Of a stretch of 64,000 nucleotides of DNA, positions 1-64,000 are shown in pieces; the stretch's first letter is position 1; each line of letters begins with the position of its first letter. A model generated the notes under the pieces. That model saw nothing but the letters and a program-made list of their open reading frames with translations, searched no databases and was not told the DNA's origin. The stretch is from Chitinophagales bacterium (GTDB lineage Bacteria; Bacteroidota; Bacteroidia; Chitinophagales; UBA10324), in the NCBI GenBank assembly GCA_025057275.1, contig JANWXQ010000041.1, forward strand, positions 1 to 64,000, in the 5' to 3' direction. The position numbers and the translations under genes were made by a program.

Positions 1-1083
1 GTGCGGCAGGCCATTGCAGAATGCCAGTCGGCGGGCATCGTGCCCGTCATGATCACCGGTGATCATCCGGAAACGGCTGCGGCCATTGCCAGGGATCTGG
101 GCATTCTGCAGCCCGGACATCACATGGTAACCGGTCGTGAACTCGCTCTGATGCCGCCGGAATTGTTGGATGAGCAGGTGGAAAACATCCGTACCTATGC
201 ACGGGTTTCGCCGGAGCAGAAACTGCATATCGTTCGGTCGCTGCAGCGCCGCAAACAATTGGTGGCCATGACCGGCGATGGGGTAAATGATGCCCCTGCG
301 TTACGCGCAGCAAATATTGGGGTGGCTATGGGTATTGCCGGCAGCGATGTGAGCAAGGAAGCCGCTCATCTGGTGTTGCTGGACGACAATTTTGCTACCA
401 TCGTTCACGCCGTACGCGAGGGGCGGCGTATTTACGATAATATCAGAAAATTTGTTAAATACATTATGACATGTAACGGGGCAGAAATCTGGCTTTTGTT
501 TCTGGCTCCGCTCATCGGGTTGCCCATTCCGCTGCTGCCGATTCACATTTTGTGGATTAACCTGGTTACTGACGGACTGCCCGGCCTTGCCTTGGCAACA
601 GAAAAAGCCGAGCGGGGCATCATGCAGCGTCCGCCGCGTCGCCCGGATGAAACTTTGTTTGCCGGCGGGGTAGGGTATCACATTGTCTGGGTGGGTCTGC
701 TGATGGCTGCGGTGTCGCTGGTGGCGCAGGCCGTGGCCGTTCATCTGGATATGCCTAACTGGCAGACCGTGGTATTTTCCGTGCTTACTTTCAGTCAGCT
801 CGGCCATGTGATGGCGATTCGCAGTGAAAGGGAGTTCTTATTCCGTCAGGGTATTGGCAGTAATCCGGGTCTGTTGCTTACCGTGTTGTTAACCTTCGGA
901 ATTCATTTGATTGTCGTTTACTGGCCTCCTGCCAATACCGTTTTTCATACCCAACCATTGACGATAACAGAACTGCTCTGCTGTCTGGTCGGTGCGGCCA
1001 TCATTTTTCATGCCGTGGAGCTGGAAAAGTATGTTCGCAACCACTGGATGAATCGCAGCGGGCGGAAAGGAAACAAAAACTAA
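1..1083 (+). CDS. Cation-transporting P-type ATPase, C-terminal part (calcium-pump type)
   Basis: The reading frame is open at the left window edge, so only the last 360 residues are seen; the GTG at base 1 is an internal codon. It holds the end of the P domain, with the hinge motif TGDGVNDAPAL at residues 91-101, and then the C-terminal six-helix cation-ATPase domain. Membrane helix 5 carries CNGAE and helix 6 carries NLVTDGLP, which match the Asn/Glu and Asn/Thr/Asp ligands of calcium site II in SERCA. Helix 8 has Gln (FSQLGH) where SERCA has the site-I Glu, as in one-site plasma-membrane calcium pumps. It probably exports Ca2+ (or Mn2+) from the cytoplasm using ATP. The substrate is inferred from these residues; the phosphorylation motif lies outside the window. 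Confidence 0.85.
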   Translation: MRQAIAECQSAGIVPVMITGDHPETAAAIARDLGILQPGHHMVTGRELALMPPELLDEQVENIRTYARVSPEQKLHIVRSLQRRKQLVAMTGDGVNDAPALRAANIGVAMGIAGSDVSKEAAHLVLLDDNFATIVHAVREGRRIYDNIRKFVKYIMTCNGAEIWLLFLAPLIGLPIPLLPIHILWINLVTDGLPGLALATEKAERGIMQRPPRRPDETLFAGGVGYHIVWVGLLMAAVSLVAQAVAVHLDMPNWQTVVFSVLTFSQLGHVMAIRSEREFLFRQGIGSNPGLLLTVLLTFGIHLIVVYWPPANTVFHTQPLTITELLCCLVGAAIIFHAVELEKYVRNHWMNRSGRKGNKN

Positions 1084-1101
1084 AGGCTTTTCGGTTCCTG
1101 C

Positions 1102-1109
1102 TACCTTTG
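1102..1109 (+). promoter_or_regulatory. Bacteroidota-type -7 promoter element for panB
   Basis: TACCTTTG fits the TAnnTTTG consensus and lies 49 bases before the chosen panB start. No clear -33 TTTG was found. Transcription would begin near 1115, which rules out the upstream in-frame start at 1114. Confidence 0.55.
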
Positions 1110-1158
1110 TTCGTTGCCGTTGGTTGTTTTGAGCACCCAGCGGCCGATAGCAACGGTT

Positions 1159-2019
1159 ATGACTTCAGAAGCGACAGCGACGCACATTGCTGCTCAGAAA
1201 GCAGCAGAAGATTTTCGCCGGGTAAAAAAAGTCACCACCCATACGCTGCAGGAAATGAAGCAGGCGCGGGTAAAGATTGCCATGCTTACCGCTTATGATT
1301 TTTCGCTGGCCCGCATACTGGATGATGCCGGTGTGGATGTCATTCTGGTGGGCGATTCGGCTTCCAACGTCATGGCCGGTCATGAAACCACGCTGCCCAT
1401 CACGTTGGACCAGATGGTCTATCATGCCGCTTCCGTGGTGCGGGCAGTGCGCCGTGCGCTGGTGGTGGTGGATCTGCCTTTTGGTTCGTATCAGGGTAAC
1501 AGCAAAGAGGCGTTGAATTCGGCCATTCGCATCATGAAGGAAGCTGGTGCCCATGCCGTCAAGCTGGAGGGTGGCAGGGAAGTGAAGGAATCGGTAGAGC
1601 GCATCGTAGCGGCCGGCGTGCCTGTTATGGGACATCTGGGCTTAACCCCGCAAAGCATTTACAAGTTCGGCACCTATGTGGTGCGGGCAACCGATCCTGC
1701 GGAGGCCAATCGCCTGCGCGAAGATGCCCTTCTGCTGGAGCAATCGGGTTGCTTTGCCCTGGTGTTGGAGAAGATTCCTGCTGCCCTCGGCGCCGAAGTA
1801 AGCAGCTTACTGAAAATTCCCACCATTGGCATCGGAGCCGGCGCTGCCTGTGACGGTCAGGTGCTGGTGTTGCATGACATGCTGGGCATCAACCAGGAGT
1901 TCAAACCCCGCTTTCTGCGTCGTTACCTGAACCTGTACGATTCGATCAAAGATGCCGTTCATCGCTACTGCGATGATGTGAAGCAGGGTAGCTTTCCAGC
2001 CCCCCATGAACAATATTGA
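1159..2019 (+). CDS. panB: 3-methyl-2-oxobutanoate hydroxymethyltransferase
   Basis: Ketopantoate hydroxymethyltransferase, a cytoplasmic enzyme that transfers a one-carbon unit from methylenetetrahydrofolate to alpha-ketoisovalerate in pantothenate/CoA synthesis. The 286-residue protein is a TIM barrel. Metal and substrate positions are present: Asp66 in VGDSASN, Asp105 in VVDLPFGSY, Lys135 and Glu137 in VKLEGG, a Glu in VLEKIP, and the late loop IGIGAG. The N-terminus is about 25-30 residues longer than the usual enzyme. I chose the ATG at 1159 because the promoter at 1102-1109 would start transcription at about the earlier candidate, 1114. No panC or panE lies beside it. The M1 peptidase gene starts 8 bases after its stop and is probably co-transcribed. 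Confidence 0.95.
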
Positions 2020-2027
2020 TTTTCGTT

Positions 2028-4427
2028 ATGCATTTTCGGCTGGTTTCTCTGCGCTTGCTGATTTGTCAGGCATCTGTTGCATTGGGCTTGCATCATGCAG
2101 TTGCAGCCGACAACAGCCGAAGCGACAGCGTAGACATTCTGCACACCAGCATTTTTCTGGATGTTACCGATTATGCGGGCAAGACCCTGAAAGGCCATTG
2201 CACCCTTAGGTTTCAGGCCAAAGTGCCGTTGCAGCAACTGGACCTGGATCTCTTGCGCCTGAAGGTGGATTCCGTTAAACAGCAGGGCGTATTGCTGTCT
2301 TTTAACTACGCCGATTCGCTCACGCTGCACATCAGTCTGCTGGCGCCGTTAAACGTTGGCGACACGGCTTCGGTAACGGTGTATTACGGAGGCAAACCCA
2401 AACAGGACAGCGGAGGCTGGGGTGGTTGGTACTGGAGCGGCGACCTGGCCTTTAACATTGGCGTAGCCCTAAATGAAGTACCCCACACCTTTGGCCGAAG
2501 CTGGTTTCCCTGCTTTGACAATTTTGTGGAGCGCAGCACCTATTCGCTTGCGGTGCGTACGGCCGGTAACAAAATGGCCCTGTGCGGAGGTACGCTGCAA
2601 AAGGTGGAAACCGCACCCGACGGCACCACCACCTGGCATTATCAGCTGGATGAGGCCATTCCCTCCTACCTGATCAGCGTGGCCGTACACCAGTTTGCTC
2701 CCGTTTACGATACCTATGTGAGTGTTACGGGCGACACCATTCCCATTGTGCTGGGCGCCGTAGCAACCGACACTACCAAACTGAAGAATTCCTTCAAAAA
2801 CCTGAAGGCCACCCTGCAGGCATATGAGCAGCTGTGGGGTCCCTACCGCTGGCCGCGGGTAGGCTACGTGCTGACAACCGTGGGCGCCATGGAACATGTC
2901 ACCAACATTGCCTATCCGGCTTTTCTGGTGAACGGGCAAACCACCTACGAACACATCATGGCGCATGAATTGTCGCACCACTGGTTCGGCAACCTGACCA
3001 CCTGCCGCACCGATGCCGACATGTGGCTGAACGAAGGGTGGGCCGTATTCAATGAATGGATATTTTTTGAACAGCTATACGGCCGCCAGCGATACGATTC
3101 GGAGATGAAAAACACGCTGGAGCGTTGCGTGCGCTATTTGCATACGCCGCTCAGCGACGGTGCAGCATTTGCCCTGAACCAGGTGCCGCCGTCGCATACC
3201 TATGGCGAGACCGTCTATCTGAAGGGGGCCCTGGTGGCCCACACCTTGCGCGGCTACCTGGGCGATTCATTATTTTTTTCCTGCATGCGTCAGTTTATGG
3301 ACAGTTATGCCTTTCTGGACGTCAGCAGTGAAGACCTGGAGGCCTTTCTGACGACCTGTTCCGGCAAGGATTTGTCATCGTTTTTTGCCAACTGGGTTTA
3401 TGCGCCGGGTTGGACGGCCTTTTGGGTTGATTCGGTTTCCGTTCAGCCCGTATCGCCGCCGGGTTATGAGGTGGTGGTGTTTGTCAAGCAACGCACCCGA
3501 CTGGCCCCGGCGCGCTACCATCAGGTGCCGCTGACTTTGACCTTTTATTTAGCAGATGGCTCGCAGCAACGCCAAACCGTCCTGGCACAGGGAGAATGCA
3601 TGCAGTTTCCCTTCTTCTTCACCGCTGCTCCGAAACTGGTCACCCTGGACGAAGACGACTGGATTGCCGATGCCGTGACGGCAGAGCAAAAGCTGATCGG
3701 CAATGCCGGCGTGCACAATTTGGTATTAGCTAAAATGAACGTCACCGTAACCAACTGGACTGACACAGCGTTGCTACGTGTGGAGCATGTGTATGCTGCA
3801 CCCGATCCGTTTCGCCATCCGCCCAAGGGATTGTATCTGTCGCGCGAGCGTTTCTGGCGGGTGGACGGCCTGTGGGACAGCAACTTTCAGGCTTCAGCCA
3901 CCATTTCCTACCAGGGTGCAGCCATGAACAATGGCTACCTGGATGTGGACCTGATTTCTCAACCCGAAGACAGTCTGGTGGTCGTGTACCGCACTTCAGC
4001 TGCTGCCGACTGGCAGATAGAACCCAACGTAACCCAAAACACGCTTGGCTCGCTCACCGACAAGCGGGGCAATTTTATTATCCACCAGTTGCGCCGGGGG
4101 CAGTATGCATTGGCCATACGCCATGCTGCCCGTGCCGATAGTGTAACGGCGTTATCCGATTCCTGTCAGCTGGTGACTGCACCTTCGCTTTCCGATGCTC
4201 GTTCCGTTTTGCTTTTCCCCAATCCAGCAAATGACCATTTCAGGTTGGTTGTCCCCCACAACGGATGGTTGGACATTACAGATGCTTTGGGGCGAATTGT
4301 ATTCCGGCAACCGGTTGCTGCAGGAACGACCTATATCTCTTGTGCCGGATGGCCTGCGGCATTGTATGCGGGGCGGCTTCGTCTGGAGTCGGGGCAGCAG
4401 CTTATTTTGCGCCTCGTGGTAAACTAA
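2028..4427 (+). CDS. Secreted M1-family aminopeptidase with T9SS sorting domain
   Basis: Zinc aminopeptidase of the gluzincin M1 family, predicted to be exported and released or anchored at the cell surface; it would remove N-terminal residues from peptides. The 799-residue precursor starts with a signal peptide (about residues 1-26, ending near VAA). The zinc site is HELSH at 313-317 with the third ligand Glu336 (HEXXH-X18-E). The upstream substrate motif reads GAMEH instead of the usual GAMEN. The C-terminus carries a type A sorting domain, starting around FPNPANDHF. The ATG at 2028 is preferred over an in-frame TTG at 2016, which would overlap the panB stop. The following dehydrogenase gene starts only 9 bases downstream. 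Confidence 0.93.
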   Translation: MHFRLVSLRLLICQASVALGLHHAVAADNSRSDSVDILHTSIFLDVTDYAGKTLKGHCTLRFQAKVPLQQLDLDLLRLKVDSVKQQGVLLSFNYADSLTLHISLLAPLNVGDTASVTVYYGGKPKQDSGGWGGWYWSGDLAFNIGVALNEVPHTFGRSWFPCFDNFVERSTYSLAVRTAGNKMALCGGTLQKVETAPDGTTTWHYQLDEAIPSYLISVAVHQFAPVYDTYVSVTGDTIPIVLGAVATDTTKLKNSFKNLKATLQAYEQLWGPYRWPRVGYVLTTVGAMEHVTNIAYPAFLVNGQTTYEHIMAHELSHHWFGNLTTCRTDADMWLNEGWAVFNEWIFFEQLYGRQRYDSEMKNTLERCVRYLHTPLSDGAAFALNQVPPSHTYGETVYLKGALVAHTLRGYLGDSLFFSCMRQFMDSYAFLDVSSEDLEAFLTTCSGKDLSSFFANWVYAPGWTAFWVDSVSVQPVSPPGYEVVVFVKQRTRLAPARYHQVPLTLTFYLADGSQQRQTVLAQGECMQFPFFFTAAPKLVTLDEDDWIADAVTAEQKLIGNAGVHNLVLAKMNVTVTNWTDTALLRVEHVYAAPDPFRHPPKGLYLSRERFWRVDGLWDSNFQASATISYQGAAMNNGYLDVDLISQPEDSLVVVYRTSAAADWQIEPNVTQNTLGSLTDKRGNFIIHQLRRGQYALAIRHAARADSVTALSDSCQLVTAPSLSDARSVLLFPNPANDHFRLVVPHNGWLDITDALGRIVFRQPVAAGTTYISCAGWPAALYAGRLRLESGQQLILRLVVN

Positions 4428-4436
4428 TTCTTCTAC

Positions 4437-5327
4437 ATGAGAATAATTGCAGTAATCGGAGCCGGCACTATGGGGAATGGCATTGCCCATGTGTTTGCGC
4501 TCAAAGGCTATGAAGTGCGGTTGATTGACATCCACCGCGAACAACTGGATCGGGCCTTAGCAACAATTTCCAGAAATCTGGATCGTCAGGTTGAAAAAAA
4601 ACTGATAACGGCAAAAGAAAAAGAAGCGGCATTGTCCCGCATTCAAACGGCAACCGAATTAACCGATGGAGTCCGAAATGCCGACGTGGTCATAGAAGCA
4701 GCAACCGAAAACCTGGAGGTCAAGCTGCAGTTGTTCCGGCAGCTGGATCAGGCAGCACCTGCTTCCTGCCTGCTGGCCACCAATACGTCGTCCATTTCCA
4801 TAACACAGATTGCGGCCGTTACTCAACGTCCGGACCGGGTTATCGGCATGCATTTTATGAATCCGGTGCCGGTTATGAAACTGGTGGAAGTGATCAGAGG
4901 CTATGCCACATCCGAAACCACCACAAAAACGATTATGGAGCTTTCGCGTCAGCTGGATAAAGTGCCTGTGGAAGTCAATGATTATCCCGGCTTTGTAGCC
5001 AACCGGATTCTGATGCCTATGATCAATGAAGCCATTTATGCCTTGTATGAAGGCGTTGCCGGTGTGGAAGAAATCGACACGGTGATGAAGCTGGGCACGG
5101 CGCATCCCATGGGTCCGCTGGAGCTGGCTGATTTCATCGGGCTCGACGTCTGCTTGGCCATTCTGCGGGTCATGCACGAAGGTTTTGGAAACCCCAAGTA
5201 TGCGCCCTGCCCGCTGCTGGTGAACATGGTTACTGCCGGACATCTGGGCAAGAAAAGCGGTCAGGGATTTTACAATTACGAAACATTGGCAAAAGGTCTC
5301 TTTGTTGCCGATCGGTTCAGAAAATAG
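4437..5327 (+). CDS. 3-hydroxybutyryl-CoA (3-hydroxyacyl-CoA) dehydrogenase
   Basis: NAD-dependent dehydrogenase that interconverts 3-hydroxyacyl-CoA and 3-ketoacyl-CoA, in butyrate/PHB or beta-oxidation metabolism. The 296 residues are normal for the stand-alone PaaH/Hbd type. The N-terminal Rossmann motif is GAGTMG at residues 8-13. The catalytic His is His139 in GMHFMNPVP, and NTSS precedes it at 116-119. The C-terminal helical domain has DYPGFVANR and AHPMGPLELAD, typical of the family. The start ATG lies 9 bases after the M1 peptidase stop, so it probably shares that transcript although the functions look unrelated. The stop codon overlaps the promoter of the following tRNA. Confidence 0.93.
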   Translation: MRIIAVIGAGTMGNGIAHVFALKGYEVRLIDIHREQLDRALATISRNLDRQVEKKLITAKEKEAALSRIQTATELTDGVRNADVVIEAATENLEVKLQLFRQLDQAAPASCLLATNTSSISITQIAAVTQRPDRVIGMHFMNPVPVMKLVEVIRGYATSETTTKTIMELSRQLDKVPVEVNDYPGFVANRILMPMINEAIYALYEGVAGVEEIDTVMKLGTAHPMGPLELADFIGLDVCLAILRVMHEGFGNPKYAPCPLLVNMVTAGHLGKKSGQGFYNYETLAKGLFVADRFRK

Positions 5328-5332
5328 TTTTG
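5301..5332 (+). promoter_or_regulatory. Promoter of the tRNA-Gly gene
   Basis: A -33 TTTG (5301-5304), a 20-base spacer and a -7 TAGTTTTG (5325-5332) match the Bacteroidota housekeeping promoter. The predicted transcription start is only a few bases before the mature tRNA 5' end. The -7 box contains the stop codon of the preceding dehydrogenase gene. Confidence 0.75.
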
Positions 5333-5340
5333 TTCGCTGT

Positions 5341-5412
5341 GCGGGAATAGCTCAGGGGTAGAGCATCAGTTTCCCAAACTGAGGGTCGCGGGTTCGATTC
5401 CCGTTTCCCGCT
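5341..5412 (+). tRNA. tRNA-Gly (anticodon CCC)
   Basis: Full cloverleaf. The acceptor stem pairs GCGGGAA with TTCCCGC. The anticodon stem TCAGT/ACTGA holds the loop TTCCCAA, giving anticodon CCC, which reads GGG. The T arm contains GGTTCGATTCC. The discriminator is T, followed by CC and then another C, so the terminal CCA is not encoded and must be added after transcription. Its own promoter lies directly upstream. Confidence 0.95.
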
Positions 5413-5499
5413 CCCTGTAACTGATGAACAGGAATCATTGTCCTGTGGAGGTGTTCCGGGTAAGGCATAATTTAGCCAACAGTACAACTTAGTTTCTGC

Positions 5500-7689
5500 A
5501 TGCGAAAGGTGTTTCCGCTCTTGCTGTTTTTACTGGCCGGTTCGGCTCAAGGCGCTATCGTAACCGGTATCAAAACCGAATACCGTCACGGTCAGGTGTT
5601 CGTTACCTGGAAAGTCATTCCGAACTATGAACATAAGTTCTACTACGTGTACCGGTACGAAAAGCCCATCACCTCCCAAAACATTGACAGCGCCGAATAC
5701 CTGGGCCGCAGCGACAAGGAATTCTCTTTTAATTACTTCCTCAATCTGGGTATAACCGGATCCAATACCAACAAAATTTATTACTGTGTCATCAATAACG
5801 ATCCCTGGGTGGTTTTGGACGCCACCGACGGGCTGTATGTGAACACCTGCAATAAAGACAAGTCGTATTACTATGCTGTGACCTGCGACAGTACGGTACA
5901 GGGAGGTCCCAAGGAAAACAAGCGTATCGTCGCAGGAGTCAATGCCACGACCATGCCGGTAGCCGAAAAGGTAGCCCAAATACGAGCCTATCTGCAGGTT
6001 TCCGGCATACCGCTGCTCAGCAACCCCAGCCTCACCTACGACGGCTATGCCTTGTTTCAGGGCAAGGTAAAAACTCCCTTCGTGCCGTACATGGGCAATG
6101 AGGGTTGCCTGATTCATAACTGGGGTTTGATCAGGGACACCGACAACGGACCAACGCCTAATGCAGCCACGTTTTTCTTTTACGGAGGCGGTGGCAATGC
6201 CTACGACAATGCCAACGGCACCAACGTGGCCAACATGTGGAAAGTTTCTATGGAAGATGTGCTGCCCAACTTCAACTGGGATCCGCTGGCCGGAGAAAAC
6301 ACCAAATGGCTGGGCTACAACGAAAACCTGAACATTTACGCCCTGAACCAGACCAGCCCGCCGCCCACGGCCGGGGTGGACCGCATGTACACCGTCTGGC
6401 GCGTGAAATGGACTTACGATTGGCTGGTCCGGACTTTTCCCAACGACATTGACAGCACGCGCATAGCTGCCATCGGCAGTTCCAATGGCTGCACCGGTGC
6501 CATGGTGCTGGGTTATTTGTATCCGGGTAAGGTTTCCGCTGTGGATGTTACCAATGCCAAAATCAACCCGAAATACCTGACCGATGATAACCCCACCTGC
6601 AAGTGGAACATCAACGGAACTTCGCGCAACCGGGCAGAAATTTTTCTGGGTACCCTGCAGACCAACCTGATGAGCGATGTGCCTCGCCAGGTGGGCACCG
6701 GTAACTATCCGCTTTACGATTTTTCAAATATCAATACGCTGGTAGCTGACCAAAAGTATGCGGCTCTTCCGCCAGTGTACATGACTTCCGGAAAAGCCGA
6801 CAACGTCACCTGTTGGGAAGAAAAAATTGAGTTTTACAATACCATCAACAAAAACCGGGTCGGGGGAGCCTACTTCTGGGATTTGCGTTCGCATAAGGGC
6901 GGCATCAAGTACATCAAAGACCGTCCCCTGGAACTGATGCTGCGCTTCCGCACCAATCAGTCGTTCCCGGCCTTTTCCCGCTGTTCCCACAACAACAATC
7001 CGGGCGATACGGACAATCCCCAATCGCCTTTTTACGACGGCGATACGTTGGGTGCCATCAACGGCATTATGGACTGGGTGGATTCCACCATAGCCGAAAC
7101 CGATACCAGTTGGCAAACCAAGATTTTTACCACCAAGTTTGAACTTAACGACGGCACATTCTTTCCGCCAACGCTGCCCGATTACGTTACGGTGGACATT
7201 ACCCCGCGCCGGCTGCAGCAATTCAAAAACATTGCAGCAGGCACGCAGCTCTGTATGGAAAACTGGCAGAACGGCGTGCTGATTCAGTCACGAACCGTGA
7301 AATGGAATCCGTCGCCCGACGGGCAGGGCATGATGACCTTCCGAAAAGCCCGGATCAGCCCGGAAGGCAATCTGATCAAAATTTATGTCTGCGACCCCAA
7401 ACGGGCAGCGTTACCGGGCCCGGCGCTTGTGCCTCAGCCCCAGCTGAGTCTGTATCCCAATCCGGCCACCGACTTTACCGTAGCGGAGATTTCCCTGCAG
7501 CAGGCCGCTCGGGTTCTGGTTACCGTTGCGGACCTGAGCGGAAAAGTGCTGCTTAGCGAATATCACCATCTGGAGGCCGGGGAGGAGCAGCAGGTAACCA
7601 TTCCTGTTGCCCGACTGCCGCAGGGCCTGTATCTGGTGACCCTTTCTGACGGCCATCAGACGTTGACCTGCCGGTTGGCAAAACAATAG
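5500..7689 (+). CDS. Secreted alpha/beta-hydrolase-like protein with T9SS sorting domain, unknown substrate
   Basis: A 729-residue exported protein that I do not recognise as a named enzyme. It has a signal peptide (about residues 1-18, LAGSAQG) and a beta-rich N-terminal region containing several Cys. A hydrolase core follows, with the nucleophile elbow GSSNG at 326-330 (Ser328), a likely acid in SGKAD (Asp434) and a likely His in RSHKGG (His465). The order and spacing suit an esterase- or peptidase-type catalytic triad. The C-terminus is a type A sorting domain (LSLYPNPATDF to the end). A secreted esterase acting on an extracellular polymer is the best guess; the triad is inferred by eye. 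It stands alone between tRNA-Gly and another T9SS protein. Confidence 0.75.
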   Translation: MRKVFPLLLFLLAGSAQGAIVTGIKTEYRHGQVFVTWKVIPNYEHKFYYVYRYEKPITSQNIDSAEYLGRSDKEFSFNYFLNLGITGSNTNKIYYCVINNDPWVVLDATDGLYVNTCNKDKSYYYAVTCDSTVQGGPKENKRIVAGVNATTMPVAEKVAQIRAYLQVSGIPLLSNPSLTYDGYALFQGKVKTPFVPYMGNEGCLIHNWGLIRDTDNGPTPNAATFFFYGGGGNAYDNANGTNVANMWKVSMEDVLPNFNWDPLAGENTKWLGYNENLNIYALNQTSPPPTAGVDRMYTVWRVKWTYDWLVRTFPNDIDSTRIAAIGSSNGCTGAMVLGYLYPGKVSAVDVTNAKINPKYLTDDNPTCKWNINGTSRNRAEIFLGTLQTNLMSDVPRQVGTGNYPLYDFSNINTLVADQKYAALPPVYMTSGKADNVTCWEEKIEFYNTINKNRVGGAYFWDLRSHKGGIKYIKDRPLELMLRFRTNQSFPAFSRCSHNNNPGDTDNPQSPFYDGDTLGAINGIMDWVDSTIAETDTSWQTKIFTTKFELNDGTFFPPTLPDYVTVDITPRRLQQFKNIAAGTQLCMENWQNGVLIQSRTVKWNPSPDGQGMMTFRKARISPEGNLIKIYVCDPKRAALPGPALVPQPQLSLYPNPATDFTVAEISLQQAARVLVTVADLSGKVLLSEYHHLEAGEEQQVTIPVARLPQGLYLVTLSDGHQTLTCRLAKQ

Positions 7690-7695
7690 CGGCTA

Positions 7696-7726
7696 TTTGC
7701 CTGTTAGACGAAATACGGTATTTTTG
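7696..7726 (+). promoter_or_regulatory. Promoter of the small T9SS protein gene at 7742
   Basis: A -33 TTTG (7696-7699), a 19-base spacer and a -7 TATTTTTG (7719-7726) fit the phylum consensus. The start codon is 15 bases after the -7 box, so the leader is very short. Confidence 0.7.
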
Positions 7727-7741
7727 TTATCGCTTTTAAAC

Positions 7742-8419
7742 ATGAAACGTCTCTTTACCCTGATGATCTTGGCAGGATGGTGGGGAACCAGCATGGCTCA
7801 GGTGCTGTCGCTGAATCCTTCCAGTTTTAATCTGCAGGTAGATGTTTCCTCTTATGCTGATGCTCATGCAGTTATGTGGAATAATTCTAATGTGGACCGC
7901 ACGATTACCTGGGTGCGTGTCGTCCATCAACAGCCAAATGGCTGGTATTCCATGGTTTGCGACGATAACAACTGCTATTCTCCTTCCACCAGCACCATGA
8001 ATGTGGCTTTGGCTGCCGGAGCTCAGGGCATCCTGAAGCTAAGCATTTTCCCCAACGATGTTGCCGGTTATGGGGAATACACCGTTTATGCTTACGATGC
8101 CAACGACAGTGCCAACGTAAATGCGTCCATGTATATTCAGGTGAATGCCTTGCAGGTAGGCGTTCCGCCGGTGCGCAATGAAGTGATCGCCATTTTCCCT
8201 AACCCCGTGCGCGATATGCTTTACATTAACCTGCTCAACAAGAGCGTTACGTCCATAGAATTGTACAGCATTATCGGGCAGAAACTGCGCACCCTACAGG
8301 TGCAGCCCGGTCATCCCACCATAGCCGTGCCGGTGGCCGAGCTGAAAAAAGGCATGTATTTCCTCAGAGTGTACAGCAACCAGCGGGAATTGGTCACCCG
8401 CATGTTCAGCAAAGAATAG
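7742..8419 (+). CDS. Small secreted protein with T9SS sorting domain
   Basis: A 225-residue exported protein of unknown function. A signal peptide (about residues 1-20, ending TSMAQ) is followed by one beta-sandwich-like domain of about 120 residues. That domain has a close cysteine pair (VCDDNNCY) and resembles the immunoglobulin-like modules of Bacteroidota surface proteins. The type A sorting domain begins near IFPNPVRDM and ends with the usual LKKGMYFLRV type of strand. The ATG at 7742 is chosen because the promoter at 7696-7726 lies downstream of the earlier in-frame start at 7697. A strong terminator follows the stop. Confidence 0.8.
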   Translation: MKRLFTLMILAGWWGTSMAQVLSLNPSSFNLQVDVSSYADAHAVMWNNSNVDRTITWVRVVHQQPNGWYSMVCDDNNCYSPSTSTMNVALAAGAQGILKLSIFPNDVAGYGEYTVYAYDANDSANVNASMYIQVNALQVGVPPVRNEVIAIFPNPVRDMLYINLLNKSVTSIELYSIIGQKLRTLQVQPGHPTIAVPVAELKKGMYFLRVYSNQRELVTRMFSKE

Positions 8420-8437
8420 AATCGATCAGAACAAGGC

Positions 8438-8466
8438 AAACGGCCGCTTCAAGCGGCTGTTTTTTA
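8438..8466 (+). terminator. Intrinsic terminator between convergent genes
   Basis: A ten-pair hairpin (stem AAACGGCCGC with GCGGCTGTTT, loop TTCAA) runs into a row of T residues on the plus strand. It ends transcription of the small T9SS gene and overlaps the stop codon of the convergent TlpA gene. In the minus direction only a short T run follows, so it is weaker there. Confidence 0.75.
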
Positions 8467-9003
8467 TTGCTGTTGTTCGCGAAGCTCTTTGATGCGTTTC
8501 TCCAGCTCAAATTCATCGCCTTCCACATAGCCGGCATGCTGGTAGACAATTTTTCCTCCGGGGCCGGCCATAACGGTAAACGGCACATTTTGAAAGCCCA
8601 GCTGCCGCTTCAACTCTCCGTTAGGATCCAGCAACACGCGGTATGGCCAGCGCGAGCCCTGAACGGTAGGTTTCACCTTGCTGACGTTTCGGGCATCATC
8701 TACCGAAACGGCTATTAATTCCATCTGATACTTTTCCTGCCATTCGCCATACACTTTGGCGATGTTGGTCAGCTCTTTTTTACACGGAACGCACCACGTG
8801 GCCCAGAAATTCAAAACCACAATTTTGCCGTCGCTGGCCAGTTGGCTGACGTTTACTGCATTGCCCTGCAGATCTTTCAGGGTAACCGGTGGAAGCATCT
8901 TATCCTGAGCCATCAGGGAAGGAACCCATACAGACGAAAGCATCCATAAAAACAATAATTTCTGCCTGATCCATGGTAAGCTTACCTGCATGAATGAGAG
9001 CAT
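8464..9003 (-). CDS. TlpA/ResA-family thiol-disulfide oxidoreductase
   Basis: Thioredoxin-fold protein of 179 residues that would reduce disulfides outside the cytoplasm. An N-terminal hydrophobic segment (about residues 14-32, ending LMAQ) looks like a cleavable signal peptide. The active site is WCVPC (Cys71 and Cys74), and the cis-proline loop appears as NVPFTV. The ATG at 9003 lies 22 bases after a good promoter element on the same strand. It is divergent from the DUF6029 barrel gene, with the two promoters back to back. As that gene is followed by a CPNC-containing Omp28 lipoprotein, the three probably act on related envelope thiols; this is inference. Confidence 0.9.
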   Translation of the reverse strand: MLSFMQVSLPWIRQKLLFLWMLSSVWVPSLMAQDKMLPPVTLKDLQGNAVNVSQLASDGKIVVLNFWATWCVPCKKELTNIAKVYGEWQEKYQMELIAVSVDDARNVSKVKPTVQGSRWPYRVLLDPNGELKRQLGFQNVPFTVMAGPGGKIVYQHAGYVEGDEFELEKRIKELREQQQ

Positions 9004-9025
9004 AGGTAATGGTTTGATGAGAAAT

Positions 9026-9033
9026 CAAAGGTA
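9026..9033 (-). promoter_or_regulatory. -7 promoter element for the TlpA-family gene
   Basis: Read on the minus strand this is TACCTTTG, a full match to TAnnTTTG, 22 bases before the TlpA start. No clear -33 element was found. Confidence 0.55.
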
Positions 9034-9071
9034 AAGCCAAAATCCTGCCAGAAATCGCCGGAGGCCGCGGC

Positions 9072-9079
9072 TATATTTG
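9072..9079 (+). promoter_or_regulatory. -7 promoter element for the DUF6029 gene
   Basis: TATATTTG is a full match to TAnnTTTG. It ends only 4 bases before the ATG at 9084, so the transcript would be leaderless or nearly so unless a later start is used. Confidence 0.5.
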
Positions 9080-9083
9080 CCTG

Positions 9084-10676
9084 ATGGACTGTCGCCGGCT
9101 TTACGCATACGAACTTCTGTTGTGGCTGTTATGTCTTTCTTCAAGCGCCGTAGCCCAGTCGTCGTTGTCGGGGGACTTGCAAACGGATCTGAAGGTGTTT
9201 ATGCGCGACAGTGCCATTGGGGCCATAAACACGCCGCAATACGATTATCTGTTATCGGGACTGGATGGCTGGCTTACGGTCAACTACGTCACCACTGGTT
9301 TTGATGCCCGCCTGCGGCTGGATGTGTTCAACAATTCCAATCTGCAGGATCCCAATCAGGCCTTTACGGGTGCCGGCATCGGCTATTTTCATTTGTCCAA
9401 ACAGATAGAAAAGCTGCAGGTTACCGGCGGCTATTTCTACGAGCAGTTCGGTGGTGGTATGATTTATCGTGCCTACGAAGACCGGGGGCTCGGCCTGGAT
9501 TACGCCACCTTTGGTCTTAATCTGAAGTATAAGCTTACCGAAAACTGGCAGGTTAAGGGCATTGCCGGACAGCAGAAAAACCGGTTCAGCCGCTATGCGC
9601 CTGTGATCAAAGGACTGAACACTGAGGCAACCCTTTCGCTGGGGTCATCGGCGCAGGTGGTTCCCGGAGCAGCCTTTCTGAACCGGACGCTCGACAAAGC
9701 TACCATGGATATAGTGGCCGGCCTAATCAACAGCTACGAACCGGAAGACCGCTTCGTACCCCGATACAACGTATATGCTTTTTCCGGATATTACACTTTG
9801 TACGCCGGTCCGGTAACCTGGTATGTTGAAGGGGCAGCCAAAACGCCTGAAGCCATTTTGGGCGCGGAGGGCATTCTGGTCAACAAACCGGGCAGCATAG
9901 GCTATACCTCGCTGAACTACGTACGCGAGGGACTGGGGCTTACCCTGCAGTTCAAGAGAACCGAAAACTTTGAGCTGCGCATTTCGCCGCTGGAAACCTT
10001 GCTCAATGGCGTGCTCAATTTTCTTCCCCCTATGGCACGCCAGAATTCGCTTCGTCTGCCGGCGCGTTACAGCCCAGCCACACAGTTTCTGGGCGAACAG
10101 GCCTTTCAGGCCGATCTTACCTATTCGCCCGCAGAACCCTGGGTTATAGATGTCAATTTTTCTCATATCAACGATCTGGACGGCAACAAGCTCTGGCGCG
10201 AAGTGTATGCCCAGGCTGATGTCACGGCTTCTGAAACCGACCATTTGTTGTTCGGAGGTCAATACATCTTTTACAATCAGCAGGTTTATCTGTCCGAACC
10301 GTTACCCGACCAGACAGCCCTTACCGCTTTTGTGGAATATACCCGGCGGTTGTCGCAGATGCATTCCCTGCGTACGGAAGTACAATACATGCACACCGAA
10401 CAGGATTTTGGCTCCTTCCTGTTTGTACTGGCCGAATACAACATGGCTCCCCGCTGGTCTTTCAGTATTTCAGACATGTATAACATTCAACCCAATCCCG
10501 AAAAAACGACCACCAGAGAGCACTACTACAACTTTTTTGTTTCCTACACCCAGGGACCTACCCGTTTTGCTTTGGCCTTTGCCCGTCAGGTGGCTGGCAT
10601 TAACTGTTCGGGGGGCGTTTGCCGCTATGAACCGGCTTTCAACGGGGTGAAATGCTCCATCACCACTTCGTTTTAA
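9084..10676 (+). CDS. DUF6029 family outer-membrane beta-barrel protein
   Basis: A 530-residue protein that I recognise as the Bacteroidota family DUF6029, of unknown function. A signal peptide (about residues 1-25, SSSAVAQ) is followed by alternating aromatic and polar strands throughout, for example FELRISPLETLL and HYYNFFVSYTQG. The chain ends in Phe (TTSF), as expected for an outer-membrane barrel. It starts an apparent operon with the Omp28-type lipoprotein (16-base gap) and the Rieske-like protein, and faces a TlpA thioredoxin. The ATG sits almost on its -7 box; an in-frame TTG at 9120 would leave only a short signal peptide, so I keep the ATG. Confidence 0.82.
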   Translation: MDCRRLYAYELLLWLLCLSSSAVAQSSLSGDLQTDLKVFMRDSAIGAINTPQYDYLLSGLDGWLTVNYVTTGFDARLRLDVFNNSNLQDPNQAFTGAGIGYFHLSKQIEKLQVTGGYFYEQFGGGMIYRAYEDRGLGLDYATFGLNLKYKLTENWQVKGIAGQQKNRFSRYAPVIKGLNTEATLSLGSSAQVVPGAAFLNRTLDKATMDIVAGLINSYEPEDRFVPRYNVYAFSGYYTLYAGPVTWYVEGAAKTPEAILGAEGILVNKPGSIGYTSLNYVREGLGLTLQFKRTENFELRISPLETLLNGVLNFLPPMARQNSLRLPARYSPATQFLGEQAFQADLTYSPAEPWVIDVNFSHINDLDGNKLWREVYAQADVTASETDHLLFGGQYIFYNQQVYLSEPLPDQTALTAFVEYTRRLSQMHSLRTEVQYMHTEQDFGSFLFVLAEYNMAPRWSFSISDMYNIQPNPEKTTTREHYYNFFVSYTQGPTRFALAFARQVAGINCSGGVCRYEPAFNGVKCSITTSF

Positions 10677-10692
10677 CCTAATTTCGGGCTGC

Positions 10693-11538
10693 ATGCGCTA
10701 CGCCGTTGTTTTCCTGGTTGCGCTGTTAACGGCCTGCAGCGAAATCGGCCCGTACATTCAGCTGGACGATAATGCCACGCCAGCCGATACGGTAGCGGTT
10801 GATACCACGCAAAGCCGCGTGGTTCTTCTGGAAATTTTTACCGGAGCCAGCTGCCCCAACTGTCCCAAAGGCCGGCAGATTGCCGATAACCTTATGGGCA
10901 CCTATGCAGGCCGGCTTCAGGTGGTGGAAATCCACCAGGGCCCTTTGGCGCATCCTGCTCAGCAGGGAGATCCTGACCTGCGCACCACGGATGGCGACGA
11001 ACTGGCTGCCTACCTGGGGCCTCCTCCGTACTGGCCCGTTGGCGCTGTGGACCGCCGCGCTTACCAAACCAGTCCCGGTGTGTGGCAAACGTTGGTCGAT
11101 CGGAATCTGTGGTCTTCACTGGTGGCTGCTGCCGTGGACAGCCCATTGAAGGTAGCCCTGGGTGCCCAAGCATCGTTTGATGAGGCATCCAGAAAACTGA
11201 AAGTCGATGTGGGCGTGCGCTTTCTGCGTTCCGTAGAGGAAGCGCTGCATTTGACCGTAATGCTGGTAGAAGACAGCATTGTGGCAGCCCAGTTAGATGG
11301 CGTAACCCTCATTACCGACTACGTGCATCACGATGTGTTGCGCGACATATTAACCCCCTTTTCGGGCACGCCGGTTACCGGAAACCGACAGGCCGGAACC
11401 TCCTGGTACTGGTCTGTGGCAGATTACGTGCTGCCACCCGACTGGAATGCCCGTCATTGCCGGGTCGTGGTATTGGTGGCTCGCTCCGGCGGCAGTTACG
11501 AAGTTTTACAATCGCACCAGATCAAGCTGCTGCCATGA
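10693..11538 (+). CDS. Omp28-related lipoprotein with thioredoxin-like CPNC motif
   Basis: A 281-residue outer-membrane lipoprotein of the Omp28 family. The lipobox is LLTAC, with the modified Cys at residue 15. The N-terminal half is a thioredoxin-like domain whose redox motif is CPNC (Cys54 and Cys57), with a cis-proline-type loop YWPVGAVDR. The C-terminal half is a beta domain typical of the family. Omp28 of Porphyromonas gingivalis is a surface adhesin/receptor, but the CxxC suggests a redox role. It follows DUF6029 and overlaps the next gene by the four bases ATGA, so the three are very probably one translationally coupled operon. Confidence 0.85.
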   Translation: MRYAVVFLVALLTACSEIGPYIQLDDNATPADTVAVDTTQSRVVLLEIFTGASCPNCPKGRQIADNLMGTYAGRLQVVEIHQGPLAHPAQQGDPDLRTTDGDELAAYLGPPPYWPVGAVDRRAYQTSPGVWQTLVDRNLWSSLVAAAVDSPLKVALGAQASFDEASRKLKVDVGVRFLRSVEEALHLTVMLVEDSIVAAQLDGVTLITDYVHHDVLRDILTPFSGTPVTGNRQAGTSWYWSVADYVLPPDWNARHCRVVVLVARSGGSYEVLQSHQIKLLP

Positions 11539-11924
11539 GCCGTCTGTTTTTTGTTTTGATTCTTGTTTTGCTCATTACGGTGCACTGGCAGTGCGAACAG
11601 GTGGACTCGCAACAGCGGGTAGATTTTTACATTGATTTAACCGACCCGCAGTATCAGGATTTATACCTTACGGGCGGCTACATCTATGTCAACAGCATCA
11701 TGGTGTTCAAGGGTTTGGATCAGAACTACTATGCCTTATCGCAATACTGCACCAATGATGTATGCATGGTGCAGTATCAGGTGGCGTTTAACGAGGTGGT
11801 TTGCACCTGCGATCAGTCGCATTTTGATGTATACGGCAATCCGACCTTTGGTCCGGCGGTTTATCCACTGTACCGCTATGCCACCAGTCTGTACGGCTCC
11901 ATGCTGCGCATCTACACGCCCTGA
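11535..11924 (+). CDS. Small Rieske-fold-like envelope protein lacking the iron-sulfur histidines
   Basis: A 129-residue exported protein. An N-terminal hydrophobic segment (residues 4-17) is followed by Cys20, but the context HWQC is a poor lipobox. The second half lines up with the two Rieske boxes. CTNDVC (72-77) matches C-T-H-x-x-C, and CTCDQSHFD (90-98) matches C-P-C-H-G-S-x-F-D, followed by FGPAVYPLYRY, which matches the usual GPA-PL-Y tail. Both histidine ligands are replaced (Asn74, Asp93) while all four cysteines remain, so a 2Fe-2S cluster of normal type is unlikely. The Cys may form disulfides instead. The start overlaps the Omp28 stop codon (ATGA). The Rieske relation is my reading of the motif pattern. 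Confidence 0.7.
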   Translation: MSRLFFVLILVLLITVHWQCEQVDSQQRVDFYIDLTDPQYQDLYLTGGYIYVNSIMVFKGLDQNYYALSQYCTNDVCMVQYQVAFNEVVCTCDQSHFDVYGNPTFGPAVYPLYRYATSLYGSMLRIYTP

Positions 11925-11945
11925 AGTTTTCCGACTGAACGTTTA

Positions 11946-13346
11946 ATGGTTTTTTTCATGATATGTTTTAAACGACGTCTCTGTGCTTCCTTGGTGATAT
12001 GTGCTGCCGCTCAGCTCTTTATTGGCCAGGGCGTGCCGGCAGTTGTTGCCCAGGACACCACCCGGCTGCTGGCTGGACCCATGCTGGGTTATGTAGAGCA
12101 CCGCGAAGCCCTCATCTGGCTGCTAGTTACTGACAAGGTAAAGGAAGTCAGCATCCGCTATTACCCGAAAGACCAGGCCCAGCAGGCCCAACAGGTTCGC
12201 CAAACGGTTACTGCCGATGGACCGTACCGGCCGGTAAAAGTGGTGTTGCCGTTTCTCCGAATGGGAACTACCTATGTCTATGAAGTGTTGCTGGACGGAC
12301 AGCGACAGGTTTTTCCCTATCCCCTCCAATTTCAGACCAAAGCCATCTGGGAATTTCGCACCGACCCTCCGGCATTTTCTTTCTTGGCCGGATCGTGCAT
12401 GTACATTAACGAACAGGAGTCTGACCGGCCCGGCAAACCCTATGGCCGCGACGTACGCATTCTGGACAGTATGGCCCGTGAACAGGCTCAACTAATGCTC
12501 TGGCTGGGGGATAACATTTACCTGCGGGAAGGCGACTGGACGTCGCGAAGCGGATTTATCTATCGCTACATGCACACCCGCAAAACACGCGCCCTTCAGG
12601 CGCTGCTGGCCGCCCAGCCCAACCTCTATGTATGGGATGATCACGACTTCGGCCCCAACGATGCCAACAGCTCTTTTGTACTGAAAGAAACTGCTCTGGA
12701 TGTGTTCCGCGAGTTCACCGGCAATCCCACCTATGGCGAATCGTCCAATCCCGGAACCTACACGCGATACGTTTTTTCCGATTGCGAATTTTTCCTGCTG
12801 GATGGCCGCTCCTATCGTTCGGCGGAAGACCTGGACTCGCTGGCTGCGGACAAGTACTATCTGGGCCCCCAGCAAATGCAATGGCTGAAAAACGGTTTAA
12901 TGTATTCCAAAGCCAGTTTCAAATTCATTGTTAGCGGCACGCAGGTACTGGATCCGTATAACCGCTTTGAAAGCGTAAGGCATTACAAGCGAGAATTTGA
13001 TGAGTTAATGGATTTTATTGTCCGCCACCGCATTAAAGGCGTAATTTTTCTCACGGGCGACCGGCATTATTCCGACATCATACGCTGGACGCCTGCCGGA
13101 GGTTATCCGTTGTATGACATTACCAGTTCAGCCCTGACCTCAGGAAGTGCGCAAAGCGCCAAAAGCCGACCCGACAGTGAGCATCCCTACCGCGTCGTGC
13201 CCGAAGGGGTAATTGATCAGAATTATATTAAAGTGACCGTGACCGGAGTGCGAAAAGACCGCGTGGCAACGGTTCAATGCAAAACGGTAGATGGGCGTTT
13301 GGCCTGGCAGTACGTGATCCGGCAAACCGAGCTGGACTGGAAATAG
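11946..13346 (+). CDS. PhoD-like alkaline phosphatase family protein
   Basis: A 466-residue exported metallophosphoesterase of the PhoD family, expected to hydrolyse phosphodiesters or monoesters in the periplasm or outside. It has a signal peptide (about residues 1-35, VVAQ) and a fibronectin-like N-terminal domain typical of PhoD. The metal-site motifs follow in order: GSCMY (149-153), WLGDNIY (186-192, Asp189 and Asn190), WDDHDFGPNDA (from 230) and FLTGDRHYS (Asp372, His374). An alternative start is the ATG at 11961. The gene lies 21 bases after the Rieske-like gene and converges with the methyltransferase, with only 7 bases between stops. Confidence 0.9.
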   Translation: MVFFMICFKRRLCASLVICAAAQLFIGQGVPAVVAQDTTRLLAGPMLGYVEHREALIWLLVTDKVKEVSIRYYPKDQAQQAQQVRQTVTADGPYRPVKVVLPFLRMGTTYVYEVLLDGQRQVFPYPLQFQTKAIWEFRTDPPAFSFLAGSCMYINEQESDRPGKPYGRDVRILDSMAREQAQLMLWLGDNIYLREGDWTSRSGFIYRYMHTRKTRALQALLAAQPNLYVWDDHDFGPNDANSSFVLKETALDVFREFTGNPTYGESSNPGTYTRYVFSDCEFFLLDGRSYRSAEDLDSLAADKYYLGPQQMQWLKNGLMYSKASFKFIVSGTQVLDPYNRFESVRHYKREFDELMDFIVRHRIKGVIFLTGDRHYSDIIRWTPAGGYPLYDITSSALTSGSAQSAKSRPDSEHPYRVVPEGVIDQNYIKVTVTGVRKDRVATVQCKTVDGRLAWQYVIRQTELDWK

Positions 13347-13353
13347 CCGCCGG

Positions 13354-14172
13354 CTATAGCTGATGCCCGGTTGGTGTCCGATGGGCACCAACCAGATAAA
13401 ATGCTGCTGTGGTAAAAAAGTTTCGCAACCAGGGTATTCGGCTCAGCCAGCTAAACTGTTCGCGGGGCTGCAGACCGAATTTGTAAGCATAGATCGGATT
13501 GATCAGATAAAGCCGCCGCGCCATGCAATGCAGATCGGCATCCTGCACACAGCGTTCAAACCGTTCCAAACTGATGCCGGTGGCTTTCACTTCCATGAGA
13601 TTTTCGATGGTAGCTGCCGATTCACCGGCCATGCGAAGAACCAAACGATAGAGTCCGCTTGGCAACAAATGAATGTAAGGCAAGTGCGACAGCAGGCGGC
13701 TGCGGCAGATCTGCTGATGGCCACCAAAAGGCATTTGCCATGGTGGAAATCCGAAATACAACAGACCCCCGGGAGCGAGGAATGTGGCCAGCCGCTTTAA
13801 GGCTATGCGCTGATCCGGTAGGTGTTCAATCACATCCTTGAGCACCACAAAATCAAACCGCCCGGCAAGTGGTCTGGTTAGCGATTCGTCGTACAGGTTG
13901 GCGGTAAGAATTTCTGCCTGCCCGGCAGCCTCGTACGGTTGCAGAAACCGGCGGGCCAGAGCGGAACGGTCAGAGCTAAGTTCCACTCCGGTGCCCCTCA
14001 GGCCTCGCTCCAGAAAGGCCTGCAACACGCCACCTTCGCCGCAGCCCACTTCCAGCACCTGCTGACCGGCCTTCACAGGCTTTACAGTTTCCATAAAAGG
14101 GAGCACATAGTGTTTTGCATGTTCATACTGCATACGGAAGTAGGCTTCCTTATCCTGATGGAAGGAAAACAT
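13354..14172 (-). CDS. Class I SAM-dependent methyltransferase
   Basis: A 272-residue methyltransferase with the S-adenosylmethionine motif VLEVGCGEGG (about residues 39-48), an acidic motif II region (GVELSSD) and KDVIEHLPD, which resembles UbiE/Coq3-like enzymes. The C-terminal 120 residues, rich in Tyr, Phe and Trp, are less familiar and may bind the acceptor. The substrate cannot be told. It lies 21 bases downstream of the arginase-fold gene on the same strand, probably in one transcript. That pairing gives no obvious pathway. Confidence 0.85.
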   Translation of the reverse strand: MFSFHQDKEAYFRMQYEHAKHYVLPFMETVKPVKAGQQVLEVGCGEGGVLQAFLERGLRGTGVELSSDRSALARRFLQPYEAAGQAEILTANLYDESLTRPLAGRFDFVVLKDVIEHLPDQRIALKRLATFLAPGGLLYFGFPPWQMPFGGHQQICRSRLLSHLPYIHLLPSGLYRLVLRMAGESAATIENLMEVKATGISLERFERCVQDADLHCMARRLYLINPIYAYKFGLQPREQFSWLSRIPWLRNFFTTAAFYLVGAHRTPTGHQL

Positions 14173-14193
14173 GCCGGCAAATTAGGCATGCAA

Positions 14194-15351
14194 TCAGCTC
14201 ATCCGGGCATGAGCTTTCAGCCAGCGATCCGGAAGTTCTTCGCGAACGGCGGCCTGATAGTCGCGATACGAACAGGCAACCAGTTCGAATTTTCTGGAAT
14301 TACGCCGGGAGGTACCTACGGGCACTTCCATCCACCATCGGTCGGTATGGCGGCTTTTCCAGAACGTCAGCTCATAGCCGTGGTTGGTGAACTGCACAGT
14401 GTATTTGAGATAGTTGGCGTCGCCGGCCTTGGGAAAATCGGTGCGCCGGGTGGCCAGTCCCTCCAGAAAGTACCAGATGATCTGCGCGGCCAACCGCAGG
14501 CTTTGTTCGTTGCGGTCATAAACCAGATTGCAACCATACAAGCCAAAGGACCGCACCTCGTTGCTTTGACCGGCGTAATAAGCCAACTGGCAGGCTTCTT
14601 CGCCAAACAAACCATTAGGCGATGCCAGATAATTGGCCGGGGAATCTCCTACCCGAACGGCAGCCATATCCATGCTGACCAGAGTGGCGCTGCGCAAAAC
14701 AGGCTCCATTTCGCTGATGTCGGCACGCAACCGCCCCAGCCGGTAATGTTCGTAATGCAGGCGATCCAGCACAGCCAGCGACTCCGGCGTGGTCAGATGC
14801 GTCTGGTAACCCAGCACCGAAAGGGAAGAGAGCACGGTCGGCTCGGTGACCATGATGCGGCCTACAAAATTCTCATCGTTGATGGGGTCTTCTCCGTCAA
14901 AGAAGTCAATGCTGCTGTCCACCAGGCAGGCTTGCACAGGTTGATTCAGGCATTGATGCGCCAGGTACTGGGCAAACGTCAGGTCATGGCTTCCGCCGAT
15001 AAGGATGGGAATAATGCGGCGGCGCAGCAGTTCTTCGCAAACCTGACGCACGGCGATGTAGGTATCTTTTAATGTGGCTCCAGGCTGAATGTTGCCCAGG
15101 TCGGCCAGTCGCACGGAGGGGTCTAACCGCATCAGCTGAAAGAGCTGCTGGCGGATGTCGTCAGGAGCAGCGGCGCTGCCGGCATTGCGCTTGGAGGCGC
15201 GGTCTTCTTTTATGCCAATCAAAGCCGCATCCATCGGATCGGCGAGATTAGCGGCCTGAGCGGGAGCAATCAGATAAGCGCCCAGCTGCGATTCGCTGTA
15301 AGAGGCTTCATACAGGCTGTCATCGGGTTGCTGGAGAAATTCTTCAAGCAT
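14194..15351 (-). CDS. Arginase/formiminoglutamase-family protein with incomplete metal site
   Basis: A 385-residue ureohydrolase-fold protein. The first metal motif is intact (GGSHDL, His122). The second, normally D-A-H-x-D, reads DSSID (145-149), so the His is lost. The third, normally S-x-D-x-D, reads SMDMA (226-230), so the last Asp is lost. With three metal ligands kept and two gone, the binuclear manganese centre is probably absent or altered, so arginase or agmatinase activity should not be assumed. The ATG at 15351 is chosen because a promoter-like TACATTTA (15371-15378, minus strand) lies 20 bases upstream; the open frame extends to 15417. It is divergent from the MscS gene. Confidence 0.82.
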   Translation of the reverse strand: MLEEFLQQPDDSLYEASYSESQLGAYLIAPAQAANLADPMDAALIGIKEDRASKRNAGSAAAPDDIRQQLFQLMRLDPSVRLADLGNIQPGATLKDTYIAVRQVCEELLRRRIIPILIGGSHDLTFAQYLAHQCLNQPVQACLVDSSIDFFDGEDPINDENFVGRIMVTEPTVLSSLSVLGYQTHLTTPESLAVLDRLHYEHYRLGRLRADISEMEPVLRSATLVSMDMAAVRVGDSPANYLASPNGLFGEEACQLAYYAGQSNEVRSFGLYGCNLVYDRNEQSLRLAAQIIWYFLEGLATRRTDFPKAGDANYLKYTVQFTNHGYELTFWKSRHTDRWWMEVPVGTSRRNSRKFELVACSYRDYQAAVREELPDRWLKAHARMS

Positions 15352-15370
15352 AATGCGGGATGCGATGAAG

Positions 15371-15378
15371 TAAATGTA
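15371..15378 (-). promoter_or_regulatory. Probable -7 element for the arginase-family gene
   Basis: TACATTTA on the minus strand matches TAnnTTTG at seven of eight positions, 19 bases before the chosen ATG at 15351. Confidence 0.35.
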
Positions 15379-15483
15379 GCAGCACCCCTGCAGCCATTGG
15401 GCCATGCCGGCATTCAATTTTCCGCAGCAATATGTGTATTGTCGTTCGTTGCCGGCAGGCGGTTCAACCGCTGCAGGTGCAGC

Positions 15484-15491
15484 TACTTTTG
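15484..15491 (+). promoter_or_regulatory. -7 promoter element for the MscS-family gene
   Basis: TACTTTTG is a full match to TAnnTTTG, 15 bases before the ATG at 15507. No -33 element is clear. Confidence 0.5.
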
Positions 15492-15506
15492 CGCCAAAGC
15501 CCCGGC

Positions 15507-16583
15507 ATGGACCTGGACCAGACTTTTCTGGATAACTCCCTTCGCGATTACCTGTTGGTTGGGGGTATCCTGTTGATAACGCTGCTCGTGAACCGCTACT
15601 TATCGGGCAGCATCAACCGCGCGATTTATGTCGTCTTCCGTCGACTTTCTGACGAAAACCGGTTTAAGGAGTTTCAGCAATATGTCCTGCGCTCAATGGA
15701 GGTGCTGCTGCTGTTGTTGGTGTTTGTGTTTTCCGTAGAGCGCTTGCATTTTCCCCAGGCCTGGAACATCACTCTTTTCGGGACCGATATGTTTCACATT
15801 GCCCACATGCTGAAATGGGTGGTGGTCCTTACTGCCTTGCTGCAGGTGGTGCTCAACATCATTCGGTTTGTCGGCTCGGTGATGATGGAGCGGGCCCGAC
15901 AACACGGGCTGAAAAGTCAGGAGCAGCTGATTCCCTTTTTCCGGGACCTGACCCGTGTGGTCATGTTCGTTTTGTATTTCCTCGTGTTACTGGGAGTGGT
16001 CTTCAAGCTCAACATCACCTCGGTTTTGGCCGGCCTGGGCATTGGCGGGTTGGCTGTGGCCTTTGCCGCACAGGAAAGCATCAAGGACTTGTTCGGGTCG
16101 GTGACTATTTTTTTCGACCAGCCTTTCAGCGTAGGCGACATCGTGAATGTAAACGGCGTGGAGGGCACCGTGGAGGCCATCGGTTTCCGCAGCACCCGCA
16201 TTCGCACCTATGACCAAACCTATGTGACGGTGCCCAATAAGCGCATGATAGAAACCAACGTGGACAACCTCAGTCTGCGGACGCGTCGCCGCGTGCGGAC
16301 CCTGTTGCGGATCAGTTACGGTACGTCTCCGGAAAAGCTGACCGCTCTGGTTTCCGGATTGCGCAATTACTTTGAACGACACGAACACTTTGGTTTATCT
16401 CCTTCATTTGTGACGGTGGATGACCTTTCCGACAACGGAATCGTCATTCTGGTCATCTATTTCATTCCGGTGCTTGAGCCTGACGTGCATCCCTATCTGA
16501 AGGAAGAGGTTAACCTGAAGATTCTGGAGCTTGCTGAATCCCTGCAGGTGCGGTTCGCCGAGCGCAACCTGCCATTGTCCTGA
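15507..16583 (+). CDS. MscS-family mechanosensitive ion channel
   Basis: A 358-residue inner-membrane channel that would open under membrane tension to release solutes during osmotic downshock. Four hydrophobic segments are visible. The last is the pore-lining helix with the Gly/Ala pattern ITSVLAGLGIGGLAVAFAAQ, followed by the conserved turn ESIKDLFGS. The cytoplasmic beta domain follows, with FFDQPFSVGDIV and the loop VPNKRMIETNV. The ATG at 15507 is taken because the promoter at 15484-15491 lies inside the longer frame that begins at 15432. It converges with the SDR gene, with 15 bases between stops. Confidence 0.93.
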   Translation: MDLDQTFLDNSLRDYLLVGGILLITLLVNRYLSGSINRAIYVVFRRLSDENRFKEFQQYVLRSMEVLLLLLVFVFSVERLHFPQAWNITLFGTDMFHIAHMLKWVVVLTALLQVVLNIIRFVGSVMMERARQHGLKSQEQLIPFFRDLTRVVMFVLYFLVLLGVVFKLNITSVLAGLGIGGLAVAFAAQESIKDLFGSVTIFFDQPFSVGDIVNVNGVEGTVEAIGFRSTRIRTYDQTYVTVPNKRMIETNVDNLSLRTRRRVRTLLRISYGTSPEKLTALVSGLRNYFERHEHFGLSPSFVTVDDLSDNGIVILVIYFIPVLEPDVHPYLKEEVNLKILELAESLQVRFAERNLPLS

Positions 16584-16598
16584 ACGAATTGGTTATTG

Positions 16599-17300
16599 TT
16601 AAAGGTCGCCCTCCATGGGGCGCATGACGATTTCTTCGATCACCGTTTGCGGACCGAGGATGTAAGCATTCCAGATGGCCTGAGCCAGATCCTGCGGTTT
16701 CATGAACCGGTGATGGGGGTGCAGGGAACCTTCCCACGAGCTGGTCCAGGTAGCCCCGGCAATAACGGCCGTCACCTTGATGTTAAACGGCGCAAGCTCC
16801 AAACGCAGGTTGCGCGTCAATCCCAGAAGGGCAAACTTGGTAACGCCGTAAGAGCCCCCGTTGGGATAGGCCTGAATACTTGCCGTGGAGCAAATGTTAA
16901 AAATATGGCCGCGCCGCTGCCGGATCATGCCTTTGCAGAACAGGCGGCTGAGGTAGTAGGCACTGTAGAGGTTTATCTTCATCAATTGCTCCAGCGTGCT
17001 TTCTTTTTCTTTATGAATTTGTCCGGCAACAAAAACTCCGGCATTGTTGATGAGTACATCGACGGCTTTCATGTGCCGCAACACCTCGGCAGCAAATTTT
17101 TTCGCCTGCTTTTTGTCGCCCACATCACAGGCCATGGTCATCAGCTCGCAGTCGGGGTGGCGTTCCTTCAGGTCTTTTTCCAGGCTTTTGAGGTCGGCTG
17201 CGGTACGTGCGCAAACGGCCAGGTGGCTGCCTTCGGAAGCAAACTTTTCCGTCAGCGCCCGGCCAATGCCACGGGTCGCTCCTGTAATGACCACATTCAT
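16599..17300 (-). CDS. Short-chain dehydrogenase/reductase (SDR)
   Basis: A 233-residue classical SDR oxidoreductase. The NAD(P) motif is TGATRGIG (6-13), NNAG follows at 85-88, and the catalytic residues are Ser138, Tyr151 and Lys155 (YGVTK). The nearby Arg in ARTAADL suggests NADP preference. The 3' part lacks the usual PG motif and reads VIAGATWT. The substrate is unknown; the MlaE-type gene is divergent and gives no clue. A promoter-like TATCTTAG (17316-17323, minus strand) lies 15 bases before the start. Confidence 0.88.
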   Translation of the reverse strand: MNVVITGATRGIGRALTEKFASEGSHLAVCARTAADLKSLEKDLKERHPDCELMTMACDVGDKKQAKKFAAEVLRHMKAVDVLINNAGVFVAGQIHKEKESTLEQLMKINLYSAYYLSRLFCKGMIRQRRGHIFNICSTASIQAYPNGGSYGVTKFALLGLTRNLRLELAPFNIKVTAVIAGATWTSSWEGSLHPHHRFMKPQDLAQAIWNAYILGPQTVIEEIVMRPMEGDL

Positions 17301-17315
17301 GGGCCAGCTTTGCAG

Positions 17316-17323
17316 CTAAGATA
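17316..17323 (-). promoter_or_regulatory. Probable -7 element for the SDR gene
   Basis: TATCTTAG on the minus strand matches TAnnTTTG at seven of eight positions, 15 bases before the ATG at 17300. Confidence 0.35.
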
Positions 17324-17374
17324 ACCGTTCCCCCACTTGTCCTGCGGGTTTTCAGGCCGTGCAACGCTCATGGT

Positions 17375-17382
17375 TATCTTTG
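17375..17382 (+). promoter_or_regulatory. -7 promoter element for the MlaE-type gene
   Basis: TATCTTTG is a full match to TAnnTTTG. It ends 5 bases before the ATG at 17388, so the transcript would be nearly leaderless. Confidence 0.55.
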
Positions 17383-17387
17383 GTGCG

Positions 17388-18134
17388 ATGATTTCGTTCC
17401 GCTTTTTTTACCACTTCGGGCGTTACCTGACGTTGTTGCGGAAGTGCTTCATTCATTTGGGTAAACGGTCGGTGTATTGGAACGAAACCATGCGACAGTG
17501 CGTGGATGTAGGCGTTGGTTCGCTGGTGATTGTTATCATTTTCTCTTTGTTTCTGGGAGCCGTTTTAACCGTTCAGACGGCCTATCAGTTCACCACTCCG
17601 CTGTTGTCGCGGTCCATCATCGGATCCATTGTAACCAACACAGCCATCATTGAAATGGCTCCTTCTGTCACCTGCCTGATTCTGGCCGGAAAGATTGGTT
17701 CCAGCATTGCTTCCGAACTGGGCACCATGCGCATTACCGAACAGATTGATGCGCTGGAAATGATGGGTGTCAACTCGGCTGCCTTTCTGGTGCTGCCCAA
17801 AATCATTGCCGGCACCGTTATGGTTCCGTTGCTGGTGATGATTGGCGGCTTCCTCCAGATCTGGATGGGCCTGATGGTCGGTGTCTGGACCGAGGTGCTC
17901 AGCGCTGAAGAATTCATGCAGGGCTCCATTCAGTACTTCATTCCCTTTACAGTCACCTTTGCGCTGATAAAAGCGACCACCTTCGGCTTCATTATCGCCT
18001 CCGTGGCCTCTTATCTGGGCTATTACACCTCCGGCGGCGCTTTGGAAGTCGGACGTTCTGCCACTCAGGCCGTAGTGGCCAGCTGCATGCTCATTTTGCT
18101 GTGGGATTACCTGCTGGCGCAGATGTTGCTCTAA
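17388..18134 (+). CDS. MlaE/YrbE-type ABC transporter permease
   Basis: A 248-residue permease of the MlaE family, which moves phospholipids between the inner and outer membranes. Hallmarks are the long hydrophobic helices, SSIASELGTMRITEQIDAL (the coupling-helix region) and the C-terminal GGALEVGRSATQAVV. The ATG at 17388 follows the promoter at 17375-17382 and fits family N-termini; the open frame extends to 17337. The ATPase gene starts 3 bases downstream, so the two form one operon. No MCE-domain (MlaD) gene follows in the window. Confidence 0.92.
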   Translation: MISFRFFYHFGRYLTLLRKCFIHLGKRSVYWNETMRQCVDVGVGSLVIVIIFSLFLGAVLTVQTAYQFTTPLLSRSIIGSIVTNTAIIEMAPSVTCLILAGKIGSSIASELGTMRITEQIDALEMMGVNSAAFLVLPKIIAGTVMVPLLVMIGGFLQIWMGLMVGVWTEVLSAEEFMQGSIQYFIPFTVTFALIKATTFGFIIASVASYLGYYTSGGALEVGRSATQAVVASCMLILLWDYLLAQMLL

Positions 18135-18137
18135 GGC

Positions 18138-18899
18138 ATGATTGAAGTCCGCAGCCTGTACAAATCGTTCGGCGACAAAGTCGTGCTCTCCGACGTCTTT
18201 GCCCGTTTTGAACCGGCCCGCACCAGCCTGATCATCGGTGCCAGCGGCTCGGGCAAAACCGTGCTCATGAAATGTATGGTGGGCCTGATTGAGCCCGACA
18301 AAGGCCAGGTGATTTACGACGGAGCTTCCGACCTGATAGCACTTCCCGAAACCGAACGCCGACGCATCCGCCAGCAAATCGGTATGCTGTTTCAGGGTTC
18401 CGCCTTGTTTGATTCCATGAACGTGGAGGAAAACGTGATGTTTCCGCTGACCATGTTCACCAAAATGACGTATAAGGAAAAATTGCATCGCGTGAACGAA
18501 TGCCTGGAACGCGTCAATCTCAGCCACACCAACCGCTTGATGCCCAGCGAGCTGAGTGGCGGAATGAAAAAACGCGTAGGCATTGCCCGCGCCATAGTCA
18601 TGAATCCGCGTTATTTGTTTTGCGATGAGCCCAACAGCGGCCTGGACCCCCAGACAGCGATTCGCATAGATGAACTGATCCGCGAAATCACTTTGGAATA
18701 CCGCATCACCACCATCATTAACACCCATGATCTGAACAGCGTCATCGGCATAGGCGACTACATCGTCTTTTTGTTTCAGGGAAAAAAGGAATGGGAAGGC
18801 GATAGGTATTCGGTGTTGCGCTCCGACAATCAGGCGCTCAACGATTTTGTGTTCGCCTCGCGGTATTTTAAGGAGATCCGCGATCAGCTGGTCGGCTGA
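18138..18899 (+). CDS. MlaF-type ABC transporter ATP-binding protein
   Basis: A 253-residue ABC ATPase that powers the adjacent MlaE-type permease in lipid transport. The Walker A motif is GASGSGKT (34-41), the signature is LSGGMKKR, and Walker B is [12 protein letters not shown], with His in NTHDLNS as the switch. NSGLDP with Asn before Ser is typical of the MlaF branch. The start is 3 bases after the permease stop, which indicates translational coupling. A new promoter for sucD follows within 30 bases, so the operon ends here and no substrate-binding MCE subunit is encoded nearby. Confidence 0.93.
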
Positions 18900-18926
18900 G
18901 GGCCGGCCGACTAACAGGCCAGCAGT

Positions 18927-18934
18927 TATCTTTG
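18927..18934 (+). promoter_or_regulatory. -7 promoter element for sucD
   Basis: TATCTTTG is a full match to TAnnTTTG. The start codon is 45 bases downstream. Confidence 0.5.
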
Positions 18935-18978
18935 ACGCACCGGCGCCCCGTTGCGGCTCCGGTCAACCGCAAACAGTT

Positions 18979-19863
18979 ATGAGCATATTGGTGAACAGCA
19001 GCTCCCGCGTTTTGGTTCAAGGCTTTACCGGTCAGGAAGGCACCTTCCATGCTTCCCAAATGCTGGAATACGGAACGCAGGTAGTGGGGGGCATTACTCC
19101 GGGCAAGGGCGGGCAGATGCATTTGGAACGCCCTGTGTTTAATACCGTGGAAGAAGGCGTCCGACACACCGGTGCCGATGTTTCCATCATCTTCGTTCCA
19201 CCGGCATTTGCGGCCGATGCCATTTTGGAAGCCGCCGACGCGGGAATTCAACTGATCGTTTGCATCACCGAGGGCATCCCCGTTCAGGACATGTTGCGCG
19301 CCCGCGCTTTCGTGCGTCAGAAAGGCAGCCGTCTTATCGGCCCCAATTGCCCGGGCATCATCACTCCCGGCGAGGCTAAGGTGGGCATTATGCCAGGCTT
19401 TGTGTTCAAAAAAGGAAGCATTGGCATCGTGTCCAAATCGGGAACGCTTACCTACGAAGCGGCCGATCAGGTGGTGCAGGCGGGTCTGGGCATCAGCACG
19501 GCCATTGGCGTGGGCGGCGATCCCATCATCGGAACGTCTATTCGCGAAGCGGTAGAGTTGTTCATGAACGACCCGGAAACCACCGGCATTGTGCTTATTG
19601 GCGAAATCGGCGGCAGTATGGAAGCAGAGGCCGCCCGCTGGATTCAGTCCGACGGCAACCGCAAACCCGTAGTCGGCTTCATTGCCGGCCGAACGGCGCC
19701 ACCTGGCCGGCGCATGGGCCATGCCGGAGCCATCGTGGGCGGCCGCGACGACACGGCTGAAGCCAAAATGCACATCATGAAACAGTGTGGTCTCATCGTA
19801 GCCGAAAGTCCTGCCCAGATTGGCGACCTGATGGCCAGCGCCCTTCGTGTTCCGGCAATCTGA
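18979..19863 (+). CDS. sucD: Succinate-CoA ligase, alpha subunit
   Basis: Alpha subunit (294 residues) of succinyl-CoA synthetase, the TCA-cycle enzyme that makes ATP or GTP from succinyl-CoA. The CoA-binding domain shows FTGQEGTFH and GGITPGKGG, then [12 protein letters not shown]. The ligase domain has the active-site phosphohistidine in GHAGAIVGG, before RDDTAEAK. The ATG at 18979 is chosen because the promoter at 18927-18934 excludes the earlier in-frame start. The beta subunit sucC, usually next to it in many bacteria, is not in this window. The 101-base gap to fabG shows no clear promoter. Confidence 0.96.
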
Positions 19864-19964
19864 TTGGTTCGTTCGCTGATGCCCGGGACATTCCAAAACA
19901 GGCAGACCCATTTGCACCTGGAGAAAAAACGCAATACGTACCCAATAAGAAATTAAACAAATCC

Positions 19965-20711
19965 ATGAAACTTCTGGAAGGAAAAACAGCACTCATAACC
20001 GGCGCTTCACGAGGCATCGGCCAGGCCATTGCCCTTCGCTTTGCCGAGCAGGGGGCTCACATTGCCTTCACCTATCTGTCGTCGGCAGAAAAAGCCATGG
20101 CTCTGGAAAATCAACTGCATGCGCAGGGGGTGCGGGCCATAGGCTATCGCTCCGATGCCGCTTCGTTTACCGAGGCGGAAAAACTGGTGAATAACGTGCT
20201 GATGGAATTTCAGCATGTAGATATTGTGGTCAACAATGCCGGCATCACCCGCGACAACCTTATCCTGCGCATGAGCGAGCAGCAGTGGGATGAAGTCCTG
20301 AACACTAACCTGAAATCGGCTTTCAACATTTGCAAGCAGGTTATCCGGCCGATGATGAAAAGCCGGGGTGGTTCCATCATCAACATCAGCAGCATCGTGG
20401 GCCTGACCGGAAATGCCGGGCAAACCAATTATGCTGCCTCTAAAGCCGGTCTGATTGGTTTTACCAAATCGTTGGCCAAGGAATTGGGTTCGCGAAACAT
20501 TCGCTGCAATGTGGTTGCCCCCGGATTCATAGAAACAGATATGACGCATGGCCTGACCGAAGAGGTAAAAGCGCAATACATCAAAAACATACCTCTGGGC
20601 CGCTACGGCAGCCCCGATGAAGTGGCCCGCGTTTGCCTGTTTCTCGCCAGTGACCTGTCGGCTTATGTTACCGGTCAGGTGCTGTCTGTTTGTGGCGGAC
20701 TCAATAGCTGA
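19965..20711 (+). CDS. fabG: 3-oxoacyl-[acyl-carrier-protein] reductase
   Basis: NADPH-dependent SDR of 248 residues that reduces 3-oxoacyl-ACP in fatty-acid synthesis. The motifs are TGASRGIG (12-19), NNAGITRDNL (90-99), and the triad Ser143, Tyr156, Lys160 (NYAASK). The C-terminal PGFIETDMT and YVTGQVLSVCGG match FabG closely. The ATG at 19965 matches normal FabG N-termini; the frame stays open back into the end of sucD. No other fab gene is adjacent. Assignment to FabG over other SDRs rests on the full-length motif pattern. Confidence 0.92.
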   Translation: MKLLEGKTALITGASRGIGQAIALRFAEQGAHIAFTYLSSAEKAMALENQLHAQGVRAIGYRSDAASFTEAEKLVNNVLMEFQHVDIVVNNAGITRDNLILRMSEQQWDEVLNTNLKSAFNICKQVIRPMMKSRGGSIINISSIVGLTGNAGQTNYAASKAGLIGFTKSLAKELGSRNIRCNVVAPGFIETDMTHGLTEEVKAQYIKNIPLGRYGSPDEVARVCLFLASDLSAYVTGQVLSVCGGLNS

Positions 20712-20732
20712 GCGTTGCCGTCGTTGGAGTTG

Positions 20733-20740
20733 TAGGTTTG
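20733..20740 (+). promoter_or_regulatory. -7 promoter element for the vWA-like membrane protein gene
   Basis: TAGGTTTG is a full match to TAnnTTTG, 25 bases before the GTG at 20766. Confidence 0.45.
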
Positions 20741-20765
20741 CACGCAACGCATTCCATCCCCGATC

Positions 20766-22889
20766 GTGTCGCTGACGTTTACCTGGCCGTGGTGGTATCT
20801 GGTGTTGCTGGTGGTGGTGGCCAGCCTGCTTGCGTTTTGGTTGTATTACCGCGACGCGCATTTTGCCGGTCTGGGCCGGTCATTCCGCCCGTTGTGGTGG
20901 CTGCTGGCGGCCCTGCGCTGGCTTACCGTCGCTTTGGTGCTGTTTCTGCTCTCATCCCCGTTGCTGCGCTCTACGCTGACCCGGTTGGAAAAACCGGTGG
21001 TCGTTTTCCTTCAGGATGAGAGCCAGTCGGTAGCGTTTCCCACCTCTGCCGATTCCGCAGCGTATGTCGCTGCCTTGGGGCGATTGCTCAGCAGGCTGGA
21101 AAGCAGTTATACCGTGCGTACGTTTGGTTTTGGTGCGGCCCTTACCGAACCGGCAACCTTTTCGTTTCGTCAGCCGGCCACCAACCTGTCGGCAGCCTTG
21201 CAGGAAATTGCCGACCGGTTCAGCGGGCAACACCTGGGTGCTGTGATTCTGGCCAGCGACGGCATCTTCAACCAGGGGAGCAATCCGGTTTATGTGGCTG
21301 AAAAGCTGCCTGTGCCCGTTTACACCATTGCATTGGGTGATACCAGCATGCGTCGCGATGCTGCCGTACTGGATGTGCAGACCAACCGGATTGCTTATCT
21401 GGGCAATTTTTTTCCGGTACGTGTGGACCTCAGTGCTCAGGACTGCTTGGGCGAATCCACCGTTCTGTCGCTTTACGAAGTGAGTGAAGGCGGGCAGCAA
21501 CTGGTGGCCTCGCAATCTGTGGAATTCAGCAGCAACAGCGTTCATCTGACCCGGCAGTTTATTCTCAAGGCATCGGTTGCCGGCACCAGGCATTATCGCC
21601 TCGTGCTGCAGGCGGTGAAGGGTGAACTGACGGAAGTTAACAACGTGCGCGAATTTTTTGTTGAGGTTCAGGAAAAGAAACAACGCATCCTGGTGCTTGC
21701 CCCCGGTCCTCATCCCGATATCGGCGCCATACGCCAGGCTCTGGAAAGCACCGGCAATTACCAGGTTGAGGTGCTGCTGGACCTGGCCCGGCAACCCGAT
21801 TGGAATCAGTATCTGCTGGTCGTGCTGTACCAGTTGCCCGCCATAGGCGAACCGGCTTCGGAGGCGCTGCAAGCCCTTCGTCGCATGAACAAGCCGCTGC
21901 TGTTTGTGCTGGGCGCGCAAACCTCGGTTTCGCTATTCAATCAGGCCCAGTCGCTGCTGACGATATCCGGAAACAACCAATCGATTACGGAAGCTTTACC
22001 GCTGCTGCAGCCATCGTTCAGCTTGTTTACCGTTCCGGAAGCGTGGCGCGAGCAGTTTACCGCCTTTCCTCCCTTGCTTACTCCTTTCGGCGATTACCGA
22101 CCGGCTGCCGGTACCTCGCTGCTTTTGAAGCAGAAAATCGGAACAGTGGCAACCGAATATCCGTTGTTGCTGTTTCGGGAAGACCTCAATGGCCGCAGCG
22201 CCATCATTTGCGGTGAAGGGCTGTGGCGTTGGCGTTTGTGGGAATACCGGCAGCATCAGCATCATGCCGTGGTGGACGGATTGCTTTCTTCCGTGGTGCA
22301 GTATCTGTTGGCTCAGAGGGAGCGGGAGCCGTTTCGGGTCTGGCTGCAGCAAGGGCGTAGTCAGCAACGCACCGCTTTGGTCAGTGAAAGCGAGCCCCTG
22401 CAGTTCATGGCCGAACTGGTTAACGATGCCGGAGAGTACATCAACGACCCCGATGTTTTGATTACCCTGGTGAATCAGGAAGGAAAAGAATATCCTATGA
22501 CATTTAACCGCGACGGCAATGCTTATTCCCTTCAGGCTGGTTTTTTTCCACAGGGTAGCTACTCCTGGACAGCGCGCACCGAATGGAACAACCGCACATA
22601 CACGGCTTCAGGCCGGTTCCTCATTGCCCAGGTGAAACAGGAGTTTTCCAACCTGCGGGCCGACCATCAGCTACTGTATCAGATCAGTAGCAGTACAGGC
22701 GGACAGTTGATTTACCCCCGGCAGGTGGAACAACTGGCCGACACGCTGCAACGGTCAACCGCGCTGCGCCCCCTGCTGTTTTCCACGACACGCACCCAGC
22801 CGCTGATTAACGTGCGGTGGCTTCTGGCCCTGTTGCTCCTGTTGCTTGCCGCAGAATGGGTGCTACGCAAATACTATGGTACCTATTGA
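20766..22889 (+). CDS. Large membrane protein with von Willebrand A-like region, unknown function
   Basis: A 707-residue protein of a family common in Bacteroidota but without known function. Two transmembrane helices at the N-terminus (about 10-28 and 42-62) and one at the C-terminus (WLLALLLLLLAAEWVL) anchor a large periplasmic part. After the second helix, VVVFLQDESQS resembles the metal-binding DxSxS strand of vWA domains, with Glu-Ser variation. A vWA-like strand GAVILASDGIFNQGS and later strands follow, and then a gatase-like segment (ILVLAPGPHPDIGAIRQAL). The GTG at 20766 is chosen as start because it lies just after a promoter; no ATG is near. An intrinsic terminator follows. Confidence 0.72.
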   Translation: MSLTFTWPWWYLVLLVVVASLLAFWLYYRDAHFAGLGRSFRPLWWLLAALRWLTVALVLFLLSSPLLRSTLTRLEKPVVVFLQDESQSVAFPTSADSAAYVAALGRLLSRLESSYTVRTFGFGAALTEPATFSFRQPATNLSAALQEIADRFSGQHLGAVILASDGIFNQGSNPVYVAEKLPVPVYTIALGDTSMRRDAAVLDVQTNRIAYLGNFFPVRVDLSAQDCLGESTVLSLYEVSEGGQQLVASQSVEFSSNSVHLTRQFILKASVAGTRHYRLVLQAVKGELTEVNNVREFFVEVQEKKQRILVLAPGPHPDIGAIRQALESTGNYQVEVLLDLARQPDWNQYLLVVLYQLPAIGEPASEALQALRRMNKPLLFVLGAQTSVSLFNQAQSLLTISGNNQSITEALPLLQPSFSLFTVPEAWREQFTAFPPLLTPFGDYRPAAGTSLLLKQKIGTVATEYPLLLFREDLNGRSAIICGEGLWRWRLWEYRQHQHHAVVDGLLSSVVQYLLAQREREPFRVWLQQGRSQQRTALVSESEPLQFMAELVNDAGEYINDPDVLITLVNQEGKEYPMTFNRDGNAYSLQAGFFPQGSYSWTARTEWNNRTYTASGRFLIAQVKQEFSNLRADHQLLYQISSSTGGQLIYPRQVEQLADTLQRSTALRPLLFSTTRTQPLINVRWLLALLLLLLAAEWVLRKYYGTY

Positions 22890-22919
22890 CCTGAGGCCTT
22901 GTCGTCGCTTCAGGTTTTT
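22889..22919 (+). terminator. Intrinsic terminator after the vWA-like gene
   Basis: A nine-pair stem (ACCTGAGGC with GCTTCAGGT, one G-T pair) and nine-base loop are followed by a short T run. It overlaps the end of the convergent barrel gene on the minus strand. Confidence 0.65.
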
Positions 22920-23602
22920 GGCTTGCCCCCGAAAACATAGCGCACGCGGAACGATAACAGATTATGGTACATGCCCCGGTTAACAAAATTGCTGGATCCG
23001 TAATAGCCCATCGGAACGATGGAATAGGCGAAGCGAACGTTCAGCTGAAACTGGGGCGTAACCAGATAATTACCTTCGGCAGTTACCATAAAGTTTTGTC
23101 GCTTCAGGCAGATGTATTCGGGCTGAATGATTCCGATGTCGGGTCGCGACGAACAAATGCTGGCATCCGGCTGTTCAATTTGGTTGGCAAATCGCTGTTG
23201 GTTAATCAGGCGTGCAAAGGCAAAACCTGCTCCGAAGTTTATTGCTTCTTTTTCCTGGAAATGCAACAGCACGGGCACAACGGCATAATCGTAACGGGTC
23301 AGAAATTCCAGGGGAAGTCCCTGCCGAACCCGGCTCTTGGCTCCCTGCTGGCTGTACAGAATTTCGGTGGAAACAAAAAATCTGGGGGATATGGGAATCT
23401 GACCATAAAATCCTGCGTTCAATCCCACCTTGGTATAGCCGGCATAGTCGTCGCCATCTACCTGAGAGGCATTGATGCCAAGCACCACTCCGCCGCGAAT
23501 TCCCAATCGCAGTGCATCGCTGGCCTGTGCCCGACAGGGATGTTGTAACCCCAACAGGGATATCGCCATCCCTGTGCATATCGCCAAAGCAATGGCTTTC
23601 AT
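22910..23602 (-). CDS. PorT-like outer-membrane beta-barrel protein
   Basis: A 230-residue exported protein. The signal peptide is about residues 1-25, ending PCRAQA. The rest is alternating beta strands typical of small Bacteroidota barrels annotated as 'porin family / outer membrane beta-barrel' (for example RLGIRGGVVLGINAS and FFVSTEILYSQQGAKS). The motif STEILYSQQGAK is characteristic of that PorT-like group. Two or three Cys sit in one loop (SICSSRPD, YICLKR). The ATG at 23602 is used because a perfect -7 box lies 20 bases upstream. The function cannot be told; membership in a PorT-like group does not prove a role in T9SS. Confidence 0.78.
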   Translation of the reverse strand: MKAIALAICTGMAISLLGLQHPCRAQASDALRLGIRGGVVLGINASQVDGDDYAGYTKVGLNAGFYGQIPISPRFFVSTEILYSQQGAKSRVRQGLPLEFLTRYDYAVVPVLLHFQEKEAINFGAGFAFARLINQQRFANQIEQPDASICSSRPDIGIIQPEYICLKRQNFMVTAEGNYLVTPQFQLNVRFAYSIVPMGYYGSSNFVNRGMYHNLLSFRVRYVFGGKPKT

Positions 23603-23622
23603 GACCGCTATATCTTTAGCCC

Positions 23623-23630
23623 CAAACCTA
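23623..23630 (-). promoter_or_regulatory. -7 promoter element for the outer-membrane barrel gene
   Basis: TAGGTTTG on the minus strand is a full match to TAnnTTTG, 20 bases before the ATG at 23602. Confidence 0.5.
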
Positions 23631-23673
23631 AGCATGCGCCGTTAATAAGTCTGTAAACCGCCTCCTGCCTTCT

Positions 23674-23946
23674 ATGTTCCGCTACACGCCAAGCACCCTT
23701 CACAAACTGGAACAACTGTTCCGGGAAATGCATTACGAAATCCGTTACGAAAAGGGCAGTTTTCGCTCGGGATACTGCCTTATTCACGATAAGAAGGTCA
23801 TCGTCATCAACCGGTTTCTGGAAACCGAGGCGCGCATCAATGCCCTGCTGGAAATCCTCGCATCTGTTGAAGTTAACTCTGAAGGCCTGTCCGAAACCTC
23901 CCTGTCGTTACTCCGTCAGATCCGGCCCATAACCGCCACGGCGTGA
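23674..23946 (+). CDS. Conserved hypothetical protein (90 residues)
   Basis: A small cytoplasmic protein without signal peptide or membrane segment; I recognise only that similar genes occur in Bacteroidota. It is predicted alpha/beta, with an N-terminal helix (TLHKLEQLFREM), a beta hairpin (YEIRYEKGSF, KKVIVINRF) and a long C-terminal helix. Its stop overlaps the start of the following metallo-hydrolase (GTGA), so the two are translationally coupled and may work together. A weak promoter-like TAAGTCTG lies at 23646-23653. Confidence 0.75.
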   Translation: MFRYTPSTLHKLEQLFREMHYEIRYEKGSFRSGYCLIHDKKVIVINRFLETEARINALLEILASVEVNSEGLSETSLSLLRQIRPITATA

Positions 23947-24710
23947 AAATTACTTTTTTGGGAACAGGCACCTCGCAGGGCATTCCCGTCATTGCCTGTT
24001 CCTGCCCGGTCTGTTGTTCGGTGGATCCGCGCGACAACCGGCTGCGGTCCTCTTTGCTGGTGACCGCCGATTCGGTTCAGTTCTGCATTGATTCCGGACC
24101 TGATTTCCGCCAGCAGATGTTGCGCTCGCGGGTAACGCATCTGGATGCGCTGCTGTTTACTCATGCGCATAAGGATCACACCGCCGGCCTGGATGATGTG
24201 CGCGCCTTCAACTACTTCAGCGGCCAGCCCATGCCCGTGTATGCCACCGCTGCCGTGCAGGAGGCTATACGCCGCGAGTTCAGCTATGCCTTTGACCCCG
24301 GCAATACGTATCCGGGTTTGCCCCGCATTCATTTTCATTTGATAGAAAATGAACCTTTTTTCATTGGAAAAGAAAAAATCATTCCCATCAAGGTGTATCA
24401 CGCCGGCATGCCTGTGCTGGGTTTCCGAATGGGAGACGTAACCTATATCACCGATGCCAATTACATCCCGACCGCTGAAATGCGAAAAATTCAGGGCAGC
24501 CGCATCTTTATCGTCAACGCCCTGCGCCATCATCCGCACGTGTCTCATTTTTCCCTGAACGAAGCCCTTGAAATAGCGCGTGCCGTTCAGGCCGAACAAA
24601 CCTTTCTCACTCACATCAGCCATCAGATGGGATTGCATGCGGAAGTGGAAGCCAGCCTGCCTACGGGCATCCGTCTGGCTTACGACATGTTAACCCTGGA
24701 ACTGCATTGA
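23943..24710 (+). CDS. PhnP-like metallo-beta-lactamase-fold hydrolase
   Basis: A 255-residue MBL-fold enzyme with the binuclear metal motif HAHKDH (74-79), further ligands in the NALRHHPHVSH region and a late His in LTHISHQ. The N-terminus FLGTGTSQGIPV and the Cys cluster CSCPVC (19-24) are typical of the PhnP branch, whose members hydrolyse cyclic phosphodiesters and carry an extra structural zinc. The exact substrate here is unknown. The GTG start overlaps the upstream stop by four bases. No phosphonate genes are nearby, so a role in C-P lyase metabolism is not supported. Confidence 0.88.
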   Translation: MKITFLGTGTSQGIPVIACSCPVCCSVDPRDNRLRSSLLVTADSVQFCIDSGPDFRQQMLRSRVTHLDALLFTHAHKDHTAGLDDVRAFNYFSGQPMPVYATAAVQEAIRREFSYAFDPGNTYPGLPRIHFHLIENEPFFIGKEKIIPIKVYHAGMPVLGFRMGDVTYITDANYIPTAEMRKIQGSRIFIVNALRHHPHVSHFSLNEALEIARAVQAEQTFLTHISHQMGLHAEVEASLPTGIRLAYDMLTLELH

Positions 24711-24732
24711 GGTCTTGTTGATTCCTTTGCAT

Positions 24733-24754
24733 CTCAAGTCTTGAGGATTTTTTT
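24733..24754 (+). terminator. Possible weak intrinsic terminator
   Basis: A short five-pair hairpin (CTCAA, loop GTC, TTGAG) is followed by GA and seven T residues. It lies just after the PhnP-like gene; the stem is short, so confidence is low. Confidence 0.35.
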
Positions 24755-24819
24755 CTGTCTGGAAAAAAAATTATTTTTATACTCGCAAAGAGGAAAACTA
24801 TGGTGTAACCAAAAACTGT

Positions 24820-26442
24820 ATGATGAAGTACTTATTTCTTATCGCATTGGTTCTTCAGGGTGCATTGTTGTGGGCGCAGGATGTACTCTTCCTTAGTGGG
24901 GGAGGCACTGATCCCAATCTTACCATTCAAAGCGGCGTCTCGGTTTATGTAGAAGGTGGATATGTGGCTCAGAGTGGCGCTGCAGGCATGGAGTTGGATG
25001 GCAATCTGATCATCGGCACACCGGCCGGCTTTACGGCCAACTGGACCGACAACATGGCTACCTCCTCTGTGCTGTCCACCAGCACCGGAACGGTGTATTT
25101 TGAAAGCAACATTCAGCAAAACATCACCGGGCCCAACACCCGGTTTTACAACGTGGTGTTTAACAACAGCAGCCCCAACACGCAGGGCATTCGCATGTTG
25201 TCTAATCTGGTAGTCCTCAACCAGGCCACTTTTCAGGACGGTCTGGTTTACGCTAATTCCAACGCATTGCACATCAACACCACGGCTCCGGGTGCTGTTA
25301 CTTTTCTCGCTCCGAACAATGCCCAATACAGCAACAGTTGGCTTGCCGCTCTGTACCCCAACGGCCGCTTGGACCGCGAAATGACCAACAGCGGCAGTGT
25401 GTTTGATTTTCCTGTAGGAAGCACCAGCGCTGCCCAGCTGCTTCAGGTAACCCCCACCAACATTACAGGGATCTCCCGATTTGCTGCTTCCTGGGAAAAT
25501 GGAGTCATTGGAATCAGCCCGCTGTCTTTATCGGAATGCGGAACGCCTTACCTGCAGGTGCACAATGCAGGGGAGTGGCATTTGCGTCCTGCCAACGGCG
25601 GGTCGCTGGGATCAGGCAGCTTTACCGGAGGTAATATGACTCTTCGGGGATGGAACCTCAGTACTTTTCCGGGATTAATCGATAATCAGTTTGCCCTCTT
25701 GTGGCGTGCCGAGGGCAACAATTCCGCTTCCGGATGGCAGGTGCCCAATCCGGCGTGCTCCTCACTTGCCCCGGCAGGCAGTTCCGGCCGCACCGTAGCC
25801 GGCAATAACGTTTTGCGCAACGGCCTGCAGTCCTTTAGCGATGCCACCAGTCAGTTGGGTATCGGCACTACGGTCTTTGTGCTGCCTGTGGAGTTGCTCA
25901 AGTTTGATGGTTATCCCGAAGGTTCGCACAATGTATTGTTCTGGGTAACAGCCTCCGAATTAAATGCCGACTATTATCAGGTGGAACGAAGCACCAACAA
26001 CAAGGACTTTGCTGCCATTGGCAGGGTAAAAGCGCAGGGTTTCAGCAGCGACGAAAACCACTACGATCTGCTGGATACCTATCCGCTCCCAGGGCCCAAT
26101 TACTACCGGCTCAAGCAGGTGGACAATGACGGCCGGTACCGCTATTCCAACATCATTCTGATTGACCGCAGCGAAGACAGTCACTTTGCAGCACAGGTTT
26201 ATCCCAACCCTTCAGTTGACTTCCTGACTTTGCAGCTGCAGGTTTCGGAACCTCAGGATTATCTGGTTTCCGTAACCGACGCACTGGGTCGTCAGGTGCG
26301 CGCCTATCGGATGGATGCGGCGACGGGAGCTCAGAGCCTGAAGATGGACCTGCGCGATCTGCCGGCTGCTCCCTACCTGCTTTCGGTACTTAGCCCGAAC
26401 GGTGAACTCCGCTTTGTAACTACCGTAATTAAACTGTATTAG
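24820..26442 (+). CDS. Secreted protein with T9SS sorting domain, unknown function
   Basis: A 540-residue exported protein. The signal peptide is about residues 1-19 (LLWAQ). The long beta-rich N-terminal part contains repeated Asn/Ser/Gly-rich strands, for example YFESNIQQNITGP and FYNVVFNNSS, a pattern common in Bacteroidota surface proteins. A fibronectin-III-like segment follows (LKFDGYPEGSHNVLFWVTAS to YYRLKQVDNDGRYRYSN). The C-terminus is a type A sorting domain starting at QVYPNPSVDF. A structural or adhesive surface role is likely, with no enzymatic motif seen. The AT-rich 109-base region upstream has only a weak promoter-like TATTTTTA at 24772-24779. Confidence 0.82.
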   Translation: MMKYLFLIALVLQGALLWAQDVLFLSGGGTDPNLTIQSGVSVYVEGGYVAQSGAAGMELDGNLIIGTPAGFTANWTDNMATSSVLSTSTGTVYFESNIQQNITGPNTRFYNVVFNNSSPNTQGIRMLSNLVVLNQATFQDGLVYANSNALHINTTAPGAVTFLAPNNAQYSNSWLAALYPNGRLDREMTNSGSVFDFPVGSTSAAQLLQVTPTNITGISRFAASWENGVIGISPLSLSECGTPYLQVHNAGEWHLRPANGGSLGSGSFTGGNMTLRGWNLSTFPGLIDNQFALLWRAEGNNSASGWQVPNPACSSLAPAGSSGRTVAGNNVLRNGLQSFSDATSQLGIGTTVFVLPVELLKFDGYPEGSHNVLFWVTASELNADYYQVERSTNNKDFAAIGRVKAQGFSSDENHYDLLDTYPLPGPNYYRLKQVDNDGRYRYSNIILIDRSEDSHFAAQVYPNPSVDFLTLQLQVSEPQDYLVSVTDALGRQVRAYRMDAATGAQSLKMDLRDLPAAPYLLSVLSPNGELRFVTTVIKLY

Positions 26443-26513
26443 TAATCACCGGAGGAAGCAACACCGTTTGCCTGACTGTGGATAGCTTCGGCTGTGGCTG
26501 AATAAGAATAAGG

Positions 26514-26521
26514 TACTTTTG
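26514..26521 (+). promoter_or_regulatory. -7 promoter element for the sugar transferase gene
   Basis: TACTTTTG is a full match to TAnnTTTG, 29 bases before the ATG at 26551. Confidence 0.5.
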
Positions 26522-26550
26522 TTCTCCATCTGGAGGTTGCTGCCTCACCC

Positions 26551-27939
26551 ATGTTTCGGGAAAAATTTCGGGCATTTGCCCTGCTCAGTTTAGCCGGCGA
26601 TCTGACAATTCTCTTGTTGTCGTTTCTTTCGGCTTACCTGATCATTTGGGGCCATTTCCGCCCAAACTTTGATATCTTTTTTCTTAAAGTATCAGCGGCT
26701 CTTGTCGGCTGCTGGGTGATTGTTGTGCTCGTTCTGCGGGTTTATGCCACGGATGTTATGGAACAATTCGAACGAGCCCTGTCGCGCCATATCCAGGCCA
26801 TCATCCTCCATGCCCTGCTGATAGCGCTGACCACCCTTTTGATTCGCGATTTTGCCGTTAACCGCATTCTGTTCATTCTTGGGTATGCCCTGTTTGCTGC
26901 TTTTGACATTCTGTTCCGCATCGGCATGCTCTTTATCATCAAGCGGGAGCGGGAATCCGGTCGCAACACCTACAAGGTTATTGTGTTGGGTGCCAATACC
27001 ATGGGCAAAAAGATTTTTGAAATTCTTACGGACTATCGCGGCTATGGCTATCAGCCGGTGGGCATTTTTGACGATCAGCCTTCCGAAAACGGCATAACGG
27101 TGAAAGGCACGTTGGAAGAAGCCAAGCAGTTTGCTTTGAAGGAAGGGGTGGATCAGATTTTCTGTGCCTTACCCTTACGGGAAAAAGAAAAAATTACCTC
27201 GTTGCTGCGCTTTGCCGAAAGCAACCTGATCCGCTTCAAGCTGGTGCCTGACTTCAGCGCTTTTCATAACCGCAACATCCGGGTGGATTTTTATGGTTTC
27301 TATCCCGTAATCTCCCTACAGCAGGAACCGCTGGCCAATATCTTCAACCGCATACTCAAACGCGCTTTTGATGTAATCTTCTCCCTTTTGGTGATTGCAT
27401 TGGTGTTGTGGTGGCTCGTTCCGTTGGTGGCTTTGCTGATCAAACTGGATTCCAAAGGCCCGGTGTTTTATATTCAAAACCGCTCGGGGCGCAATTACGA
27501 AACGTTCCGCTGCTTCAAGTTCCGCACCATGAAGGTCACCGAAGCCGATAGCGAGTACCGTCAGGCTACTAAGGAAGATCCCCGTGTTACCCGTGTGGGA
27601 CGCTTTTTGCGGAAATACAACATTGATGAACTGCCCCAGTTCTTCAATGTCTTGCTTGGCGATATGAGCGTAGTGGGCCCCCGGCCGCATCCCATAAAGC
27701 TCAACGAAATGTACCGTACCATGATGGAACGGTATATGACCCGCCATCTGGCCAAGCCCGGCATTACCGGCCTGGCTCAGGTCCGCGGTTTCCGGGGCGA
27801 AACCGCCAACGTCGAAGACATGCAGAAGCGCGTGGAAGCCGATGTGTTTTACATTGAAAACTGGAACTTTTTTATGGATATAAAAATCATCCTGCTTACC
27901 GTGCTCAACATGCTGCGTGGGGAAAAGAATGCATATTAA
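26551..27939 (+). CDS. Polyprenyl-phosphate sugar-1-phosphate transferase (WcaJ-like)
   Basis: A 462-residue membrane enzyme that would start a surface polysaccharide repeat unit by moving a sugar-1-phosphate onto undecaprenyl phosphate. Four N-terminal helices are followed by a CoA-binding-like Rossmann domain (VIVLGANTMGKKIFE). Next come a fifth hydrophobic segment (AFDVIFSLLVIALVL) and the catalytic bacterial sugar transferase domain, with CFKFRTMKV, DELPQFFNVLLGDMSVVGPRP and KPGITGLAQVRGF. This is the full-length WcaJ/WbaP layout. The Gfo/Idh oxidoreductase gene starts 5 bases after its stop, so both are one operon. The sugar substrate cannot be read from the sequence. Confidence 0.93.
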   Translation: MFREKFRAFALLSLAGDLTILLLSFLSAYLIIWGHFRPNFDIFFLKVSAALVGCWVIVVLVLRVYATDVMEQFERALSRHIQAIILHALLIALTTLLIRDFAVNRILFILGYALFAAFDILFRIGMLFIIKRERESGRNTYKVIVLGANTMGKKIFEILTDYRGYGYQPVGIFDDQPSENGITVKGTLEEAKQFALKEGVDQIFCALPLREKEKITSLLRFAESNLIRFKLVPDFSAFHNRNIRVDFYGFYPVISLQQEPLANIFNRILKRAFDVIFSLLVIALVLWWLVPLVALLIKLDSKGPVFYIQNRSGRNYETFRCFKFRTMKVTEADSEYRQATKEDPRVTRVGRFLRKYNIDELPQFFNVLLGDMSVVGPRPHPIKLNEMYRTMMERYMTRHLAKPGITGLAQVRGFRGETANVEDMQKRVEADVFYIENWNFFMDIKIILLTVLNMLRGEKNAY

Positions 27940-27944
27940 CAGCG

Positions 27945-29009
27945 ATGAATAAACGCCCGGGGTTTGCCGTCATCGGCATGGGATACATGGGCAGGCGCCA
28001 TGCCCAGATCATTTCCGCAATGGATGAAACCCAATTGGTGGCCGTGGCCGATACGGATCCTTCCCTGCAACCCGAACTGACGAAAACCTTTGGCGTTCCT
28101 TTTTATGCATCAGCCGGTGAGTTGTTGGAAGCGCATCCAGAAGCTGAGGTGATTTGCATTGCCACGCCCAACGGCTCACATGCGGCGCTGGCCCTTCAGG
28201 CGCTGGATGCCGGCAGGCATGTGGTGATTGAAAAGCCCATGGCCCTGACTAAAGCCGACTGCGAGCAGGTCATTCACCGCTCGCTGCAAGTGGGACGTCA
28301 TGTATTCTGCGTCATGCAAAACCGGTATTCCCCGCCGGCCCGCTGGCTCAAACAGCTCATGGATGAAAACCGGCTCGGCCGCATTTTTCTGGTTCAGATC
28401 AATTGCTTCTGGAACCGCGATGACCGTTATTACCGGCCCGGACGGCGTTCGCCAAAAGATTGGAAAGGTACTCGCCTCCAGGACGGCGGTCCCCTTTTTA
28501 CTCAGTTTAGTCATTTTGTGGATATGATGTTTTGGCTCTTCGGCGACATCGAACACATTCGGGGCCGCTTTGAAAATTTTGCCCACAGGCATTCCACCGA
28601 ATTTGCAGACGATACCGGCCTGGTTACTTTCCGCTTTCGCCGGGGCGGCATGGGCTGCTTTTCCTACTCCACCGCTGTTTGGGATCGAAACCTGGAAAGC
28701 AGCATCACCATCATTGGGGAAAAAGGCAGCCTCCGCGTAGGGGGGCAATACATGGAGCGTGTGGAATACTGCCACATCCGGGATTACGTCATGCCGGAAC
28801 TGCCTCCGGCAAATCCGCCCAATGATTACGGCGACTATAAAGGCTCAGCAGCCAATCATCAGTATGTATTTCGCAACGTCGTGGAAACGCTCCGCGGTCA
28901 GTCCACCATGACCACCAATGCGCTGGAAGGCATGAAGGTGGTGGAAATCATTGAACGCATTTACCGGCAGTTATCCGTTGGTGTAGCGGTAAGCGCCGCA
29001 ACCGAATGA
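27945..29009 (+). CDS. Gfo/Idh/MocA-family oxidoreductase
   Basis: A 354-residue NAD(P)-dependent oxidoreductase. The Rossmann motif is GMGYMG near residue 11, the conserved EKP motif is IEKPMAL, and the C-terminal domain holds DGGPLFTQFSHFVDMMFWLFG, where the His matches the catalytic His of the WlbA/WbpB group of UDP-sugar 3-dehydrogenases. Its place directly after the sugar transferase supports a role in nucleotide-sugar modification. Its 3' end overlaps the 3' end of the convergent galactokinase gene by 39 bases (28971-29009). A function in inositol or glucose metabolism cannot be excluded. Confidence 0.87.
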   Translation: MNKRPGFAVIGMGYMGRRHAQIISAMDETQLVAVADTDPSLQPELTKTFGVPFYASAGELLEAHPEAEVICIATPNGSHAALALQALDAGRHVVIEKPMALTKADCEQVIHRSLQVGRHVFCVMQNRYSPPARWLKQLMDENRLGRIFLVQINCFWNRDDRYYRPGRRSPKDWKGTRLQDGGPLFTQFSHFVDMMFWLFGDIEHIRGRFENFAHRHSTEFADDTGLVTFRFRRGGMGCFSYSTAVWDRNLESSITIIGEKGSLRVGGQYMERVEYCHIRDYVMPELPPANPPNDYGDYKGSAANHQYVFRNVVETLRGQSTMTTNALEGMKVVEIIERIYRQLSVGVAVSAATE

Positions 29010-30131
29010 TGCCCTTAGAAAACCCGGTTCCAGACCTGTGGCCTGACGGTACGAGTGATGCACCGTTTCGCAGAACGCTTCATACATCCCGCGCTCAATC
29101 AGGCTAAGCATACTTCCCCCAAAGCCTGCTCCGGAAATACGTGTGGCCAAACAACCGGGCGCTGCCTGCATTAGCGAGGCCAGCCGTTCCAGTTCCGGGG
29201 TAGATACTTCAAAGCAATCGCGGAGGGAAGCATGCGATGCCCGCATGAGCCGGGCCAACTCGTGGCCTTTCCCGTAACGCAGGCATTCCGCTGCGGCTGC
29301 CACGCGCCATTGCTCTGTTACCACATGCCGCGCCCTGCGATAGACCACATCATCGCCTATCCAATGCCTTACCCGGCGCAAATCCTGCGGCGATACATCG
29401 GCTAAATGTTGCGCAGGCAAAAGGCGCTCCAGCACCTGAAGCGCCCACCGGCACTCATCAAAGCGTTGGCGAAATGGCGCTTCAATAAGATGCCTGCGGG
29501 TGCCGGAATCTACCACCACAAATTCATGATCCGGCAGGTGCACCGGAATGTGCTCCTGATGCAGCAGGCTGCAGTCCAGCAGCAAGGCATGCCCCTTTCG
29601 GCAACAGGCTACGGCAAACGGATCCAGATAACCGCAGGGTACACCCACAAATTCGTTTTCCGATTTCTTGCACAACAATGCCGTTTCCGTACAGGTCAGA
29701 CGTACGTCCAGGAAATGAGCTGCAGCCAAAGCGCAACCTACGGTTACTGATGCCGAGGAGGATAAACCGGCACCGACGGGCAAGGTGCTGTGCAACAGGA
29801 GATTCATTCCCTGCAAGCGTTCTGCCCGGTTGCTAACGGCCAGCACCGCTCCGGCAGCATAGCGCCACCAGCCTGCTTCGGCCGGCGGCGGCAGACGCAG
29901 GTCCAGTTGCCGGGTTTCATTTAAATAAGTGGAATAAATAACAAGTTGTTCGTCCGGGCGAAGTCCGGCCGCAATCCACGTGCCGGCTTCCAGTGCTCCG
30001 GGCAGCACCTGGCCGCCGTTATAATCCAGATGTTCACCAATCACATTGAAGCGGCCGGGAGAAAAAAACAATTCCGGCTCGTCCTGCGACACAAACACTT
30101 TACGGTAGCGATCCACGAGATGCTGTCGCAT
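28971..30131 (-). CDS. galK: Galactokinase (GHMP kinase family)
   Basis: A 386-residue GHMP kinase that would phosphorylate galactose at C1 (Leloir pathway). The galactokinase signature is present in a variant form, GRFNVIGEHLDY (26-37), where Phe and Leu replace the usual Val/Ile and Thr. The ATP loop is LPVGAGLSSSAS (117-128). The catalytic Asp is Asp170 in CGYLDPF, with Pro where Gln is usual. The late glycine motif is SGAGFGGS. The variant residues leave open a related sugar such as N-acetylgalactosamine or arabinose. The ATG at 30131 fits the family; the frame extends to 30149. No galT, galE or galM lies in the window. Confidence 0.85.
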   Translation of the reverse strand: MRQHLVDRYRKVFVSQDEPELFFSPGRFNVIGEHLDYNGGQVLPGALEAGTWIAAGLRPDEQLVIYSTYLNETRQLDLRLPPPAEAGWWRYAAGAVLAVSNRAERLQGMNLLLHSTLPVGAGLSSSASVTVGCALAAAHFLDVRLTCTETALLCKKSENEFVGVPCGYLDPFAVACCRKGHALLLDCSLLHQEHIPVHLPDHEFVVVDSGTRRHLIEAPFRQRFDECRWALQVLERLLPAQHLADVSPQDLRRVRHWIGDDVVYRRARHVVTEQWRVAAAAECLRYGKGHELARLMRASHASLRDCFEVSTPELERLASLMQAAPGCLATRISGAGFGGSMLSLIERGMYEAFCETVHHSYRQATGLEPGFLRASFGCGAYRYTNG

Positions 30132-30235
30132 GGCGGTAAGATAACACACCGGCCGGCGGCAGGCAGTAACGCGTCTGTGCTTGAAATAACCGGCGCATCC
30201 TCCATCTTTGGCCGCTCATAGCAACGAAAGCGTTG

Positions 30236-31309
30236 ATGAAAATCGTTACCGTCCTGGGCGCGAGGCCGCAGTTTATCAAGGCAGCAGCCGTAAGCCGGAT
30301 GCTGGCGCGACATCCCGATATAAACGAAATACTCATCCACACCGGCCAGCATTTTGACGATAACATGTCAAAGGTGTTTTTTGATGAACTGGAAATACCC
30401 CGGCCGCACCGGAACCTGGGGATCCATTCCTTACCTCATGGAAGCATGACGGGCCGCATGCTGGAGCAACTGGAACAGGTACTCAGCGAAGAACGCCCCG
30501 ATGCTGTGCTGGTTTACGGTGACACCAATTCGACGTTGGCTGCCGCCCTGGCCGCCCGCAAGTTGCATCTTCGCCTCGCTCATGTGGAAGCGGGTATGCG
30601 CAGCTTCAACATGAATACACCGGAAGAAATCAACCGAATTGTAACCGACCGGTTGTCGGATCTGTTGTTTTGTTCGACCAAGACTGCCGTCCGCAACCTG
30701 CACCGGGAAGGGTTTAAGCATTTTGACTGCAGGATTGTCCAAAGCGGCGATGTGATGTACGATGCGGCCCTGTACTACGGCAAGCGATTGCAGGATGAGC
30801 CGGTAGCCTTGCCCGGAACGTTACCTCCTGCCTTTGTGCTGTGCACCTTGCACCGAGAGGAAAACGTAGATGATGCCGATCGGCTGCAGCGTATTCTGGA
30901 AGGACTTTCCGACATTCACCAGCATCTGCCGGTGTTGCTTCCGCTGCATCCCCGAACGCGCAAGCGTATGGAAGCAGCTGGTGGCCAGTGGCCATTCATC
31001 CTGTGGGAGCCGGTCAGCTATCTGCAGATGCTGCAGTTGCTGCAGCGCTGCGCTTTAGTGATTACCGACAGCGGTGGCCTGCAAAAGGAGGCGTTCTTTT
31101 TTGGCAAATACTGCATCACCCTTCGCGAAGAAACCGAATGGGTGGAATTGGAGGAATTAGGGGTGAACTATGTCGTGGGCAGCGATCGCAAGCGGATTCG
31201 CAAAGCTTTTGAAAAGCTGGCCGGAAAAACGATGAAAACAAAAGCCCGGCCCTATGGCAAGGGAAATGCATCGGAAAAAATCGTCAAGTCGTTGCTGAAG
31301 CATTTATAA
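30236..31309 (+). CDS. wecB: UDP-N-acetylglucosamine 2-epimerase (non-hydrolysing)
   Basis: A 357-residue cytoplasmic enzyme that converts UDP-GlcNAc to UDP-ManNAc for surface polysaccharides. The N-terminus VLGARPQFIKAAAV, the catalytic region HVEAGMRSFN with MNTPEEINR, and TDSGGLQKEAFF near the C-terminus are classic for the family. The ATG at 30236 is used; a TTG lies one codon earlier. It is divergent from galK and close to the sugar transferase operon, which supports a surface glycan role. No wecC dehydrogenase is seen. A promoter-like CATCTTTG near 30203 matches seven of eight consensus bases. Confidence 0.94.
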   Translation: MKIVTVLGARPQFIKAAAVSRMLARHPDINEILIHTGQHFDDNMSKVFFDELEIPRPHRNLGIHSLPHGSMTGRMLEQLEQVLSEERPDAVLVYGDTNSTLAAALAARKLHLRLAHVEAGMRSFNMNTPEEINRIVTDRLSDLLFCSTKTAVRNLHREGFKHFDCRIVQSGDVMYDAALYYGKRLQDEPVALPGTLPPAFVLCTLHREENVDDADRLQRILEGLSDIHQHLPVLLPLHPRTRKRMEAAGGQWPFILWEPVSYLQMLQLLQRCALVITDSGGLQKEAFFFGKYCITLREETEWVELEELGVNYVVGSDRKRIRKAFEKLAGKTMKTKARPYGKGNASEKIVKSLLKHL

Positions 31310-31320
31310 ATTCTTACAGG

Positions 31321-31896
31321 TTAGCGGTCCGGTAAGGCCTGAATCCGGTTTTCTACCATCCGCAGAATATGGTAAGGCCGCATGGAGCGCCAGTTCACTT
31401 CGTTGAACGCCTGTCCGCACAACACGAAATGATGAATTCCCGCCTGCCGCATTTCGGTCAAAACATGCTCCCGGAAATTGATCAGGGCAATCCAGCCTCC
31501 GTCTTCCTTGATGTCTTCGTACCATTCTTCGTAATAGCAATCATCGGATTCATGAAAGTTTAATACATTTTCTCCGATCAGTACAAACTTGCAAATGCCG
31601 TTTCGGATAAGCACATCCAATACCTCGCGTTTCAGAAACATGATATCGTTGTGAATGGCATCGTTCCATTCGCCCAGCAATTCCATAACGCAGATACGGT
31701 GTACGTAATCGGTAAACAGAATTTTCAGATACAAAGTGGGCGAGCCGAAATAATCCCATTGCGGATGAATGAGGTAATTGTATATGGCATGAGTGAAGGT
31801 GAATTCGTCATACGTCCGCTGGTAAAACGGCGAGCGCTCGTCGTCTTCGCTGGTGTAGGCGTCGCGCCAGTTGTAGAACGGCTCAATATTGTGCAT
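31321..31896 (-). CDS. Conserved hypothetical protein, downstream of murQ
   Basis: A 191-residue cytoplasmic protein of unknown function, of a type I associate only with Bacteroidota. It is unusually rich in aromatic and acidic residues, with striking blocks such as NIEPFYNWRD, SPTLYLKILF and ESDDCYYEEWYEDIKEDGG. No signal peptide, membrane segment or known catalytic motif is seen. The ATG at 31896 is preferred because the aromatic NIEPFYNW start looks like the true N-terminus. A longer TTG start at 32001 would overlap murQ by 68 bases. It lies 37 bases after murQ on the same strand, so a shared transcript is likely. Confidence 0.72.
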   Translation of the reverse strand: MHNIEPFYNWRDAYTSEDDERSPFYQRTYDEFTFTHAIYNYLIHPQWDYFGSPTLYLKILFTDYVHRICVMELLGEWNDAIHNDIMFLKREVLDVLIRNGICKFVLIGENVLNFHESDDCYYEEWYEDIKEDGGWIALINFREHVLTEMRQAGIHHFVLCGQAFNEVNWRSMRPYHILRMVENRIQALPDR

Positions 31897-31933
31897 GACA
31901 GCCCAACGGAAGTGATGGGAAATTATGGAATTT

Positions 31934-32767
31934 TCAGCGAGGGCGTGACGGAATTTTTCGGTGAGCTTCCAGCACTTTTCGGACGCTACCGTACTCCTCA
32001 AGAATGTGGCGGGCTCGGCGGTAATCCCAGGCCATCAGCTGCATGAGCAACCTGGTGCCCCGGTCAATGAGCTTTTCATTGGCCAGTTGCATGTCCACCA
32101 TCTTGTTGTCGAGCACATGTCCCATGCGGATCATGACGGTGGTACTGAGCATGTTAAGCACCAGTTTCTGTGCTGTGCCGCATTTCATGCGCGTGCTTCC
32201 CGTTAGAAATTCGGGGCCGGTCATGACTTCCACGGGATAGTCGCTGGCGGCGGCCAGGGGCGTACCGGGGTTGCAGGTAATGCAACCGGTACTGATCTGA
32301 TGCTCTCTACAACGTTGCAATGCGCCCACCACGTAAGGAGTTCGGCCTGAGGCGCTCAGGCCGATGACAATGTCGGTTACCCCTACCCGATGCGCCTGAA
32401 GATCTGCCCAACCCTGTTCGGCATTGTCTTCGGCAAATTCCCGGGCCTTACGTATCGCGGCATCGCCTCCTGCAATCAGCGCTATCGCAGGGTTAGGATC
32501 CACGCCAAAGGTGGGGGGCCATTCGGAAGCGTCAACGATACCCAGCCGGCCACTGGTGCCTGCGCCCAGATAAAAGACCCGCCCACCTGCCTGCAAGGTA
32601 CGTAGCATGGCTTCGGCTAATCGCTCAATCTGAGGTAGGGCATCAGATACAGCAGCCGGCACTTGCTGATCCATCTGATTGATCAGACGCAGCAGGTCGC
32701 CCGTGGCCATCTGCTCCAGATGGCGGAAAGGTGAGGATTGTTCGGTCAGACGATCCGTTTGGCTCAC
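31934..32767 (-). CDS. murQ: N-acetylmuramic acid 6-phosphate etherase
   Basis: A 277-residue SIS-fold lyase that splits MurNAc-6-phosphate into GlcNAc-6-phosphate and lactate during cell-wall recycling. The substrate site LGAGTSGRLGIVDASEWPPT includes the catalytic Glu of DASE, and GLSASGRTPYV and TGSTRMKCGTAQK follow; all are family hallmarks. The GTG at 32767 gives the usual short N-terminus; another GTG at 32782 is possible. A promoter-like TACTTTAG (32771-32778, minus strand) sits between the two, which would make the 32767 start nearly leaderless. No anhydromuramic kinase or MurNAc transporter gene is adjacent. Confidence 0.93.
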   Translation of the reverse strand: MSQTDRLTEQSSPFRHLEQMATGDLLRLINQMDQQVPAAVSDALPQIERLAEAMLRTLQAGGRVFYLGAGTSGRLGIVDASEWPPTFGVDPNPAIALIAGGDAAIRKAREFAEDNAEQGWADLQAHRVGVTDIVIGLSASGRTPYVVGALQRCREHQISTGCITCNPGTPLAAASDYPVEVMTGPEFLTGSTRMKCGTAQKLVLNMLSTTVMIRMGHVLDNKMVDMQLANEKLIDRGTRLLMQLMAWDYRRARHILEEYGSVRKVLEAHRKIPSRPR

Positions 32768-32832
32768 CCTGCTAAAGTACACGCTGCCGCAATGATACTG
32801 GAAGCTTGTTGTTTCTTTGTCCTGCCGCTTAC

Positions 32833-34428
32833 ATGATGAACAAACGCCTTGTTGTCTGGCTACCCCTTTTGCTCTCCTTGGCCCTGGCGCTGGGTATTCA
32901 GTTCGGTTTGCTGATCAGCGGCAGCCGCCCTTCCCTGTTTTCTTCCGGCCCTCCATCCATAGTGGATGAAGTAATCGGCTACATCAACGACCGCTATGTG
33001 GATACGGTAAATGTGCAACAAATGGAGCAGCAGTCCGTCGCTCTGGTGCTGCATCGGCTGGATCCGTTTTCCACCTTCATTCCTGCCCAGGAACTGACGC
33101 GGGTTCAGGAAGAAATGGAAGGAATGTTTGAGGGAATTGGCATTGAGTTTTTTTTGGTTCACGATACGGTCATGGTCATTAGCGTCATTGGCGGTGGACC
33201 GGCCGAGCGGGCGGGTCTTCAGGCAGGTGACCAAATCATCACCATCAATGACAGCCTGTTCAGCGGGACGGGCATCACCGACTGGGATGTGGTGCGCAGG
33301 CTCAGGGGACGCAAAGGCACCCGGGTGAAGCTGGGTATCCGGCGTCCCGGACTCGATGAACTCATGCAGGTCACTATTGAGCGCGGAAAGATTCCTATGA
33401 ACAGCATCGATGCTGCTTACCTGATGGATGCCCAGACCGGATTTATCCGCATCAGCCGTTTCAGTGAGAACACCCACCGCGAATTCGTTAAGGCCCTGGA
33501 ACAATTGCAGCAGGAGGGGATGAAGCAACTTATCCTGGATTTGCGGCAAAACGGAGGTGGCCTGCTGCTGCAGGCAACGGAACTGGCCGATGAATTTCTG
33601 GATGAACGCAAGCTGATTGTTTATACTCAGGGCCGCAACCATCCGCGTACCGATTATCGCTGCAGGCAACAGGGTTTGTTCGAACAAGGTAAACTGGTGG
33701 TGCTGGTGGATGAGGGTTCGGCATCGGCCAGTGAAATTGTTGCCGGCGCCATTCAGGATTGGGATCGCGGCCTGCTCGTCGGTCGGCGCACGTTCGGCAA
33801 AGGATTGGTGCAGGAGCAGTTGCGGCTCAGTGACGGATCGGCGTTGCGCCTGACGATTGCCCGATACTATACCCCTTCCGGTCGCAGCATTCAAAAACCG
33901 TATCGTCCGGTTCAGCCCGGCGACACGACTGCGCAGCTGACCGACAGTGTGGATGCTGCAGCCCCGAGCTTTCACACCGCCAACGGACGTATCGTGTATG
34001 GCGGCGGAGGTATTCTTCCGGACGTCATCGTAGAACACGACACCAGCCAGCGCAACAACCGTTTTCTGAACCAGGTGCTGGCTGCTGGACTGATTCCGCA
34101 GTTTGCCTATTCGTATTTTCAGAAAAACAAATCTTCACTGGAAACCTATCGGTCACCGGAAGATTTTCGCAAAAGGTTTGAGGTGAGTTCCTCGCAATAC
34201 GATGAGTTCGTTGCGTATGCCAAAGGAAAAATACCTCAGGCTGATGTTGAACAAATTCGCAAGGCCCGCGAAGACATCACCCATCGGATCAAGGCTTTTA
34301 TTGCCCGTGAGCTGTTTTCCTCCTCGGCTTATTTTGCCGTGCTCAACGACCGGGATGCCACCGTTCAGCAGGCATGGACGCTCATCAACGATGATTCTTC
34401 GTTCTCAGCAGCCAATTTGCGGCGCTGA
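32833..34428 (+). CDS. S41-family C-terminal processing protease
   Basis: A 531-residue exported serine protease of the CtpA/Prc type, attached to the inner membrane by an uncleaved or signal-anchor helix (residues 5-29). A PDZ domain spans about 95-180 (EGIGIEFFLVHDTVMV to GRKGTRVKLGIRR). The catalytic serine/lysine pair is Ser298 in DEGSASASE and Lys323 in RRTFGKGLVQ. A C-terminal helical extension of about 110 residues is typical of Bacteroidota members. It would degrade or trim periplasmic proteins. The double ATG at 32833/32836 is the most plausible start; the frame runs back to 32806. A bidirectional terminator follows. Confidence 0.93.
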   Translation: MMNKRLVVWLPLLLSLALALGIQFGLLISGSRPSLFSSGPPSIVDEVIGYINDRYVDTVNVQQMEQQSVALVLHRLDPFSTFIPAQELTRVQEEMEGMFEGIGIEFFLVHDTVMVISVIGGGPAERAGLQAGDQIITINDSLFSGTGITDWDVVRRLRGRKGTRVKLGIRRPGLDELMQVTIERGKIPMNSIDAAYLMDAQTGFIRISRFSENTHREFVKALEQLQQEGMKQLILDLRQNGGGLLLQATELADEFLDERKLIVYTQGRNHPRTDYRCRQQGLFEQGKLVVLVDEGSASASEIVAGAIQDWDRGLLVGRRTFGKGLVQEQLRLSDGSALRLTIARYYTPSGRSIQKPYRPVQPGDTTAQLTDSVDAAAPSFHTANGRIVYGGGGILPDVIVEHDTSQRNNRFLNQVLAAGLIPQFAYSYFQKNKSSLETYRSPEDFRKRFEVSSSQYDEFVAYAKGKIPQADVEQIRKAREDITHRIKAFIARELFSSSAYFAVLNDRDATVQQAWTLINDDSSFSAANLRR

Positions 34429-34463
34429 GTTAATCCGAGCTGTTAGGATAAGGGACAAAAACA

Positions 34464-34488
34464 GTAAGCCGGTGGCTTACATTTTTTT
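34464..34488 (+). terminator. Bidirectional intrinsic terminator
   Basis: A seven-pair hairpin (GTAAGCC, loop GGT, GGCTTAC) is followed by seven T residues on the plus strand and by TGTTTTTG on the minus strand. It serves both the S41 protease gene and the convergent small lipoprotein gene, whose stop codon is inside the stem. Confidence 0.8.
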
Positions 34489-34689
34489 GATCATGGTATC
34501 TACGGTGGCCTTTACCGTATCCATCATTTTTCCGGCTTCATGCTTCATGCTGTCCAGCATCGACATTCCTTCCTCTACCATCTGATCTAAAGCAGTAGTG
34601 TCGGCGGCGTTTTCCTTGTGGCTGCCGGATTTGCAAGAAGCAAACGATAAAGCGGCAATGCATGCCAAGCCAAGAATTACTTTTTTCAT
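34477..34689 (-). CDS. Small lipoprotein (70 residues)
   Basis: A 70-residue predicted lipoprotein. The signal peptide has a good lipobox (LSFASC, modified Cys at residue 19) and is followed by about 50 residues rich in Met, Asp, Lys and Thr that should form one amphipathic helix (MVEEGMSMLDSMKHEAG). The function is unknown; short helical lipoproteins of this kind are common in the phylum. A perfect -7 box lies upstream at 34712-34719 and a terminator overlaps its end, so it is a single-gene transcript. Confidence 0.75.
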   Translation of the reverse strand: MKKVILGLACIAALSFASCKSGSHKENAADTTALDQMVEEGMSMLDSMKHEAGKMMDTVKATVDTMIKKM

Positions 34690-34711
34690 TAGCGTTGCGG
34701 TTAAGAGCGTG

Positions 34712-34719
34712 CAAATATA
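34712..34719 (-). promoter_or_regulatory. -7 promoter element for the small lipoprotein gene
   Basis: TATATTTG on the minus strand is a full match to TAnnTTTG, 22 bases before the ATG at 34689. A TTTG lies further up at 34744-34747, but its spacing (24 bases) is longer than usual. Confidence 0.5.
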
Positions 34720-34749
34720 ATGGCGTTATTTAACAATTTGTTACAAAAA

Positions 34750-36054
34750 TTATTTTTTCACAAACTGCAATTTTAGTGGAACTCCCTGGAAATCAAAATA
34801 TTCTCTGAGCCGATGTTCCAGCCAGCTTCTGTAGTGGCTTTGCACATCATCGGGTTTGTTGGTAACAAACTGAAAAACCGGGGGGTTGCTGCGTTTCTGC
34901 TCAACCCGGTAAAACAACAGGGGCCGCCCGCGAACAGCAGGATGCGGATGGAGCTGCACGGCAGCCATCATTTTTTCATTGAGTAAGCCGGCATCCACCT
35001 GTTTGTTGCGATTTGTATAAACCTTCAGGACGGCATCCAGCAGTTTATGCAACCGTTGCTTTTCCAGAACCGATAGAAACACCACAGGCACGTCGGTAAA
35101 GGGAGCCAAGCGCCTGCGGATTTCTGCTTCGGCATCTTTAAGGGTGTGGGTGTGCCGCGGCACCAGATCCCACTTGTTAGCGGCAATGACTACACCTTTT
35201 CGTTTGCGTTCGATGAGGGAAAGAATGTGCAGATCCTGTTTTTGAACAGAGTATCGTGCATCGATCATCAAAATGCAAACATCAGCCTGATCGATGGCTT
35301 TAATGGCACGAATAACGGAATAAAATTCCAGGTCTTCGTGTACCTTACTTTTTTTTCGAAGCCCTGCTGTGTCTAACAGAATGAATTCACGATTGAACTT
35401 TTTGTAATGACACCGCAAAACGTCTCGGGTAGTGCCGGCTACTTCGGTAACCACAGCCCGTTCTTCCCCCAGAAGCACATTCAGCAAGGAGGATTTGCCC
35501 ACATTGGGTTGGCCGACTATAGCAACACAGGGCAGGGCGGTCAGGGGTGCAGAACCTTTTGCAGGTATACGTTCCGTGATGGCGTCCAGAAGGTCGCCGG
35601 TGCCTGATCCGCTGGCGGCAGAAACGAAATGGGTTGCCGCAAATCCGAGACGATAAAATTCCACGCCTTCTCTTAACCGCGCGCTGTTATCTGTTTTGTT
35701 TACTACCAGTATTACCTTTTGGGCCTGCATACGTAACAGGGCTGCCAATTCTTCCACATCAGCGGTAATTCCGGTGGTAACATCCACTACAAAAAGAATC
35801 AGGGCAGCTTCTTCCATGGCTATTTGTACCTGTTGGCGCACAGCCCGTTCCATGACGGCATCAGAACGCGGTACAAAACCGCCGGTGTCAATCAGTGTAA
35901 AAGTTTTGCCATTCCATTCCACTTCTCCGTAAATCCGATCTCGCGTTACGCCGGCCACATCGTCCACAATAGCTTCGCGACGGCCAATCAGGCGGTTGAA
36001 CAAGCTGGATTTGCCCACATTGGGCATCCCCACAATGGCCACGGTATAACTCAT
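34750..36054 (-). CDS. der: Ribosome biogenesis GTPase Der (EngA)
   Basis: A 434-residue protein with two tandem GTPase domains and a C-terminal KH-like domain, needed for maturation of the large ribosomal subunit. The first G domain shows GMPNVGKSS, DTGGF and NKTD. The second shows GQPNVGKSS, DTAGLRKKSK and ANKWDL. The KH-like end is HPHPAVRGRPLLFYRVEQ onwards. The ATG at 36054 overlaps the era stop (ATGA), so the two ribosome-assembly GTPases are translationally coupled. The frame extends to 36099, but that would lie inside era. Confidence 0.96.
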   Translation of the reverse strand: MSYTVAIVGMPNVGKSSLFNRLIGRREAIVDDVAGVTRDRIYGEVEWNGKTFTLIDTGGFVPRSDAVMERAVRQQVQIAMEEAALILFVVDVTTGITADVEELAALLRMQAQKVILVVNKTDNSARLREGVEFYRLGFAATHFVSAASGSGTGDLLDAITERIPAKGSAPLTALPCVAIVGQPNVGKSSLLNVLLGEERAVVTEVAGTTRDVLRCHYKKFNREFILLDTAGLRKKSKVHEDLEFYSVIRAIKAIDQADVCILMIDARYSVQKQDLHILSLIERKRKGVVIAANKWDLVPRHTHTLKDAEAEIRRRLAPFTDVPVVFLSVLEKQRLHKLLDAVLKVYTNRNKQVDAGLLNEKMMAAVQLHPHPAVRGRPLLFYRVEQKRSNPPVFQFVTNKPDDVQSHYRSWLEHRLREYFDFQGVPLKLQFVKK

Positions 36055-36935
36055 GCGCTGAAGCCCAGTTTTTTCAGTAAGGCCGGCTTTTTGCGCCACT
36101 GCCCGACCACCTTGACGGTTAGCAGCAAGACCACCGGCTTGCCCAATTGCTTTTCCAGCAAGGTCCGGGCGGAAATACCGAGCTGTCGGATGGCCGCGCC
36201 GCCCCGACCCAGCAGAATGGCTTTTTGTGATTCGCGTTCCACCCAGATGTCAGCCGAAATGCGCAGCCGTCCGGGTTCTTCCCGCCATTCGTTGACGATG
36301 ACTTCCGTGCTATAAGGAATTTCCTGATGATACTGATGAAAAATGACCTCACGAATGAGTTCTGAAGCAAGAAACCGTTCGGTGCGGTCGGTGAGTTGGC
36401 CATCGGGAAAGTAGGGGGGATGCTCGGGCAATACACGCACCAGTTCGCTGACCAGACGATCCAGATTCAGCCCCTGCAATGCTGAAACGTCCAGCACCGT
36501 AGCCATCGGCCAGTGCAGGCGGGCAGCTTCGCTAAGCGAGGCAACCTGCCGCGCATCCGCTGCATCGGTTTTGTTAATGGCTACCACCACGGGCAACGTG
36601 GTGGTACCCACGGCATCGGCAAGTACCTGAAGCTGTTCTGCCGGCTGGGTGGCATCGGGCAAAATCAGAACGGCGTCGGCATCGCGCAGGGCATGTTGCA
36701 CAGCGGTCATCAGATGCTCGTGCAATAAGTAAGCAGGGGTGAGTAGTCCGGGAGTGTCCACCAGAATGAGTTGATAGTCGGGAGAAGAAAGAATCCCCGC
36801 TATGCGGTGACGGGTGGTTTGGGGACGGGGAGAGGTAATGGAAACTTTTTCTCCTATCAGCGCATTAAGCAGTGTAGACTTGCCTGCATTTGGCAGGCCG
36901 ATCAAAACCACATAACCGGAACGGAACGCTGACAT
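36051..36935 (-). CDS. era: GTPase Era
   Basis: A 294-residue GTPase that binds the 3' end of 16S rRNA and checks small-subunit maturation. The G1 motif is GLPNAGKST, G3 is DTPGLL, and G4 is NKTD. The C-terminal KH domain contains IWVERESQKAILLGRGG, typical of Era. The ATG at 36935 is chosen over a TTG at 36947, which lies at the edge of the tRNA terminator. The der gene follows with a four-base overlap. Upstream is the initiator tRNA with its own terminator, so era needs its own promoter or read-through; none is clear. Confidence 0.95.
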   Translation of the reverse strand: MSAFRSGYVVLIGLPNAGKSTLLNALIGEKVSITSPRPQTTRHRIAGILSSPDYQLILVDTPGLLTPAYLLHEHLMTAVQHALRDADAVLILPDATQPAEQLQVLADAVGTTTLPVVVAINKTDAADARQVASLSEAARLHWPMATVLDVSALQGLNLDRLVSELVRVLPEHPPYFPDGQLTDRTERFLASELIREVIFHQYHQEIPYSTEVIVNEWREEPGRLRISADIWVERESQKAILLGRGGAAIRQLGISARTLLEKQLGKPVVLLLTVKVVGQWRKKPALLKKLGFSA

Positions 36936-36947
36936 GGCTGAAAACAA

Positions 36948-36975
36948 AAAATCCTTCAGCGAACTGAAGGATTTT
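36948..36975 (-). terminator. Intrinsic terminator after the initiator tRNA
   Basis: A perfect 12-pair hairpin with loop TTCG (read on the minus strand) is followed by TTGTTTTC after a T-rich stem base. It ends the tRNA transcript just before era. Confidence 0.85.
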
Positions 36976-36981
36976 GTTACC

Positions 36982-37056
<75 letters not shown>

Positions 37057-37064
37057 GTGTGCTG

Positions 37065-37094
37065 CAAAATTAAACATGATCGCAAATAAGCCAA
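37065..37094 (-). promoter_or_regulatory. Promoter of the initiator tRNA gene
   Basis: On the minus strand, TTG (37094-37092), a 19-base spacer and TAATTTTG (37072-37065) fit the phylum promoter. The -7 box ends 8 bases before the mature tRNA 5' end. Confidence 0.65.
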
Positions 37095-37095
37095 C

Positions 37096-38271
37096 TCAGG
37101 GTTGCTCACGCAGCAATTCCCGGGCAATGACGAGCTTCTGAATTTCCGAAGTGCCTTCACCAATGGTGCAAAGCTTGGCGTCGCGGTAAAATTTCTCCAC
37201 CGGAAATTCTTTGGTGTATCCGTAGCCGCCAAATACCTGTACGGCATCGGTGGCAATACGCACTGCCGCTTCTGAGGCATAGTATTTGGCCATAGCTGAA
37301 TAGGCTGTAACCTTTTCTCCCCGATTTTTCAGATCAGCAGCGCGCTGGGCCAGCAGTTCAGCAGCCTGCAACTGCAGGTACATATCGGCCAGCTTAAAGG
37401 CAATGCCCTGAAAGGAGGCTATGGGCTGGTCGAACTGATGGCGCTGCTGGGCGTAACTGCGTGCAGCTTCAAAGGCGCCGCGACCGATTCCTATAGCCAA
37501 CGCGGCAATGGAAATGCGGCCGCCATCCAAAACAGCCATGGCCTGCCGGAACCCTGCGCCAACCGGGCCTATCACTTGTTGAGGTCCCACGCGCACCTGA
37601 TCGCAAATGACTTCAGTGGTTTCCGAAGCGCGCATGCCCAGTTTGTTTTCCTTTTTTCCCGCCAGGAGTCCTGGTGTGCCCCGCTCTACGATGAAAGCGG
37701 TGGCGTTGTCGCGGGTGCGCGGCGGGCCGGTACGTGCAATGATCACCAAAACATCTGCAGAATTTCCATGAGTAATCCAGCACTTGGTGCCATTCAGAAT
37801 CCATTCGTTTCCGTCGGCCACGGCCGTAAAGGCCATATTGCCCGCATCGCTTCCCGTGTTGGGTTCGGTAAGCGCCCAGGCGCCCAGCCACTGACCGGAG
37901 GCCAATGCAGGCAGATAGCGCTGCTTTTGTTCTTCGCTGCCGAAGTACAGAATGTGACCGGTGCACAGGCTGTTATGCGCCGCTACCGAAAGCGCAATGG
38001 CTCCACACACCCGGGCCAGCTCGCTGATAACCACAATGTATTCCTGATAGCCCAGTCCGGCTCCTCCATAGTGTTCGGGAACGAGCACACCCATGAAACC
38101 CTGCTCACCCAGCCGGTGAAACAACTCCCGCGGAACAGTTTGCGATTCATCCCATTGCATGACATGCGGTCGGATGTATCGCTCAGCAAAGTCGCGTGTG
38201 GCTGCAGCGATGTGCTGCATGGCTTCCGTCGGGGCAAAGCTGATGCCTTCGGTGTGGACGTCCTGAATCAT
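37096..38271 (-). CDS. Acyl-CoA dehydrogenase
   Basis: A 391-residue FAD enzyme that introduces the alpha-beta double bond into acyl-CoA in fatty-acid or branched-chain amino-acid breakdown. The order is an N-terminal helical domain, a middle domain with [14 protein letters not shown] and [11 protein letters not shown], and a C-terminal domain with [20 protein letters not shown]. The catalytic Glu is in the [10 protein letters not shown] motif, the position used by short- and medium-chain enzymes. Length and motifs suit a short/branched-chain acyl-CoA dehydrogenase. It lies 24 bases after the secreted protease gene, with no clear promoter between. Confidence 0.93.
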
Positions 38272-38295
38272 GTCACACGGATTTTCGCAACGCCT

Positions 38296-41217
38296 TTAGC
38301 GTTGGATAACCACTTTTTGCATGCCGGATTGCGCCGGACCCCGCCAGCGGATCAGGTAGGCGCCGGCAGCCACGGAACTCACAGGAATTTTCATTTGCTG
38401 GGTTCCCGGATTTATGGATTTTTTCCATAATACCGTTCCGCACAGATCGGTTAGCTCTAACTCGCATTCCGTTGCTACGGAAGCAAAAAGGTTGAGGTAT
38501 TGCGATGCTGGATTGGGCCAGATGCGTACAACATCACTGTTTGCTTCGCCCAGACCTACGTCCATTTCTGCTTCTTCCCAGATGTACAGGTCATCAACCG
38601 CAGCTTCCACAATGCTTCCGCCATCCAGATTGGCGCCCAGGATCACGCTGTCTTCAGCAACAAACTTGAGCTGTACCTGAGCGGTGGGCTGCACGTAATC
38701 GGAAACCAGGAAGGCAAAGTTTCTCCAGGCCCGCTGCGGATGATTGTTCCATTCCACCACCTTCCATGTGCTTCCGTTGTTGGTGATAAACACCTTCCAA
38801 TGATCGTTTCGCGGGTTGGCGCTGGCTTCGTTGGTGTACCAACGGTAATATGAAATGGCGGGGTTCACGTAGGCAGTTAGGTCAAAGACCGGCGAATAGA
38901 GCGTGGTGGCTCCGTTGTCCACGTCCTGCGCGTTAAACGGATCACTAGGGCTTACGTTGTTGGCAGTAACGGCACATACGTTGGTGTTGATGCCCACGGT
39001 GGTGTGATCGGTGCCGGTTTGCACGAGCGAAGCGGCATTCCCCGGAATCTGATAGGTAGCTTCCGGCTCGTTGATGATCCATTTTCCTGTGGTTGCTTTA
39101 TCGGTCGGATCGCCGATTTGCCAGGCTCCGGCATAGTTATCAAAATCTTCGGCATGCACCTGCTTGAAGCCGTAAAGCAGGAAATACGGAATGTTTTCGT
39201 CCATGGGGTCGTCCAACACGCCGGGCGGATCCAGGTAAGCCTGCAGGCCGAACAGATCGTCAACGGTAAAATAGTATTCCAACAAGGTGCCTTTGGGCTG
39301 CGCCGGCAATTGCGCCTCGTACTTATTACCGGTAACCTTACTCATCGTTACCGTGCTGTACACCGAAGCGCCCTTGGGCCGGTAATGACACTTCACACTG
39401 CCTATGTACGTGGTGAAGTCCACAACAACGTTGGCGGAAATAACAATGGGCTGTCCGCTCAACAGGGCCATGGGTTCGGTGTGGGTCAGCTTGACATCAC
39501 CCAAAAGAGTAATGCCGTGCAGGGCAAAGGCATGCAGGATGGCATCGTCGTTAGGTGTTCCGTCGTTGATATTGCCGTTGTCGTCATCGGCCGTAAGTGC
39601 ATCCAACAGGATTTCACGGAACAGTTTTCCTTCCTGGCCATTGAGGCCATTGGCAAAACCGTTGTATGATTCCGTAAACAAAGCCGTCATCAGCGGCATG
39701 CTTCCCGTGTTGTACCGGACCCACCACCAGCTACCGGCAATGATTTCCCCGTCGGCATGAACTTCGCCAACAATATCGTGGGGATACACTTTAATGGAAT
39801 TCTGATATTCCCGAATACCACTGTTGGTGCTCTTGTAAAATCCCCGTCCGATTTCCGGCACGTCGGTTAAGGTCATAGCCCACACATCGGCATAACCTTC
39901 ATCCATGGCACCATTCTGAAAATTGTATCCATAGGCAGCATAGTAGTTGTCGTTGATGGCATGACCGTATTCGTGATACACCACATCGCCCACCAGGGCC
40001 ATGGCATTGCATGTGGAGCTCTGGGCATAAAAATTTATGCTGTTGCCGTCGTAAAAAGCATTGCAGCTTCCGCTGACATCCACCACGGTGATCATATCGT
40101 CGTCCAACAGCGTGAAGGTCGGCCAGTAGCTTTTCATGTGATCGTGAATCTTGGTGGTATGGTAATAGCCGCTGCTTTCGCGTAGCGTGATCGCATTACC
40201 CAGCGTAAGATTGTTAACGCCCGGATTCAGCGTTACCGTGTAGGAAGAAACCGTTGTGGAATTTCCTTCATAAACCTTTGAATACAACCCCTGAATGTAG
40301 ATGGTGGCCGTCGTGGCAGATGTGATGCCGGGAATGGTGACGTTTCCCTGATCATCGGTGTAGTAATCCATGCCGTTAACCCGGATGCGCAGGTAAGCCA
40401 AGTTGTGGGTTTCGGTAGGAACCGTCGGGTTGATGGATACGGTGGCTTTCATGTTTACCTGCGCTTCAAAATTTCTGACGCGGTTGGCCCGGTATAGCAC
40501 GTGTCCCGTATGCGCGTCCACGTAGCTGAGGTAGCGATAGACTTGCAATCCGTTCCGCCCGCTCACTTCACATTCGTAAACCAGATGATAGGAGTACGGT
40601 TGCTCCGAAAGGCCCTGGAGGGGAAGAATTTTTAACTCATCGTTTACGTTGATGTTGTGCACGGTTCCGGGCAAATCAGCGGAAGCAGCAGCGGCCACTG
40701 CAGCTGCCGACAGAGATGGCACTGTGTTGACTGACAGATCCGGAAAATATTCAGCTCCAAAGAGCACGACGCGGTAATCGGGAGTCAGCCTGACGGTAAC
40801 ACGGCTGGTGAGCACCTCCAACCCCTGGTGCTCTTGGTAAAAATCCACGTAATGGTATTTGCTGGACACCACACTGCGAAGAACCAGCTGATCGGGCTGA
40901 ACACCGAAGGCGGTAAGGTAACTGCTGATAAAGGTTCGGGAACGGGCAACGGCATCACCCGGTCCGGGTGTAGCAATGCCGGCTCCGTAAGCACGGTGGG
41001 GCAGGCCCGTGCTTTCATCAAAAAGCACTTTCCATGCAGGATGCTGCTGCACAAACTGCTGCCAGGCTGGCTGAAGCCGCAACTGCTGCTGCCGTGCAGC
41101 ATTCAAAACGTGTTGGGAAGGTGAGCTGACAGGAATTTCAAACGGATCGCGTCCTTCATGGGAAACGGCAATATGGGCGCTTGTGCACAAGATGAGCAGC
41201 AGGAACAATTTTTTCAT
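38296..41217 (-). CDS. Secreted gluzincin metalloprotease (M4/M36 type) with T9SS sorting domain
   Basis: A 973-residue exported zinc protease. The signal peptide is about residues 1-20 (AHIAVSH). The propeptide includes an FTP-like region (YHYVDFYQEHQGLEVLTSRV). The zinc motif is HEYGH (415-419), with the third ligand Glu440 and the conserved Asp444 in DEGYAD; the distance and EGxxD pattern suit fungalysin/thermolysin-like families. Beta-sandwich domains follow, including a MAM/jelly-roll-like segment (YYRWYTNEASANPRNDHWKV). The type A sorting domain begins at RIWPNPASQY. It would digest extracellular proteins. The ATG at 41217 gives a proper signal peptide; the frame extends to 41265. Confidence 0.9.
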   Translation of the reverse strand: MKKLFLLLILCTSAHIAVSHEGRDPFEIPVSSPSQHVLNAARQQQLRLQPAWQQFVQQHPAWKVLFDESTGLPHRAYGAGIATPGPGDAVARSRTFISSYLTAFGVQPDQLVLRSVVSSKYHYVDFYQEHQGLEVLTSRVTVRLTPDYRVVLFGAEYFPDLSVNTVPSLSAAAVAAAASADLPGTVHNINVNDELKILPLQGLSEQPYSYHLVYECEVSGRNGLQVYRYLSYVDAHTGHVLYRANRVRNFEAQVNMKATVSINPTVPTETHNLAYLRIRVNGMDYYTDDQGNVTIPGITSATTATIYIQGLYSKVYEGNSTTVSSYTVTLNPGVNNLTLGNAITLRESSGYYHTTKIHDHMKSYWPTFTLLDDDMITVVDVSGSCNAFYDGNSINFYAQSSTCNAMALVGDVVYHEYGHAINDNYYAAYGYNFQNGAMDEGYADVWAMTLTDVPEIGRGFYKSTNSGIREYQNSIKVYPHDIVGEVHADGEIIAGSWWWVRYNTGSMPLMTALFTESYNGFANGLNGQEGKLFREILLDALTADDDNGNINDGTPNDDAILHAFALHGITLLGDVKLTHTEPMALLSGQPIVISANVVVDFTTYIGSVKCHYRPKGASVYSTVTMSKVTGNKYEAQLPAQPKGTLLEYYFTVDDLFGLQAYLDPPGVLDDPMDENIPYFLLYGFKQVHAEDFDNYAGAWQIGDPTDKATTGKWIINEPEATYQIPGNAASLVQTGTDHTTVGINTNVCAVTANNVSPSDPFNAQDVDNGATTLYSPVFDLTAYVNPAISYYRWYTNEASANPRNDHWKVFITNNGSTWKVVEWNNHPQRAWRNFAFLVSDYVQPTAQVQLKFVAEDSVILGANLDGGSIVEAAVDDLYIWEEAEMDVGLGEANSDVVRIWPNPASQYLNLFASVATECELELTDLCGTVLWKKSINPGTQQMKIPVSSVAAGAYLIRWRGPAQSGMQKVVIQR

Positions 41218-41375
41218 GGAAAGGGTATGAAAAACAGACCCCGCAAAGTACGCATTTTCCCTCAAGTACTCGAAGCGGTATTGTGGATTTTATGATAATG
41301 ACTTCTGTTGCCAGCCTCAAGAAAACAACCATGCTGTTCGGGTTGCACTTCAGGCAACAGGCGAGGTCTGGATTC

Positions 41376-41383
41376 TAACTTTG
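41376..41383 (+). promoter_or_regulatory. -7 promoter element for tyrS
   Basis: TAACTTTG is a full match to TAnnTTTG, 10 bases before the ATG at 41394. The leader would be only a few bases long. Confidence 0.5.
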
Positions 41384-41393
41384 CCAAAAAACA

Positions 41394-42665
41394 ATGTCGC
41401 TGTTGGCTGAATTGCGTTGGCGCGGCATGCTGGCCGACGTGTCGGCAGGCACGGAAGAGCATTTGACCCAATGTCGCACCGGTTATATTGGCTTTGACCC
41501 TACGGCGGCTTCCTTGCACGTGGGTAATCTGGTGCAAATCATGATGCTGGTTCATTTTCAGCGAGCCGGTCACAGGCCGATTGCCCTTATCGGAGGGGCC
41601 ACGGCCCTGATCGGCGACCCCTCCGGTAAATCCGAAGAACGTCCTTTGCTGGATCGTCAGGCAGTGATAGACAATCAGCAGGCCATAGCGGCCCAGCTGG
41701 CCCGTTTTCTGGATTTTTCTTCCGGCCGGGATGGCGCCCTGTTGCTGAACAACCACGATTGGCTGAGCTCTGTTAGGCTGCTGGACTTTTTGCGCGATAT
41801 CGGCAAGCACGTAAGCATCAACTACATGATGGCCAAGGATGCCGTGCGCAATCGCCTGGAAGCAGGATTATCATTTACGGAATTTTCCTATCAGTTGCTT
41901 CAAGCTTATGATTTTCATTATTTGTCTGAACATTATCAATGCACGGTTCAGATGGGCGGAGCCGATCAATGGGGCAACATCACCGCCGGCATTGAACTGG
42001 CCCGCCGGCTTTCCGGCCGTCAGTTGTTTGCCCTGACCTCGCCCCTGCTCATCAGGTCCGACGGAAAAAAATTCGGCAAATCAGAAGAAGGAAACATCTG
42101 GCTGGACCGCAGACTGACTTCTCCATACCGCTTTTACCAGTTCTGGATCAACCTGTCTGATGAAGAGGCGCAGAAATGCCTGCGCACGTTTACCCTGCTT
42201 TCCCAGGCCGAAGTGGAAGCGCTGGAACAACAGCACCGGCAGCGGCCGGAACAGCGGATTCTCCAGCAGGTTCTGGCCCGCGACCTGACCACTCGCGTTC
42301 ACTCCGCTGACGATGCCAGCCGTGCGGCCCGAACTGCTGCGCTTTTGTTTGGAAATGGTACCGGCGAAGACCTTTTGCAATTGGATGAGGCAGACTTTGA
42401 CATGATTCGCGACACATTGCCTCACGGCAGCATCAACCGCAGCTCGCTGGAAAACGGATTGGACATCATCCGGCTGGTTACCGAAGAAACCGGTTTCCTC
42501 CCCTCGCGCAGCGAAGCCCGGCGCCTGCTGCAAAGTCAGGGGTTAAGCCTCAACAAAAAGCCAGTTGCCGAAGGCCAGATCGTACGTGCCGAACATCTGT
42601 TGCACAACCGGTATTTGTTGCTGCAAAGAGGAAAAAAGAATTATTTCCTGGTTATTGCAGATTAA
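41394..42665 (+). CDS. tyrS: Tyrosyl-tRNA synthetase
   Basis: A 423-residue class I aminoacyl-tRNA synthetase that charges tRNA-Tyr. The HIGH-type motif is HVGN in PTAASLHVGNL, and the KMSKS-type loop is KFGKS in SDGKKFGKSEEG. The tyrosine pocket region is GGADQWGNI, as in the bacterial enzyme. The C-terminus holds an S4 RNA-binding domain (LPSRSEARRLLQSQGLSLN). The NUDIX gene starts 17 bases after the stop and is probably co-transcribed. It is divergent from the secreted protease gene. Confidence 0.97.
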   Translation: MSLLAELRWRGMLADVSAGTEEHLTQCRTGYIGFDPTAASLHVGNLVQIMMLVHFQRAGHRPIALIGGATALIGDPSGKSEERPLLDRQAVIDNQQAIAAQLARFLDFSSGRDGALLLNNHDWLSSVRLLDFLRDIGKHVSINYMMAKDAVRNRLEAGLSFTEFSYQLLQAYDFHYLSEHYQCTVQMGGADQWGNITAGIELARRLSGRQLFALTSPLLIRSDGKKFGKSEEGNIWLDRRLTSPYRFYQFWINLSDEEAQKCLRTFTLLSQAEVEALEQQHRQRPEQRILQQVLARDLTTRVHSADDASRAARTAALLFGNGTGEDLLQLDEADFDMIRDTLPHGSINRSSLENGLDIIRLVTEETGFLPSRSEARRLLQSQGLSLNKKPVAEGQIVRAEHLLHNRYLLLQRGKKNYFLVIAD

Positions 42666-42682
42666 TTTTTCATAACATAAAA

Positions 42683-43354
42683 ATGGCATATAAAAGCGCC
42701 GATGGTGCGGAGTCGTTTTTTGATGCATGGCTGTCCGCGCTCCGGCTGCGCTTGCAACAACCTTTACCGGGCCTTCCGGCTCATGCCCGCATGGCTCCTG
42801 AGGGCCGTCTCAACGAAAAATACCATCAGGCGATTCGGGAACTAAAGGGACAGAAGAGTGCAGTGCTCGTATTGCTGTATCCCAGGAAGGGTCAGATTTT
42901 TACTGTGCTGATCCGTCGGGCTGCGGGCATTGGTCCGCACAGCGGACAGGTGGGATTTCCCGGAGGAAAAGCAGAGCCTGAAGATGCGGATGCAATTGCC
43001 ACGGCCTTGCGCGAAGCAAATGAGGAGCTCGGCCTGAACACCGCACTGCTGCAGGTACTCGGCACATTGACGCCGGTGTACATACCCGTAAGCAGGCAAA
43101 CGGTATTTCCTGTGCTGGCTGCTGCCGGTGCGACTCCGGTACTGAATCCGCGGCCGCTGGAAGTACAAGGTGTTTTGCGGGTTAATTGCAGTCAGTTGCA
43201 CGATCCGAAAAGGCATAAGAAGGGTACCTTCTTAACGGCCGGCGGTGAGCGTATTGTGGCTCCTTATTTTTTGCTGAACCGGAATAAAGTCTGGGGAGCC
43301 ACAGCCTTGGTGCTGAGTGAGCTCGCAGAGCTGCTCAGGCGCCCATCTTCCTGA
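42683..43354 (+). CDS. NUDIX hydrolase, CoA pyrophosphatase-like
   Basis: A 223-residue NUDIX enzyme. The NUDIX box GGKAEPEDADAIATALREAN continues with EELGL, so all catalytic Glu are present. The preceding IRRAAGIGPHSGQVGFP matches the extra motif LLTKRS-x-LRxHxGQVxFPGG of the CoA-diphosphatase group (NudL, YeaB), which splits CoA into phosphopantetheine and ADP. Here Pro-His-Ser replaces Arg/Lys-His-x, so the assignment is likely but not certain. It follows tyrS by 17 bases. Confidence 0.87.
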   Translation: MAYKSADGAESFFDAWLSALRLRLQQPLPGLPAHARMAPEGRLNEKYHQAIRELKGQKSAVLVLLYPRKGQIFTVLIRRAAGIGPHSGQVGFPGGKAEPEDADAIATALREANEELGLNTALLQVLGTLTPVYIPVSRQTVFPVLAAAGATPVLNPRPLEVQGVLRVNCSQLHDPKRHKKGTFLTAGGERIVAPYFLLNRNKVWGATALVLSELAELLRRPSS

Positions 43355-43430
43355 AATTCGGCCCGGGCATTGCTGCATTTTTTCTTATCTTCGACAGAGT
43401 ATTTGTATAACGGTTACTTCCTGATTGCAT

Positions 43431-44390
43431 ATGATGGAGGGTTGGAAAAAATCGCTCCGGGATTATTTGATCTTTTCCCGCTCTGAGCGAAACGGTATTT
43501 TGATTTTGTGCGCTCTTATTCTGGCAGTGGCTTTTCTGCCCCGTTGGATAGACTTCAACCGGCATTCGGGAACAAAAGAATGGCAGGAACTGGTTATGGC
43601 TTTGGAATCGGATACAGTTCAACTGGCGGAACGCCCCATCCGCAGATTTGCGCAAGACAATGCCAAATCAAACGGGACGTGGAACAGCGAGGGCAGCCTT
43701 CCGGCCAACCGGCCCAAGACGGTGCAACGGTTTGCTTTTGACCCCAATACGGCCGATTTGGAAGAATTGCTGCAGCTTGGCTTAAACAAAAAGGTGGCAG
43801 CTACCCTGATCCGTTACCGGCAAGCCGGTGGCCGATTCAGGCAGAAAAGTGACCTGCGGCGGATATATGGAATCACCAACGAAGATTATGCCGCTTTAGA
43901 GCCCTACATCCGTATTGGGTCCGAAACCCCAGAGGAGCCTGCATCCGACTCCTCTGTCAGGCAAACCTCACCTAACCCCGCTCATCCTGTGCTGAGCACG
44001 GTGGTGGAACTTAATGCTGCTGATTCTGCCCTGCTTGTCGACCTGCCGGGCATCGGGCCGGTGCTGGCGCGGCGCATCATCAACTGGCGCAGCCGGCTTG
44101 GCGGCTTTTATGCTGTGGAACAACTGCTGGAAGTCAGGGGCTTAACGAAAGAAACCCTGGAACAAGTTCGCCCCTGGGTAACCGTGGACTCGCAGGCAAT
44201 TCAGCCTCTGAATGTTAACCTGGCTTCGGAAGAACAGCTGAAAAGCCACCCGTATTTCCGCAGAATTGCTACTCTGTTGGTCAGCTACAGGCAACATCAC
44301 GGTCCCTACCGATCTTTTGGCGATTTGGAGCAAATGGAAGGCATTCTGCCAGAAGAACTGGCCCGAATCAGGCCCTACCTCATTTTTTAG
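43431..44390 (+). CDS. Helix-hairpin-helix protein with one membrane anchor (ComEA-like)
   Basis: A 319-residue protein with one N-terminal membrane helix (about residues 22-39) and three helix-hairpin-helix regions outside. These are FDPNTADLEELLQLGLNKKV, VELNAADSALLVDLPGIGPV and the final VNLASEEQLKSHPYFRR region. Such modules bind DNA without sequence preference; ComEA uses one for DNA uptake. Tripled, membrane-anchored forms are common in Bacteroidota, with unknown role. The ATG at 43431 (or 43434) is preferred to a TTG at 43425. It stands directly before the rplA promoter, where rplK or nusG is usually found. Confidence 0.85.
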   Translation: MMEGWKKSLRDYLIFSRSERNGILILCALILAVAFLPRWIDFNRHSGTKEWQELVMALESDTVQLAERPIRRFAQDNAKSNGTWNSEGSLPANRPKTVQRFAFDPNTADLEELLQLGLNKKVAATLIRYRQAGGRFRQKSDLRRIYGITNEDYAALEPYIRIGSETPEEPASDSSVRQTSPNPAHPVLSTVVELNAADSALLVDLPGIGPVLARRIINWRSRLGGFYAVEQLLEVRGLTKETLEQVRPWVTVDSQAIQPLNVNLASEEQLKSHPYFRRIATLLVSYRQHHGPYRSFGDLEQMEGILPEELARIRPYLIF

Positions 44391-44434
44391 CCGGAAGCCA
44401 GGGGCCCAGCGATGGCAAAAAAATTTGAAAGCGC

Positions 44435-44464
44435 TTGTAAATGTGCGGAAACGACGTACTTTTG
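44435..44464 (+). promoter_or_regulatory. Promoter of the rplA-rplJ-rplL-rpoB cluster
   Basis: TTG (44435-44437), a 19-base spacer and TACTTTTG (44457-44464) fit the phylum promoter. It gives the ribosomal cluster its own start, 42 bases before the GTG of rplA. Confidence 0.7.
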
Positions 44465-44506
44465 CGTTCCTTTTTCGCTGCAGCGCCACCCCAAACCAGT
44501 ATTGCC

Positions 44507-45199
44507 GTGCAATTAACCAAAAAGAGAAAACAGGCCAATGCTAAGCTTACGCCCAATAAGGCGTACACGCTTAAGGAAGCCAGCAGCCTGGTGCGCGAGG
44601 TGAACACCGCCCGGTTTGATGCTTCAGTGGATGTGCATATTCGGCTGGGCATTGATCCACGTAAGGCCGACCAGGCCGTGCGCGGTGTGGTAACCCTACC
44701 GCACGGAACCGGCAAAACCAAAAGAGTGCTTGTGCTTTGCGGTCCGGATAAAGAAGAAGAAGCCAAAGCGGCCGGCGCCGACCACGTCGGCTTGCAGGAG
44801 TTCGTGGAAAAAATTGAAAAAGGCTGGCTGGACGTGGATGTCATCATTGCCACACCCAGCGTCATGCCCAAGATCGCCAAGCTGGGTAAGATTCTGGGCC
44901 CCCGCAACCTGATGCCCAATCCCAAATCCGGAACCGTTACGGATGCCGTAGCCGAAGCTGTGCGCGAAGTCAAAGGGGGTAAAATTGCCTTTAAGGCCGA
45001 CAAGCAGGGCATCATTCATGCTTCGGTAGGGCGTGTATCCTTTGCTCCGCAGAAAATCTACGAAAACGCCCATGAGCTGATTCAAACAGTGATCCGTTTA
45101 AAACCTTCTACGGCCAAGGGCACCTACCTGCGCAGTGTATCCCTGGCGAGCACCATGAGCCCGGGGATTCCCATTGACACCAAATCCTTGCAGAATTAA
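44507..45199 (+). CDS. rplA: 50S ribosomal protein L1
   Basis: Ribosomal protein L1 (230 residues), part of the mobile L1 stalk, and in many bacteria the translational repressor of its own operon. The N-terminus [12 protein letters not shown], the core [14 protein letters not shown] and the end [20 protein letters not shown] are diagnostic. I choose the GTG at 44507 because it gives the normal L1 length and lies downstream of the promoter. The ATG at 44441 would start upstream of the -7 box. rplK, normally the gene before it, is absent here. rplJ starts 3 bases after the stop. Confidence 0.96.
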
Positions 45200-45202
45200 G
45201 TC

Positions 45203-45727
45203 ATGCAGCGGGAAGACAAGCAGAAAATCATTGACTCGCTCACCGAACAATTCCGGTCAGCGACCTATTTCTACCTTGCCGACACGTCCAGTCTTTCGGT
45301 ATCGGATATCAATCAGCTTCGTCGCCTTTGTCATCAGCACGGCGTTCAGATGCGGGTGGCAAAAAACACACTCATCCGCAAGTCGCTGGAGGCCACAGGC
45401 AAGTCGTACGATGGTCTTTACCAGGTGCTTCAGGGACCCACGTCCATTATGTTTTGCGAAACCGCCTCGCTGCCGGCTAAAGTCATCAGGGAATTTCGGA
45501 AAAGCCATGATAAGCCGGTATTGAAGGCTGCCTACATCGAGGAAGCCATCTACATCGGCGATGCCGTCGTGGAAGAACTGGCGGCCCTGAAAACCAAACA
45601 GGAACTCCTGGGTGAATTGATAGGCCTGCTGCAGTCGCCGGTTCACCGGGTTATCCAGGCCCTTCGTTCGGGAGGCGACAAGCTGGCCGGTGTGCTCAAA
45701 ACGCTGGAAGAACGTAAATCTTCATAA
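45203..45727 (+). CDS. rplJ: 50S ribosomal protein L10
   Basis: Ribosomal protein L10 (174 residues), the base of the L7/L12 stalk. The N-terminal domain has YLADTSSLSVSDINQLRR and VAKNTLIRKSL, and the middle part includes LQGPTSIMF. The C-terminal helix that carries L12 dimers is present (LLQSPVHRVIQALRSGGDKL). It lies between rplA (3 bases) and rplL (34 bases), the usual order. No hairpin typical of an L10 leader was identified. Confidence 0.97.
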   Translation: MQREDKQKIIDSLTEQFRSATYFYLADTSSLSVSDINQLRRLCHQHGVQMRVAKNTLIRKSLEATGKSYDGLYQVLQGPTSIMFCETASLPAKVIREFRKSHDKPVLKAAYIEEAIYIGDAVVEELAALKTKQELLGELIGLLQSPVHRVIQALRSGGDKLAGVLKTLEERKSS

Positions 45728-45761
45728 CCATTTCTGTTAAAACCTGAAAAACGCAAATAAC

Positions 45762-46145
45762 ATGGCAGACCTTAAAGCATTTGCAGATCAGTTGGTGAAT
45801 CTGACCGTTAAAGAGGTGAACGAATTGGCGCGTATCCTCAAGGATGACTATGGTATTGAGCCGGCTGCTGCTGCTCCCGTAGTGGTCAGCGGCGGTGCTG
45901 CTGCCGGCGGAGCAGCCCCTGCTGCTGAACAAAAAACCTCCTTTGATGTTATACTCAAAAGCGGCGGTGCCCAAAAGTTGCAGGTGGTTAAAGTCGTCAA
46001 AGACCTCACCGGCCTGGGGCTGAAGGAAGCCAAAGACCTGGTAGATGGTGCTCCCAAGCCCATCAAGGAGGGCATCAGCAAGGACGAAGCCGAATCCATC
46101 AAAGCCAAACTAACGGAAGTCGGAGCCGAGGTTGAGATTAAATAA
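45762..46145 (+). CDS. rplL: 50S ribosomal protein L7/L12
   Basis: L7/L12 (127 residues), the multi-copy stalk protein that recruits translation factors. It has the N-terminal dimerisation helices, an Ala/Gly-rich hinge (residues about 36-54) and the C-terminal domain with [21 protein letters not shown] strong hairpin with a T run follows before rpoB, so much transcription probably ends here, allowing high rplL relative to rpoB. Confidence 0.98.
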
Positions 46146-46166
46146 TGCTGCCTCAGCCCCCTACTG

Positions 46167-46205
46167 CGGATCTCTTTGGCGGCAAGGAGATCCGTTTGCC
46201 TTTTT
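46167..46205 (+). terminator. Terminator/attenuator between rplL and rpoB
   Basis: An 11-pair stem (46167-46177 with 46184-46194, one G-T pair) and loop GGCGGC are followed by TTTGCCTTTTTAG. As no promoter is clear before rpoB, this likely acts as a partial terminator that lowers rpoB transcription relative to rplL, as known in the E. coli cluster. Confidence 0.75.
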
Positions 46206-46227
46206 AGTTTACCCTTAAAACCTTTCA

Positions 46228-49200
46228 GTGGTGAAAACCAGAGAACGCATCAGCTTTAGTAAAACCCGAATTAAGCTGGATTACCCCGACCTGCTGGCTG
46301 TGCAACTGCAGTCGTTTAAGGATTTCTTTCAGTTAGAAACCACTCCCGACAAGCGGGCTTACGAGGGCCTGTACCGCGTTTTTCAGGAAAACTTTCCCAT
46401 CAGTGATGCCCGCGGCATTTTCACGCTGGAGTTTCTGGATTATTACATCGATCCGCCACGTTACACCATTGAGGAATGCATTGAACGCGGGCTGACCTTC
46501 AGTGTACCTCTCAAAGCTAAGCTTCGCCTGTCGTGCAATGATCCTGAACACGTGGACTTCCAGACCATCGTGCAGGACGTGTTTCTGGGCAACATTCCCT
46601 ACATGACGCCAAAGGGCACATTCATCGTCAACGGGGCTGAGCGCGTGGTTGTTTCCCAGTTGCACCGGTCGCCGGGCGTCTTTTTTGGCCAGTCCATCCA
46701 TCCCAACGGTTCACGTATCTACTCGGCCCGGGTAATACCCTTTAAGGGAGCATGGATGGAATTTGCTACCGACATCAACAACGTGATGTATGCCTACATT
46801 GACCGGAAAAAGAAGTTTCCTGTTACCACGTTGTTGCGCGCAATTGGCTGGGAAACCGACAAGCAAATTCTGGAATTGTTTGGCCTTAGCGAAGAAGTGA
46901 GTGCCCGCCGTGACGTGCTCAAGAAGCACATCGGTCGCAAACTCGCTGCCCGCGTGCTGCGCAGTTGGACGGAAGATTTCGTGGACGATGATACCGGCGA
47001 AGTGGTCACCATCACGCGCAACGAGGTGGTGCTGGAACGCGACACCGTTCTGGATGAACAAAACATAGAAGACATTCTGGCCACGCAGGTTGATACCATC
47101 GTCTTGCAGCGCGAAGGGCAGGAACTGGATTACAGCATCATCTACAACACACTGCAGAAAGACACCTCCAACAACGAACTGGAAGCCGTTCAGTACATCT
47201 ATCGCCAGCTACGCGGCGCCGATGCTCCTGACGACGAAACCGCCCGCGGCATCATCGACAAACTGTTCTTTTCCGATAAACGGTACGACCTCGGCGAGGT
47301 GGGTCGCTACAAGATCAACCAGAAACTCGGCACCCGCGTGGAAATCACCACCAAAGTGCTGACCAAGGAAGATATCGTCGCCATTATCAGATACCTGGTG
47401 CAACTCATCAACGAGAAAGCAGAGGTGGATGACATTGACCACTTGTCCAACCGCAGGGTACGAACGGTGGGAGAACAGCTGTCTGCCCAGTTTGGGGTTG
47501 GTTTGGCCCGTATGGCCCGCACCATCCGGGAGCGCATGAATGTGCGCGACAACGAAGTGTTTACGCCGGTGGATCTGATCAATGCCCGAACGCTTTCATC
47601 GGTGATCAATTCGTTCTTTGGTACCTCGCAACTCAGCCAGTTCCTGGATCAAACCAACCCATTGGCGGAGATCACGCACAAGCGGCGTATTTCTGCGCTG
47701 GGTCCGGGAGGCCTCACCCGCGAGCGGGCCGGTTTTGAAGTGCGCGACGTGCACTATTCCCACTACGGCCGGCTCTGCACGATCGAAACACCGGAAGGTC
47801 CCAACATTGGACTCATTTCCACGCTGTGCGTCCATGCCAAAATCAACGACATGGGCTTTATTGAAACCCCTTACCTCAAGGTGCAGGAGGGCAAGGTGGA
47901 TTTGCGCGGTAAGCCTACCTACCTTACTGCCGATGAAGAGGATACCTCCATCATCGCTCAGGCCAACGTGCCCATCAGCCCGAAAGGCGACTTTGAAACC
48001 AACAGGGTGAAAAGCCGCCAGCACGGGGACTTTCCCATCGTAGAGCCGAAGCAGGTGGATTTTATTGATGTGGCCCCCAATCAGATTGTAGGGGTCAGCG
48101 CTTCGCTGATTCCCTTCCTGGAACATGACGATGCCAATCGTGCCCTGATGGGTTCCAACATGCAGCGCCAGGCAGTGCCACTGCTTCGCCCGCAGGCGCC
48201 AGTGGTAGGTACGGGACTGGAGCATAAGGTGGCTGTTGACTCGCGCCTGCTGTTGAATGCAGAAGGAAACGGCGTTGTGGAATATGTGGACGCTGATGAA
48301 ATCATCATCAACTACGAACAATCGGAAGAAGAAGACCTGGTCAGCTTTGAGGGGTCGCGACGTGTCTACAAGCTCACCAAATTCAAAAAGACCAATCAAA
48401 ACTCCTGCATCAACCTGAAGCCCATCATCAAAAAGGGCGATCGGGTTAAAGCCGGCCAGATCCTTTGCGAAGGTTATGCTACCGAAAGCGGCGAACTGGC
48501 TCTCGGCCAAAACCTGAAAGTGGCCTTCATGCCCTGGAAAGGATACAACTTTGAAGATGCCATCGTTATCAGCGAACGATTGGTGCGCGACGATGTGTTT
48601 ACTTCCATTCATATTGAAGAATACGAGCTGGAGGTTCGCGATACCAAGCTGGGTGAAGAAGAGCTGACCGCCGATATTCCCAATGTCAGCGAAGAAGCCA
48701 CCCGTCAGCTGGACGACAACGGCATCATCCGCATCGGCGCTCATGTTGTGGAAGGCGACATTCTGATTGGAAAAATCACACCTCGGGGTGAAACGGATCC
48801 TACGCCGGAAGAAAAGCTGCTCCGCGCCATTTTCGGCGACAAGGCCGGCGATGTGAAAGACGCTTCCCTGAAAGCGCCGCCCTCAACCGAAGGAGTCGTT
48901 ATCGATAAGAAACTGTTCAGCCGGGCCCGAAAAGATAAAAACTCCAAGGCGCGTGAAAAGGTCGCCCTGGAAAAGCTGGAAAAGGAACATGCCAAAAATC
49001 TGTCTGCGCTGAAAGATGTGCTTCTGGAAAAGCTCATGAAGCTGCTGCGCGACAAACAGAGCAACGGCGTGCAGAACGTTTACAAAGAAACAGTAATACC
49101 CAAAGGCACCCGCTTCACAAACAAAGTGCTCGCCGACCTGAATTACCAGGAAGTGGACCCAACCAACTGGACCAAAGACGAACACACCAACGAGCTGATC

Positions 49201-50028
49201 AAGAAGCTGTTGCACAACTACAACATCAAGCACAACGAGGAAGTAGGAAGATATAAGAGGGAAAAGTTTAATATATCGATCGGCGACGAGCTTCCGTCCG
49301 GTGTGCTTAAGCTGGCCAAGGTGTACATTGCCAAAAAGCGAAAGCTCAAGGTAGGCGATAAACTGGCAGGCCGCCACGGTAACAAGGGCATTGTAGCCCG
49401 CATCGTACGTGAGGAAGATATGCCCTTCCTCTCTGACGGCACGCCGGTGGATATTGTGCTCAACCCGTTGGGTGTTCCCAGCCGAATGAATCTGGGTCAG
49501 ATTTATGAAACGGTGTTGGGGTGGGCCGGCGAGAAGCTGGGCGTGCGGTTCAGCACCCCCATTTTTGACGGGGCCACCATTGACGAAATCCAGGAATGGC
49601 TTGACAAGGCCAATCTGCCCAAGTTGGGAATAACTTATTTGTACGACGGGGAAACCGGAGAACGGTTCCACCAGCCGGCTACCGTTGGGGTTATCTACAT
49701 GATGAAGCTGCATCATATGGTGGATGATAAAATGCATGCCCGCAGCATCGGTCCGTACTCGCTGATTACCCAGCAGCCGTTGGGGGGCAAGGCTCAGTTC
49801 GGTGGCCAGCGCTTTGGCGAAATGGAAGTATGGGCACTGGAGGCCTACGGCGCTTCGAATATTTTGCAGGAATTGCTCACCGTCAAATCCGACGACATCA
49901 CCGGAAGGTCCAAGACCTATGAAATGATCGTTAAGGGTGAAAACCTGCCCAAGCCCGGCATTCCCGAATCGTTCAATGTGTTGGTTCACGAACTTCGGGG
50001 CCTCTGCCTGGATGTGGTGTTTGAGTGA
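46228..50028 (+). CDS. rpoB: DNA-directed RNA polymerase subunit beta
   Basis: Complete beta subunit (1266 residues, normal for Bacteroidota). Visible are the N-terminal [20 protein letters not shown], the rifampicin region ([20 protein letters not shown] then [11 protein letters not shown]), [13 protein letters not shown], the active-site [34 protein letters not shown], and the C-terminus [16 protein letters not shown]. Two positions differ from the common form: Leu for Met in FMDQ, and Thr for Pro in CPIETPEG (Pro564 in E. coli). The start is the GTG at 46228; a second GTG follows at once. rpoC, which nearly always follows rpoB, is not present downstream. Confidence 0.97.
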
Positions 50029-50477
50029 GCTGCATGTTGGCAGCGCCCCTCCTGATTGACCAGCCAAGGGAAAGCTGTCTGAACTGCCGGTCATTCAGAA
50101 AATTGGAATTCAGGCACCTCTCAGTTTGAAGTTATTTTTATTTTCATAGGTTCCTGGTCCTGAGCATTCAAATAAGCTCATGTCGGCAAGCAGCTGAAGC
50201 TGCTGCTTAAACTTTTGCGAACGGCTCTGGCTGTGGCCTGTTTTTGCCTGATATTTTGCCTTGTGCTTATGGGGCAAGGATTTGATTTTTTATGCAAATT
50301 GTTTTTAGACCTGAAAAGGTCATGCTTCACGGGTGCGGTAGAAGGCATTAAGCAAACGCAGTATGTTTCACAGGTGGGTCAAGTCAGGATGAAATGAAGC
50401 GAGGCATTCCGTTGTGCATCCCCATGTTAGTTACGGATTAATGTAACAACTGTAACAAACTATGAAAATAATCAGCA
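50029..50477 (+). other. Gene-free region after rpoB
   Basis: About 450 bases between the rpoB stop and the next promoter hold no convincing gene. There is no remnant of rpoC. Small hairpins are visible: GCTGC/GCAGC at the rpoB end, TGAGC/GCTCA near 50161, and GACCT-GAAA-AGGTC near 50308. None has a T run, so no clear terminator was found. A 60-codon frame at 50215-50397 starts with TTG and contains one hydrophobic stretch; I do not consider it supported. Confidence 0.6.
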
Positions 50478-50485
50478 TAACTTTG
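50478..50485 (+). promoter_or_regulatory. -7 promoter element for the DUF2892 gene
   Basis: TAACTTTG is a full match to TAnnTTTG, 22 bases before the ATG at 50508. Confidence 0.5.
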
Positions 50486-50507
50486 TTTATACTAAAAATG
50501 CAAGGTT

Positions 50508-50720
50508 ATGAACCTGAAAAAGAACATGGGGTCAGCTGACCGCCTTATCCGCGTTCTGGTGGCAATAGTTATCGGTGTTCTGTACTACCAGAACATCATT
50601 TCCGGAACTGTTGGTCTGCTGCTGTTGCTTGTTGCCGCCGTGTTTGTGCTAACGAGCGTTGTGGGCTTTTGCCCGCTTTATTGGCCATTTCGGATTAATA
50701 CCGGAAAGAGCAAGGATTAA
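50508..50720 (+). CDS. YgaP-type DUF2892 inner-membrane protein
   Basis: A 70-residue membrane protein matching the DUF2892 / YgaP transmembrane family. It has the N-terminal MGSADRLIRVLVA, two hydrophobic helices (about 14-29 and 34-52) and the conserved end VVGFCPLYWPFRI with a single Cys after the second helix. In E. coli YgaP the equivalent segment anchors a rhodanese domain; here it is alone. The role is unknown, but the position before Dps and thioredoxin suggests sulfur or redox stress handling. Confidence 0.85.
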   Translation: MNLKKNMGSADRLIRVLVAIVIGVLYYQNIISGTVGLLLLLVAAVFVLTSVVGFCPLYWPFRINTGKSKD

Positions 50721-50900
50721 CTTCCGAAGTCTGGCACCCAGTAATCGCCATGTTGCTGGGAGGGTATTGCTCAGCGGGCAGCATCTGATCCTTTAGCGGA
50801 TAGGGGGCGTAACATTTGTTGCCATCAGCCGGAAATATCGTCATGATTTTGCGCTGCGGCACGCGCTTTGTTGCCTTTCAGGTAAATCAGGAAAAGCATT

Positions 50901-51368
50901 ATGAAAATTGTAAACGTGGATAAATCCAAAGCCCGAAAACTGGCCGCCGAACTCAACGGGCTGCTGGCCGATTATATGGTGTTTTACCAGAACGTGCGAG
51001 GCCTGCACTGGAACATAAAAGGCAAAAAGTTTTTTGAGCTGCATGCGCAGTTTGAAACGTTATACAACTACCTGATCACCAAAGCCGATGAGGTTGCCGA
51101 GCGGGTGCTAACCCTGCAGGAAGTTCCACTACATACTTTTGAGGATTATCTATCGGCTTCCAGTATAAAAAGCCGAAAGAATCTTACGGGAGGAGAAGAG
51201 GCTGTGCGGGCGGTTTTGGAAGATCTGCTCGCTCTCTTGCAGCGGCAGCGCGAGTTGTTACTTTTAGCTAACGAAACAGGTGATGAAGGTACAGCAGCTA
51301 TTCTATCCGAATATGTAAAAGAACAGGAAAAAATGGCCTGGATGTATGAAGCATTTCTTAACGACTAA
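50901..51368 (+). CDS. Dps family DNA-protection / ferritin-like protein
   Basis: A 155-residue Dps-type miniferritin that would oxidise and store iron and protect DNA under starvation or peroxide stress. The ferroxidase residues are recognisable: His in LHWNIKGKKFFELHAQFE (two His and a Glu) and Asp/Glu in KADEVAERVLTL. The four-helix layout and length are normal for the family. The 180 bases upstream contain no gene and no clear promoter match. The next small gene starts 23 bases before the Dps stop, so the two are coupled. Confidence 0.92.
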   Translation: MKIVNVDKSKARKLAAELNGLLADYMVFYQNVRGLHWNIKGKKFFELHAQFETLYNYLITKADEVAERVLTLQEVPLHTFEDYLSASSIKSRKNLTGGEEAVRAVLEDLLALLQRQRELLLLANETGDEGTAAILSEYVKEQEKMAWMYEAFLND

Positions 51369-51618
51369 GCTGGGGCAGAAGCTCCGTTTTGGCTGGACTC
51401 CGGTACGCATTCTGTACGTGTTCATCGGCATCATCGTTGCCGCTCTGGCTTTCAAAGAGCAGCAATGGGTGGGCATGGTTTTGGGCGTTGGATTTGCCTT
51501 AATGGGAGCGTTGGGATGGGGCTGTGCCGCAGCATCCTGTTCTGTGCCGGAAAGGAATCAGCCTTTGGATCAGGCAGGCAGCGAATCCGTTGTATTTGAA
51601 GAAGTCAAAGAATCATAA
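51346..51618 (+). CDS. Small membrane protein with CxxxxC motif
   Basis: A 90-residue protein with two membrane helices (about 18-35 and 42-58) followed directly by GWGCAAASC, a Cys pair separated by four residues, and then a short hydrophilic tail. Similar short proteins, often next to thioredoxin genes, occur in Bacteroidota without known function. The gene overlaps dps by 23 bases and thioredoxin starts 4 bases after its stop, so the three are one tight operon. The Cys pair could be a thioredoxin partner; this is inference. Confidence 0.75.
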   Translation: MKHFLTTKLGQKLRFGWTPVRILYVFIGIIVAALAFKEQQWVGMVLGVGFALMGALGWGCAAASCSVPERNQPLDQAGSESVVFEEVKES

Positions 51619-51622
51619 TAAC

Positions 51623-51958
51623 ATGTCAGAAACCTTTTCAGAAATCATTCGCAGCGATAAGCTAACGCTTGTGGATTTTTATGCCGAGTGGTGTGGCCCT
51701 TGCAAAATGATGAAACCGGTGCTGGAGGAACTGAAAAAGCGGATTGGCGACCGGGCACGCATTCTAAAAGTGGATGTGGACCAAAGCCCGCTGGTGGCCT
51801 CTGCTTATCACATTCAGGGTGTGCCCACGCTGATGTTATTCCGCAACGGTCAGGTGTTGTGGCGGCAGGCTGGCGTAGTGCCGGTGGCGCGGCTGGAAGA
51901 ACTCATCAGTCGCTTTGCCACAACAGATCAGGCGACATCCACCGGCACAACCGGTTAA
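51623..51958 (+). CDS. Thioredoxin
   Basis: A 111-residue cytoplasmic thioredoxin that reduces protein disulfides with electrons from thioredoxin reductase. The active site is WCGPC (residues 23-27), and the cis-proline is in GVPTLMLF. The chain has a short Thr/Ser-rich C-terminal tail. The ATG at 51623 is chosen; the frame extends upstream into the previous gene. The position after Dps and the CxxxxC membrane protein suggests a stress-related thioredoxin rather than the main housekeeping one. Confidence 0.93.
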   Translation: MSETFSEIIRSDKLTLVDFYAEWCGPCKMMKPVLEELKKRIGDRARILKVDVDQSPLVASAYHIQGVPTLMLFRNGQVLWRQAGVVPVARLEELISRFATTDQATSTGTTG

Positions 51959-52002
51959 AAGGCTCTCGTTAAAAATGGCTATTTTGGGAGCAGGTCATTT
52001 TC

Positions 52003-54438
52003 ATGCCTGCACCCTCCTTCTGTCGGGCCCTGGCTTTCCTGACGTCGCTGTTTTTTAAGGCGATTCCTCTGGCTCATGCGCAGTTGATCAGCGGGGTGGT
52101 TAACGACTATGCGGCTGTCCTGTCCATCAGCGGCAGCCAGATAACCGTTAACCTGCCTACTTTGTTTAATCCCGGCGATTATGTGCTGCTTATTCAAATG
52201 CAGGGCGCAGACATCAATACAACCAACAATGCTTCTTTTGGTGACATTACTGCTTACAATCAGGCAGGCAACTTTGAATTCGGTAAGGTGGCTTCTGTTA
52301 GCGGTTCCATAGTGGAGCTGACGCAGCCGCTGATCCACAGCTACCAAACCGGTAGTTCGGTTCAGTTGATCCGCGTTCCGGCTTATTGCCGGGCAACCGT
52401 CGTGGATACGCTTACCTGCAAACCCTGGGATGGTAGTACAGGAGGAGTACTTGCAGTCATCTGTTACGGTGCATTGGAGCTGCAGTCGGTTGTCAACGTG
52501 TCCGGTAAGGGATTTCGCAGTGGCCCTACCTGCGTGGGTGGCTGGGGATGCGGAAACACCAATTATTACCTGAACAACGTTACCTGCAACGGCGGCAAAA
52601 AGGGAGAAGGTATTTACCTGATCACCAGCAATGCCTACACGGGCGGGAGGGGAAAAATTGCCAACGGCGGCGGAGGTGGAAATCCGGGTAATTGCGGGGG
52701 AGGCGGTGGCGCCAACTACGGGGCAGGTGGTTTGGGCGGTTACGAATACAACCTGTGTTTTAACACCATTCAGGGCATAGGTGGACAGGCCTTAGATTAT
52801 ACATTAGGTAAAATTTTTATGGGTGGTGCCGGAGGCACCGGTTTTAACGACAACATGCAGACCCAGTTTGCCGGGGGCAATGGCGGGGGAATCGTGATGT
52901 TGATTTGTGATTCCCTGATAGGAAACGGCTATGGCATTTATGCCCGGGGAAACAGCGTCAATGGGGTAACCAACGACGAATCAGCTGGAGGGGGCGGAGC
53001 CGGTGGAGTAGTTTGTCTGGATGCAGCTGAAGTAATCGGTTCAGTAACGGTTAGCGTACAAGGAGGAAAGGGTGGCGACACCTACAACAACATTTTTGTC
53101 GGGCAATGCCACGGTCCGGGCGGAGGCGGTGGCGGCGGCGTCATTTGGCTAAGTAGTTCCTCCATGCCTACAGGCATAACGGCTGAGCTAAATGGTGGCG
53201 CGCCCGGACTGGTGCTTAATCCATTGAGCACATGCTACAATACAAGCTGGGGAGCTACAGCCGGCAGCGACGGCAATGTCCTTTTCGACTTTCCGGGCTT
53301 TCCGTTTAGTCCGGCCCATGTGGTCTCTTTGATTGCCGACACCATGCTGTGCCCCGGACAGCAATTGCTGCTTTCTGCCGGAAGCTCGTTCCTAAGTTTC
53401 GAGTGGAATGACGGAACCACGGACTCGGTTCTCCTGGCCAGCGCTCCCGGTACCTATTACGTAACTGTGACCGATAGCGCTGGTTGTTTGTCTTCCGATA
53501 CGGTTACCCTCTCAGCTTTTCCTCCTGTTACTGTTGCTTTATTGCCCGACTCGATCATTTGCCCGGGCGATTCGCTGTTGCTGATTGCCGGCGGAAGTGA
53601 AAACACCTATCTCTGGAGCAATGGGGCCACCGACAGCAGTTTATGGGTTTCTTTGCCGGGCTGGTATGGGGTGGAGGTAACCGACACGCTGGGATGTACT
53701 GTAAACGATTCTGCGCTGATTGTGCAGCATCCAATAACTCCCTTAAATCTGGGTGATGATTTCGCTATCTGTCAGAGCGATTCGGCAGTCGTTTATGCAG
53801 GAAACTATGCCAGCTATTTGTGGAGCAATTTCTCCACCGATTCAGCCATAACCGTAAAGACAGTGGGTCTTTATTGGGTGATGGTTACGGACAGCAATGG
53901 CTGTGTTCAGTCGGATAGCATTAACCTGTTAATGTTATACCCGCTTCCGCCTGACAGTCTGATGGCCGACACCGTCGTTTGTCCCGGCGCGGGCAAAGTG
54001 CTTCAGGCCCCTGCGGGTTATGCAGCGTATTTGTGGAATACCGGCACCACCGACAACAAACTGTTCGTGAATCAGGCAGGCAGCTATTGGCTGGAAGTGA
54101 CCGACGAAAACGGATGCCGCAACCGCGATACATTTTTTATTGATCAGGAATGCCCGACAGAGGTCTGGTTCCCCAATGCCTTCACCCCTAACGGCGATGG
54201 AGTGAACGATGAATATCGCGCCATTGGCTACAACATAAATCGGTTCAGCATGACCATTTACAACCGGTGGGGCGAGGTGATTTTTGTGGCCGATGATCTG
54301 AATGATGCATGGAATGGCTGGTGCAACGGAGTCCCCTGTGAAATCGGGGTTTATGTATTTCATGCCGAATACAGCGGCGAGCTGCACGGCACGGTAACCA
54401 GCGGCAGGCGAAAAGGCAATATCACGCTGCTTCGCTGA
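52003..54438 (+). CDS. Glycine-rich secreted protein with T9SS type B (gliding-type) C-terminal domain
   Basis: An 811-residue exported protein. The signal peptide is about residues 1-26 (IPLAHAQ). The N-terminal half holds several glycine-rich runs (for example GGGGGNPGNCGGGGG and GPGGGGGGGVIW) set between beta strands. The second half has four related Ig/PKD-like repeats with the core YLWSNGATDSSLWVS and ending VTDxxGC. The C-terminus is the gliding-motility-associated type B domain: FPNAFTPNGDGVNDEY, YNRWGEVIF and GVYVFHAEY. It is probably a large surface adhesin or structural protein. Its last 17 bases overlap the end of the convergent bshC gene. Confidence 0.87.
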   Translation: MPAPSFCRALAFLTSLFFKAIPLAHAQLISGVVNDYAAVLSISGSQITVNLPTLFNPGDYVLLIQMQGADINTTNNASFGDITAYNQAGNFEFGKVASVSGSIVELTQPLIHSYQTGSSVQLIRVPAYCRATVVDTLTCKPWDGSTGGVLAVICYGALELQSVVNVSGKGFRSGPTCVGGWGCGNTNYYLNNVTCNGGKKGEGIYLITSNAYTGGRGKIANGGGGGNPGNCGGGGGANYGAGGLGGYEYNLCFNTIQGIGGQALDYTLGKIFMGGAGGTGFNDNMQTQFAGGNGGGIVMLICDSLIGNGYGIYARGNSVNGVTNDESAGGGGAGGVVCLDAAEVIGSVTVSVQGGKGGDTYNNIFVGQCHGPGGGGGGGVIWLSSSSMPTGITAELNGGAPGLVLNPLSTCYNTSWGATAGSDGNVLFDFPGFPFSPAHVVSLIADTMLCPGQQLLLSAGSSFLSFEWNDGTTDSVLLASAPGTYYVTVTDSAGCLSSDTVTLSAFPPVTVALLPDSIICPGDSLLLIAGGSENTYLWSNGATDSSLWVSLPGWYGVEVTDTLGCTVNDSALIVQHPITPLNLGDDFAICQSDSAVVYAGNYASYLWSNFSTDSAITVKTVGLYWVMVTDSNGCVQSDSINLLMLYPLPPDSLMADTVVCPGAGKVLQAPAGYAAYLWNTGTTDNKLFVNQAGSYWLEVTDENGCRNRDTFFIDQECPTEVWFPNAFTPNGDGVNDEYRAIGYNINRFSMTIYNRWGEVIFVADDLNDAWNGWCNGVPCEIGVYVFHAEYSGELHGTVTSGRRKGNITLLR

Positions 54439-56035
54439 TTTCCGTCAGAACCAGAAAGCGAAAGTCAAAGGGATCCAGATGCTGCAGGAGCAGCTCGAAA
54501 AATGCCGGACCCATCCTGCTGTAGAACGTGATAAAGTTTTCGTGCCGCTCCTGCCAGTTGCCGGCCGGAAACAGTTTTTCCTTAATCGTATGAATGAGCT
54601 GAACGGCGGCCTCATCCTTACGCTTGGCAGCGCGCCTCAGGCGCTCCTCCAGTTGTTCCAGCTGTTTGATGGTTCGGATCCGGTCAGCTTCCAGGGCACC
54701 GCGCAGTGAGGCGTCCACTTCGAGCACCTTTTCCATCGTCTGGTCAAAGACGGTATGGATCAGAGCCAGTTCGTTGCTGAGCGAAATCTGATGGCCCAGC
54801 TGATCATCCAAATATTTTTTTATAATATCATCTGTGGGTGCAAAAAGATCACTTTCGGAAAGACGGGCTTTTCTCATGCGCTCCGCATTCACCGGATCGA
54901 TCCATAACAGGGCGTTGCGGGGCAAAATGACCGGGGGCTGACGGTTCGTGGCAGCAAACACAGCCGACAACTGCAGCCAGTAGGTTACCTCGGCCGGGCC
55001 GCCAAAAATGGCAGCGTCGGGCAGAACTGTTTCCTGGTACAGGGGCCGCAAAACCACATTGGGGGAAAAATGCTCCGGATGATGCTGCAGTTCCCCGAGC
55101 ATCTGCTCCCGGCTAATGGGCGTACTGTTCTCTCCAATACGGTAATGATTTCCTTCGCGCAGGATGCGCTCCCGCGACGATTCCTGCAGGTAAAACAGAT
55201 TGATTTCCCTGGGGGTGATTTGAAGCGGATAATGAATGGAAAACTTTTCGTTGGATTGCGACAACGATTGATAGGCAAATTGTTCCGTCAATTCCTTTTC
55301 CATCAGCGGTGCAAAGCGACGCTTCAACCATACATCGTCTCCGTCTACCACCACCAGTCCAAAACGGCCTAGCAAATGATAGAGCAGGCGCCGGGTGGCT
55401 GCGGCTATCGTTTTCTCACGCAGGTAGGCATCATCCAGTTCCTGCGATAGTTGGGTGGCGTACGGACTATTGCCCAGAAGGTTCTTGATTTCCTGGATCC
55501 ATGGTCGCAACGAAGAGGTGGACATCCGTCCGAAAGCGCCCTCCTGCGCCGTATTCCATGTCAGGGTGCGGCCGAAAAGATGAATGTGATTCAGCTCGTT
55601 TTTATCATGATCTTCCGACCCCATCCAGAACACGGGCACATAATAAAAGCCATCGGACCGCTGATTGAGGATGCGGGCGGCAAGAACAGCCGACAGGGCC
55701 TTGTAGATCACAAACAACGGACCTAGGAACAAAGCCGGTTGGTGAGCGGTGGTAACGGTTACGACCGAGGACTCCCGCAGGCGTTCTATGTTACGGTGCA
55801 CTTCCGGAAGGCGGAGCTCCGAAAACAGGCGCTGGTGTTGCTGCAACAAGGCATTCACCAAAGCAGGGCGGTCGTATTCCTCCCTGCTGCGCAGGTGAGC
55901 CATCTGGTTGACGGAATCCAGCGTTGGAGGAAGCGTGTAAAAGTTTTTAATGTAACCTGTTCCGCTTATGTAATCCCTAACCGCCTTGTTGCCGTAACCG
56001 ATGGCGGCATAGTCCAGATACGTCTGCTTCAGCAT
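54422..56035 (-). CDS. bshC: Bacillithiol biosynthesis cysteine-adding enzyme
   Basis: A 537-residue enzyme that adds cysteine to glucosaminyl-malate in the last step of bacillithiol synthesis, the low-molecular-weight thiol of many Firmicutes and Bacteroidota. Recognisable parts are TAHQPALFLGPLFVIYKAL (a nucleotidyltransferase-like HxGH-type region), VPVFWMGSEDHDKNE, FGGPAEVTYWLQL and a long C-terminal coiled coil (ALEADRIRTIKQLEQLEERL). Full length for the family. bshA and bshB are not in the window. It lies 79 bases after lepB on the same strand, with no clear promoter. Confidence 0.93.
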   Translation of the reverse strand: MLKQTYLDYAAIGYGNKAVRDYISGTGYIKNFYTLPPTLDSVNQMAHLRSREEYDRPALVNALLQQHQRLFSELRLPEVHRNIERLRESSVVTVTTAHQPALFLGPLFVIYKALSAVLAARILNQRSDGFYYVPVFWMGSEDHDKNELNHIHLFGRTLTWNTAQEGAFGRMSTSSLRPWIQEIKNLLGNSPYATQLSQELDDAYLREKTIAAATRRLLYHLLGRFGLVVVDGDDVWLKRRFAPLMEKELTEQFAYQSLSQSNEKFSIHYPLQITPREINLFYLQESSRERILREGNHYRIGENSTPISREQMLGELQHHPEHFSPNVVLRPLYQETVLPDAAIFGGPAEVTYWLQLSAVFAATNRQPPVILPRNALLWIDPVNAERMRKARLSESDLFAPTDDIIKKYLDDQLGHQISLSNELALIHTVFDQTMEKVLEVDASLRGALEADRIRTIKQLEQLEERLRRAAKRKDEAAVQLIHTIKEKLFPAGNWQERHENFITFYSRMGPAFFELLLQHLDPFDFRFLVLTEISEAA

Positions 56036-56114
56036 GCTGGCAGGTTAATCAGTCCAAACCACTGCTGCCGCTTGTTGCAGCAGGTTTTGAAAGGGAGCTG
56101 CTGCAGATCTTGAA

Positions 56115-57254
56115 TCAAACGGTTGATTTTTTATGAATGGCGGAAAAGAGGCGGTTCCACCGGATCTTGTCCAGGAAACTGCCGTTTTTATTCCAGCTCA
56201 TCCAGATAAACCATGCTTTTCCGACGATGTGATCTTCAGGAACAAAACCCCAATAACGGGAGTCCAGTGAATTGTGTCGGTTGTCGCCCATCATCCAGTA
56301 ATAGTTCATGCGAAACGTATACTGATTGGTTTCCTTTCCGTCAATGATGATTTTGCCTGTCTTGCGGTCAAAGTCCAAGGTATGCCCCTCGTAGCGGGTA
56401 ATGATCCGCTCATAAAGGGCAAGGTTGTTCAGGTTGAGGGTGACGGTTTGACCGGCTTTGGGAATAACCAGTGGACCGCAGTTGTCCAGGTTATAGGGAA
56501 AATTCTGGGGATCGTAGGGAAAAATTTGATCGCCCAGTGGCTGCACTTCGTTTCGTTGTTGCAGGTTGGGAACCACCGATTTCACATTGGGTAGCTTGCT
56601 TAATTCCTGAACCTGAGCCTGAGTGAGAAAAAAATAATACATGCCGGGCCGGTTCATGGGCATGCCGGGGTCAATGTCGAGCCGTTGCAACACTTTCTGG
56701 TTGATGGGCTGGCCGTCGGTGGTAACGAAATAGTCCAGCATAGCTCCCTGAAATTCCGGAGCGCGTTTGCCGTTGATGAACACTTCGCCATTGCTTACCA
56801 GCAGCGTATCTCCGGCAATCGCCATACAACGCTTGATGTAATTGTCTTTTTTATCTACCGGCCGCGAAGCCATGTCAGCAGGCCAGTTAAACACCACAAT
56901 GTCGTTGTTGCGAATGGGTTGGAAGCCCGGCAGGCGCATGTACGGGAGCTTGATCCAGGTGAGATAACTCTTCCCGCCGATCAGCGGCATGGTGTTATGG
57001 GCAAGAGGAAAGCTCAGGGGAGTCATGGGTATTCGCGCACCGTAGTGCAGCTTGCTGACGAATAAAAAATCGCCCACCAGCAAGGTTTTTTCCATGGAGG
57101 GAGTAGGAATCGTATAAGCCTCAAACAGAAAAGTGCGGATCAGAACGGCCACGATAACGGCAAACAAAATGGCTTCAGTCCATTCCCTGAGTTTGGACTT
57201 TTTGCGTTTGCCAATCTTTTTTTTCTGCTCGGCTTTTTTGGTCAAAATGGTCAT
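56115..57254 (-). CDS. lepB: Signal peptidase I
   Basis: A 379-residue inner-membrane serine protease that removes signal peptides from exported proteins. One membrane helix (about 27-45) is followed by the catalytic Ser53 in PTPSMEKTL and the catalytic Lys141 in YIKRCMAIAGD. The late conserved box is MMGDNRHNSLDSRYWG. A long insert of about 130 residues between the last two boxes is typical of Bacteroidota. The highly basic N-terminus (residues 6-22) faces the cytoplasm. It follows dapB by 12 bases within the parA operon. Confidence 0.95.
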   Translation of the reverse strand: MTILTKKAEQKKKIGKRKKSKLREWTEAILFAVIVAVLIRTFLFEAYTIPTPSMEKTLLVGDFLFVSKLHYGARIPMTPLSFPLAHNTMPLIGGKSYLTWIKLPYMRLPGFQPIRNNDIVVFNWPADMASRPVDKKDNYIKRCMAIAGDTLLVSNGEVFINGKRAPEFQGAMLDYFVTTDGQPINQKVLQRLDIDPGMPMNRPGMYYFFLTQAQVQELSKLPNVKSVVPNLQQRNEVQPLGDQIFPYDPQNFPYNLDNCGPLVIPKAGQTVTLNLNNLALYERIITRYEGHTLDFDRKTGKIIIDGKETNQYTFRMNYYWMMGDNRHNSLDSRYWGFVPEDHIVGKAWFIWMSWNKNGSFLDKIRWNRLFSAIHKKSTV

Positions 57255-57266
57255 GAAGGGTGAAAA

Positions 57267-57989
57267 TCAAAAATGCAAAGAAAACAGGTCTGTAAAGCAA
57301 TAGAATCCCTTGCGGGAGGCCAGCCATCGGGCAGCAAGCAGGGCTCCCCTGGCAAAAATTCGGCGGGAGAGGGCCTCATGCTTGAGTTGGATGATTTCGC
57401 CGGCTGACTCATAAATGACCATATGCTCACCAATGGAATCGCCTTCGCGCAGAACCGTAACCGGCAACTGGTCTTCACTTGCTTCTGATGCCAATGACCA
57501 ACTGTGGCGAAGCTGCGAACCTTCCAACAGGTCCTGAGCCAGCATCAGGGCCGTGCCGCTGGGAGCATCTTTCTTGGCCTGGTGATGGCGTTCCCATATG
57601 CGGGGCGCAAACTCCGTGCGGCCACGCATCATTCGGGCCAGATGACGGTTCAGCACAAAAACCATATTCATTCCGGGGCTGAAGTTGCTGCCATACAACA
57701 CGCTGCCCTGATGCTTTTTACATTCTTCTTCAATTAATGGAAGAGCATCATACCATCCGGTAGTGCCGATGACTACAGGAAGTCCGGCCTGCAGGCACAA
57801 GAAGGCATTGGCAACGGCAGCATCAGGAGTGGTAAAATCTATGGCCGCATCGGCTGGCTGCAGGTCTTGTGTCGTAAGCTTATGGCGATTGCCTGTGGTA
57901 ATGATCTGTACGATCTGATCACCGGCTGACTGTGCTTCCTGCTCCACGAGGCGACCCATACGCCCGTGTCCAAACAATACAATCTTCAT
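57267..57989 (-). CDS. dapB: 4-hydroxy-tetrahydrodipicolinate reductase
   Basis: A 240-residue NAD(P)H enzyme of lysine and diaminopimelate synthesis. The N-terminal motif FGHGRMG binds the cofactor, IDFTTPDA and GTTGW follow, and the signature ERHHQAKKDAPSGTAL contains the catalytic His and Lys. Full length, slightly short as in other Bacteroidota. The ATG at 57989 overlaps the stop of the DUF5683 gene (ATGA); a GTG two codons earlier is possible. Confidence 0.96.
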   Translation of the reverse strand: MKIVLFGHGRMGRLVEQEAQSAGDQIVQIITTGNRHKLTTQDLQPADAAIDFTTPDAAVANAFLCLQAGLPVVIGTTGWYDALPLIEEECKKHQGSVLYGSNFSPGMNMVFVLNRHLARMMRGRTEFAPRIWERHHQAKKDAPSGTALMLAQDLLEGSQLRHSWSLASEASEDQLPVTVLREGDSIGEHMVIYESAGEIIQLKHEALSRRIFARGALLAARWLASRKGFYCFTDLFSLHF

Positions 57990-58567
57990 TTCCACGAAAG
58001 GGTTAAGCTGATGCCGGCGCCTGACGTGCCGGGGGCGCCTGAATGGGCCATGAGGTAAGGAGCGGCCTGAAGCGCCAAATCGTCGCTAACATCAAAACCA
58101 AACAAATGTGCATCCACCACAGCATCCAGAATATTGAGCAAATAAACGGCTCCCGCTGCGATACAGGACAGGGTAAAATACTTGCGGTAGTCTTCCTGAA
58201 TCTGAAGCAGGTCATCGTAGGAAAATGCATTCAGATCAACGGTGGTACGCGAAAAAAGATTGTTGATTACCAGGTATTGTGGCTGGGGAACGGAATCGCC
58301 CCGCACGCGGGAGTTGATGTTGTCGCGAACATTATAAAAAATGTGTCCGTTATAGACAGTAAAAAAAGCAGCTGTTCCCAACGCGGCATAAATAACAGGC
58401 ACCTTCCAGTACTTCTGATTGTAAACCTGACCGGCTCCGGGTAAAAGGGCTGAGGCAACGCCGGCTTTCATCGGAGAATGTTGCATCGGGCTTTTTTCCG
58501 TCTGCGCCATGAGGCGACAGGGGCCAACGCCGATGACTACAAGCCAAATAAATGCCGCTGCTCTCAT
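57986..58567 (-). CDS. DUF5683 family membrane protein
   Basis: A 193-residue protein of the Bacteroidota family DUF5683, function unknown, nearly always placed between parB and dapB. A signal peptide (about residues 1-22, CRLMAQ) is followed by the conserved SALLPGAGQVYNQKYWKVP, a membrane helix (VIYAALGTAAFFTVY), an aromatic middle section and a second hydrophobic helix (LSCIAAGAVYLLNILDAVVD) before a short beta end. It is probably an envelope protein. Start ATG 58567; ATGA overlap with dapB. The fixed neighbourhood suggests a link to chromosome segregation or envelope growth, but this is inference. Confidence 0.88.
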   Translation of the reverse strand: MRAAAFIWLVVIGVGPCRLMAQTEKSPMQHSPMKAGVASALLPGAGQVYNQKYWKVPVIYAALGTAAFFTVYNGHIFYNVRDNINSRVRGDSVPQPQYLVINNLFSRTTVDLNAFSYDDLLQIQEDYRKYFTLSCIAAGAVYLLNILDAVVDAHLFGFDVSDDLALQAAPYLMAHSGAPGTSGAGISLTLSWK

Positions 58568-58607
58568 GGCAGCCAAATTTAGGCATTTGCCTATGGGACC
58601 GGCGGCT

Positions 58608-59480
58608 TTAGGGCAGCAGCAGATCGAGCAGCCGCTGCAGATCGTCGTCGGAGTAGAAGGAAATGGAAATTTCTCCGCGACCCAGGCGCTTACGTTTAAG
58701 GATTACCCGCGTGGCTAAGTGCGAGGATAGTTGGTCCTGCACTTGTTTGTATGCCGGCGGAAGGGAAGCCGTTGCGTTGCGTCGTTGCTGCACCCGACGA
58801 CCTATCTGGCGTACCCGCTCTTCGGTTTGCCTTACGGATAACTGACGGTCAGTAATCTCTCGGAAGAGCTGCAACTGCATAACCGGATCTTCCACGTTAA
58901 TGAGGGTCCGGGCATGAGCCATGGACAAGGAGCGCTGTTTTATGGCCTGCTGAATTTCCGGCGGCAATTTCAGCAAACGAAGAAAATTGACCACAGTGGT
59001 GCGGTCGCGCCCCACCCGTTCGGCGAGTTGTTCAGGCTTCAGGTTGCACTCGTCAATCAACCGCTTGTAGTTGATGGCAATCTCAATGGCATTAAGGTTT
59101 TCGCGATGCGTGTTTTCTACCAGCGCCATTTCCAGCATCTGCTCGTCGTTGGCGGTACGTACGAAGCAGGGGATTTCGCGCAGGCCGGCCAGTCGGGCTG
59201 CGCGAAGCCGGCGCTCGCCGGAAATAAGCTGGTATTTGCGGGGTCCGATACGGCGCACCGTAATCGGCTGGATGATGCCGTGAATGCGGATGGACTGCGC
59301 CAGTTCCTCCAGCGCCTGGGGGTCAAAATCGTGGCGTGGCTGAAAGGGATTTATTTCAATCGTTTCCAGCGGCACCTGCATGGACGTGTTCAGCAGGGCA
59401 GGGTCGGCCTCGGCCGACGGGCTCATGTTTTGCAGCAAAGCGCGTATGCCTTGCCCCAGGTCGGGTTTCTTATTCGTCAT
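58608..59480 (-). CDS. parB: Chromosome-partitioning protein ParB
   Basis: A 290-residue CTP-dependent DNA clamp that loads at parS sites and spreads over the origin region. The N-terminal ParB/Srx domain shows [12 protein letters not shown] and the CTP-binding motif [12 protein letters not shown], in which His replaces the usual Gln (ENxQR). The central helix-turn-helix is [20 protein letters not shown], and the C-terminal dimerisation domain ends [11 protein letters not shown]. The start overlaps the parA end by 11 bases. No palindromic parS site was recognised in the window. Confidence 0.95.
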
Positions 59481-60279
59481 GAGCGGCTACCAGGGTAGGG
59501 TTTGGCCGGTAGGTGCCGTTGTTGCGTTCAATGATTTCTCTGGCCAGATTCAGGTAATTAACGGCACCCTTGCTTTCGGCATCGTACATGATGACGCTTT
59601 TGCCGAAGCTGGGCGCTTCGCCCAGTCGGGTGTTGCGGTGAATGATGGTGTCAAAAGCCAGGTCGCCGAAATGCTTCTTGACTTCTTCCACCACCTGATT
59701 GGAAAGCCTGAGCCTGCTGTCGTACATGGTAAGCAGGATCCCTTCTATTGTCAAAGATGGATTCAGCCGGCTCTGAACGATTTTAATTGTGTTCAGCAGT
59801 TTGCCCAAACCTTCCAGGGCAAAGTATTCGCATTGTACGGGAATAATCACCGAGTCGGCAGCCGTAAGGGCATTGACGGTGATTAGCCCGAGCGAAGGTG
59901 AGCAGTCAATAATAAGGTAGTCGTAATGCTTGCGCAGGTCTTCCAATACACTGCGCATGATGCGCTCGCGGCTGGGATGATTGATCAGTTCGATTTCTGC
60001 CCCTACCAGGTCCAGGTGAGAGGGAATGATGTCCAAATGAGGCGTCTGGGTTTGCCGCACGGCCTGACGTAGCGGCTGATCACCGATCATGCATTCGTAG
60101 ATACTAATTTCCACCTGACGCGGATCCACGCCCAATCCGGACGTGGCATTGGCCTGGGGATCGGCGTCAATAAGCAAAGTTTTATGCTCAAGAACTGCGA
60201 ATGAGGCAGCCAGATTGATGGCCGTAGTGGTTTTGCCAACCCCTCCTTTTTGATTGGCAATGGCAATGACTTTACCCAT
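59470..60279 (-). CDS. parA: Chromosome-partitioning ATPase ParA
   Basis: A 269-residue Walker-type ATPase that moves ParB-bound origins along the nucleoid. The deviant Walker A is KGGVGKTT in [17 protein letters not shown], Walker A' is [12 protein letters not shown], and Walker B is [12 protein letters not shown]. The length suits chromosomal ParA/Soj, without the N-terminal DNA-binding domain of plasmid forms. It heads a minus-strand operon of parA, parB, DUF5683, dapB and lepB, transcribed from a promoter element at 60305-60312. Confidence 0.96.
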
Positions 60280-60304
60280 GTAACGAAGCGTTCAGCAACG
60301 ATTT

Positions 60305-60312
60305 CAAAGCTA
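60305..60312 (-). promoter_or_regulatory. -7 promoter element for the parA operon
   Basis: TAGCTTTG on the minus strand is a full match to TAnnTTTG, 25 bases before the ATG of parA at 60279. No well-spaced -33 element was found. Confidence 0.5.
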
Positions 60313-60350
60313 CAAAGTTCACTTCCGGAAGAGGGCACAAGCGGGGAAAG

Positions 60351-60359
60351 TTATTCACA
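60351..60359 (+). promoter_or_regulatory. DnaA-box-like sequence upstream of parA
   Basis: TTATTCACA fits TTWTNCACA, the general DnaA box. It is single and lies 72 bases before parA. A chance match is possible. Confidence 0.3.
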
Positions 60360-60574
60360 GGAAGCGTCAGCAACCTGTACTAATAGCCAGCGGATCCCTG
60401 TTGCAGCTTTGCGACGGGCGGCGGAGTTGGTGTTAAAGCCAGCAGGAAAAATCCGACGGTTTCGTTTGACGAACCCAAAAAGCGTTTGAGGCAGGAAAAA
60501 GCAAACGCGTGAAGGTTGCCTCGGGGAGGTGATTTGCCTGCCGAAGGGGGAATCTGCTCAGATAAATTCGCGGT

Positions 60575-60605
60575 TTTGTGTTTTTGAAGCCAGCCGCTAT
60601 CTTTG
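60575..60605 (+). promoter_or_regulatory. Promoter of the rpsF-rpsR-rplI operon
   Basis: TTTG (60575-60578), a 19-base spacer and TATCTTTG (60598-60605) match the phylum promoter very well. rpsF starts 21 bases after the -7 box. Confidence 0.75.
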
Positions 60606-60626
60606 CCGTCCCTTAATAAAACCCGG

Positions 60627-61028
60627 ATGGCGCAACCAGCCAGGCATTACGAAACGGTAATCATTTTTTCGCCATTGCTGGCCGAAGAAGACGTTCGTCG
60701 CGAAACGTCGAAAATCAAAAAATTGCTTGGAGAAAACGACTGTTCCATAGTCGAAGAACGGTATTGGGGCCTACGTCAACTGGCTTACCAGATTGATGGA
60801 AAGTCCAACGGTATTTACGTCATCATTGAATTTCAGGGACCGGGAACAGTGGTTCAAAAGCTGGAAACAGAATACAAGCGCAATGAGAACATCTTGCGTT
60901 GGCTCACCACGGCATTGGACAAATACGGCGTGGAATACAACGAAAAGCGCCGCAAAGGCCTTGTGGGCAAAAAGAAAACCGAAGATGCAGCCCAGCCTAA
61001 GACGGAACAATCAGCTCCCGTAAGTTAA
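60627..61028 (+). CDS. rpsF: 30S ribosomal protein S6
   Basis: Ribosomal protein S6 (133 residues), which binds S18 in the small-subunit platform. The core [17 protein letters not shown], the strand [20 protein letters not shown] and [11 protein letters not shown] are typical. A charged C-terminal tail of about 35 residues ([14 protein letters not shown]) extends it beyond the E. coli core, as in many relatives. The ATG at 60627 follows the promoter at 60575-60605. First gene of the S6-S18-L9 operon. Confidence 0.96.
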
Positions 61029-61035
61029 ATTCCCG

Positions 61036-61308
61036 ATGAGTAAGCAATCCAACAAGGGCATTAAATACCTGGTTGCGCAAAAGGTCACGCGCCGACCCAA
61101 AAAATATTGCCGGTTCCGAAAATACCATATCCGATATGTGGACTATAAGGAACCTGAGTTTTTGCTGAACTTCCTCAATGAACAGGGCAAAATCCTGCCC
61201 CGACGCATCACCGGCAATTCGGCCAAGTATCAGCGCAAGGTGGCCCAGGCCATTAGCCGGGCACGTCAACTGGCTCTGCTTCCTTACGTTACCGACCTGT
61301 TGAAATAA
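61036..61308 (+). CDS. rpsR: 30S ribosomal protein S18
   Basis: Ribosomal protein S18 (90 residues), partner of S6. Conserved parts are [20 protein letters not shown] and [20 protein letters not shown], then [11 protein letters not shown]. The single Cys near residue 25 corresponds to the N-terminal Cys of zinc-binding forms, but the other ligands are missing. It lies 7 bases after rpsF and 2 bases before rplI. Confidence 0.97.
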
Positions 61309-61310
61309 TT

Positions 61311-61757
61311 ATGGAAGTCATCTTGCTGCAAGACGTTGATAAGCTGGGCAAGGAAAACGACATCGTGCAGGTGCGTCCCGGCTATGCCCGTAACTACCTC
61401 ATTCCGCGTCGCCTGGCCGTGGTGGCTGATGAAACGCAGAAAAAATTATTGACCGTCCGGCAGCAACAGGAAAAGCGGCGGGAAGAAAAGCTGCTGCGCG
61501 ACCTGGCGCAGGTGGTGGAAAAGCTGAAATCCACCCGCTTTACCATTGGGGTGAAGACCGGTACCAGCGGGCGCATTTTCGGTAAAGTAACCAACATCCA
61601 GCTCGCTCAGGCCATTAAAAAGCAATGCGGCATTGCTGTAGACCGCAAGAAGATTGCCATGCCGGAAGACATCGTTACATTAGGAGAATACACGGCCCGC
61701 ATCCATTTTCATAAAGACGTGGAAGTGGATGTGGTATTTGAGCTGGTAGCCGAATAA
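61311..61757 (+). CDS. rplI: 50S ribosomal protein L9
   Basis: Ribosomal protein L9 (148 residues). The N-terminal domain begins MEVILLQDVDKLGKENDIVQ and includes VRPGYARNYLIPRRLAV. A long connecting helix (QKKLLTVRQQQEKRREEKLL) leads to the C-terminal domain with the usual RIFGKVTNIQLAQAI. Last gene of the S6-S18-L9 operon. No dnaB follows, unlike in some bacteria; the next gene is an ECF sigma factor. Confidence 0.97.
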   Translation: MEVILLQDVDKLGKENDIVQVRPGYARNYLIPRRLAVVADETQKKLLTVRQQQEKRREEKLLRDLAQVVEKLKSTRFTIGVKTGTSGRIFGKVTNIQLAQAIKKQCGIAVDRKKIAMPEDIVTLGEYTARIHFHKDVEVDVVFELVAE

Positions 61758-61890
61758 CCGGGCTGCCTCAGAAAAAAATTTTCAAGCCGCTGTAACTTTT
61801 TACCTGCTTTTTGCCTCTTACTGTCTGTGCAGCGGGGCGAATACGGCTGCTGCACAAGCAGATGATGTAGGGCATCTTCTCAGGCATTAC

Positions 61891-62367
61891 ATGACTTCAG
61901 AGCAATACAACCTTTGTGTGGACTTGTATGCCGACCGGTTGTACCGGTTTGTTCGTAAAAACCTGCAACATCAGGCCGATGCCGAAGACGTGGTGCAATC
62001 GGCTTATGAGATTTTGTGGCGCAACCATCAGCAGGTGGCGATGGAAAGCAGCCGTTCCTACCTGTTCCGGGTAGCCTATCGTCTGTTGCTCAAAGCCTGG
62101 CGTCGTCAGCCGCAAGCCGAATTATCCGATGAAATGCACCTGACTTACCATGAGCAGCCTACCGGTTTGAAGCAAGCTTTAGACCTGGCCCTGCAAACCC
62201 TGCCGCCGGTTCAAAAATCCGTAGTGCTGCTTCGCGATTACGAAGGCTACAGTTATGCGGAAATTGCCTCTATAGCCGGTCTGTCCATTGCGCAGGTTAA
62301 AGTCTATCTGTTCCGGGCGCGCAAAAAGCTTAAAGACGTTCTGGTTTCCCTTAAGTATGTTGTTTAA
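61891..62367 (+). CDS. ECF-type RNA polymerase sigma factor
   Basis: A 158-residue sigma-70-family factor with only regions 2 and 4, as in extracytoplasmic-function sigmas. Region 2 contains RKNLQHQADAEDVVQSAYEI, and region 4 the helix-turn-helix YSYAEIASIAGLSIAQVKVY. It would direct transcription of a small stress or envelope regulon. The next gene, 3 bases downstream, encodes a membrane protein with a large cytoplasmic N-terminus and is the likely anti-sigma factor. The 133-base upstream region has only a weak promoter-like TAACTTTT. Confidence 0.92.
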   Translation: MTSEQYNLCVDLYADRLYRFVRKNLQHQADAEDVVQSAYEILWRNHQQVAMESSRSYLFRVAYRLLLKAWRRQPQAELSDEMHLTYHEQPTGLKQALDLALQTLPPVQKSVVLLRDYEGYSYAEIASIAGLSIAQVKVYLFRARKKLKDVLVSLKYVV

Positions 62368-62370
62368 GCC

Positions 62371-63360
62371 ATGAACCTGAACCACCATGCCCTGGAACAC
62401 TATCTGACCCTGGCCCGGGAAGGCCGGCTCACTGCTGAGCAGCAAGAGGCCCTCTTGACTTTTCTGGAACAACATCCGGAACTGCTCGAACATTTCCCTC
62501 CGGATCTGCTCCAGGTGTTGCCGGATGAACAAATTTTTTATAGAGATAAAAATAAATTAAAAAAAGAAATAACGGAAGCCAATTGCGACTATTTTTTGCA
62601 GCTGGCTGCCGAAGGACGTCTGACGGCCAAACGTCGCCGTCAGCTGGAAGAATTTCTTGCCGTGCGTCCGGATTTGCGCAGTCATCTGAACGGCTACGTG
62701 CATGCCGTGCTGGAACCCGATTTATCGGTTCGTTATCCTGACAAAAACCGGCTTTATCGACGGTTCGCACTGATAGTGCCCCTGTGGATGCGCGCTGTGG
62801 CAGCCGCCGCCGTGCTTGGGCTGGCCTGGTTGCTGAACGGCATCCCTTCAGCATGGCAGTCGGCAGAAGAAGAACCCCTTTCGGTGTCCGCTCCTGATGC
62901 AGTTGTCGATTCGCCAAGCATGCAGCCGGTACCAGAAACAGGTGAAGACATGCCAACTACCAGGGTTGTTGCGGTGAAAAAAACTGCTGCCGTCAGGCCT
63001 ACACAGGTTAATGACCTGCGGGCAGATACCCTTAAGGCAAATCCAGTGGCGACTTCAGACCATTTGTTGCCCCTGGTGCAGCGGTATATCGTCTTGGTAC
63101 AGGAAGAAGGACCGAAACCGAAGGCCATGGCAATCACGCATCTTATTCCGGAAACAGTTCCTGCTCAGGAACCAGACCGGGTGACTTTGCTGCAGCGAGT
63201 GCGGCCCTGGGTTGCAGCGCTGCTGGCGGCATCGGGCCGGCCCGAAATGGCCAGAAACCTGACCGCCAGCGACAAGGCGGGTGACCTGCTTGTGATTCGC
63301 ATGACGCTGGCCCTGGGCCCGCTGGAAATTGAACGCACCTTCTTGCCGACCACGGAATAA
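62371..63360 (+). CDS. Putative anti-sigma factor with duplicated N-terminal module and one membrane helix
   Basis: A 329-residue protein placed 3 bases after the ECF sigma gene and probably its inhibitor. Two copies of a helical module make up the N-terminus: residues 11-66 and 74-131 share the pattern aromatic-L-x-L-A-x-E-G-R-L-T-A, then F-L-x-x-x-P-x-L, then P-D and D-K-N-x-L. A single membrane helix follows at about 132-155, with a Pro/Thr/Val-rich outer part of about 170 residues. No zinc-binding HxxxCxxC motif is present. The anti-sigma role is inferred from layout and position. Confidence 0.7.
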   Translation: MNLNHHALEHYLTLAREGRLTAEQQEALLTFLEQHPELLEHFPPDLLQVLPDEQIFYRDKNKLKKEITEANCDYFLQLAAEGRLTAKRRRQLEEFLAVRPDLRSHLNGYVHAVLEPDLSVRYPDKNRLYRRFALIVPLWMRAVAAAAVLGLAWLLNGIPSAWQSAEEEPLSVSAPDAVVDSPSMQPVPETGEDMPTTRVVAVKKTAAVRPTQVNDLRADTLKANPVATSDHLLPLVQRYIVLVQEEGPKPKAMAITHLIPETVPAQEPDRVTLLQRVRPWVAALLAASGRPEMARNLTASDKAGDLLVIRMTLALGPLEIERTFLPTTE

Positions 63361-63428
63361 AATTTTTATGAATGATTTAAGAAATTAAAACGGAAAAACA
63401 AAGCACGAATAGAAAAAAACGTCATTTT

Positions 63429-64000
63429 ATGAAGCTGATTCCTGTTTTAGCCATCGTTCTGGCGATTTCCTTACCGGCACCGGCGCAAAACCCTGATCGC
63501 GATTCCGATCTGCAACGTCAGATGAAGCAACTGGAACAATCCATGCAGCAACTGCGTGAGCAGATGCTGGAGCTTCGCGAATCGCTGGAGTCATTACGGT
63601 TTCCTCCCAACAGCTCTGACTTGTTTGAAAACAACCAGAGTGCGTATAACGACTCCCTGTGGCAATGGCTTCTCGATACGGCCTGGAAAAGGAATCCGTT
63701 TGACAGCGAAAGTTTTGAAAAGACCTTAGAAGAGGCTTTACGGTCGCTTGATTCCGACAAGGTGAATGACTACCGGCAGCTGGAGAATCAGAAGTCGGAT
63801 ACTCCATACTATTTCCACAGCCAAATAAACGGTGATACCAGTCGCTTAAGGCTGGGGCCCATGGAAATAGTGGTTATTGAAAGAGGAGCTGATGATGTGG
63901 AAATTTATATGAGAAATAAGAATAACGAATGGCGCTTCGATGGCAAAAAAGGTGATGATGGCAATTTCGATTTAAAGGACCGAAGCGATTGGGATGACAA
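63429..64000 (+). CDS. Secreted coiled-coil protein, 3' end beyond window
   Basis: The reading frame starts with ATG 63429 and is still open at the right window edge (190 full codons). A signal peptide (about residues 1-19, SLPAPAQ) is followed by a heptad-rich coiled coil (about 28-58, QRQMKQLEQSMQQLREQML). A mixed, acidic region follows with no recognised domain. It lies 68 bases after the putative anti-sigma gene on the same strand, so it may belong to the sigma operon or regulon. The function is unknown. Its last visible part is rich in Asp, Asn and Lys. Confidence 0.75.
   Translation, partial: MKLIPVLAIVLAISLPAPAQNPDRDSDLQRQMKQLEQSMQQLREQMLELRESLESLRFPPNSSDLFENNQSAYNDSLWQWLLDTAWKRNPFDSESFEKTLEEALRSLDSDKVNDYRQLENQKSDTPYYFHSQINGDTSRLRLGPMEIVVIERGADDVEIYMRNKNNEWRFDGKKGDDGNFDLKDRSDWDD

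Follow-up and report, generated by a model that had tools for sequence, protein, structure and literature searches.

The window, a stretch of 64,000 nucleotides from a Chitinophagales bacterium (contig JANWXQ010000041.1, positions 1 to 64,000), carries between positions 8464 and 11538 the genes of a periplasmic TlpA thioredoxin (WCVPC), a 24-strand DUF6029 outer-membrane barrel and an Omp28 lipoprotein (CPNC). The sequence-only reading had placed these three genes and a Rieske-like gene in the region, and sequence and profile matches confirmed all four (Table 1). Its span omitted a probable further partner of the module, the T9SS-exported Ig-like protein T9N. A PhoD-like gene (11946-13346) lies downstream of the module in the window's genus only and is therefore not counted as part of it.

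Table 1. Features of the DUF6029 module and its surroundings in the window
Feature	Position	Strand	Evidence or remark
T9N, T9SS-exported Ig-like protein	7742-8419	+	PF18962 9.2e-13; TIGR04183 above cut-off
TlpA/ResA-like periplasmic thioredoxin, WCVPC (C71, C74)	8464-9003	-	AhpC-TSA PF00578 1.8e-21
Bacteroidota -7-like box TACCTTTG for tlpA	9026-9033	-	About 23 bases ahead of tlpA start
-7-like box TATATTTG	9072-9079	+	4 bases ahead of DUF6029 ATG; doubtful promoter
DUF6029 outer-membrane beta-barrel	9084-10676	+	PF19494 7.3e-112; AlphaFold model; single copy in genome
Invariant pair C508-x4-C513 (CSGGVC) of DUF6029	10605-10622	+	119/119 loci; topology from AlphaFold
Omp28-family lipoprotein, thioredoxin-like domain	10693-11538	+	PF11551 2.9e-19; lipobox C15; CPNC C54/C57
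Degenerate Rieske-like exported protein	11535-11924	+	PF00355 21.0 bits versus cut-off 20.3 (barely above)

Back-to-back promoters had been proposed between tlpA and the DUF6029 gene. Both -7-like boxes exist, and relatives show about 3-fold enrichment of such boxes between the divergent genes (20/43 and 22/43, with about 6.4 expected). However, the plus-strand box is doubtful as a promoter, because its gap to the DUF6029 ATG is too short for an ordinary upstream transcription start.

The start codon of the Rieske-like gene overlaps the stop codon of the Omp28 gene (ATGA). The four cysteines noted previously are present (C72, C77, C90 and C92). However, in an alignment of about 30 relatives, both His ligands were replaced (CTND and CTCD) in the window and its sister, and the CxH and CxCH boxes of a Rieske [2Fe-2S] protein, with two His and two Cys, are incomplete in the window's protein. 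Judged by its residues, this protein has no functional Rieske centre. The ligands are intact in the adjacent homologues of three other loci (L069, L070 and L072). We rejected the protein as a core electron carrier in the window, where the His ligands and the Tat-like twin residues are lost. It was also rejected as a general part, as only part of the window's family (f1) has the gene next to the module. It is a local, lineage-specific addition.

The TlpA protein possesses a signal peptide and no lipobox. Its AhpC-TSA/Redoxin matches and WCVPC motif are those of the TlpA/ResA family (WCxxC, thioredoxin fold and signal peptide), and it missed the cut-offs of the NCBIfam ResA/TlpA models. The TlpA/ResA-type WCxPC motif, found in 102 of the 103 TlpA proteins compared, points to a putative reductase. 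One DsbD was detected in the window's genome.

The DUF6029 protein passed the PF19494 cut-off (375 bits versus 27) over the full length of the profile (10-538 of 538). The AlphaFold model (pLDDT 94.4) contains 24 strands, and the C-terminal aromatic residue is the invariant F530, as in outer-membrane-type beta-barrels. With this model, Foldseek returned generic large barrels only (ushers, MOMP, LptD and MtrB; TM at most about 0.5), and no specific structural homologue was supported.

The sequence-only reading identified the barrel family correctly and overlooked the cysteine pair C508/C513, which is the strongest feature of the module. In the AlphaFold topology, the pair lies in a small hairpin (residues 505-516) of the last extracellular loop. 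It was kept at all 119 DUF6029 loci examined (87 of the window's class and 32 others), and in 84 of the 119 barrels it supplies the sole two cysteines within the last 480 residues. Highly diverged DUF6029 proteins outside the class retained both the pair and the TlpA neighbour. No paper tying DUF6029 to thiol chemistry was found in a literature search.

Such a pair may serve the barrel itself: TlpA and Omp28 could form or repair a C508-C513 disulfide needed for the folding or opening of DUF6029, whose own job (transport) would be non-redox. A single invariant pair in a loop hairpin is possibly structural, and LptD, a barrel with assembly dependent on disulfide rearrangement, offers a precedent. 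However, we consider barrel maturation unlikely as the explanation, since it leaves unexplained both the T9SS-exported CxxC and C-x4-C proteins, which are encoded at the locus and have the same phyletic pattern, and the linkage of proteins of reductase type (TlpA and, once, DsbD).

The Omp28 protein passed the PF11551 cut-off (70 bits versus 34.9) and combines a lipobox with a CxxC thioredoxin-like domain. It missed the cut-off of NCBIfam NF033782 (115 bits versus 150). By these scores, it belongs to the wider Pfam family as a diverged member and falls outside the narrower model. Among 59 aligned relatives, the only invariant residues were C15, C54, C57, P115 (a cis-Pro candidate) and Q200. 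The earlier proposal was to fall if most Omp28 homologues lacked the CxxC; the motif was present in 59/59 aligned proteins and at 73/73 loci of the class. The closest structural match to the Omp28 model was HBP35 (PDB 5y1a; Foldseek E 1.9e-11, TM 0.68). Omp28 is presumably located at the cell surface. In a literature search, no paper pairing Omp28 with a selenoprotein was found.

Neighbours in the window's class were counted by a six-frame HMM search; in ORF lists, spurious antisense ORFs mask tlpA. TlpA was found within 1.2 kb of DUF6029 at 74 of the 87 class loci and adjacent to it at 27 of the 32 others. Omp28 lies directly downstream of DUF6029 at 73/87 class loci, and DUF6029 was without either neighbour nearby at 7/87. 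The tlpA gene is divergent from DUF6029, the arrangement typical of the order to which the window belongs, at 45 loci, and co-directional, mostly with gaps of 0-40 bases, at 29 loci of other families. Since tlpA is adjacent in both orientations, the linkage outlasted an inversion. Thus, the genome-wide survey called for by the sequence-only reading shows a neighbourhood kept phylum-wide, beyond close relatives.

These neighbours bear on a published suggestion. DUF6029-like barrels, of the same Pfam family, were proposed on account of a resemblance to Wzi to be polysaccharide exporters (PMC9603273), in which case DUF6029 would be a polysaccharide-export barrel with incidental thioredoxins. The generic large barrels returned by Foldseek are consistent with this. 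However, the neighbours in the window are thiol proteins, not polysaccharide genes; no polysaccharide genes recurred among the annotated neighbours, and the thioredoxin-fold neighbours and the cysteine pair recur phylum-wide. This role is therefore very improbable.

Co-occurrence was counted in 295 genomes, as raw numbers without correction for shared ancestry. DUF6029 and Omp28 were both present in 204 genomes, DUF6029 alone in 3, Omp28 alone in 12 and neither in 76 (phi 0.88). For DUF6029 and T9N, the corresponding numbers were 188, 19, 8 and 80 (phi 0.79). The presence of the T9SS was rejected as the sole cause of this pattern, as SprA_N was found in 284 of the 295 genomes and DUF6029 in 207; a T9SS-only account is also contradicted by one genome (G032) with the module and no SprA match. 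Gene order without common function was also considered. In many loci of the order Chitinophagales, pheT, zapA and rny lie downstream of the module, which could have hitchhiked beside them. However, the linkage holds without pheT and with tlpA inverted, and the module genes are jointly present or absent within three families (f2, f35 and f36). Furthermore, family f104 has an unrelated redoxin lipoprotein with C(P/T)HC, of another thioredoxin-fold family, in the position of Omp28. We give hitchhiking scarcely any credence.

T9N possesses a C-terminal type A sorting domain (TIGR04183, 39 bits versus 23), as expected of T9SS cargo. Its cysteines, C73 (7958-7960) and C78 (7973-7975), form a CDDNNC motif within the N-terminal domain, and both were invariant across 33 aligned members. 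The domain family recurs beside the module, and T9N lies within the module's gene run at several loci (L257, L261 and L281-L285). Other loci have T9SS-exported CxxC proteins inside the operon, and at L298 the C(P/T)HC redoxin lipoprotein has a tandem T9SS-exported twin. A search of the 87 class loci for DsbD found it linked to the module at a single one; the order of the L257 operon is TlpA>DUF6029>Omp28>T9N>Omp28-T9SS>DsbD. Of the thiol system with T9SS cargo read earlier into TlpA, DUF6029 and Omp28, the linkage and the CxxC motifs hold, the Rieske-like part does not, and the back-to-back promoters do so only in part.

These results suggest that the module is a hitherto undescribed system for handling disulfide bonds at the cell surface and perhaps across it. 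Gene linkage, co-occurrence, the invariance of the cysteine pairs, and the model fold and topology form its basis. On balance, we favour a dedicated outer-membrane thiol-disulfide relay, conserved across Bacteroidota, that brings reducing equivalents to T9SS-displayed proteins. DsbD in the inner membrane would pass the equivalents to the soluble periplasmic TlpA (WCxPC), and the DUF6029 barrel would hand them on by way of its invariant C-x4-C pair, close to its outer opening. The lipoprotein Omp28, with its CxxC and thioredoxin fold, would then accept them and deliver them to T9SS-displayed proteins, namely the Ig-like C-x4-C protein and the T9SS-exported Omp28/thioredoxin proteins. We infer that the cysteine pairs exchange electrons in the reducing direction and that these pass through or along the barrel. 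The position of the DUF6029 pair, extracellular in the AlphaFold model, counts against the relay, as TlpA is periplasmic; so do the single DsbD linkage and the 7 class loci with neither neighbour.

HBP35 of Porphyromonas gingivalis is a T9SS-exported surface protein, and its thioredoxin activity requires both active-site cysteines (PMC2907840). The role of its thioredoxin domain was called unknown by its authors (PMC2907840, PMC3120885). HBP35 can also complement the loss of dsbA in E. coli (PMC2907840), so the relay could instead run in the oxidising direction. The module would then introduce disulfides into surface proteins or T9SS cargo, either while they are exported or afterwards; Omp28 would play the part of DsbA, and the barrel that of its partner. 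T9SS cargo with conserved cysteine pairs beside the module and the C(P/T)HC redoxin of f104 agree with this. However, the TlpA/ResA-type WCxPC and the one DsbD linkage favour reduction, and a search limited to VKOR gave no match in the window's genome. Oxidation is thus distinctly unlikely, and the direction of the relay is probably reducing.

Several known systems resemble the proposed relay in part. DsbD-driven relays (TlpA/ResA/CcmG, and PilB of Neisseria, which brings DsbD-derived electrons to the outer membrane) share the TlpA-type WCxPC reductase and the DsbD source; to our knowledge, an outer-membrane barrel bearing a conserved cysteine pair is part of none of them. The MtrCAB porin-cytochrome conduit likewise consists of a periplasmic redox protein, a large barrel and a surface lipoprotein, but employs haem wires instead of thiols. 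MtrB (6r2q_B) was among the Foldseek matches of DUF6029 (TM 0.44/0.37), a generic match and not evidence of homology. HBP35 shares the surface thioredoxin domain, and it is T9SS cargo like the related Omp28-CTD proteins. However, it is a haemin-binding protein and no lipoprotein, unlike the window's Omp28, and no barrel has been linked to it. The Paraprevotella clara protein 00502, an 'Omp28-related' T9SS protein, makes trypsin autodegrade (PMC9477747). It resembles the large module partners in its T9SS export and in the Omp28 name given by annotation; a redox mechanism for it is only a thought. A Phylogenize2 preprint (PMC13404670) describes surface thioredoxins in Muribaculaceae and does not mention Omp28.

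Bacteroidota display thioredoxin-like proteins at the surface, with HBP35 active in vitro, and the question is how these are kept reduced without NADPH outside the outer membrane. The DUF6029 barrel, single-copy and with its cysteine pair invariant, is encoded phylum-wide alongside a putative periplasmic reductase and a lipoprotein of thioredoxin type. It is thus a concrete candidate for the supply line, which offers a testable function for the DUF6029 and Omp28 families. More tentatively, and short of thinking it probable, we propose DUF6029 as the first barrel to conduct thiol-disulfide equivalents across the outer membrane, in most Bacteroidota, from periplasmic TlpA to thioredoxin-like surface lipoproteins and T9SS-displayed cysteine-pair proteins. 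HBP35 and other surface thioredoxins would then have in DUF6029 their missing source of reductant. Transfer across the barrel, if shown, would make it a conduit of a categorically new type.

The four genes that the sequence-only reading had assigned to an envelope thiol module, encoding TlpA, DUF6029, Omp28 and a Rieske-like protein, were all present as described. The closest named relatives of the window are MAGs of Chitinophagales and Saprospiraceae, so it probably comes from an uncultured member of that order in the class Bacteroidia. DUF6029 has one copy in the genome, and Omp28 domains occur five times. The genome encodes further Omp28 proteins with CxxC, and two of these, of about 700 aa, have T9SS-like C-termini. 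The 729-aa T9SS cargo lies directly upstream of the module, and some members of the family have relatives at the same position.

Genes of the module and its flank in the window
Feature	Position	Strand	Remarks
729-aa T9SS cargo	5500-7689		type A sorting domain; weak match to depolymerase/esterase model
Ig-like protein with T9SS sorting domain (T9N family)	7742-8419	opposite to tlpA	C-x4-C pair; downstream of tlpA
TlpA-type thioredoxin	8464-9003	(-)	WCVPC
DUF6029	9084-10676	(+)	
Omp28 lipoprotein	10693-11538	(+)	CPNC
Rieske-like protein	11535-11924	(+)	

The neighbourhood survey proposed in that reading was performed on 87 loci of the class by six-frame search with profiles made from the module. 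TlpA lay within 1.2 kb of DUF6029 in 74 of the 87 loci, and Omp28 was immediately downstream of DUF6029 on the same strand in 73. The linkage was conserved outside the class too. TlpA is divergent from DUF6029 in 45 loci, the arrangement of the window and its order; in other families, 29 loci have it ahead of DUF6029 in an operon, with gaps mostly of 0-40 bases. Thus, the linkage of TlpA and DUF6029 survived an inversion. DUF6029 was present in 207 of 295 genomes and 120 of 156 genera of the class, and in 111 of 150 genomes of the order. In raw counts that ignore kinship, DUF6029 and Omp28 occurred together in 204 of the 295 genomes, alone in 3 and 12, respectively, and neither in 76 (phi 0.88). 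A single split between clades does not account for the pattern, since near-complete genomes with both genes and others with neither occur within each of three families (f2, f35 and f36). T9SS as its sole explanation was ruled out, because the T9SS marker SprA_N was found in 284/295 genomes. Downstream of the module, pheT, a coiled-coil ORF, zapA and rny often follow in Chitinophagales; in other orders (L150-L156, L162-L168), Omp28 is often followed by an OMP_b-brl_2 barrel of ~207 aa and a UbiX-like flavoprotein.

Few positions were invariant in an alignment of 61 DUF6029 proteins; they include C508, G510, G511, C513 and R514. The cysteine pair was found as CxxG[VI]C in 119 of 119 loci examined; 118 were seen directly, and the remaining one (L308) is a split gene whose second piece has CVGGVC. 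In 84 of the 119, the last 480 residues possess no other cysteines. The AlphaFold model (pLDDT 94.4) has about 24 strands, with short turns alternating with long loops, and Foldseek matched it only to generic large barrels. If both termini are taken as periplasmic, as is standard in outer-membrane barrels of this type, the model places the loop that joins strands 23 and 24 outside the cell. This loop contains a small hairpin (505-509, 512-516), in which C508 and C513 flank the GG turn.

In 59 aligned module Omp28 proteins, invariance was confined to the lipobox cysteine, both cysteines of CxxC, P115 and Q200. The concern that Omp28 homologues mostly lack CxxC therefore does not apply to them. 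P115 lies at the place expected for the thioredoxin cis-proline. The best structural match of the Omp28 model (pLDDT 94.1) was HBP35 of P. gingivalis (5y1a, E 1.9e-11, TM 0.68). HBP35 is exported to the cell surface, and its thioredoxin activity depends on its two active-site cysteines; its authors called the role of the thioredoxin domain unknown (PMC2907840). Paraprevotella clara has another Omp28-related T9SS protein, 00502, which recruits trypsin and causes it to degrade itself (PMC9477747). One thought is that 00502 may act on trypsin by thiol exchange. This is conceivable because trypsin is rich in disulfides.

Diverged relatives of DUF6029, with E up to 3e-5, were detected in a search of the phylum, and 32 loci outside the class, near and far, were sampled. 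All 32 kept the C-x4-C of DUF6029 (e.g. CTSGIC, CTNGVC and CIGGVC), TlpA adjoined it in 27, and the majority had Omp28 with CxxC. At the loci of family f104 (L297, L298, L309-L311), Omp28 was not found; the barrel is followed there by a redoxin-type protein whose motif is CPHC or CTHC and whose N-terminus indicates a lipoprotein. At L298 it has a tandem twin with a T9SS sorting domain (PF18962, 6.3e-13). Since a different thioredoxin-fold family occupies the Omp28 slot, this is strong evidence that the slot after DUF6029 is for thiol chemistry.

The N-terminal domain of the Ig-like protein defines a family, T9N; of the 87 class loci, 34 have a member of it close to the module, and both cysteines were invariant in 33 aligned members. 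T9N and DUF6029 occurred together in 188 of the 295 genomes, DUF6029 alone in 19, T9N alone in 8 and neither in 80 (phi 0.79). T9N immediately follows Omp28 at L257 and L261, and at L281-L285 it is in the same gene run, adjoining TlpA or an exported Omp28. In many other loci, the gene ahead of tlpA encodes a T9SS-exported protein with an Omp28 (L156, L163, L168) or thioredoxin/redoxin domain (L152, L166, L171). In genome G032, where SprA gave no match, a 689-aa lipoprotein directly after DUF6029 (L256, 3390-5459 (-)) has two fused Omp28/thioredoxin-like domains with CINC and CGYC, and CAGGQC in the segment between.

WCxPC of the TlpA/ResA type was found in 102 of 103 TlpA proteins. The gene order at L257 (genome G226) is TlpA, DUF6029, Omp28, T9N, Omp28-T9SS and DsbD, the only DsbD linked to the module in the 87 class loci. 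The window's genome has one DsbD, and no VKOR was found in it. The motif and the terminal DsbD suggest that the module works in the reducing direction. HBP35 complements an E. coli dsbA mutant (PMC2907840), which warns that the module may run in reverse, in the oxidising direction; however, the same motif and DsbD favour reduction.

The Rieske-like protein belongs to the small exported Rieske proteins of Chitinophagales (L067-L096 and the window), most of which retain their CTHxGC/CPCHGS boxes intact and begin with a Tat-like MDRKEFL. Only some members of the window's family have its gene beside DUF6029, and it was dropped as a general part of the module. DUF6029-adjacent proteins are intact in L069, L070 and L072, whereas neither histidine ligand remains in L068 (the sister of the window), in L071 or in the window itself. 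The window's protein also lacks the Tat-like start. Ligands and start thus went missing together in the window's genus, a visible loss of an iron-sulfur site, while close relatives next to the same operon are intact. The protein looks like a recruited electron carrier, since decayed or repurposed. As for the proposed back-to-back promoters, both -7-like boxes are real, and boxes of this kind are enriched in relatives; the plus-strand box is doubtful for DUF6029 because it ends only 4 bases ahead of the ATG.

The TlpA-DUF6029-Omp28 module is almost certainly a real functional unit, phylum-wide. The proposed thiol module at the outer membrane is upheld as a conserved unit; disulfides would be exchanged in it, perhaps across the membrane. 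Our literature search found no paper describing the module, and the only DUF6029 paper found suggested polysaccharide export (PMC9603273). On balance, the best explanation is a thiol-disulfide relay that serves the cell surface; transfer through the DUF6029 barrel itself is the boldest reading and a tentative one. As such a relay the module would belong with known thiol-disulfide relays, and transfer across the outer membrane, if true, would be categorically new.
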